In this document: one piece after another, positions 1 to 37,190 of the stretch
Layout: each line of letters opens with the position of its first letter
Position numbering within the stretch: the stretch's first letter is position 1
From: Bacillota bacterium
Lineage (GTDB): Bacteria > Bacillota_I > Bacilli_A > Izemoplasmatales > Hujiaoplasmataceae
Length of the DNA stretch: 37,190 nucleotides
Assembly: GCA_003245625.1 (NCBI GenBank)
Contig: QKCT01000053.1
Location: forward strand, 1 to 37,190
Direction: 5' to 3'
Program-made: the position numbers and the translations under genes
The notes under the pieces: generated by a model
The model's input: the letters and a program-made list of their open reading frames with translations, nothing else
Database searches by the model: none
Told to the model about the DNA's origin: nothing

Positions 1-1
1 T

Positions 2-43
2 ACAATTGTCATCTTCGATATGGAATTCGATTTTGTCGAATAG
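2..43 (+). CDS. C-terminal fragment of an upstream CDS (ends ...TIVIFDMEFDFVE*)
   Basis: Open frame from the window edge to TAG at 41-43, immediately before the ruvA RBS; too short to identify. Confidence 0.4.
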   Translation, partial: TIVIFDMEFDFVE

Positions 44-55
44 AAAGGAATCATT

Positions 56-610
56 ATGTATAACTATATAAAAGGATATATTACCGAAATCAATCCAAAC
101 TATGTGACTGTCGAAAACAACGGCATTGGTTTCCAAGTAATCACGCCAAATCCATATTCCTTTATCCTCCACGCAGAAACGACTGTTTACATCTATCAAA
201 AAGTCAGTGAAGACAATATCAGTCTCTATGGGTTTAAAACACCGAAAGCGAAAGAGTTGTTTATCAAATTGATTTCCGTCAATGGTATCGGTCCGAAAAG
301 TGCCAATGCGATTTTAGCATCTGGAACGGTTGAATCCATTGCAGATGCCATTGAAGATGGGAATGCGAAATATCTTCAAAAATTCCCAGGTATTGGCCCA
401 AAAGCATCTCAACAAATCATTTTGGATTTAAAAGGCAAAATCGATTTTGAAGAACCTACGATTAAAACTGCGAACTTGTTGGAAGTTGAAGAAGCTTTGG
501 TCGCTTTAGGTTATAAAGATAAGGAAATCAAGAAAATTGTACCGAAATTAGATGCAACAAAACAAACACATGAACTAATCAAAGATGCATTAGCGATGAT
601 GTTGAAATAA
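56..610 (+). CDS. ruvA: Holliday junction branch migration protein RuvA
   Basis: MYNYIKGYITEINPNYVTVENNGIGFQV plus helix-hairpin-helix motifs (VNGIGPKSANAIL, FPGIGPKASQQIILDLKGK); RBS gaaagga upstream. Confidence 0.95.
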   Translation: MYNYIKGYITEINPNYVTVENNGIGFQVITPNPYSFILHAETTVYIYQKVSEDNISLYGFKTPKAKELFIKLISVNGIGPKSANAILASGTVESIADAIEDGNAKYLQKFPGIGPKASQQIILDLKGKIDFEEPTIKTANLLEVEEALVALGYKDKEIKKIVPKLDATKQTHELIKDALAMMLK

Positions 611-710
611 CAACTTACCACCCCTTATTTGCAACTTGGTATTGGAATTCTTGCAATCAAATACAAGGAATTATACAATCAAGGCATAACAAAACGAAAG
701 GGGTATTACC

Positions 711-1346
711 ATGAAAACAACAAAATTAGTATTATTAGGATTCTTAGGAATCTTTACCTTATTCGCAGCCGTCGGTTGCACGGAACAATCCGTTTTGGAT
801 CAGTTCATTAAAGTCGCCAATGACGTTGAAAGCTCATCTGTGAGTTATAGTGAGGAAAGCTTATCCAGTGAAGATGGTATCGTATCAGAAACATCACTAG
901 AAGTTTCCGAGTACAGTATCGTCCAACTAAGTGAAACATCAAGTGATTTGATTGCTTTCCAAGAACTACGATTGGAAATCCTCGATTTACACGATCAAAT
1001 CGTCGTCCAACGTGAAGCGATTCAAGCCCTAATGGATTCGATTAGAACACAAGCTCAAGCAATCAAAGATGCTGGATATGTCCTGCTCGAAGACGATATG
1101 GCAACCTTGCAGCAAGCAATCGATGATCTGACTGGATTGCGAGAGAATCTACGTGCTACAGAAGGACAAGCTTATCAACGAATCTTTGATTTAAGAGGTA
1201 GTTATACAAGAGAAAATCTGCCACAAATTATCACCGTTTACACCGAAGTAATCGATGTCTTGGAATACCGTATGGACTTATTTACACAAGCCATTGAGAT
1301 CCTTCAAAATGCAGATGTTTTATTAAGCGATTATTTGGAGAGTTAA
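711..1346 (+). CDS. Predicted lipoprotein, helical/coiled-coil
   Basis: Signal peptide with lipobox AAVGC; charged helical remainder; RBS gaaaggggt. Confidence 0.75.
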   Translation: MKTTKLVLLGFLGIFTLFAAVGCTEQSVLDQFIKVANDVESSSVSYSEESLSSEDGIVSETSLEVSEYSIVQLSETSSDLIAFQELRLEILDLHDQIVVQREAIQALMDSIRTQAQAIKDAGYVLLEDDMATLQQAIDDLTGLRENLRATEGQAYQRIFDLRGSYTRENLPQIITVYTEVIDVLEYRMDLFTQAIEILQNADVLLSDYLES

Positions 1347-1347
1347 G

Positions 1348-1794
1348 ATGAAAATCAGAGTTCACGAATCCCCCGAAATTGAAGAGATTGAAGTCGTTAT
1401 CAACTGCCAAACCAAAAATGAACATGTGGTTGAAATCGAACGCTCTTTAACCTATCTGAATAAGATTATTACAGGTAAGATCGATGGGCGTTCTTACACT
1501 CTGTCACCCAATCAAATTTATTACTTTGATACGATTGAAAACAAGGTATTCGCCTACACCAAAGAACATGTTTATGAAATTCCTTTAAAGCTGTATCAAT
1601 TGGAAGAAATATTAGACAGTACACCATTTCTTCGGATTAGTAAAAATACGATTCTGAACGTCCGAAAAATACGCTCCTTCGAATCGAGTATTAATGGTCG
1701 AATGGAAGCGATTCTGTTGAATCAAGAAAAAGTCATTGTATCCAGAAAATATGTTTCTGAATTGAAACAGATCTTAGGAGGAAAAAGAGGATGA
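1348..1794 (+). CDS. LytTR-domain DNA-binding regulator without receiver domain
   Basis: C-terminal LytTR pattern ('FLRISKNTILNVRKIRSFESSINGRMEAILLNQEKVIVSRKYVSELKQIL'). Confidence 0.85.
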   Translation: MKIRVHESPEIEEIEVVINCQTKNEHVVEIERSLTYLNKIITGKIDGRSYTLSPNQIYYFDTIENKVFAYTKEHVYEIPLKLYQLEEILDSTPFLRISKNTILNVRKIRSFESSINGRMEAILLNQEKVIVSRKYVSELKQILGGKRG

Positions 1795-2225
1795 AACGAT
1801 ACTTCAGCACTTTTGTAAAAACATTGTTTTTTACCACCTTGGTCTTCCTATTCTTAGCGATTTTATATTATCGTGTTACACAAACACAACTAGGCTATTT
1901 TAGAGTCACCATAGGCGCAATCCTAATGTCTCTCATCATCGCCGCAGCGATCCGTGTATTCAAATCAGAAAAACGAAAAGCAGTGGTTAATGCTGTGCTA
2001 GGATACCTAATTATCATACCGGCTTTATTCGTCTTACGTAATCTCTTTGGAACCTTCCTTTTCCGTCAAGCTTGGAGTTTGTATATTCTAATTGCCATCA
2101 TTGGAATCATCTACGGAATCGCGCTCTTAGCAGCTTCCAAAAAATACAAATCTGAAGTAAATGAACTCAATCGTTTACTGTTAGAAAAACAAAAAGAACC
2201 GGATGAATTTGACACCGATTCATAA
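1791..2225 (+). CDS. DUF3021-like small membrane protein
   Basis: Four predicted TM segments; overlaps the LytTR gene by 4 bp, the usual LytTR-DUF3021 arrangement. Confidence 0.65.
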   Translation: MKRYFSTFVKTLFFTTLVFLFLAILYYRVTQTQLGYFRVTIGAILMSLIIAAAIRVFKSEKRKAVVNAVLGYLIIIPALFVLRNLFGTFLFRQAWSLYILIAIIGIIYGIALLAASKKYKSEVNELNRLLLEKQKEPDEFDTDS

Positions 2226-2245
2226 AGCAGAATAAGCAAATAAAA

Positions 2246-2280
2246 AGTCGCTTTCCTAATTGGAATGCGACTCTTTTTTT
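2246..2280. terminator. Intrinsic terminator hairpin between convergent genes
   Basis: agtcgctttcctaattggaatgcgact followed by ctttttttt. Confidence 0.75.
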
Positions 2281-3256
2281 AGATTGTAAACAGCGATTTT
2301 AAGTAGTCAAAATCTCTTGATTTTCCAAGTGCAAGCATCAATAAGATTCTTGCTTTTTGACCGTTTAAGGAAGGGGCTAAAATACATCCTAAATCCGTTA
2401 AATATTTACCACCGCCTAAATATCCATAGGTATCCAAAACTCTCCCAGAAGGGCATCTAGAACAGATTACAACGGGAATGCTTTTCTCGATTGCGCGCTG
2501 CAATCCAGAGGTCATACCTGGTGGCAAATTCCCACGACCAAGAGCTTCCACAACAATTCCATTAGCACCTTGATCGACGACATAATCAATCAAAGAAGAA
2601 TCAGCACCTGCATACGCTTTAATTAAATGGACATTAGATGTTAAGTGTTCGACTGAGACAGTTTGACGTTCATAAGAGATATTACGATGGAAAATTACCT
2701 CATGATTATCCACGATTCCAACAGGACCATAATCCAAAGACTTAAATGTATCCAAAGACAATGTATTTGTCTTCGTCACTTCAGATGCAGCATTGATCTG
2801 ATCATTCATTACAACGAGTACACCACGGCCACGAGATTTAGTTGACTTAGCAACTAAAATGGAAGAAACTAGGTTGTTGATTCCATCGAATCCAAGTTCG
2901 GAACTTGACTTCATCGAACCAGTAACAACGATAGGGATATCCGTATCCAAAATCGTATCTAAGAAAAAAGCGGTCTCTTCCAAAGTATCAGTTCCATGCA
3001 CAATGACAAATCCACAAGGATCATTCTGAAGGATATGTTGTTGTATGAGTTTCGAAATATCCAACATCATCTCAGGGGTTATGGAAGGTGAAGGCACCTC
3101 CGAGAATTCAATGACCTCTAGATCGTTGTAAAGTTCTGACTCGAGCAATGACTGCATAATTTGTTTGGCTGAGAGGGCAGGTTTGACTGTGTGACTGACA
3201 TCGTCAATCTTCATCGAGATTGTCCCTCCGGTAAATATCATGTATATCTTACCCAA
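2279..3256 (-). CDS. L-asparaginase (AnsA-like)
   Basis: IYMIFTGGTISM, FVIVHGTDTLEETAFFLD and GIVVEALGRGNLPPG motifs of the asparaginase family. Confidence 0.93.
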   Translation of the reverse strand: MGKIYMIFTGGTISMKIDDVSHTVKPALSAKQIMQSLLESELYNDLEVIEFSEVPSPSITPEMMLDISKLIQQHILQNDPCGFVIVHGTDTLEETAFFLDTILDTDIPIVVTGSMKSSSELGFDGINNLVSSILVAKSTKSRGRGVLVVMNDQINAASEVTKTNTLSLDTFKSLDYGPVGIVDNHEVIFHRNISYERQTVSVEHLTSNVHLIKAYAGADSSLIDYVVDQGANGIVVEALGRGNLPPGMTSGLQRAIEKSIPVVICSRCPSGRVLDTYGYLGGGKYLTDLGCILAPSLNGQKARILLMLALGKSRDFDYLKSLFTI

Positions 3257-3661
3257 TTACAATCACCTCATATTCTGTCTGTATTATATCATAGAAACCA
3301 AAATCCCGAGATATTAAAATCGAAAAACAGGGTTAATTCCTAGTGAATTTTCAAGAGGGTTTTTCAAAGGGTTAAAATGAAGGTCCGATTTTCGCGAAAA
3401 AAGCACAAAGGCAGTTTTCCACTCTCTCCACATGTTTTTCTCTAACCGCGCCGTTTAGGTCTTTATAATTGGTTAACATAATATACATTATATGAACTAA
3501 TTTAAGTTACGTAGAAGATGGTAAATTCTCCACAAAAAACATTCATATGAAATAGATTGTATGATTATCGGGGGAGATAGCTTCTGCTTCTAATGATTAA
3601 TTATATTCAAATAACTTCTATGACTATATTAATAATGGCTGTTTCTGCTTTTCCAAGCAAT

Positions 3662-3692
3662 AAAAAAATTCGGCTTCAAAATCGGCCGAATT
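3662..3692 (-). terminator. Intrinsic terminator downstream of the nadA-nadB-PHP operon
   Basis: On the minus strand AATTCGGC...GCCGAATT followed by a T-run. Confidence 0.7.
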
Positions 3693-3790
3693 TTACGTTT
3701 TTTTCTAGAAAGAGTATGGTTATGCACCCTGATTTGATAAAATATTCCCTATTCTAAAATCGATTTTTGCGATTCTAAGAAAGGAAATAA

Positions 3791-4567
3791 TCATTTCATC
3801 GATAGTTCTTCTTCTACTGTTAGGTTATGTGTCTTTGAAAATTCAAAGGCTTTTATGATTGCTTCATCAAACAATAATTCTGGTTTATGTGCATCCGCTG
3901 AGATGATTACTTTCGCTCCATGCTTTTTCACTAGTTGCCAAAATTCATTTCTTGGATATCGATACACTTCTTGATCACCAACCGTGATCAATCCCTTTCG
4001 AATTCCATTGGCATTGATCTCAAGGGGAATGTCATGTTCCTTTGCACAGACGATGATGTCTTCACAAAGTTGTAGAACCTTATCTGAGATTTTTGTAGTA
4101 CTGAACAAAAACAAATCCGGATGTGATATAAATCGAAAGTAACCAGTTTGCATTGCTTCAATCAATGTATCTTTATAAATTGTTAAATCTTCCAAAGACT
4201 TAATGGCATATACACTTATCAACTTCTCATTCTTTTCGATGTAGTGTTGACCCAAAGTCAAATAGTCAAGATCCTTCAAGAAGTCACGATAGAATTTGTT
4301 CTTGTAATGAAAGTATTCAATTTCCAATCCTTTATAGATTTTGATTTGATTGGAGTACTTTTGGATTGCCTCATCAAGTTCCTTTAAGTAAATTGGATAG
4401 TCGGACAGAGTCATTCGCACGGAGCGGTCTATTAATTCTTTCCAAGGAGCGTGATCTGAAAAACCGATTTGGGTAAATCCAAAATCAATCGCGGATAGAA
4501 CATAGTCTTCAATCGTTCCAGATGCATGTCTACATAAGTACATATGAGTATGGTAATTTGTTTTCAT
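3791..4567 (-). CDS. PHP-domain phosphoesterase (histidinol-phosphatase-like)
   Basis: NYHTHMYLCRHASGTIEDYVLSAIDFGFTQIGFSDHAPW and SADAHKPE metal-binding motifs; start at 4567 is translationally coupled to the nadB stop (TAATG); the ORF track starts 21 bp earlier. Confidence 0.8.
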   Translation of the reverse strand: MKTNYHTHMYLCRHASGTIEDYVLSAIDFGFTQIGFSDHAPWKELIDRSVRMTLSDYPIYLKELDEAIQKYSNQIKIYKGLEIEYFHYKNKFYRDFLKDLDYLTLGQHYIEKNEKLISVYAIKSLEDLTIYKDTLIEAMQTGYFRFISHPDLFLFSTTKISDKVLQLCEDIIVCAKEHDIPLEINANGIRKGLITVGDQEVYRYPRNEFWQLVKKHGAKVIISADAHKPELLFDEAIIKAFEFSKTHNLTVEEELSMK

Positions 4568-6072
4568 TATTTGATTCTTAAGTGGCATCCGATACTATCC
4601 TTTCTTACCAGCGCAGACTGGGTGATTAGTTTAGCTGTTTGGACCATGTTTAGCGTCTCATAATAGTACTTTGTAAGGTTCGGATATTTCAGTAGATTTT
4701 GTTCGATATCTTTTAAGACTTTCTGGGTCAAATCTAAGCCTTGTTCATTTCTGACGATTGAGACATGCTCATCCATATAGTCACCGATTTTCTTCCGAAT
4801 CGGTTTGTAATTATAGTTGTAATTTGGCATTTCTTCAAGAGTATAATCAAAATCATATTCTTCTATATTCATGGTATGGTTGATATCTTGTGCAGCAGCT
4901 TTTCCAAAGACCAAGCATTCCAATAAAGAGTTGGATGCTAGACGGTTTGCGCCATGCACTCCTGTGTAGGCAACTTCACCGATTGCATAGAGATTTTTCG
5001 CACAAGTTTTAGCAGATAAATCCGTCTTGATTCCACCACATAGAAAGTGTTCTGCAGGGGCGACCGGAATCAAATCTAGACCCATAATGTATCCTTCTTT
5101 TTTGCAGTAGTTGAATACGGTTGGAAAACGTTTCTCCAAGTACTTTGGATCCATATGAGTCGTATCCAAAAAGACATGGTCTGTCCAGGTATCGTACATC
5201 TCTCGATAAATCGATTGAGAGACGATATCTCTAGGTGCTAATTCCATCCGTTCAGGGTCGTATTTTTTCATGAACCGTTCTTTTTCAATATTACGCAAAT
5301 ATGCGCCTTCCCCACGGACTGCTTCGGTAATCAAAAAGCGTTGTCTTGAGGTAACATATTCAGAATATAGTGCCGTTGGATGGAACTGTACAAATTCCAT
5401 ATTTTGGAACTTACATCCTGCACGATAAGCCATACCAATTCCATCGCCAGTTGCGTTCAAATCATTGGTTGTTGAACCGTAAACAGATCCAATTCCACCA
5501 GTTGCGATAATGGTTTTTTTAGCATATAAAGGATAGTGATTGGCTTCGTTTTCCAAGACGATTGCGCCGATCACTTTCTCTTCTTTTTGCATCAATTCCA
5601 ATGCCATTGCATTATCGATGATGTGGATATTTTTTCGTTGAAGAACTACCCCTAATAAATCTTGAATTACATTATTTCCAGTCGCATCTCCGCCACTATG
5701 AATTATCCGTTTTGTGGAATGTCCACCTTCTTTGGTAAAGAGATATTGACCGTCTTTTCCCATATCGAATTTGACGCCAAGTTCAATCAATTCTTTGACT
5801 GCCTCAAAGGCGTTTTCAACAAGAAATTCAACTGCTTTTTGATCGTTCAAGTACGCTCCTGCTCGCATTGTATCTTCGACGTGTTTTTGATGCAATTCCA
5901 AATTGTCATTATACTCACAAGCGATTCCGCCTTGGGCTAAACTAGAATTGGAATTACGCACTTTGGTCTTTGATAACATGGTTACGTGTAGTGATGGATC
6001 GATATTCACAGCAGCAAAAAGACCGGCTAAGCCAGTCCCGATGATTAATACATCTGTAACTCGTTGTTCCAT
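4567..6072 (-). CDS. nadB: L-aspartate oxidase
   Basis: FAD-binding GTGLAGLFAAVNI, SSLAQGGIAC, HSGGDATGNNV, EFVQFHPTAL, GVHGANRLASNSLLECLVFG. Confidence 0.95.
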   Translation of the reverse strand: MEQRVTDVLIIGTGLAGLFAAVNIDPSLHVTMLSKTKVRNSNSSLAQGGIACEYNDNLELHQKHVEDTMRAGAYLNDQKAVEFLVENAFEAVKELIELGVKFDMGKDGQYLFTKEGGHSTKRIIHSGGDATGNNVIQDLLGVVLQRKNIHIIDNAMALELMQKEEKVIGAIVLENEANHYPLYAKKTIIATGGIGSVYGSTTNDLNATGDGIGMAYRAGCKFQNMEFVQFHPTALYSEYVTSRQRFLITEAVRGEGAYLRNIEKERFMKKYDPERMELAPRDIVSQSIYREMYDTWTDHVFLDTTHMDPKYLEKRFPTVFNYCKKEGYIMGLDLIPVAPAEHFLCGGIKTDLSAKTCAKNLYAIGEVAYTGVHGANRLASNSLLECLVFGKAAAQDINHTMNIEEYDFDYTLEEMPNYNYNYKPIRKKIGDYMDEHVSIVRNEQGLDLTQKVLKDIEQNLLKYPNLTKYYYETLNMVQTAKLITQSALVRKDSIGCHLRIK

Positions 6073-6073
6073 A

Positions 6074-6970
6074 TTACGACAACTCCATCATCTTGTCCAA
6101 AGCTTTGCGTGCTTTTTCTGCAACTTCCGGATCGACATCGACCTCATGTTGTTCATGCAAAAGAGCTTGATGGACATCTTCTAAAGAGATACGTTTCATA
6201 TTGACACAAGACAATCCACTTGATAACAAATGGAACGTCTTGTTTGGGTTTTTTGTTTGCAGTGCATGGATAATTCCTTCATCGGTTCCGATGATGAACT
6301 CTGTTGCTTCACTGTCTGTAGCATACTCAAGGATTTGCTTTGTGGATCCAACAAAATCCGCTTTTTGTAATACTTCTAGCGGCGCTTCTGGATGAATCAA
6401 AACCAATGCTTTCGGATATTGTTCTCTCATCTTTTTGATGTCTCGAATGGTTAACATGTCATGGATATAACAATATCCTGGCCACACATCGATATCATAT
6501 CCGGTCAGATCTCTTAAATATGTCCCAAGATTCTTATCGGGAACATACATAATTTTTTTATCTTTATAGTGTTCCACGATTTTTTGAGCATTTGAACTAG
6601 TTACAATCACATCAGACAACGCTTTGATATCAGCTCTGGTATTCACATAGGTAACGATAAAACGATCCGGGTGAGTATCTTTGTATTCCTGTAAATCCTT
6701 TGCTTTGATCATCGCTGCCATCCGACAAAGTGAGTTCATCTTCGGTAATAAAACTTTCTTTTCTGGAGATAGGATCTTAGCAGTCTCTGCCATAAAGTAC
6801 ACGCCGCAAAAAACAATAATATCTTTATTGGTATTCGCTGCAATTCTCGATAATGCCAAAGAATCCCCGACATAATCGGCGATATCTTGGATTTCAGGTT
6901 TTTGATAGAAATGTGCTAGAATCACTGCGTTCTTTTCTTCTTTTAGTCGTAATATTTCTTCTTTTAACAT
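6074..6970 (-). CDS. nadA: Quinolinate synthase NadA
   Basis: NAVILAHFYQKPEIQDIADYVGDSLALSR; VFCGVYFMAETAKILSPEKKVLLP; conserved cysteines. Confidence 0.95.
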   Translation of the reverse strand: MLKEEILRLKEEKNAVILAHFYQKPEIQDIADYVGDSLALSRIAANTNKDIIVFCGVYFMAETAKILSPEKKVLLPKMNSLCRMAAMIKAKDLQEYKDTHPDRFIVTYVNTRADIKALSDVIVTSSNAQKIVEHYKDKKIMYVPDKNLGTYLRDLTGYDIDVWPGYCYIHDMLTIRDIKKMREQYPKALVLIHPEAPLEVLQKADFVGSTKQILEYATDSEATEFIIGTDEGIIHALQTKNPNKTFHLLSSGLSCVNMKRISLEDVHQALLHEQHEVDVDPEVAEKARKALDKMMELS

Positions 6971-7069
6971 AAGGTCACTTACTTTCTATAGTTCCATATA
7001 TTATTATATGCTTTTTTCTCCTTTTTGCAAAGAATATGTTATAATGAAAACAGTAAGGAGCGTGAAGAA

Positions 7070-8299
7070 ATGTACCAACCTTTGGCTGATTTTTCACGAC
7101 CGAAACGTTTCGAAGATGTTCTCGGGAATGAACGTGTCATATCGATTTTACGTAAAATGACGGAAACCAAACAATTGGTATCTGTCATTTTATATGGACC
7201 CACTGGAGTTGGAAAAACAACACTTGCCAATATCATTGCCGAGTATTTTCCATTAAACCATTTCAAATTTAATGCTTCTACGGATTCGAAAGCAGTTTTG
7301 AAACAAATCGTTGAGACGGTGAAGATGTACGATAATGTTATTTTGATTATCGATGAAATTCATCGTATGAATCGTGATATTCAAGATTATCTTTTGCCTT
7401 ATGTTGAAAAAGGCAATATTGTGATGATTGGACTAACAACTGAAAACCCATATATCGCTGTTAATCCTGCAGTTCGCAGTCGAACTTCGATCTTTCGAAT
7501 TGATCGTCCGGATACAAAAGATATTGAACAATTCCTCAAAACATTAGATCTTTCTCACTTCGAACAAGCATTCCAGATATCTGATGATGTATACCATACA
7601 ATCAGTATTGCTTCCAATGGAGAAGTGAGAACGGCTATTAATATGTTGGAACTTCTTTTATTGACGAGCGAAGATGGCATCATCGATGAATCCGCTTTAA
7701 AGGAGCGTCTTCCTGAAGCTGCTCGATCCACGTTTAAGACCGGGGATAATTATTACGACATTTTGAGCGCCTTCCATAAGTCAGTTCGTGGTAGTGATGT
7801 GAACGCTGCTCTACATTATTTAGCAAGACTTTTATCCGCCGGGGATTTGGAATCATTGGTCCGTCGAATCCGTGCCATTGTATATGAAGATATCGGTTTA
7901 GCAAACCCAATGATGGGGGTTAAGGTCGATGCCGCATGCAATACGGCAGTGAAAGTTGGGATGCCGGAAGCGAGAAATGCACTGGGCGCAATCACCATTG
8001 AAATGTGTTTGTCTCCAAAATCAAATTCGGCACACATTGCAATCGAACAAGCACTTGCGGATGTAAACAGTGGACTTACGTTCCAAGTTCCAACCCATTT
8101 AATCAATAATCCTACTTATGATCAGAAACAACCATATCAGTATGCTCATGACTATGACAATCATATCATTGCTCAACAGTACCTACCGACAAAATTGAAA
8201 GATGCCATTTATTATGTTCCGCAAAGACATACAAAATTAGAGAATATCTTTGCGGATGAATACGAAAAGATTCAAACGATCTTGCGGTCGAATAAATAG
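7070..8299 (+). CDS. rarA: Replication-associated recombination protein A (RarA/MgsA AAA+ ATPase)
   Basis: Walker A YGPTGVGKTTLA, DEIHRMNRDIQD, GLTTENPYIAVNPAVRSR; start at 7070 supported by RBS taaggag (ORF track starts upstream). Confidence 0.92.
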   Translation: MYQPLADFSRPKRFEDVLGNERVISILRKMTETKQLVSVILYGPTGVGKTTLANIIAEYFPLNHFKFNASTDSKAVLKQIVETVKMYDNVILIIDEIHRMNRDIQDYLLPYVEKGNIVMIGLTTENPYIAVNPAVRSRTSIFRIDRPDTKDIEQFLKTLDLSHFEQAFQISDDVYHTISIASNGEVRTAINMLELLLLTSEDGIIDESALKERLPEAARSTFKTGDNYYDILSAFHKSVRGSDVNAALHYLARLLSAGDLESLVRRIRAIVYEDIGLANPMMGVKVDAACNTAVKVGMPEARNALGAITIEMCLSPKSNSAHIAIEQALADVNSGLTFQVPTHLINNPTYDQKQPYQYAHDYDNHIIAQQYLPTKLKDAIYYVPQRHTKLENIFADEYEKIQTILRSNK

Positions 8300-8308
8300 G
8301 AGGTTCAT

Positions 8309-8629
8309 ATGCCGTATTGTCCAAATTGCGGTGCAACAGTCACCGATGATCAACAAAAGTGTGAAAGTTGTGGTACGCGTTTGATTGAGAAAGAAAAGAA
8401 AGAAGGCTTTTTCGGATTTCTATTCTTTGGAATCATCGCATTGTTTATTCCGATTCTTGGATACATCTTGGCTGCTTTGATGAAAATATCAAGGCCAAAA
8501 ACAAGAAAATTTACCCTAATTGTTTCTACAGTCGGATTACTTCTTTGGCTTGCATTGATTTTAATTATTGTATACATTGGTTTGGACTTATTAATACAAA
8601 TACTTGGTGGTACTATTCTATTCTTTTAA
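8309..8629 (+). CDS. Zinc-ribbon membrane protein
   Basis: MPYCPNCGATVTDDQQKCESCGTR followed by two hydrophobic segments; RBS aggaggt. Confidence 0.8.
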   Translation: MPYCPNCGATVTDDQQKCESCGTRLIEKEKKEGFFGFLFFGIIALFIPILGYILAALMKISRPKTRKFTLIVSTVGLLLWLALILIIVYIGLDLLIQILGGTILFF

Positions 8630-8637
8630 AGGAAAAT

Positions 8638-8660
8638 GGCTGATTTCAGCCTTTTTTTTC
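8638..8660 (+). terminator. Intrinsic terminator
   Basis: GGCTGAttTCAGCC followed by a T-run. Confidence 0.8.
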
Positions 8661-8700
8661 GTCAAGACTAGAGAAATAAACATAACAAAATAAAACGGGC

Positions 8701-8731
8701 AAAAAAAATACCATTCTTGAAAAGAATGATA
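8701..8731 (-). terminator. Probable intrinsic terminator of the RNase J gene
   Basis: Minus strand ATTCTT...AAGAAT-type hairpin followed by T8. Confidence 0.55.
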
Positions 8732-8739
8732 TTTATGAT

Positions 8740-10434
8740 TTAGATTACTTCGCAAATACTTTCTTTATCCGTATCAATAATTACTGGAATGACGATCGGT
8801 TTGCGTTTTGTCTTATTGAATAAATAACGCTGAATCTGGTAACGAATATTGTCTTTGTATTCTTTCCAATCGATGATTTCTTTGGCAAACTGTTTTTTTG
8901 TTTCCAATTGGTAAATGATTTCCATTTCCTTAATCATCTCTTCGTTTTCTTTCATAAACATAAAGCCACGAGAAACGATTTCTGGTTTATTCAGCATTAA
9001 TTGTTGATTGGCATTGATATTTGCAATAATCATTAAAAAGCCGTCTTGACTCAGCAATTCACGTTCTTTGATGACTTTGTCATTGATATCTGTTTCAAAT
9101 GTTCCATCTACGAGCAAGGAGCCGTTTTCAACCATATCATGGAATTTTTCTTTTTTCCCATTTTCAAAAGTGATGACTTCTCCATTATCTAATAATGAGA
9201 TTTCACTGTCTTTGAATCCATATTCCTTGGCAATTTCATATTGTGCCAATTGATATCGATATTCTCCATTGATTGGGATGATGTATTTTGGATTTAACAT
9301 CGAATACATGAATTTAATGTCTTCCGAGGATGCATGGAATTGCGATAACATCTTTTTATCTACTTTGATCATATGCACACCGAGTTTGCACAAAACATTA
9401 TAGGTCTTAGCAGCAATCTTCTCGGTACCAATGAGTGGAGGGCACATAAATAAAACCGTATCTGATTCGATGAGATTCACCAAACGGTCGTAGCCTTTCG
9501 CCATCCGTTGCAACATAAAGAACGGTTCGTGACGTTCACCAGTCACCAAATAGACAACATCATCGAATTCGTTCTTATTCTCATTGTCGATGAATTTTAG
9601 GTTAACAAGACGTTCTTCAGGAATCTCTATGTAACCCATGCGTTCGCCAATGTTGACTAAACGCTGAGCTTTTCGACCGATAATGGAAATCTTTTTATCC
9701 GCGCGAATTGCTTCATCGATGATAATTTGAATGTTAGATAATTCCGTCGAATACATCCCAACAATGATTCTTCCTTCAGCTTCTTGGAAGGTAGTCCGGA
9801 TAATTCGCTTTAAGTTTTGGTTGGTATTGGAATGACCCACATTGGCTGCGCCACTGGATTCAGACAATAAAGCCAAAACACCGTAATCAGCAATTTTGGC
9901 TAGTTTACGGAAATCTGTCTTATAATATGTGGTCACGTTTTGATCGAACGTGAAGTCGCTTGCATACACAATCGCGCCATCTTCCGTATAGACCACGATC
10001 CCCGCGGACAATGGAACAGAGTGCGTTGTTTGATAGTATTCAATTGCGAAATCATCAAATTTGATGATGGTATTGTATTTCACCACTTCGAAATTATAAT
10101 CATAGTGGTTCATCTTATTGTCGGCGAGAAAGTCTCTGGTGACTTCGATGGTGAAACTGGTACCGTACACGGTGGTGTTGATTTGTGACAGTATCATAGG
10201 CAAAGCTCCGATGTTTTTATCATGTGCATGGGATAAAAAGATGCCAATGATATCTTCTTTTCTTGAAACGAGATAAGAGATGTCTGGTACAATTGCGTCC
10301 ACACCGAGCAAGTCTCCACTAGGATGTTGGAGACCGGCGTCGAGTACGATCAGTTTTCCATTGATTTCCAGAACATAGAGATTTTTACCGTTATCTCCCA
10401 GTCCGCCCAATGCAAAAAACTTGATTTGACTCAT
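8740..10434 (-). CDS. rnj: Ribonuclease J
   Basis: MSQIKFFALGGLGDNGKNLYVLEINGKLIVLDAG, LSHAHDKNIGALP, INGEYRYQLAQYEIA; start 10434 with RBS aggaggt; the longer ORF start at 10749 is rejected. Confidence 0.9.
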   Translation of the reverse strand: MSQIKFFALGGLGDNGKNLYVLEINGKLIVLDAGLQHPSGDLLGVDAIVPDISYLVSRKEDIIGIFLSHAHDKNIGALPMILSQINTTVYGTSFTIEVTRDFLADNKMNHYDYNFEVVKYNTIIKFDDFAIEYYQTTHSVPLSAGIVVYTEDGAIVYASDFTFDQNVTTYYKTDFRKLAKIADYGVLALLSESSGAANVGHSNTNQNLKRIIRTTFQEAEGRIIVGMYSTELSNIQIIIDEAIRADKKISIIGRKAQRLVNIGERMGYIEIPEERLVNLKFIDNENKNEFDDVVYLVTGERHEPFFMLQRMAKGYDRLVNLIESDTVLFMCPPLIGTEKIAAKTYNVLCKLGVHMIKVDKKMLSQFHASSEDIKFMYSMLNPKYIIPINGEYRYQLAQYEIAKEYGFKDSEISLLDNGEVITFENGKKEKFHDMVENGSLLVDGTFETDINDKVIKERELLSQDGFLMIIANINANQQLMLNKPEIVSRGFMFMKENEEMIKEMEIIYQLETKKQFAKEIIDWKEYKDNIRYQIQRYLFNKTKRKPIVIPVIIDTDKESICEVI

Positions 10435-10590
10435 ATTACCTCCTGTAAATGTAATATCGTATACTATTATACAACACTTTGTCAGAATTGCTTGAATATT
10501 AGATGTTTTTCTTGTAAATTTATCAAAAGGATTGTGTTTTTGGTCAAAGACTTTTGATGGAATGTGTGTTACAATAGATTTGGTGATAAT

Positions 10591-11175
10591 ATGATAAACT
10601 ATCCAATCAAGAAGACAGCCAAATCGGCGAATAAAACGGTAAGTGCCGCGAATCGTGGGATGAACTTTGAAGCCATGATTAATCAAACGAATGAGTTTTA
10701 TCTCAATAATGATATCGCGATTATCTATAAGAAACCGATTCCTATTCAAATCGTTGGTGTGGATTATAAACGTCGAAGTGCCGCAAAAATCACAGAAGCC
10801 TATTATAAGTTACCTTCTACTACAGACTATAATGGGATTTACAAGGGACGTTATATCGATTTCGAGGCAAAAGAAACGAAGTCTACGACATCATTTCCAA
10901 TTAAAAACATTCATATACACCAAGTAGAACATTTACGTAGAGTGAAAGAGCATGGGGCGATAAGTTTCATCATCGTCTATTTCTCAAAATTGGAGCGAAT
11001 CTATTTATTGGACTCCGATTATGTAACCGAGTATTTCCTTCGTGCAGATCAAGCTCGAAAATCCATTACATTGGAAGAATTCGAAGAACATGGATATTTG
11101 ATTAAGGAAGGTTATACCAAACCTGTCGATTATTTAAGTGTAGTCGATGAATATTATTTAAAAGAAAAGTCCTGA
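10591..11175 (+). CDS. recU: Holliday junction resolvase RecU
   Basis: NRGMNFEAMINQTNEFYL, YIDFEAKETKSTTSFPIKNIHIHQVEHL (RecU nuclease core). Confidence 0.92.
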   Translation: MINYPIKKTAKSANKTVSAANRGMNFEAMINQTNEFYLNNDIAIIYKKPIPIQIVGVDYKRRSAAKITEAYYKLPSTTDYNGIYKGRYIDFEAKETKSTTSFPIKNIHIHQVEHLRRVKEHGAISFIIVYFSKLERIYLLDSDYVTEYFLRADQARKSITLEEFEEHGYLIKEGYTKPVDYLSVVDEYYLKEKS

Positions 11176-11189
11176 TTATTCAGGACTTT
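11166..11189. terminator. Hairpin terminator shared by convergent genes
   Basis: AAAGTCCTGA-ttat-TCAGGACTTT perfect 10-bp stem. Confidence 0.75.
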
Positions 11190-11640
11190 CTGTTATTTTA
11201 TTCGAGGTTTTCGCTAGTTTAACAATAGAATTAACGTTTTTCTTAAAAACATCAATAATGATATTATATTGTTCTTCTATCGGAACTGTATTGATGATTT
11301 TACCATCTACCACCTCAAAACGATATGCTTGGAGTAACTTCTCGCGATCAGCCTTCTTAATTCCAGGCAATGTTGCTTTCTCATTTTGAGCAAACGAATG
11401 GTCCTCATCGACTGTTTTCGTTTTGGATTGGAACTGATAACGATAAAATACCGAAAGGGATTGTTGATCCCGTTGATAGACAAAGCGCAGGACAAGATAA
11501 TGTTTCTTGCGGTTTAAACTATAGTAATCATAGTATTCTAAGCCTTCTTGAAAGGCGTTTTTAAAATGTTTTACCTTGAAGTTGTGCTCTTGTTTAAAAG
11601 GTTTCAGTTCGGTTTTAATCGTTTTTAATATTGGTTCCAT
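11176..11640 (-). CDS. Hypothetical protein cotranscribed with htpG
   Basis: ORF overlaps the htpG 3' end by 26 bp; no family recognised. Confidence 0.75.
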   Translation of the reverse strand: MEPILKTIKTELKPFKQEHNFKVKHFKNAFQEGLEYYDYYSLNRKKHYLVLRFVYQRDQQSLSVFYRYQFQSKTKTVDEDHSFAQNEKATLPGIKKADREKLLQAYRFEVVDGKIINTVPIEEQYNIIIDVFKKNVNSIVKLAKTSNKITESPE

Positions 11641-13567
11641 TGGTTTCTCCTATTTGTGCAGCCTTGATTAATATTTTAACCATTTTATTGGAAAAATCAA
11701 CCGGATCCTTGATTTCAAGACCTTCAATCAATAATGCTTGGTTATACAAGATGTTTGCGTAATCTTCAATTTCTTCCGGATGTTCAGCGTGAATCTTCTC
11801 GATTGCTTTGAATAAATCATGTTGTGGATTAATCTCTAGAATCTTCTTTGCTTTGACTTCTTTATCACCTGGTAGTTGACTAATCACTTTCTCCATTTCA
11901 AACGAGAGATCATCTCCAGACACCAGACAAACTGGTGATTCCTTCAAACGAGTAGAGAGTTTAACTTCTTCGACTTCATCTTTTAGAACGTTTTTGATGC
12001 TTGTTAAAAGATCAACACTTTTGGTTTCCAAATCCCTGATGTGTTCTTTTTCTTGATCATCAGCGATATCGAGGTCACCTTTGTTAATGGATTTGAACGG
12101 TTTCTTTTCGTATTCACCCAAGATCGAAATCATGAATTCATCAATTTCGTCGGTTAACACTAATACATCGTAGCCTTTCGACTTAATAAGATCCATTTGC
12201 GGTGTTGCTTTTAACGCTGCTTTGGAATGTGCGGAACCATAATAGATTTCTTTTTGGTCTTCTGGCATTTTTTCCAAATATTCCTTGAGTGTTACCGGCT
12301 TTTCTTCGTTGACCGTTTCAAAGATGATTAAGTCCTGTAGAAGTTCCTTGTTTGTACCAAAGCCATCATAGATTCCATATTTGATATTGACGCCGAATTC
12401 CTTCCAGAATGTTTCGTATTTTTCACGGTCATTCTTCAACGTTTTTTCTAGTTCATTGACGATTTTCTTTTCGAGGTTCTTTTGGATTTTCATCAATTGA
12501 CGATTGTGTTGTAACATCTCTCTCGAAATATTCAAATTTAAGTCTGGAGAAACGACAAGCCCCTTAATGAAGCGTAAATAATCTGGCACAAGTTCTTTAC
12601 ATTTTTCCATGATAAAGACACCTTTAGCATAGAGTTGCAAGCCTTTCTCATATTTCTCAGAATACAAGTTCTGTGGCGCTTTACCAGGAATAAAGAGAAT
12701 CGATTTGTAGGTTAAAAGTCCTTCCACATCGGTCCAAATGTGGAACAATGGATCGTTGTAATCATAATAAGCTGTTTTGTAAAAATCATTGAGTTCTTCC
12801 TCTGTGATTTCATTCTTGTTTTTCTTCCAGATTGGAACCATTTCATTGAGTGTTTCTGTTTCGATGACGGTATCATATTCGCCTTCAATTTCATTGCCGT
12901 CCGCATCTAATCTTGGAACACTTTTTTCGCGTTCCATGGTAATTGGATATTTGACGTAATCGGAATACTTCTTCACCAATGAACGAATCTTATAGCTTTC
13001 TAGAAATTCGTCGTAGTTTTCTTCCTCTTCATTTTTACGAATGTAAAGAGTAATCTTGGTTCCACGATCTTCTTTTGCCACTTCTTCGATTGTGAATTCA
13101 TCTTCTCCAGCTGAGGTCCAACGATATCCGGTTTCACTAAATGGTGATTTCGTGACGATTTCGACTTTTTTAGCGACCATAAACGCCGAATAAAAGCCGA
13201 CGCCAAATTGACCGATTAAATCGGAATCCTTCATCTCTTTATTCTTTTGATTCTTTAAGAATTCCAATGTACCACTTTTCGCAATGGTTCCGATATTGCT
13301 GATCAATTCATCGTGAGTCATTCCAATTCCGTTATCGGAAATTGTAATTTTACGTTTCTTTTTATCGACGTCCAAATGGATTTCATAGTCGTTGGTTTTT
13401 TCCAAAGAGTCGTCGGTTAAACTTAATAAGTGATACTTATCGATTGCATCGCTTGCATTGGAAATCAATTCACGTAAAAAGATCTCTCTGTTGGTGTAAA
13501 TGGAATGAATCATCAGGTGAAGCAGTTGCTTCGATTCCGTTTGAAATTGTTTGGTTTCTTTGCTCAT
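11615..13567 (-). CDS. htpG: Molecular chaperone HtpG (Hsp90)
   Basis: MSKETKQFQTESKQLLHLMIHSIYTNREIFLRELISNASDAIDKYH; ISDNGIGMTHDELISNIGTIAKSGT; IGQFGVGFYSAFMVA. Confidence 0.98.
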   Translation of the reverse strand: MSKETKQFQTESKQLLHLMIHSIYTNREIFLRELISNASDAIDKYHLLSLTDDSLEKTNDYEIHLDVDKKKRKITISDNGIGMTHDELISNIGTIAKSGTLEFLKNQKNKEMKDSDLIGQFGVGFYSAFMVAKKVEIVTKSPFSETGYRWTSAGEDEFTIEEVAKEDRGTKITLYIRKNEEEENYDEFLESYKIRSLVKKYSDYVKYPITMEREKSVPRLDADGNEIEGEYDTVIETETLNEMVPIWKKNKNEITEEELNDFYKTAYYDYNDPLFHIWTDVEGLLTYKSILFIPGKAPQNLYSEKYEKGLQLYAKGVFIMEKCKELVPDYLRFIKGLVVSPDLNLNISREMLQHNRQLMKIQKNLEKKIVNELEKTLKNDREKYETFWKEFGVNIKYGIYDGFGTNKELLQDLIIFETVNEEKPVTLKEYLEKMPEDQKEIYYGSAHSKAALKATPQMDLIKSKGYDVLVLTDEIDEFMISILGEYEKKPFKSINKGDLDIADDQEKEHIRDLETKSVDLLTSIKNVLKDEVEEVKLSTRLKESPVCLVSGDDLSFEMEKVISQLPGDKEVKAKKILEINPQHDLFKAIEKIHAEHPEEIEDYANILYNQALLIEGLEIKDPVDFSNKMVKILIKAAQIGETNGTNIKND

Positions 13568-13600
13568 GTTTTCCTCCTCTAATGTTTCTTTTTCGTACCC

Positions 13601-13642
13601 ATTATAACATAAAAATTAGCACTGTCAAGATTTGAGTGCTAA
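13601..13642 (-). promoter_or_regulatory. Heat-shock promoter with near-perfect CIRCE (HrcA operator) upstream of htpG
   Basis: TTAGCACTg-tcaagattt-GAGTGCTAA at 13616-13642; minus-strand TTGACA (13623-13628), 16 bp spacer, TATAAT (13601-13606). Confidence 0.88.
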
Positions 13643-13672
13643 CTTTTTATAAATTTCATTTTCTCTGTGAAA

Positions 13673-14278
13673 TTATTGTGAGATTGGAGCAATCTGATAT
13701 TGTAAAATTCCTCTTTTATGGATAATAATCCCAATGATGATACACAAGATTAACGATGGGATCATATAGAGTGAGTTATAGATGAAAGCGCCAAAAAAGA
13801 TAACTGCATTCTCACTGAAGGTTCCAATGATATTGGTATGGAAGATTTGATCGACCCATGCCATTTCATCTGGTATATACTCAGCCCAATATGCGACTCC
13901 TGCCAAAGACGCGGCAATCCAACGAAGTGCACTACCAAGTACAATGAGCCAGATAAAGCGGGATAGTTTGGATAATGAATTCGGAATCAATGCTCCAAGT
14001 CCTAATGCAGCAAAAGCAACAATGTAATCTAGGAAATACTGTAAGAAGTTCAGAAAGTAGACTTTAATCATCGTTTGAATCAGTCCATATAATATTCCTG
14101 CGATTAATCCGTACTTTAATCCTCTTCTGGATGCGATAATAAATATCGGTAGCATGGCAACGCCAATGCTTCCCCCATAAGGGAAAGAATAGATAGCCCC
14201 AAAAATGAGGTCGAGCACAACGGCAATTCCAACGAAAATTCCCGTCTCTACCATTGCTCTTATTTCTTGTTTTTTCAT
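13673..14278 (-). CDS. thiT: Energy-coupled thiamin transporter substrate-binding subunit ThiT
   Basis: Six-TM S-component; FGAIYSFPYGGSIGVAMLPIFIIASRRG, WIAASLAGVAYWAEYIP; TPP riboswitch in leader. Confidence 0.9.
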   Translation of the reverse strand: MKKQEIRAMVETGIFVGIAVVLDLIFGAIYSFPYGGSIGVAMLPIFIIASRRGLKYGLIAGILYGLIQTMIKVYFLNFLQYFLDYIVAFAALGLGALIPNSLSKLSRFIWLIVLGSALRWIAASLAGVAYWAEYIPDEMAWVDQIFHTNIIGTFSENAVIFFGAFIYNSLYMIPSLILCIIIGIIIHKRGILQYQIAPISQ

Positions 14279-14299
14279 AATTTCTCCTTTTCTCGGGAC

Positions 14300-14325
14300 A
14301 AAAAAAGTCCCTTAATGAAAGGGAC
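14300..14325 (-). terminator. Riboswitch expression-platform terminator
   Basis: Minus strand GTCCCTTtcattAAGGGACttttttt between aptamer and thiT. Confidence 0.8.
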
Positions 14326-14335
14326 CTGTTCAGTA

Positions 14336-14422
14336 AGATATTCCTACGCTGGCATTATCCAGATCAGGTAAGGTCTACGACAGTCAGTCATACTCTCAGC
14401 CGGGTCTTCCCAGCTCCCCTTT
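14336..14422 (-). promoter_or_regulatory. TPP riboswitch (THI element)
   Basis: Minus strand ggggagctgggaagacccgGCTGAGAgt...gaccttaCCTGATCTGGATAATGCCAGCGTAGGAA. Confidence 0.93.
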
Positions 14423-14466
14423 TCAACTAGTATTATATCACGATTGCTCGTGCAGTACAATTTATA

Positions 14467-15759
14467 TTAACCAATAATTGTTTTTATGGTTTCAGGTGTT
14501 TCAACAACTTCTTCTACGATGCAATAGGCATCGTCCAACAATCCAAGGATATCATCAGACCACTTTTGATTCCGATAGATGTCGCAAAGAACTTCGCCGA
14601 CTTCTACACATTGTCCCACTTTCTTATGTAAAACAATTCCCACATTAGGATCGATGTCTTGTTCTTTGGTTTCGCGTCCTCCCCCGAGTTTCATCGAAGC
14701 TAGTCCAATATTCAACGCCTTGATTTGTTTGATATAACCCGCTTTTTTTGCTTTGTACGGCATTACTTCATCGACATGAATAAAATCGTTCAAATTTGGA
14801 ACAACCCCACCTTGAGCTTGGATAAACTCTTCAAATTTCGCAAATGCTTTTCCATTATGAAGTTGATCATAGGCTAATTGTTTTGCGGCTTCTAAGGTTT
14901 CTGCTTTATTGGCATAATAGATCATATAGGATGCAATATTGACACAAAGAGTCTCCAAGTCTTCAGGTCCATTTCCCATTAAGGTTTCCATTGCTTCTTT
15001 CACTTCTAATCGATTTCCGATCGTGTGTCCGAGTGGTTGGTCCATATCCGTGATGAATGCTGTAACCTTTTTGCCAAACGAATCTCCAATCGCAACCATG
15101 ATTTTAGAAAGATCTTTTGCATCTTCCAATGTTTTCATGAAAGCTCCGTCGCCAATTTTTACATCCAAACAAATGACATCGGCACCACTCGCCAATTTCT
15201 TCGACATAATACTGGATGCGATGAGTGGTTTCGATGGAACAGTACCGGTTACATCGCGTAATGCATACAATAGTTTATCAGCCGGTACTAACTTCTTGGT
15301 TTGTCCAGCAACAGCGATATTGATATCGTTGACTTGTTCGATGAATTTTTCTTCAGAAATATCGATAGACATGCCTTCGATGGATTCCATTTTATCTAAG
15401 GTTCCTCCGGTATGGCCTAAACCACGACCAGAAAGTTTTGCGACTTTCGCACCAACACTTGCGACCAATGGTCCTAAGACCAATGTAGTTTTATCTCCAA
15501 CACCTCCGGTAGAATGTTTATCGACTTTCACACCATCTACCATCGATAAATCGATGATATCACCAGAATACAACATCGCTTTTGTTAAATAGAACGATTC
15601 TTCATCACTCATCCCTTGGAAAAAAGTCGCCATTAACCAGGCACTAATTTGATAATCAGGAATTTCTCCATTGACATATCCGTTGATTAAAAAGTCAATT
15701 TCCGCTTGAGTATTCGCATTTCCCTCACGTTTATTGACAATAATATCGACCATTCTCAT
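14467..15759 (-). CDS. pdp: Pyrimidine-nucleoside phosphorylase
   Basis: KHSTGGVGDKTTLVLGPLVAS, KLSGRGLGHTGGTLDKMESI, CLDVKIGDGAFMKT. Confidence 0.95.
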   Translation of the reverse strand: MRMVDIIVNKREGNANTQAEIDFLINGYVNGEIPDYQISAWLMATFFQGMSDEESFYLTKAMLYSGDIIDLSMVDGVKVDKHSTGGVGDKTTLVLGPLVASVGAKVAKLSGRGLGHTGGTLDKMESIEGMSIDISEEKFIEQVNDINIAVAGQTKKLVPADKLLYALRDVTGTVPSKPLIASSIMSKKLASGADVICLDVKIGDGAFMKTLEDAKDLSKIMVAIGDSFGKKVTAFITDMDQPLGHTIGNRLEVKEAMETLMGNGPEDLETLCVNIASYMIYYANKAETLEAAKQLAYDQLHNGKAFAKFEEFIQAQGGVVPNLNDFIHVDEVMPYKAKKAGYIKQIKALNIGLASMKLGGGRETKEQDIDPNVGIVLHKKVGQCVEVGEVLCDIYRNQKWSDDILGLLDDAYCIVEEVVETPETIKTIIG

Positions 15760-15906
15760 ATGTTATAACCTCACTTTGTACAGTTGTATTATACTATTAT
15801 TCGCCTAGATTGTAAATGAAAGTTTACCGACCAGTGAAACCACTTACAGTCAACTTAACCCTATACAAATGTTTATTTTTTGATATAATACCTTTGGTGA
15901 TACTGA

Positions 15907-16482
15907 ATGAATGAATTGATCTTAATGCGACACGCTCAAACCGAAGCAAATCGAAATTACATCGTTCAAGGTAGGATGGATAATCCGTTGAATGAAGAAG
16001 GAATGAAACAAGCATACGATGCTGGTTTGTATTTTGCAAAGAAGGAAATCGAGTTTGACATGGTTATCAGTTCTCCTCTTAAAAGAGCTTATACGACCGC
16101 TGAACTCGTTAACAGAGGGATGTTGCATAAAAGACCTGTGGTTTTAGATAAAGGCTTAATCGAACGAAATTTTGGCGATTATGACGGAAAAGAAATCAAT
16201 GATGACTACTATTATCTAATCAAACGCGGGTTGGTTCCCAATATGGAAAGTAATCAAGACCTAGAAAAACGAGTTTGTGATGCATTAAGAGATATTTGCA
16301 TGAAATATCCAGAAAAAAAACTCTTGATTGTAACTCATTCTCATGTCATTAAGGCAGTTCTAGTCAAACATATTGAGAAATTCACTTATGCCGACTCACT
16401 GTACAATTGCTCGTTATCGACTGTTTTGTTTGATGGAGAAAATCTTTCTGTCAAAGAATATAATATTAATCCTTTGGAATAA
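15907..16482 (+). CDS. Histidine phosphatase family (phosphoglycerate mutase-like)
   Basis: LMRHAQTEANRNYIVQGRMDNPLNEEG; ISSPLKRAYTTAELV; THSHVIKA. Confidence 0.9.
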   Translation: MNELILMRHAQTEANRNYIVQGRMDNPLNEEGMKQAYDAGLYFAKKEIEFDMVISSPLKRAYTTAELVNRGMLHKRPVVLDKGLIERNFGDYDGKEINDDYYYLIKRGLVPNMESNQDLEKRVCDALRDICMKYPEKKLLIVTHSHVIKAVLVKHIEKFTYADSLYNCSLSTVLFDGENLSVKEYNINPLE

Positions 16483-16520
16483 AAAAATGGAACTCTTCTC
16501 CTGAGTTCCATTTTATTTTT
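16481..16520. terminator. Bidirectional terminator between convergent genes
   Basis: A-run, TGGAACTC-ttctcct-GAGTTCCA, T-run. Confidence 0.85.
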
Positions 16521-16521
16521 T

Positions 16522-18147
16522 TTAATTTAGAATACTTTCTTTCAGTCTTAAGAAAGTAGTTGGAATCGCTGCTTGTACAGACAATGGGACATGAGTTCCA
16601 TCATATGGATTAAAGGAGCCGTTGACATTCATCAAGTCTTGAGCTAACAGATCTCTCATTAAATATACGGTTTGAGTTATATTTTCTCCATCCAAGAAAT
16701 CATAGTGTTCTTTATCGAAGATATAGTCTACCGCTCCTACAGTGTATACTTGCGTTGCGACAACTGCAATTCCATTGATATAGAGTGTACCACCATAATA
16801 TTCTAAAGAATCATCAAAAATTACGTCATACCCTTGATTCAATACCTTTTCATAGAAACTTTCCAATTGGGCTCCTGTCATATCACTGGTTTTAATATAG
16901 TTATCAAATGGATAGATAACAATCAAATCTCCCATCGTTAGGTCACCAGAGTACATTGTGGTTCGGAATCCACCAGCATTAACGACACCGATATCAACAC
17001 CAGCGTAATCGCGGATGACAGACGCACCCCAAGTTGCTAAATCATAGCGATAATAATTGGATTCTACACTACATAACACTTGATCGACAAAATTACGGTA
17101 AGTCGTATCGTAATTGTATTCATATAAAATATCGGAAATCGTTTGGTCGGAATAGTTTTGCAAGGAAGAATAAGAATACGTACCGACCGAAGAATCGATG
17201 ACTTCTTTGGTTTGATTGTCATAGGTTAGACTGATTTTCACTAACATGGAATCACTGTAATTGCTCGCTTGTCCATACACCAATGGATAACCACCTTGAG
17301 CTCTAGCAATCGTTCCTGCTTCATCTTGATGTGTATGTCCGTTAAAGACCGCGTCAACATAAGAATCCCCTGTTAGATTAGCGATGGAGCCATCCACACT
17401 GGATCCTTCATGGATATAAACGACAACGATATCACAAGATTCGTCAGTTCTTAGAACACTTGCATAATGAGAAATAGCATCTACCGCGTCCGTAAATACG
17501 ATGTTTTCAGTTCTCGATGCACTAATGGAATTGATGACATCTCCAATCACACCAATAATCCCCACTTTGACTCCATTAATCTCTTTTGTAATATAAGGAA
17601 TGGTGTTGATGAGAGGATCCCCGGAATCTTCATAGACAATATTCGCAGCTAAAATCGGATAATCCATCTCTCCGTTTTCGACATCACCATCACGATATTG
17701 TGTGATTTTATCGATACCCCAGTCGAATTCATGGTTTCCTAAAACAAAGCCATCAAATCCGGCTTCATTTAAAACATCAACGATTGGCATTCCATAATAA
17801 TAATTGGAAAGCGCTGTTCCTTGAAAAATATCCCCATTGGCTACGATAATGGAATTGTCGGTATTGTTCGCTTGATATTTTAAAAAGCCACCGAGTTGGA
17901 CCAAGTTATCAATACTGGAATACGCACCACCATGAAAATCATTGATGGAATACAAATTGATTTCTTGATACCTTGTGGTCGATAGAATTTGCGTTGTATC
18001 GGTTGCTTCTTCTGTTGTTGTAGTTGTTTGTTCAGTGTTCTGCGTTGTTTGATCAGTCGTTGTTTTCGTGGTTTGATTTAGAAAATCACAACCAACAAAG
18101 GATAGGCCGATCAAAGCAATCAAAACAAGAGATAATAATCGTTTCAT
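16522..18147 (-). CDS. 5'-nucleotidase/metallophosphoesterase lipoprotein
   Basis: Lipobox FVGC; Thr-rich linker; INDFHGG, VANGDIFQGTALSNYYYG, LGNHEFDWG, FNGHTHQDE motifs and nucleotidase C-terminal domain. Confidence 0.92.
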   Translation of the reverse strand: MKRLLSLVLIALIGLSFVGCDFLNQTTKTTTDQTTQNTEQTTTTTEEATDTTQILSTTRYQEINLYSINDFHGGAYSSIDNLVQLGGFLKYQANNTDNSIIVANGDIFQGTALSNYYYGMPIVDVLNEAGFDGFVLGNHEFDWGIDKITQYRDGDVENGEMDYPILAANIVYEDSGDPLINTIPYITKEINGVKVGIIGVIGDVINSISASRTENIVFTDAVDAISHYASVLRTDESCDIVVVYIHEGSSVDGSIANLTGDSYVDAVFNGHTHQDEAGTIARAQGGYPLVYGQASNYSDSMLVKISLTYDNQTKEVIDSSVGTYSYSSLQNYSDQTISDILYEYNYDTTYRNFVDQVLCSVESNYYRYDLATWGASVIRDYAGVDIGVVNAGGFRTTMYSGDLTMGDLIVIYPFDNYIKTSDMTGAQLESFYEKVLNQGYDVIFDDSLEYYGGTLYINGIAVVATQVYTVGAVDYIFDKEHYDFLDGENITQTVYLMRDLLAQDLMNVNGSFNPYDGTHVPLSVQAAIPTTFLRLKESILN

Positions 18148-18201
18148 CGTAAGTCCTCCCGTAGGTTTCTCGTAGAATTCTATTATAACATAAAATAAAA
18201 A

Positions 18202-18225
18202 AGAGGGAAGAAATATCTTCCCTCT
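18202..18225 (-). terminator. Intrinsic terminator of the 1241-aa repeat protein gene
   Basis: AGAGGGAAGA-aata-TCTTCCCTCT 10-bp stem with flanking A/T runs. Confidence 0.8.
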
Positions 18226-18237
18226 AAAAAACTATCA

Positions 18238-21200
18238 TCAAGGTGTGTAAGTAAAGAAGTAATCAATTGCGTCTTTCGCACCTGTTTGTGTTAAGAACAA
18301 GCCAATATCGTTGTTTTCGTAATCACTAACTTCAATTGTATAAAGTGGGTCTAATCCATCAAGAGTTTCCAACTGAGGCGTTACTTTATTTCGGATAATC
18401 ATTGAATGCAATACAGTAACCCTTTGTGCATCATCTAAGCTGGTAAAATCAGCTGCATTGACATTTGCACTTTGGAAATCACCAGATCCTAAGGTGTTGA
18501 CAGCGACGATAAAAGCAACAAGTTCTGTAGTCGATGTTAAAGGATTTACTCCATGTGCTCCACCACTTACTTCTGCTAAAGAAGGGATCGATGTGTTGAT
18601 ATTCGCATTCGCACGTAACATATTGTCGATAGTAACATGGAAGGAAGCACTACTTAGAATCGATGTGATTTGTGCTTCCGACAAACTTGTGATATTGGAA
18701 GCAGACATATTATCAGTAAAATTATCCATATTTAACGTATTTAACGCGTTAATGATTAAGATCAATTCTGATTTGATGATTTGTTCGGTTGGAACAGTAT
18801 CCACATCTATCGTTTCTCTTTGATCGGTTGGAACCAACAATACTGTCGTTCCATAAGAACCAGGATTCTCATCATCGGCGTTATCCAATATGTATTTGGA
18901 GACTGTTGCTTGCATAATCAAGGAATTGAAGAATTCATTCAAATCCGCAGTAAAGATATCGGATGGATTCATATCAAATGTCGCAAAACTATCGACATCC
19001 AATGTCCCAACAGCAGTTAGGAAACGGCCTAATTCTGCTTTTCTAATATAAGAAACATCGGATAGAACAATCTTTAGAGGTAACGCAGATAAGTTTTCAT
19101 CCGGAATCACGATATTTCCTGACCCAGAAAGAATTCGATCTGATATCAATGCTTGTAGGGACGAAGATTCAATGATTAAACTCGAGTTATCCAAAAGATC
19201 GGTTGTCGTGAAAGACAAACTCAATTGATTCAAGTCTAAATTCAAAGCATTGAAGACATTGATCAAAGCATTGATTTCAGCAGGTAATACATAAGTGGTT
19301 TCATTACCGACACTACCGCGTTCGATTTTGAGTGCAGTTGTTCCATCTTGTTGTGTATCAGGAATATAGAGAACGCTAGGATCGAGATCCAACAGCGTAT
19401 TGGAAATCGTCGCATGCATGATAGCGGAAGCTAAAACAACATCTTGTTTCGCTTGTGTATCCAACATCGAAAGATCAAATCCAGTAGTGAAACTAGTTGG
19501 GTTCAAGACATCTAAAAGATCCAATGCATCAACTAGATTACTTAATTCATCGCCATCGATATAGGTTGTTGCACCTTGAACAATAATAATTGGAGTACTA
19601 TCATACCCTTCTTCTGGTATTGTAATCGTTCCATCCATATCCAAAACGAAATCAGAAATGGTGGAATGGATTACAGCGCTTTCTAAGAACGTATCTAAAT
19701 GATCAAATAATAGCGATGTATCTTCGAAATCGATGCTATTGAAATCATCGATGCCAATTTCATACAACGCATCCATCAATGCAATAATCTCTGTATCACT
19801 TACATAATATAAATCATCTGCAGCGTTATAGGTTTTTACAGGGTCACCATTAGCAGCATTGTCCGGGATTGTTAACAATCCGCTATTATCTTCCAAACCG
19901 ATAATCATATCACTAACTGTGGCATGAATGATCACGGAAGATAGAACCGTTGTCAATTTCGTGTGATCCAAACCGTCCTGTGTATCGTTTTCAAGGCTAG
20001 ATAATAATCCAGCATCGAAACTCATATTGTCGTAATCAGGGAAATCAATTGCCCCGAGTGCTTGAATAATTTGTTTGATTTCTGCACTTAAGATGACATT
20101 GACACTCAATGCATTCACCGTAATGGTGTCAACCACAGAATCCGGAATGATTAAGGTGCCATCGCCTAAGTCATAGATATTTTGACCAATTGTCGCGGAA
20201 ATCACTTCAGAAGCTAATAAATCATCAATTTGTGTTTCTGTCATATCGACCAAAGCACTGACGTCGAGATTTTCAAAATCAAGATTACCGGCAACATCTG
20301 CCAAGACATTGATCGAATCTAAGATTTTATGCAATTCTCCTTTAACCAACGTCGCTCCGCTTCCTTGATCATACCATTCCAAATCATCAGGAACGACAAG
20401 CATATCCAATCCTTCGATTCCGGCTTCACCAGATAGAATATTGATTAATGCTTCGGTAACCAATTGGGATTCCATCAAGACGCTTAAATCGATTTGACTC
20501 GCAGCGTCCAACATCGTAGTGACATCTTGATCACTAAAGGAAGAAAAATCGATTCCAGCGTCAACGATTTCTGCGAATATATCGCCTAAAGCGGTAATTT
20601 CAACTTCTATATCTAAATCGGCTGGAACTTCTAAAATCGCTGAAAATTCACCTTCGGAATTTGTCAACATCGGCAATAACAAACTCTCTGTAATCATTAA
20701 GATAACTTCTGAATCAGCCATATCTGTGAACAAATCACGAACGGTTTCTCCATCGATGGTGATTTGATCAACAGAACCATCACCACCAATAAATCCTGCG
20801 CCATTTAGGATATCAAACAACGCTCCGGCGATCGATCCAAGATTTGCTAGTTCTTGTTCATAATCAATAGCATACAAAGCATCGGTATCAATTGGAAGGG
20901 ACTCATCATACATCTGAGCTCCTACTTCGATTGCGACCGGAACCAAACTGGTTATTAAGGTTGATTCGGACAAATAAGAGAAAACATCGCGGATTTCATC
21001 CCCAGTAATATCCGTGATTTCTTGAGAATTCATATAATCAGATTCTAAAATAACAGAAGCAGCGCTAGAAAAGACAGCGAGTTCATAACGAATACCAATT
21101 GTATTGTCTTCATAATCAAAAGATAATACTTTATCAAATAAATCAATCGCGAGTGGAACCTCCACATCAGGGTTGATTGTTGATGGGGTTGTTATATTGT

Positions 21201-21963
21201 TTAATAATTTGACGAATACATCATTGTCATATTCATCTACCATTCCTTGTAGATCTTCGACATATTGTGAGACATCCATGGAGGAAGTATCTGCTAGAGG
21301 AATCAATTGGTGCGTACCATCAAAGTCGGTAAATCTACTTTCAAAAGATAATGTTGATGGAGTGTTATCCTCCATCAAAGTCAAAGCACTGCTTGCGACA
21401 GACATGATTCCACCAAGCATGATCATCGCGACAAAAATGGCCATTAATCCATTCGCTACGCCAATCGCTGCGCCAAGACCTCTGTTTTTTGATTCTTTAT
21501 CACGAGAGCGTACAAAGATCGCTCCAATAATCCAAGTAATAATTTTCCAAAGTAATAACCCTACCGTGAAGTAAACAATGGTCCAAACAATCTTTAGGAC
21601 AAATTGTCCAAGGCCAACCGCTAAAGCCAACACAGCATCGGATGCAGTCGATAAGTCGAGTGTATCTCCAAGAGCCATTTGGGCAAATTGATTGATACTT
21701 TGATCAAATGATGTGAATCCAGCAAGATTGCTGTTTAACCCAGCTAAAGTTGGTTCCAAGAAGGACAAATCCATTGTCCATAGCACTGCGACAACAGAAT
21801 CGATCGTTACGAAAAAGACGATATAGAAAATCGCCATCACAATCAAAGTATATAAGGTTTTTTTAAAGCCGCGCATGAATCCGGCTAATACAGCCAGACC
21901 AAGGATTAGATAAAAAATAAAATGCAAGGAGCTAAGTAAGCTCAAATCAACAGCTAAAACCAT
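18238..21963 (-). CDS. Giant CvpA-like membrane protein with about 9 degenerate tandem repeats (paralog 1)
   Basis: N-terminal multi-TM segment with CvpA-like GFMRGFKKTL and NRGLGAAIGVANGL; repeats of SAIxHATIS...IP...EL..L..AL. Confidence 0.85.
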   Translation of the reverse strand: MVLAVDLSLLSSLHFIFYLILGLAVLAGFMRGFKKTLYTLIVMAIFYIVFFVTIDSVVAVLWTMDLSFLEPTLAGLNSNLAGFTSFDQSINQFAQMALGDTLDLSTASDAVLALAVGLGQFVLKIVWTIVYFTVGLLLWKIITWIIGAIFVRSRDKESKNRGLGAAIGVANGLMAIFVAMIMLGGIMSVASSALTLMEDNTPSTLSFESRFTDFDGTHQLIPLADTSSMDVSQYVEDLQGMVDEYDNDVFVKLLNNITTPSTINPDVEVPLAIDLFDKVLSFDYEDNTIGIRYELAVFSSAASVILESDYMNSQEITDITGDEIRDVFSYLSESTLITSLVPVAIEVGAQMYDESLPIDTDALYAIDYEQELANLGSIAGALFDILNGAGFIGGDGSVDQITIDGETVRDLFTDMADSEVILMITESLLLPMLTNSEGEFSAILEVPADLDIEVEITALGDIFAEIVDAGIDFSSFSDQDVTTMLDAASQIDLSVLMESQLVTEALINILSGEAGIEGLDMLVVPDDLEWYDQGSGATLVKGELHKILDSINVLADVAGNLDFENLDVSALVDMTETQIDDLLASEVISATIGQNIYDLGDGTLIIPDSVVDTITVNALSVNVILSAEIKQIIQALGAIDFPDYDNMSFDAGLLSSLENDTQDGLDHTKLTTVLSSVIIHATVSDMIIGLEDNSGLLTIPDNAANGDPVKTYNAADDLYYVSDTEIIALMDALYEIGIDDFNSIDFEDTSLLFDHLDTFLESAVIHSTISDFVLDMDGTITIPEEGYDSTPIIIVQGATTYIDGDELSNLVDALDLLDVLNPTSFTTGFDLSMLDTQAKQDVVLASAIMHATISNTLLDLDPSVLYIPDTQQDGTTALKIERGSVGNETTYVLPAEINALINVFNALNLDLNQLSLSFTTTDLLDNSSLIIESSSLQALISDRILSGSGNIVIPDENLSALPLKIVLSDVSYIRKAELGRFLTAVGTLDVDSFATFDMNPSDIFTADLNEFFNSLIMQATVSKYILDNADDENPGSYGTTVLLVPTDQRETIDVDTVPTEQIIKSELILIINALNTLNMDNFTDNMSASNITSLSEAQITSILSSASFHVTIDNMLRANANINTSIPSLAEVSGGAHGVNPLTSTTELVAFIVAVNTLGSGDFQSANVNAADFTSLDDAQRVTVLHSMIIRNKVTPQLETLDGLDPLYTIEVSDYENNDIGLFLTQTGAKDAIDYFFTYTP
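18290..20480 (-). repeat. Degenerate protein-coding tandem repeat region, paralog 1
   Basis: Recurring SEVISATIGQNI, SSVIIHATVSDMI, ESAVIHSTISDFV, ASAIMHATISNTL, ESSSLQALISDRI, NSLIMQATVSKYI, SSASFHVTIDNML, HSMIIRNKVTPQL. Confidence 0.85.
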
Positions 21964-22045
21964 TGGTACCCTCCCCCAAAAAAAGATTTTTGCTATCTAT
22001 ATTATACTATAATGATTTTGAAAGTAAAAGTGATATGAAAAAAAA

Positions 22046-22068
22046 GCGATGATCGAGGACCATCGCTA
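22046..22068 (-). terminator. Intrinsic terminator of the 2290-aa repeat protein gene
   Basis: Minus strand AGCGATG...CATCGCT hairpin followed by a T-run. Confidence 0.75.
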
Positions 22069-22084
22069 ATTTTATGAATTTCAA

Positions 22085-25000
22085 TTAAAGGCTATAATGA
22101 GCCAAAACGTTGTTAATACCTGCTTCGGTCAAGAAGGTCAGCGGATCACTGTTTTCGTAGTCGCTGTTTGCTGGCCAATAGGTATCAAATGGATCATCTG
22201 CCAACATCATAGTTTCCAATTCATCCGTTAACATATTTCGAACGATCATGGAATCCAATACGATATCTCGTTCACTTGCATTTAAGCCGGTGATGACGGA
22301 GACATCGAAGGTAATATTTGTGATGGAATCTCCAGGTCCAGCAACTACGTTAGTCGCTAAGATGAAGGAACGAATCTCATCTGGAGTAACCATGCTATAA
22401 CCAACATACAGATAGGTATCCATTGCCAATGCAGGGATACTTGCACTGATGTTCGCATTGCTTTGCAACATGTAATCGATCGTTGTATGCATCGAACCAC
22501 TGGTTGTAATTGTATCGATTTGTGTACCCGTTAAGGTATTGAAACTTGAAGCATCGATGGAATCGAAGCTGGTCAATCCAAATTCGGAGAACGCAGCCAT
22601 TAAGTGTACCAATTCCGTGCGTTCAATCCAATTGTTATTCACGGTCTCGACTTGGATAACCTCATAGAAATAAGTCGGAACAATCAATTTACCAGATACT
22701 GGCGCTGTTTCATCGGTAGCACCGGCTAAAATCTTATTCGAAATCGTTGCTTGCATGATTGCGCTATCGGTAATGATGGTGTAATCTTTATTTTGCATAC
22801 TTGTCGGAGTAATCGATACCGTATCGAAATTGGTCAAATCCATTTCATCCATCGCAGCCAGTAACAATAACAATTCGGCTTTGAGAATGTAAGTGACATC
22901 TGTTTGTTCAATGACAAGTTGTGTATCTGGAATTGTACGAATATCATAATCAGGGAAAATCATAATCGTTTCAGAGTCATTGATATCGAACAGTTTTTGA
23001 CTCAATGTTGCTTGAATGGAAGAGGATGCCAAATACAAATTAGGATTCTCGAAGAATTTCGTTGAGTCAAGAGAAGACGGCATACCGCTGGTTAAGTTGC
23101 CATAACCCATCTCGGTAAATGCTTCCAAAATTGCTTTGATTTCATTCTTGATAATGAATGTTTCCACATCAGGAGTTTGTTGCAGTAAGTTTGCTGCGAT
23201 TTCACCATCTTCCGTATACATCGGAACAATTAAGACATCATCTGATAAATCTAATAACTGTTTAGAAATCGTCGCATGAACAATGGCAGATGACAATACT
23301 GTAGTTCTCTTCGTATCGCTATCGAGACTAGAAATGTCAAGTGTTCCACCGAATGTTGAGATATCACCACTGAATCCCAAAAGATCAAGAGCATCCAGAA
23401 GATGACTGATTTCTGTTTTATCAATATAATAATCCAAGGAAACGGCAGTATACAATTTCACTGCTTCTGCTGACATACCATTGATTGGAATGATAACTGT
23501 ACGTGTTCCTACTCCAGGATCCAACGATTGGATCTGATCAGTAACAGTCGCATGCATAATTGCACTTGAAAGCAGAGTGCTACGATTGGTATCATAATTG
23601 GTTGGATCAACGGATTCGAACAAATCGCCAATCGATACTTGACCATTGTAATTTGCCAAATCACCTAGAATACCAAGTACAGACAGGGCATCTAGCAAGT
23701 GGTTGATTTCATCCAAAGTTAAGTATTCGTCTAAATCGGTTGTTGTGACATGAACGAGTACATCGTTGACATCGCGAACTGGAATTCGTAAATCTCCGCC
23801 CATGTTGAATATCTGATCGGACATGGTGGCTTGCATGATGGAGCTTTCCAGTAATGTTGTTCTCTTTACTGGGTCATTTAAAATACTAAGATCCATCGAA
23901 CCGTCGAAATCATCCACGGATCCGCCTTCAGCTGTAACAAATACAGTTGCGGCTTCGACGAACTCTTTCAACTCGGCTTTTGAAATAAAATCAGTCATAT
24001 TTCCAAGAATACCGGTTGTTGTTTTAACAGGTGTCAAATCATCATCTTCTAAACTTGGAGTAATGACTGCAGAGATGTTTAAGATTTGACTAGAAACAGT
24101 CGCTTGGATAATGTATGATTCAAAAACGGTTACTGCGTTATCGGCTAATTTTGTAAGGGAGATACTATCACCAATAGAATCGATGGAAGTCATATCCATT
24201 GCGACAAACGCTTCAAGTAAGTCTTTGATTTCTGATGCTTTAATCAATTCTGTTAAAACGGTATCGCCAGCAGTGATTCTTAAATCGACCGGTGCGGATT
24301 CATCATCTGTTTGATAAGGAACGATTAAATCAGTTGTTGCTAGCGGATCATCCACTACATCAAAGATTTGTTTTGAGATCGTTGCTTGAATGATTGCCGA
24401 TGCAACCATAGTATCAATTGCCCCAACTTTATTCAATAAAGTCAAATCAATGGTACCACTGAAACTATTGATATCTGTAATTTCCAAGACGACTAAAACA
24501 TCAAGTAAAGCGTCAATTTGATCGCGAGCAATGTATTGAATCGCTTGCCCAATATTGGCTTCCGCTGCAATCAAAACATAGGTGGAATCATCTTCTTCTT
24601 GTTCTGGGATCACGATAGCATCTCCACTTAAATCAATGATTTGTTTAGAAATGGTTGCTTGCATGATCGCAGAATCCAATAAAACAACTCTATTATCAAT
24701 AATCGTTGTCATCGATAATGATTCAACTGCATCAAAATTAGAAATATCAAGCGCCAAAATTGCTTTTAACACATTGGTCAATTCGGTTTGAGTAATGTAT
24801 TCAGTACCATCCGCTAAATCCACATTTCGTACCGCATCACCGGTTTCGGTCGTTTGAGGAACAAAAATAAGAGGATCTGCATCACTGTTGAAATCAATCA
24901 TAAATTTGGAAATCGTTGCAGTCATGATGCTGGAGGCAAATAGGGTATCGGATTTTGTCGTGTCGAGAACGGTTGCGTCATCTGCGGTTGCTAAACGAGT

Positions 25001-28000
25001 CAAGATTCCAACATCGACTGAAACACTACTGATATCGAGCATTTCAAGAACATCAAGAGCATCCAAAGTCGCTTCTAGTTCTACTCGATCAATAAACTCA
25101 GTACTATGCGTTCCATCCGTGGTTGTGATTTTGAGTGGATCTCCGTTTTGTTTGTTTTGCGGAATCGTAATCAACTCACTGCCAAGATCAGATAATTGCT
25201 TTGAAATCGTTGCATGGAAGATAACGGAATCAAGCAAGACATCCGAATTCGCAATGATTGTTTCCAAACTAAAACTTTCAACGGAATCAAAGTCTTGCAA
25301 TTCCAACTTCAAGATTGCTCGGAAGACATTGGTTAATTCGTCTTTATGAATATATTCTGTCCCATCTGCTACATCCACGGTGCGTACTGTCCACTCGGCA
25401 TTGGATGCATCCAACCCGATGAAAGGAACAACCATGAATGGATCTGCAAGAGGATCGACAGGTTCTGCAATGTCAATGATATAATGAGATAGAGTAGCAC
25501 AAAGGATCGAAGATGCAAATAATGTATCCGATTTTGTAGTATCCAAGACAGTTGGATCCGCATCTGTGCCTAAATTGTTCAGGATCGATACATCAATTGT
25601 TACATTTTCAATGTCATTGATTCCCAAGACATTCAATGCATCAATTGTCGCAATCAATTCAGTGCGATCGATAAATTCATTGGTGTTTCCATTGAGGTCT
25701 GTTGTAATACGAAGCGGTGTTGTATCCTGTTTATTCATCGGAATCGTAACTACATCCGTTAATTCCAATAACTGTTTCGAAATGGAAGCGTGAAGAATGG
25801 AAGAATCGAGTAGTGTATCGATATTATCGAATAAGGTCGTTAAATCTAAGGTTGACATCGAATCGAAATCTTGTAGATTCAAAACTAAAACAGCCTGTAA
25901 TAAGTTTGTTAACTCTTCTTCACTAATAAATTCAGTGCTATCATAGGCACTTGTTTCTCGAACGATGGTGTCATCTTGGTCCTTATAAGGAACGATGATG
26001 AATGGATCATCGGCAGCTGTTAGGTCCAAAATATATTTCGAAAGTGTAGCATTAATGATTGTGGATGCAAATAAATCGGTTTTCTTCGCATCATCCAAAA
26101 TAGTAGGATCTGCTTCTGTTCCTAAGTTATTTAAAATCGTAACATCGATACTAACATTGTTAATGTCGGATATTTCTAGAACCTGAAGTGCTTTGATCGC
26201 ATTTTCTAATTCTAATTTAGCAATATAAGTCGTTTCATGATCAACTGGACCAGTTGTGATTCTAATTGCATTTCCTTCTAGATCATGGGTTGGAATCACA
26301 ACAACATCGTCCATGCCTAACAGCATATCGGATACAGTCGCATGAAGGATTGCAGAATTGAGTAAGGTACTAACATTATCTAAAATATCATTTAAGTTGA
26401 TGGTATCCAAGGTTGTAAAATCTTGAATATCCAACGCTAAAACACCGGCTAGAATATTGGATAATTCTGTTTCGGTAATCATGACTGTAACGCCATCGAC
26501 ACTGTCAATTTGACGGATGGAAACTCCGTCTGGATCTTCGTAAGGTACGATTACTACCGATGTATCGCTACCTTCATCCGTAACGCTCATTAGATACTGA
26601 GTAATGGTTGCTTTTAATATATTAGACGCAAACAGGGTTGCGGATTTAGTGGTATCTAATACCGTTGGGTCTGCTTCGGTTCCAAGATTTGTCAAAATCG
26701 AAGCATCTACACTTACATCATTGATATCGGTAATACCAAGTGTCGATATCGCCAAGAATGCATATCTAATCTCATCACGACTAACGACTTGTTGCGCTAC
26801 TGTATCAACATAAATCGTGCTTAAGGCACTACCAGGAATGGTTAATGTTGTTGCTTCCGTTCCTGTTGAAGTACCCATTTCATATAAAATATTACCAACA
26901 GTCGCTGCTAGGATATCTGGTGTTAACAGGGTTACGATATTCGCTTCTGACAGCGTTAAGACTTTCATAAAATCAAATCCGATTGCTTCACATTCGGTAT
27001 CACCAATGTCACAAGCTAAGTTATCGAGTAACATCGAAACGGCGGTCACAATGTTTTGCAATTCTGTCTTTCTCAAATACCCGTCTTCCATAGCACTATC
27101 TGGGATGATAATAGTATAATCTTCCCCCAAATCCAAATTTAAGACATAATCCGTAATCGTAGCGACGAGAATTTTGGATTCGAAAATACTATTGATCGTC
27201 GTTAAATCCAAACTAGCTAAATCACTAATACCAAATTCTGCAAAATCAGTGATATTCAAAGTAGATAAACTATCTGCCAAAGCATTCACTGCAATTAAAA
27301 TATTATGTAGCTCCCCATAGACGGTAACACCATCTACAACCGTATCATACCACTCGATACCATCTGGTACATTTAAGAAAGATACGTCGGTTGGCGTACT
27401 TCCAGACAGGATATTAATCATAGCTGACGTGATTATTTTCGAGTCCAATAACAATTCAAAATCGATATCAGCCAAAGCGGTAAGGATGTTCGTAACATTT
27501 TGTTCACTGATATCACCATAGCTAAGATCGGTATTCAAAACAGCCCCAGCAAAAGCTCCTATTGCTTGGAATTCATCCTCCCAAACGATATCATCAGGTA
27601 CTGTGACATAAGGTGCGATAGAAGCTAATTGTTCTTCCATCAAAGGTTCTAATGCAATATATGCAGCTAAATTAACAATTTGAGATTCTGAGATTGCATC
27701 AAATAAATCGCTCACAGCGTCGCCATCCAGTTGAACAGTCGCCATATCTACACCATCCACCAAAATACCAGCAGCATTTATGATATCAAATGTTTGGGCC
27801 GCAATCTCCCCTAGTTGCATGATTTCAATATCCCAGTCGATATTATAAATATCGTCCATGTTGATATCCAAATTTGCAACTTCAAATTTTTCATATCCGA
27901 TTTCGACTGCTAACGGAATCAGGTTTGTAAAGAGATTCGAATCGGATAATGCTGAAAAGACATCACGAATATCATCCCCAGTGATGTCAGATAGATTTTG

Positions 28001-28957
28001 AGAATCTAGATAAGGACTATTTAAAACGACTCCAGCCGCATCCGCGAAGATTTCGATTTCAGCACGGAAAGCAATTTGTTCGTCTTGATAATTCATCGAA
28101 AGAACCTCATCAAATAAATAGAGGTTCAATGCCATTTGTTCGCCAGTGTATTCACTCGTCATGGTAATTTGATTTTGTGTTGTGACGATAATATTCGAGT
28201 TAAAGGAATCAACTGCTTCTGTTATCATAGAAACTGCATCTTCTACTTCTGGTGTTAAAGCGTTATCTAGAATACTTCCGGTTAAAATTAAAGAACTCGT
28301 TGGCGCATCAAATTCTTGTGTATAGACAATTTGATTCATTTGAGTTGGTGTATTTTGAGGCATAACAGAAACTAGACTATCAGCGATACTTAACAAACCA
28401 CCAAAGATAATCAAAGAGACATAGAGGCTCATAGCTCCTGACAATAGACCAAATACAGCTCCTAAACCACGGTTTTTAGAACGATATTTGTCGGTTTTCT
28501 TTTTGCTCGGAAAAATGATTAATTTCACGATCCACAGAATCAAACGATATAACACTTGGATTACCGTGAAATAGAGGATCATATAAACCACTTTAAGAAC
28601 AAACAAAGCAAGCGAGGTTGCGAATTCCAGTAAATGAACGTTGTCCACTGCTGAACCGAGCATATCTCCTAAAAACTGGTTTAATAAAATAGGCAGCGCT
28701 TGCGACAACTGAGTTACTCCAGATAGATCTGAAGAAACATTTGCCAAAAGGCCACCTAAGAAAGGCATATTGAAAGACCATAACGTGTTGATGACGGTGT
28801 CGAGTGTTAGAAAAAAGAAGCCGTAGAAAATCAATGTCACCACAAAGCCCCACATTGCATTCTTCAATCCCTTTGCGAAGCCAACCAAAAGGCCGATTCC
28901 CAACATGGAAAAGAAGGCGATGTTAAAATATAAGGCAAAATCAAGATTTGTAGGCAT
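22085..28957 (-). CDS. Giant CvpA-like membrane protein with about 20 degenerate tandem repeats (paralog 2)
   Basis: N-terminal multi-TM segment with GFAKGLKNAMWG and KNRGLGAVFGLLSGAMSLYVSLIIFGG; about 20 S-I-x-x-ATIS-type motifs. Confidence 0.85.
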   Translation of the reverse strand: MPTNLDFALYFNIAFFSMLGIGLLVGFAKGLKNAMWGFVVTLIFYGFFFLTLDTVINTLWSFNMPFLGGLLANVSSDLSGVTQLSQALPILLNQFLGDMLGSAVDNVHLLEFATSLALFVLKVVYMILYFTVIQVLYRLILWIVKLIIFPSKKKTDKYRSKNRGLGAVFGLLSGAMSLYVSLIIFGGLLSIADSLVSVMPQNTPTQMNQIVYTQEFDAPTSSLILTGSILDNALTPEVEDAVSMITEAVDSFNSNIIVTTQNQITMTSEYTGEQMALNLYLFDEVLSMNYQDEQIAFRAEIEIFADAAGVVLNSPYLDSQNLSDITGDDIRDVFSALSDSNLFTNLIPLAVEIGYEKFEVANLDINMDDIYNIDWDIEIMQLGEIAAQTFDIINAAGILVDGVDMATVQLDGDAVSDLFDAISESQIVNLAAYIALEPLMEEQLASIAPYVTVPDDIVWEDEFQAIGAFAGAVLNTDLSYGDISEQNVTNILTALADIDFELLLDSKIITSAMINILSGSTPTDVSFLNVPDGIEWYDTVVDGVTVYGELHNILIAVNALADSLSTLNITDFAEFGISDLASLDLTTINSIFESKILVATITDYVLNLDLGEDYTIIIPDSAMEDGYLRKTELQNIVTAVSMLLDNLACDIGDTECEAIGFDFMKVLTLSEANIVTLLTPDILAATVGNILYEMGTSTGTEATTLTIPGSALSTIYVDTVAQQVVSRDEIRYAFLAISTLGITDINDVSVDASILTNLGTEADPTVLDTTKSATLFASNILKATITQYLMSVTDEGSDTSVVIVPYEDPDGVSIRQIDSVDGVTVMITETELSNILAGVLALDIQDFTTLDTINLNDILDNVSTLLNSAILHATVSDMLLGMDDVVVIPTHDLEGNAIRITTGPVDHETTYIAKLELENAIKALQVLEISDINNVSIDVTILNNLGTEADPTILDDAKKTDLFASTIINATLSKYILDLTAADDPFIIVPYKDQDDTIVRETSAYDSTEFISEEELTNLLQAVLVLNLQDFDSMSTLDLTTLFDNIDTLLDSSILHASISKQLLELTDVVTIPMNKQDTTPLRITTDLNGNTNEFIDRTELIATIDALNVLGINDIENVTIDVSILNNLGTDADPTVLDTTKSDTLFASSILCATLSHYIIDIAEPVDPLADPFMVVPFIGLDASNAEWTVRTVDVADGTEYIHKDELTNVFRAILKLELQDFDSVESFSLETIIANSDVLLDSVIFHATISKQLSDLGSELITIPQNKQNGDPLKITTTDGTHSTEFIDRVELEATLDALDVLEMLDISSVSVDVGILTRLATADDATVLDTTKSDTLFASSIMTATISKFMIDFNSDADPLIFVPQTTETGDAVRNVDLADGTEYITQTELTNVLKAILALDISNFDAVESLSMTTIIDNRVVLLDSAIMQATISKQIIDLSGDAIVIPEQEEDDSTYVLIAAEANIGQAIQYIARDQIDALLDVLVVLEITDINSFSGTIDLTLLNKVGAIDTMVASAIIQATISKQIFDVVDDPLATTDLIVPYQTDDESAPVDLRITAGDTVLTELIKASEIKDLLEAFVAMDMTSIDSIGDSISLTKLADNAVTVFESYIIQATVSSQILNISAVITPSLEDDDLTPVKTTTGILGNMTDFISKAELKEFVEAATVFVTAEGGSVDDFDGSMDLSILNDPVKRTTLLESSIMQATMSDQIFNMGGDLRIPVRDVNDVLVHVTTTDLDEYLTLDEINHLLDALSVLGILGDLANYNGQVSIGDLFESVDPTNYDTNRSTLLSSAIMHATVTDQIQSLDPGVGTRTVIIPINGMSAEAVKLYTAVSLDYYIDKTEISHLLDALDLLGFSGDISTFGGTLDISSLDSDTKRTTVLSSAIVHATISKQLLDLSDDVLIVPMYTEDGEIAANLLQQTPDVETFIIKNEIKAILEAFTEMGYGNLTSGMPSSLDSTKFFENPNLYLASSSIQATLSQKLFDINDSETIMIFPDYDIRTIPDTQLVIEQTDVTYILKAELLLLLAAMDEMDLTNFDTVSITPTSMQNKDYTIITDSAIMQATISNKILAGATDETAPVSGKLIVPTYFYEVIQVETVNNNWIERTELVHLMAAFSEFGLTSFDSIDASSFNTLTGTQIDTITTSGSMHTTIDYMLQSNANISASIPALAMDTYLYVGYSMVTPDEIRSFILATNVVAGPGDSITNITFDVSVITGLNASERDIVLDSMIVRNMLTDELETMMLADDPFDTYWPANSDYENSDPLTFLTEAGINNVLAHYSL
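22090..27480 (-). repeat. Degenerate protein-coding tandem repeat region, paralog 2
   Basis: Motifs include NSAILHATVSDML, DSSILHASISKQL, DSVIFHATISKQL, DSAIMQATISKQI, ASAIIQATISKQI, ESSIMQATMSDQI, SSAIMHATVTDQI, SSAIVHATISKQL, DSAIMQATISNKI. Confidence 0.88.
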
Positions 28958-29113
28958 AGTATCCCCCCATATATGAAATGTTATGATAATATATTATACT
29001 TGATATAACTTTGAAATAAAACAAAAAAGACAATTTTTTCGCATGTTTCAAACATTTCAAGGAAAAATACCAATAAACTATAGTATAATAAACGTATAAA
29101 AAGATGGTGATAT

Positions 29114-30004
29114 ATGATGAGATGGAAGCAATTGATGATTAGTTTGTTTCTGCTGGTATTTATGTTCTTTCTGGTAAGTTGCGATTTCGTAATTACCTTT
29201 GGACAACAAGAAACAACTACTACAACCAATACTAATCTACCGACTCTAGTTAATGGAACAATTACATTTGAAGATGACGAATACTCCCATTTAGGTGTGT
29301 TTTCTTCTCCTACTTATTCTTTAACCGATATCGATGAGTATAACGATGTTCTGCTTGCAACACAGGAACATATTCGACATACTAACATCGAGGTTTATAC
29401 CTCTTTAACAGAAGAACGATATACCTTCCCTTGGTCCGATAATTCTTCTACTTATCAAGTTGCATCTTCCACTGGATCTGGTTTTGTATTTATGGAAGAT
29501 GATATTTATTACTATGCCATCACCAATTATCATGTAATCGATCCCGATGAGTATACTGCTACTTACAATATCATGGCTTACGGTGACAGCATCTACTATG
29601 AAGCAGAATTAGTTGCCGGAGATAAAAACCTGGATTTAGCAGTATTACGGTTTGAAAAACTTGGTCGTGACGAAGTAGAAATCATGGATATTTATACGAG
29701 ATTGTACTATAAGTTCAATCCTGGAGAGATGGTTTTAGCAGTTGGAAACCCACTGGAGCTTGTCAATAATGTTACCTTCGGTGAATTCATATCGATGGAA
29801 GAAATCGAAAATGTGGATTACCGCGTAATTTATCATAACGCAGCGATCCACGAAGGATCCAGTGGAGGTGCGTTAGTCGATGTAGATGGACACTTAATCG
29901 GAGTCAACACTTGGGGTGTTGACGCAACAGAATCGTATTCTTTTTCCATTCCAAACTACATTGTCTATCTATTTTTAATCAATTACGGTGTTATTGAATC
30001 ATAA
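29114..30004 (+). CDS. Trypsin-like (S1C/DegP-type) serine protease lipoprotein
   Basis: Lipobox LVSC; GSGFVF, TNYHVID (His), DLAVLRFE (Asp), HEGSSGGALVDVDGHLIGVNTWG (Ser). Confidence 0.9.
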   Translation: MMRWKQLMISLFLLVFMFFLVSCDFVITFGQQETTTTTNTNLPTLVNGTITFEDDEYSHLGVFSSPTYSLTDIDEYNDVLLATQEHIRHTNIEVYTSLTEERYTFPWSDNSSTYQVASSTGSGFVFMEDDIYYYAITNYHVIDPDEYTATYNIMAYGDSIYYEAELVAGDKNLDLAVLRFEKLGRDEVEIMDIYTRLYYKFNPGEMVLAVGNPLELVNNVTFGEFISMEEIENVDYRVIYHNAAIHEGSSGGALVDVDGHLIGVNTWGVDATESYSFSIPNYIVYLFLINYGVIES

Positions 30005-30009
30005 ATAAA

Positions 30010-30030
30010 GGGCTCATTTGAGCCCTTTTT
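30010..30030. terminator. Terminator hairpin between convergent protease and GH2 genes
   Basis: GGGCTCA-tt-TGAGCCC followed by T-run on the plus strand; contains the GH2 stop codon. Confidence 0.8.
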
Positions 30031-32416
30031 CTTTTATTACATTGAAGGAAATCATGATATCAGGATACAGATCCGATTGAATCGTAAGCGTTGCTTCACC
30101 GTCTAATCCTGTAGTTTTCACATACACGCCGACACTTCCTCCGATAAGAGAAAGGTTTGATGGACCAATAACCTCCAAATGCTTTGATGTTGAAACTCGA
30201 AAAGCCAGATTGGAATAGGTCGATTCACTGCCATACTCATCTTTGAGTTCGACCACAATTCTAGCTACATCGTAGGTTTCATCATGGTATAGTACATCGG
30301 TATTAGAAGTGGCGCTTAACCATAGATTTTTGGTGTGACCACGCGAGGTGCTTACCACGAGTTCCTCATCGATATACCCTTCTAATTTCCAGATAACTGG
30401 TGCATTGCTTTGTAATGCGATATGCTCTTCGAACAATTGGAAGATTTGTGGGTAGGTTAGTTTTTTTCTTGCCATCATCAATCCAAAAGGGATTTTATCT
30501 TTCAAAGGCATGTTAAACCCATTTTGTTTGAAACTATTTAGAAGCCTGGTTATTGTTTTTGCCTGCTTCTGAGGGAAAATGCCTTGTTCAACCAAAAGAT
30601 TGCCAATCAAATCATCGATAAAAATCGGTGGATGCGGGAGATTCGGATATAGAGATTCTTCCGGGTAATACTCTCCTACAAAAGAATCGTTTTTATAAAG
30701 TTTTACAGAATCACAGTTGGTAAAAACAACAACTTCAGGGAGTTTAAACTCGCTATGATCGCCAGACATCATATTAGAGGCAACATAAATCATTGGTTCT
30801 TGATTGGTTTGGGATTGATATGCATAACTCGCATATTTTGGAATTCGAAACATATCCATTACCCCATGATAACAGATTCGATCATTGGATCCAAATTGGA
30901 TATGTGTATTGTAGTCCGCCATGCACCAGCCGATGGCTCCGCTGACTCGTTTGTAGGAAAACGCTGAATCGAGAACATTAAGGTGACGAAGTGCATGGTC
31001 TACACGACGCTCTTCGGTATCAAACTTTTTCGTTGGGAACATATGACCGTTATGCTCGGTAACCAAGTAAGGAACATATCCTTTTGTTACTTTGTCTGGG
31101 GCTTCCAACCCTTGATTATAGCCATTGTGATAAAAGTCGTTATAGGTATAAATATCTTCGAGTAATTCGCTCTTTTTTTGATTTCGGATCCCGCATGTTT
31201 GTCTGGTGGGATCGAGTTCTCTTGCGAGCTCATTGGTTTTTTGGTAAAAATCATGATCGTCGATCGATTCGTTGATTCGAACCCCCCACGTGACAATACT
31301 TGGATGATTAAAGTGCGCCTGAATCATCGCTTCGATGTTTTGATACGTTAACTCTTTAAAATGCTCATCTCCGATGTATTGCCAACCAGGAATTTCTTCC
31401 AAAACTAGCAATCCGATTTCATCACAACGTCTTAAAAAGTGTTCGCTTTGCATATAATGTGAAGTCCGAACAATATTACAACCATATTGTTTTAAGAGAT
31501 CGGCATCGAGTTCTTGCATGCTTTTCGGCATTGCATACCCAACATAGGGGTATGATTGATGCCGATTTAAACCGATCAATTTCAAAGGCTGATTGTTTAA
31601 CAAGAATCCTTCCGTCGTAAAGGACGCTGTTCGAAATCCTATCGTTGTTCGCTGTGTGTCCCATACTTCTTCTTGGTTTAAGATGCATACTTCCAAAGTA
31701 TATAGTTTTGGGGCATCCACGCTCCAACGTTCTATCTTCGTGACCAAAAGATTATAGTAATTCTCTTCTTGAATCACCTCATCAAAACGATGATTCAATA
31801 CTTCCCTCTCCCCATCATAGATGCGGATAAGGACATCGAAATCCGCTTTCGAAGGATTCTCTAATCCCAAACGAAATTGAAGAATCATTTCATCCAGCAA
31901 AAGGTATGATCCTTCTTCATAAGATACCTGCAATGTTTGGATATAGGTTTTGGGGTAAACTAGTAATGTAACTTCTCGGTAGATACCAGAAAAAGCCAAA
32001 TAATCGACTAAATTGCCAAAGGGTGGTATCTCTTTGATTTCTGTGGAATCTACGATGACTTGAAGGAGATTATCTCCCTCTTTTGCCTGATTTGTAATAT
32101 CCACTTGAAACGGAGTATATCCACCTTCATGAATCATCAATAATTCTTTATTCCAATAGATTTTAGCGACATTCATAACTGCTTCAAAACGGATAAAAAG
32201 ACGTTGGTTTAACATCTCTTCTGTTATCAGAATCGTCTTTGTATATGTTCCAATATATTGATAGGTTTCTTCATCGAAATAGTGATATGGAAGTTCCTTC
32301 ATCGTATGTGGAATAGCAATCAGTTCTGAATTTTGAGGTTGTGTTTGGCCGATATAATCACTCGAAAAATCGGGTGTAAACCACCAATCAAAATTTAAAG
32401 GTATTCTTTGTCTCAT
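30014..32416 (-). CDS. Glycoside hydrolase family 2 (beta-galactosidase-like)
   Basis: GLNRHQSYPYVGYA, RTSHYMQSEHFLRRCDEIGLLVLEEIPGW, HPSIVTWGVRINES (acid/base), YLVTEHNGHMFP (nucleophile). Confidence 0.9.
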   Translation of the reverse strand: MRQRIPLNFDWWFTPDFSSDYIGQTQPQNSELIAIPHTMKELPYHYFDEETYQYIGTYTKTILITEEMLNQRLFIRFEAVMNVAKIYWNKELLMIHEGGYTPFQVDITNQAKEGDNLLQVIVDSTEIKEIPPFGNLVDYLAFSGIYREVTLLVYPKTYIQTLQVSYEEGSYLLLDEMILQFRLGLENPSKADFDVLIRIYDGEREVLNHRFDEVIQEENYYNLLVTKIERWSVDAPKLYTLEVCILNQEEVWDTQRTTIGFRTASFTTEGFLLNNQPLKLIGLNRHQSYPYVGYAMPKSMQELDADLLKQYGCNIVRTSHYMQSEHFLRRCDEIGLLVLEEIPGWQYIGDEHFKELTYQNIEAMIQAHFNHPSIVTWGVRINESIDDHDFYQKTNELARELDPTRQTCGIRNQKKSELLEDIYTYNDFYHNGYNQGLEAPDKVTKGYVPYLVTEHNGHMFPTKKFDTEERRVDHALRHLNVLDSAFSYKRVSGAIGWCMADYNTHIQFGSNDRICYHGVMDMFRIPKYASYAYQSQTNQEPMIYVASNMMSGDHSEFKLPEVVVFTNCDSVKLYKNDSFVGEYYPEESLYPNLPHPPIFIDDLIGNLLVEQGIFPQKQAKTITRLLNSFKQNGFNMPLKDKIPFGLMMARKKLTYPQIFQLFEEHIALQSNAPVIWKLEGYIDEELVVSTSRGHTKNLWLSATSNTDVLYHDETYDVARIVVELKDEYGSESTYSNLAFRVSTSKHLEVIGPSNLSLIGGSVGVYVKTTGLDGEATLTIQSDLYPDIMISFNVIKEKGLK

Positions 32417-34773
32417 TGAGGTCCCTCCAATGCCTGAAAATGATACATACGACTACCAAAATCACCCATTAGTCGGACGTTCTCGTTGATTCCTGAGCCA
32501 ATGAAATTTTGTTTTGGCACAAATCCTTGATTCACTAAAATATCCCCAGCAATTTGGACGGATTGCGATTCTGTTTCATATAAATAACGATTCTTCAAAA
32601 TATGAAAGAGAATGCCATTGTGATTCAGATGAATTGGTAATGCATGTTTGATTAGATATCCGAACTTTTCTAAATTAAAGTATTGCTTTCTACTTTCCAC
32701 TTGATAGGTTCGATTTGGATCCAACATATAGGTCTCAATTTTCTCCAAACCCGAATTAGCTGTTTGCAGGGTCATAAATGTTCCTAATATCGCTTCTGAC
32801 TTATCCTTGGAGACAACTAGAAGATCCATATGGTTCGAATCGAAAGGATTGCGCATACGATAGAAGGTGCCAAATTGAAATAAGGACCGATATTTCTTAT
32901 AATACGCTATTTGCTTTTGGATAACCTTGGTTTCGAATGGGGTCAATTTGGTGATATCGAACTCGTAACCTAAAAGGCCAAATGCACTAATATTAAAACG
33001 CGTCTCAAGGGGCGTCTTTCGAGTGGCTTGAGCAGATGGAGAATCGGAAACATGTGCCCCCATCACAGATTGCGGATAAAGATAGCTAGTCCCATATTGT
33101 ATCAGTTGTCGATGGTACCCATCGGTGTTATCAGACGTCCATATTTGTGGCATATACTGCAACATCGCCATATCAAAACGATTTCCGCCGGATGCACAGG
33201 ATTCGAATAGTATTTTTGGGTATTTAGAAGTCAGTGTTTCAAGAATTCGATACAAACCAAGTTGATATAGATGCGATAGTTTTCCTTGCGAAGAAGCGAA
33301 CAACGAATTGGAATACATATCGGTAAAATTGCGATTCATATCCCATTTTATATAAGTGATATTGGCAGAATCAAGGACGTTTGACAAGACTTCGATGAGA
33401 TAGTCTTGTACTTCGGTTTTCGATAAATCTAAAATCAGTTGATTGCGACCGAAAGAAGGATCTATGTTTGGGTGTCGAATAACCCAATCCGGATGATTTC
33501 GATACAAATCGCTGTCAGGATTGACCATCTCTGGTTCCACCCATATTCCAAAATCCAAGCCAATCTGATTGATCCTTTTTGCAAGACCAGAGATTCCTAA
33601 TGGAATCTTTTTTTTGTTTACGTACCAATCTCCTAACCCTTTGGTATCATCATTTCGATTACCGAACCAACCATCATCCAAAACAAAAAGTTCGATTCCC
33701 AAATTTTTGGCTCTTTTCGCCAATTTTAGCAATGTACTTTGCTTGAAATCGAACATCGTTGCTTCCCAGTTATTATATAAAACCGGACGCTGTGTTTCCA
33801 ACCAGTCCGGTTTGATAATATGTTGTTTGATCGCTTCATGAAAGTGCTGACTGAGTTCGTTGAACCCTTGATTAGAAAATGTCAACAAGACCTCAGGAGT
33901 CAAAAATTCTTCTTCTGGTTTCAATTCCCAGTAGAAATCAAAGGAATTAATCCCCATTTGCACTCGTAATAGGTCATATGGAGTTTTTTCGAACACTGCT
34001 TCAAAATTCCCAGAATAGACTAAGCCAAAGCCATAACATTTTCCATAACGTTCATTGGTATCATCTTTTGATACCACGACGAACGGATTGTGATCAGAGG
34101 AGGAAACACCTTTTTTTGAATCTATCTTTGTAATCCCCGGACCGAGTTTTCGTTTGTTTATCATTCTTTCGCGAATCCAAGCACCATCAAATGTCGTTAG
34201 TTGATAGTCATCATCGACCAAATCTAAGTTCATGCTTAATGCTTTCTCCAAAAGAATGGTTTGTTTGGATTGATTTCGAATCACCGCTCTTTTAGCGATA
34301 ATATCGGATTCAATAAAGACAGCATAATGTAAGTCAACTTCCAAATGATTCCAAGTATCGACCATGGTAATAACTAACGTTTCTACTTTTTGATTATTTG
34401 CCTTTGTTTGAGGCATTTCATCAAATTCAGGTTTATCAATTATGGTATGACTTCGATAAAGAAATTGAGTTAAACGGGATCCATCTTCTAAACGAATATG
34501 TAACATCGGTTCTCGAAAATCACCTTTTCCATAGGTTGGCACTTCCAAGAATTCTAGATTCAGATTAAATGTTTTATCATTCGCCTCATAAACAACTTGC
34601 CCCCCAACTTCAATTTCATGTTTGATTCGAAGACCTTCCGTCCCTGAATTCAAGTCTAAAATTGCTCCATAATAGAGTGTTGCAAGATGTTTAGTCGGCA
34701 GTACTTTCATGATATAAGAAGTCTGTTTTGTTTGAATATGAAATATGTTTTGTTCTTCGTCAAAGAAAATCAT
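32413..34773 (-). CDS. Alpha-galactosidase, GH36
   Basis: LFVLDDGWFGNRNDDTKGLGDW, FGIWVEPEMVNPDSDLYR, YIKWDMNR (nucleophile), IWTSDNTDG (acid/base). Confidence 0.95.
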   Translation of the reverse strand: MIFFDEEQNIFHIQTKQTSYIMKVLPTKHLATLYYGAILDLNSGTEGLRIKHEIEVGGQVVYEANDKTFNLNLEFLEVPTYGKGDFREPMLHIRLEDGSRLTQFLYRSHTIIDKPEFDEMPQTKANNQKVETLVITMVDTWNHLEVDLHYAVFIESDIIAKRAVIRNQSKQTILLEKALSMNLDLVDDDYQLTTFDGAWIRERMINKRKLGPGITKIDSKKGVSSSDHNPFVVVSKDDTNERYGKCYGFGLVYSGNFEAVFEKTPYDLLRVQMGINSFDFYWELKPEEEFLTPEVLLTFSNQGFNELSQHFHEAIKQHIIKPDWLETQRPVLYNNWEATMFDFKQSTLLKLAKRAKNLGIELFVLDDGWFGNRNDDTKGLGDWYVNKKKIPLGISGLAKRINQIGLDFGIWVEPEMVNPDSDLYRNHPDWVIRHPNIDPSFGRNQLILDLSKTEVQDYLIEVLSNVLDSANITYIKWDMNRNFTDMYSNSLFASSQGKLSHLYQLGLYRILETLTSKYPKILFESCASGGNRFDMAMLQYMPQIWTSDNTDGYHRQLIQYGTSYLYPQSVMGAHVSDSPSAQATRKTPLETRFNISAFGLLGYEFDITKLTPFETKVIQKQIAYYKKYRSLFQFGTFYRMRNPFDSNHMDLLVVSKDKSEAILGTFMTLQTANSGLEKIETYMLDPNRTYQVESRKQYFNLEKFGYLIKHALPIHLNHNGILFHILKNRYLYETESQSVQIAGDILVNQGFVPKQNFIGSGINENVRLMGDFGSRMYHFQALEGPQ

Positions 34774-35519
34774 TGATTTTGTGCATCTCCTTCTTCGATG
34801 ATGTATAGCAAATAAGTTTTGAAATAAGGTCTGACTACGAAAAAGGTCAGAATAAAGATATAAATCATTTGTAAAACTACCGATAACAGAATTAACATTG
34901 TCGGGCTAAATGCATATCCATAATAAATCTCTTGAAACAAAATACCCGATAAGTATGCTGGAGAAATGATTAAAACATATTGAAATACATTAGGAATCAA
35001 TCCATTGGCATAAAAGAAAGGGATTAAACTAAACAAAATGATGTATCCTATATAGCTGATGGACATAATCTGTGAAGACTTTGCGATGATAGCCAATGTT
35101 GTCCCAACGATAATGTGCATGACACTTGCCAAGAGATATATCAACAAGAAGAGTGGGATACTAATCGTCATATGAAGCAAAAAGACCATTACTAATGTTA
35201 AGAAGAGAAACGGTATCAGCATTAAAATCAAAGCACTCGTCGTTTTCGCTAAAATCAGCTGTAAAGAGGTTAATTCACCAATCGCTTGAGGTGTCAGAGA
35301 ACGCTCTTCTTTTTCGATGAAAAAATTCGTCGAGAACACAATGACAGGCAAAATAAAGACGGTCGTAAAGATGAATATCAACGGATCAATTCCTGGAAGA
35401 AAAGCCATCGCTCCTGAAAATAAAATCGATAAGGCAATCATGATTTGTAAAATATTATATTTTAAGTAATTACGAAAATCGTTTCTGATAATCGATTGAA
35501 ATTGCTTCATGGTTCTCAC
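34770..35519 (-). CDS. ABC-2-type permease-like membrane protein
   Basis: Six predicted TM segments; ABC-2-like loop 'FFIEKEERSLTPQAIGELTSLQLILAKTTSALILM'. Confidence 0.7.
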   Translation of the reverse strand: MRTMKQFQSIIRNDFRNYLKYNILQIMIALSILFSGAMAFLPGIDPLIFIFTTVFILPVIVFSTNFFIEKEERSLTPQAIGELTSLQLILAKTTSALILMLIPFLFLTLVMVFLLHMTISIPLFLLIYLLASVMHIIVGTTLAIIAKSSQIMSISYIGYIILFSLIPFFYANGLIPNVFQYVLIISPAYLSGILFQEIYYGYAFSPTMLILLSVVLQMIYIFILTFFVVRPYFKTYLLYIIEEGDAQNQ

Positions 35520-35522
35520 CCC

Positions 35523-36824
35523 CTATCCTTTGATATCTTGACGATGCAAGATGGCTATATTGCTAATCTGTAGCAAGTTTTTATTGCTATACAGATTGAA
35601 ATCAAAATCACTCTTCCGTACTTTGTGCGTTTTAAGCGAACCATCATTTTCTCGATATTGTACAAGATAATATTGTTCAAACTGTTTGGAATAATCCTGA
35701 AATTCAAAATGCTGCAATGTTCCTAACTCATCAATATAAAACAAGAATGGAATCATCTCAGGAAAAACTTGAAATTGTCGCTCTAACACTACTATTTTAC
35801 TCGTTTTTGATAATAATGGCAACAAGTCGCATAAAAGAAGTTTGACATCCGTTAGATTCCCATAGGTTAAAGTATTAGATAGGCACATGGAATCGTGGCC
35901 AGTAACATGTAAATAAATCATCACCAACATGATTTTTTGTACATGATTTAGCAAATGATAGCTATCGCTTGAAAAAGATACATTCTTCCAATGATTTAAG
36001 TAAGAATAATCCTTTAGGTTTCTTTTTACTCCTTCTGTAATGACACTCACAAGATCTATTTTCCGTAATTTAAGCTTCCTTCGAATATCTTGAAGTAGTT
36101 CTTTTTCATCGGCAATAATCTGATCAACATTTGTGATTTCTTCTGAGGATAACAATTGATTTTCATTCACAAGCAGAAAAGTTAAATTCATCGGCAATAT
36201 CTCAAATCGAATTTCCAAACCTGTACCTTCGACTCTAAATTGTCTTTTCGGTTCCAAAAATAGATAATGTACAACACGGTCTAGATCTTTTTGTTTCGTG
36301 TTTGTATCTAAAGAAAACGGATAATGAAAATAGTACATCCGCGTGGAATGTTGTAAAAGTTCGGAATCAATACTTAGACTTTGTCTTAATGCCAATGAAA
36401 GAATACGAGATTGAAGACGATCAAATAATGATTCAACTCCGGCTTTTTTTACGAGCATTTGAAACGAGATATCTTCCTTCCCAAACTGCGTCAAAAGTCT
36501 TATAAAGGCGGGGTTTTGTTCGTTTAAGTCATATAAGTTTGCAAATAAAGAAACAGTCAATTCTTCTGCCTTTTCTATCGAGAGGAAATCATGATTCTTA
36601 GCATTATAAATTGCAATTTGGATTGTGTGTAGATAATCCAAAAGCGCTAAATATAGGTCAAACTTATCTTCAAAACGATAGTAAAAACTGCCTTTGTTGA
36701 AGGCGGCATTTTTAATAATTTCATTGACAGATGCTAGGTCATAAGATTTCTCAGAGAACTCTTTTAATGTTGCATCAAATAACGCTTGATTTTCACGTAA
36801 TAAATAACTCTTATCCTTCACCAT
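35523..36824 (-). CDS. TetR-family regulator with a C-terminal degenerate ABC-ATPase-like domain
   Basis: TetR HTH 'DLASVNEIIKNAAFNKGSFYYRFEDKFDLYLALLDYL'; C-terminal half follows the order of ABC ATPase secondary structure but lacks Walker A/B residues. Confidence 0.75.
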   Translation of the reverse strand: MVKDKSYLLRENQALFDATLKEFSEKSYDLASVNEIIKNAAFNKGSFYYRFEDKFDLYLALLDYLHTIQIAIYNAKNHDFLSIEKAEELTVSLFANLYDLNEQNPAFIRLLTQFGKEDISFQMLVKKAGVESLFDRLQSRILSLALRQSLSIDSELLQHSTRMYYFHYPFSLDTNTKQKDLDRVVHYLFLEPKRQFRVEGTGLEIRFEILPMNLTFLLVNENQLLSSEEITNVDQIIADEKELLQDIRRKLKLRKIDLVSVITEGVKRNLKDYSYLNHWKNVSFSSDSYHLLNHVQKIMLVMIYLHVTGHDSMCLSNTLTYGNLTDVKLLLCDLLPLLSKTSKIVVLERQFQVFPEMIPFLFYIDELGTLQHFEFQDYSKQFEQYYLVQYRENDGSLKTHKVRKSDFDFNLYSNKNLLQISNIAILHRQDIKG

Positions 36825-36833
36825 AACAACCTC

Positions 36834-36862
36834 ATTATACCATGTGGTTTATACTATATGGT
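36834..36862 (-). promoter_or_regulatory. Candidate promoter/operator of the TetR operon
   Basis: Minus strand TATAAT (36834-36839) abutting inverted repeat ACCATAT-N10-ACATGGT (36839-36862, one arm mismatch). Confidence 0.5.
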
Positions 36863-36894
36863 TTAATTATATCACAGAGTTTAAAAAAAGAAAA

Positions 36895-36914
36895 GAAGAG
36901 ATTGTTATCTCTTC
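36895..36914 (-). terminator. Probable terminator of the gene at the window edge
   Basis: GAAGAGAT-tgtt-ATCTCTTC followed by T-rich tract on the minus strand. Confidence 0.6.
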
Positions 36915-37190
36915 CTGTTTTCGGCCATTTTATCTTGTATAAAGGCTTCAAAAGCTTCTTTTTGTGAGTCCTCATCAAAACCATCAAAACTCAAGATAAA
37001 GCTCTTTCGATCGAAGGTTTGTAATAAATAGAATGTAGTAGCTTTTTTAAATTTTGAGATTTGACTATATTCCACTTTATAAGACTTGATATTAAAGACT
37101 GTTAGATCTTCCTCTGTAAATAAATATGTTTGCATAACAGGTTGTTCTACTAAGGGTGAGCGTTTCAGCAATCTCTTGGTCGTTAATTTT
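36905..37190 (-). CDS. Partial CDS, YcxB-like C-terminal domain protein (truncated by window edge)
   Basis: Frame stays open to 37190; 'YLFTEEDLTVFNIKSYKVEYSQISKFKKATTFYLLQTFDRKSFILSFDGF' resembles YcxB-like C-terminal domains. Confidence 0.5.
   Translation of the reverse strand, partial: KLTTKRLLKRSPLVEQPVMQTYLFTEEDLTVFNIKSYKVEYSQISKFKKATTFYLLQTFDRKSFILSFDGFDEDSQKEAFEAFIQDKMAENRKR

Follow-up and report, generated by a model that had tools for sequence, protein, structure and literature searches.

Giant repeat proteins with a remote CvpA-like membrane module, probable surface stalks of the Izemoplasmatales and related bacteria

CvpA is widespread among bacteria, but little is understood of what it does. 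Proteins of this type (Colicin_V; PF02674) are small and mostly membrane embedded, the whole protein consisting of a module of about 150–200 residues with four transmembrane (TM) helices. In the MarP-type serine proteases of Actinobacteria, such a CvpA-like TM module bears an external domain. Gram-positive bacteria also display very long anchored repeat ectodomains, as in LPXTG adhesins and stalks, and Mycoplasma, which are wall-less relatives of the bacteria considered here, have families of surface lipoproteins and adhesins. We analyzed a stretch of 37,190 nucleotides (hereafter the window) from a member of the Izemoplasmatales, in which two genes, giant A and giant B, can be compared with each of these systems. 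Like the MarP-type proteases, the giants have a CvpA-like module that appears to carry an external part, but their cargo is a repeat array, and Pfam detects no protease domain after the module in either protein. A trypsin-like protease is encoded next door in the window's family (f1); it is, however, a separate lipoprotein nearer to HtrA/DegP (E-value 1.5e-9 and 37.3 bits against the NCBIfam MarP model, whose cut-off is 250). The giants share a very long anchored repeat ectodomain with the Gram-positive adhesins but differ from them in having an N-terminal, polytopic anchor and a repeat unit without sequence or fold match; as originally predicted, both C-termini lack an LPXTG motif, and hydropathy reveals no C-terminal TM segment. 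Unlike the Mycoplasma surface families, they are neither lipid anchored nor members of variable multigene families; their loci number one or two and are old, and the units they encode are fixed.

The two adjacent same-strand genes of the original prediction are present and code for 2,290 (giant A) and 1,241 (giant B) residues (table 1). Giant A is the first gene in the direction of transcription and is separated from giant B by 121 bp.

Table 1. Features of the giant locus, in window coordinates.
Feature	Position	Strand	Description
Giant A	22085..28957	minus	2290 aa; CvpA-like four-TM module and long repeat ectodomain
Giant A residues 1-200	28358..28957	minus	Putative CvpA-like four-TM module; K/R-rich loops 29-32, 152-163
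Giant A residues 201-593	27179..28357	minus	Predicted membrane-proximal ectodomain, good conservation (alignments; model of the same region in giant B)
Giant A residues 594-2149	22511..27178	minus	Array, about 17 units of ~90 aa
Giant A residues 2150-2290	22088..22510	minus	Conserved C-terminal region
Giant B	18238..21963	minus	1241 aa; paralogue of giant A, shorter array
Giant B residues 1-200	21364..21963	minus	Putative CvpA-like four-TM module; K/R loops 31-35, 152-161
Giant B residues 201-584	20212..21363	minus	Predicted membrane-proximal ectodomain, mostly helical (model, pLDDT 75)
Giant B residues 585-1096	18676..20211	minus	Array, 6 clear ~90-aa units (HMM; model pLDDT 85.5)
Giant B residues 1097-1241	18241..18675	minus	Conserved C-terminal region; pLDDT about 87-95 across nearly all
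HtrA/trypsin-like lipoprotein protease	29114..30004	plus	Divergent neighbor of giant A
5'-nucleotidase/UshA-like lipoprotein	16522..18147	minus	Downstream of giant B

Each giant contains four hydrophobic regions within its first 200 residues, and hydropathy and the structural model agree on a module of four TM helices of the CvpA type. By Pfam's own rule, the window's giants are not members of PF02674: giant B scores 18.2 bits (E-value 0.0025) against a cut-off of 29.3, and giant A gives no match. Residues 15–190 of giant B nevertheless align co-linearly with positions 3–124 of the profile. The giants share with CvpA an LGxxxG motif at helix 4 and a GF[KR]xG-like sequence where helix 1 ends. 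Among orthologous N-termini, 14 of 28 match PF02674 at an E-value of at most 0.01 (best 4e-5), and in a whole-genome search two f1 giants with frame neighbors exceed the cut-off, at 30.3 and 31.8 bits. Outside the order, a giant of family f7 (1,078 aa) reaches 39.6 bits and one of family f16 28.0 bits. A profile–profile comparison with the stand-alone CvpA of the order aligned helices 3–4 around LGxxFG with an E-value of 0.0009 but a probability of only 22.9%, which is weak as direct proof of homology. Because relatives match the family co-linearly, some of them above the Pfam cut-off, we conclude that the module is probably a remote relative of CvpA, linked to it through intermediates. The CvpA identity given to these N-termini in the original prediction thus stands in this remote sense, and not as membership of the Pfam family.

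The giants differ from CvpA itself by the addition of more than 1,000 to 2,000 residues of repeats, and a separate stand-alone CvpA of 243 residues is encoded elsewhere in the genome. Larger CvpA-containing proteins of a second class, distinct from the giants, occur in the zrk13-like group (loci L119, L122, L123, and L130 of genomes G061, G082, G079, and G080, respectively); these are open frames of 782–786 residues with an N-terminal PF02674 match above the cut-off. The giants of genera g20 and g28 (L112 7482–15113, L140 6919–13947, L141 6827–12172, and L142 6495–10316) have their fourth TM region about 30–70 residues farther along the chain, which would fit an insert in the inside loop that joins helix 3 to helix 4.

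The Lys and Arg residues of the first 200 positions fall mainly in two loops of each protein (table 1), two or three more being found within the long third hydrophobic region. With these loops inside and four helices, the N-terminus and the array would both lie outside, a topology drawn from charge and hydropathy only. The composition of the ectodomains is as originally described, acidic and nearly free of cysteine (D+E 16–17%, K+R 2.6–3.6%, with three Cys in giant A and none in giant B). The net charge of the giants per 100 residues (−11 to −12) resembles that of the three lipoproteins of the window (−9 to −11) and differs from the values of about −5 to +6 for the remaining proteins of the window. 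We thus infer that the array is probably extracellular. Of the cell-surface rods first proposed, the outward orientation agrees with the positive-inside rule, while surface exposure and rod shape are to be taken as probable rather than observed.

The repeat motif of the original prediction proved correct. An HMM built from the giants' own units recovered, above 8 bits, 17 units in giant A and 6 in giant B, spaced by about 90 residues and far beyond chance (best i-E-value 2e-31, in giant A). Across 589 near-full units out of 627, from 57 proteins, Ser1 is conserved in 100%, Pro23 in 99%, Glu48 in 98%, Ala6 in 93%, and Thr7 in 90%, percentages that are somewhat flattered because the HMM that collected the units favors the positions it scores. 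Beyond the invariant Pro, the β-hairpin turn in giant A and its relatives frequently has the sequence xxDxD (IPxxDxD with the preceding residues), with Asp in 29% and 35% at offsets 3 and 5, and from its sequence this turn might bind Ca2+. The array and C-terminus of giant B (residues 540–1241; 30 sequences) were modeled with confidence (pLDDT 85.5, pTM 0.70) as a recurring order of helix, β-hairpin, helix, and short helices. The membrane-proximal model (residues 1–614; 42 sequences; pLDDT 75.2, pTM 0.64) consists of four long helices together with an ectodomain that is largely helical. Values of pTM of 0.64–0.70 say little about overall shape. The units would probably stack into a rod-shaped solenoid.

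The array did not behave as a known repeat family: searches of Pfam, NCBIfam, PHROG, and PDB sequences gave no consistent match, apart from isolated hits confined to one or two members. The best PDB sequence hit (E-value 0.32) came from the N-terminal profile, and the array gave none up to an E-value of 10. Nor could it be assigned to a known fold, as Foldseek at an E-value of at most 0.001 matched neither model to the PDB, nor the array model to viral models (BFVD). That the repeat had not been recognized at the outset is in agreement with these results. A literature search for giant CvpA proteins or Izemoplasma surface proteins likewise returned nothing relevant, and the family seems to be previously undescribed.

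The units of the window's giants are 63–87% identical to their best counterparts in a sister genome (G002), whereas units within one protein are mostly 20–50% identical, some alternating pairs reaching 60%. The comparison indicates units that are old and fixed and whose number changes rarely, two at a time. A unit resembles its ortholog much more closely than its neighbors, so that phase variation or recent amplification can be rejected for most of the repeats. Giant A has 18 long units in the sister species (L036 7252–14679) and 16 in the window, a difference that fits a duplication of two units.

The homolog search showed that the family spans a class. In family f1, 32 of 34 genomes match giant B, and 64 of the 90 genomes of the order match the N-terminal profile. 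Of 395 genomes sampled from the class, 127 match, with open frames of up to 6,056 residues; the weakest of these matches (E-values of roughly 1e-4 to 1e-8) may be due to the TM module alone, and ectodomain homology was relied on for families f1, f2, f3, f10, f16, and f18. In the phylum sample, all of the 59 matching genomes (of 392) belong to this same class. Giants from every family examined have four TM regions with similar spacing and an acidic, Cys-poor ectodomain. The cultured wall-less strain zrk13 apparently carries a giant of 2,342 residues (L140 6919–13947). Open frames of 4,172–6,056 residues with weak profile matches were seen in other families of the class (G198:C7, G292:C1, G168:C3, and G188:C20). 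Within the order, these searches found no giant in G026 and G030 (f1), in G080, or in genera g18 and g19 (f2), the complete-looking G080 being the clearest case.

In a tree of 57 N-termini, a single branch (96/83; present in 98% of bootstrap trees) separates all f1 copies from the rest, and the giant B copies group together (100/98). Because the f1 copies group together, the sequences place the duplication that gave rise to giants A and B within the f1 lineage. Within one f1 genus, G025, G027, and G028 have only a B-type giant, which adjoins the protease. On the best reading, the family is old and vertically inherited.

The surroundings of the giants are conserved on a smaller scale. In f1, the protease gene adjoins a giant in 25 genomes, and a 5'-nucleotidase-like gene follows giant B in 15. 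Among 22 orthologs of the protease, at least 95% retain the triad (H140, D174, and S250) and lipid Cys23; the metal-site motifs and Cys20 of the nucleotidase are conserved in 12 orthologs. The rest of the order and class usually has one giant with unrelated neighbors; a search of 32 giant loci from outside f1 yielded no homolog of the protease, and linkage of the nucleotidase to giants is likewise absent there. A conserved operon across the class is thus rejected, and because the protease and nucleotidase are unlinked outside one family, they would not be part of the basic machine. The tandem pair that had been taken for a surface system is real, but it is a local form, since the pair with protease and nucleotidase occurs only in f1. 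Genes for GH2 and GH36 (alpha-galactosidase-like) proteins lie beside the cassette (window 30014–34773) and are kept in many f1 genomes.

We consider it rather probable that the giants are CvpA-anchored external solenoid stalks that were passed on vertically and became duplicated in a single family. The four-helix module, with its N-terminus out and its K/R-rich loops in, would anchor the protein in the membrane; the polypeptide after helix 4 would be extracellular, running through a helical membrane-proximal part into the solenoid and ending with the conserved C-terminal region. The ~90-residue helix/β-hairpin/helix units would stack into a rod whose reach is set by their number, and such rods may form a fixed surface stalk or scaffold layer. 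In f1, duplication of an ancestral single gene would have produced two stalks, one long and one short, linked to an HtrA-like surface protease and to a surface 5'-nucleotidase; the protease may act on the giants, plausibly checking or trimming the stalks, a guess from linkage. The opposite orientation, with the array as a membrane-tethered internal scaffold in the cytoplasm, appears very improbable. Solenoid proteins are common inside cells, and the outward topology is a prediction; against a cytoplasmic array stand the positive-inside pattern, the near absence of Cys and Lys/Arg, a charge like that of surface proteins, and the surface lipoproteins encoded nearby.

As to what external stalks might do, the conservation and fixed units argue for a structural or scaffolding role over a variable adhesin; in general terms, the stalks may serve in scaffolding or adhesion. 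The array could instead capture substrates, binding particles, polymers, or nucleic acid for digestion by the neighboring nucleotidase and protease. The nucleotidase-like lipoprotein directly downstream in f1 is compatible with this, as is the report that Izemoplasmataceae degrade extracellular DNA with extracellular 5'-nucleotidases (PMC8289736), but so acidic an array (K+R about 3%) would be a poor DNA binder, the nucleotidase is linked to giants only in f1, and the units are fixed rather than diversifying, which makes such a capture stalk unlikely. A further reading is that the stalks substitute for the lost peptidoglycan by stiffening or shielding the membrane. The cultured wall-less Izemoplasma Xianfuyuplasma coldseepsis zrk13 lacks a distinct cell wall (PMC8397711), and none of the sampled genomes of the order, among which metagenome-assembled ones can be incomplete, yielded a PBP transpeptidase, in agreement with published work (PMC10868615); 85 of the 127 giant-bearing genomes of the class sample lack PBPs. 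However, the other 42, among them those of f10, the closest outside family, do have PBPs, and several PBP-less groups have no giants. Because of these PBP-positive carriers, the giants would be older than wall loss or independent of it, and wall replacement as their basic function is weakened to the point of being quite unlikely.

The external stalk reading that we favor can be extended to a class-wide, undescribed envelope organizer, in which CvpA-anchored solenoid stalks from walled ancestors would have survived wall loss and would form a structured outer layer of the wall-less Izemoplasmatales; this extension appears unlikely. A CvpA visibly carrying a huge external array would show that this module can act as a display anchor. 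Few proteins encoded in these small genomes are larger than the giant stalks, which are kept across most of a wall-less order and occur in walled relatives, and so would bear on how the surface of such cells is organized. As a cultured carrier, zrk13, appears to exist, the question can be tested now.
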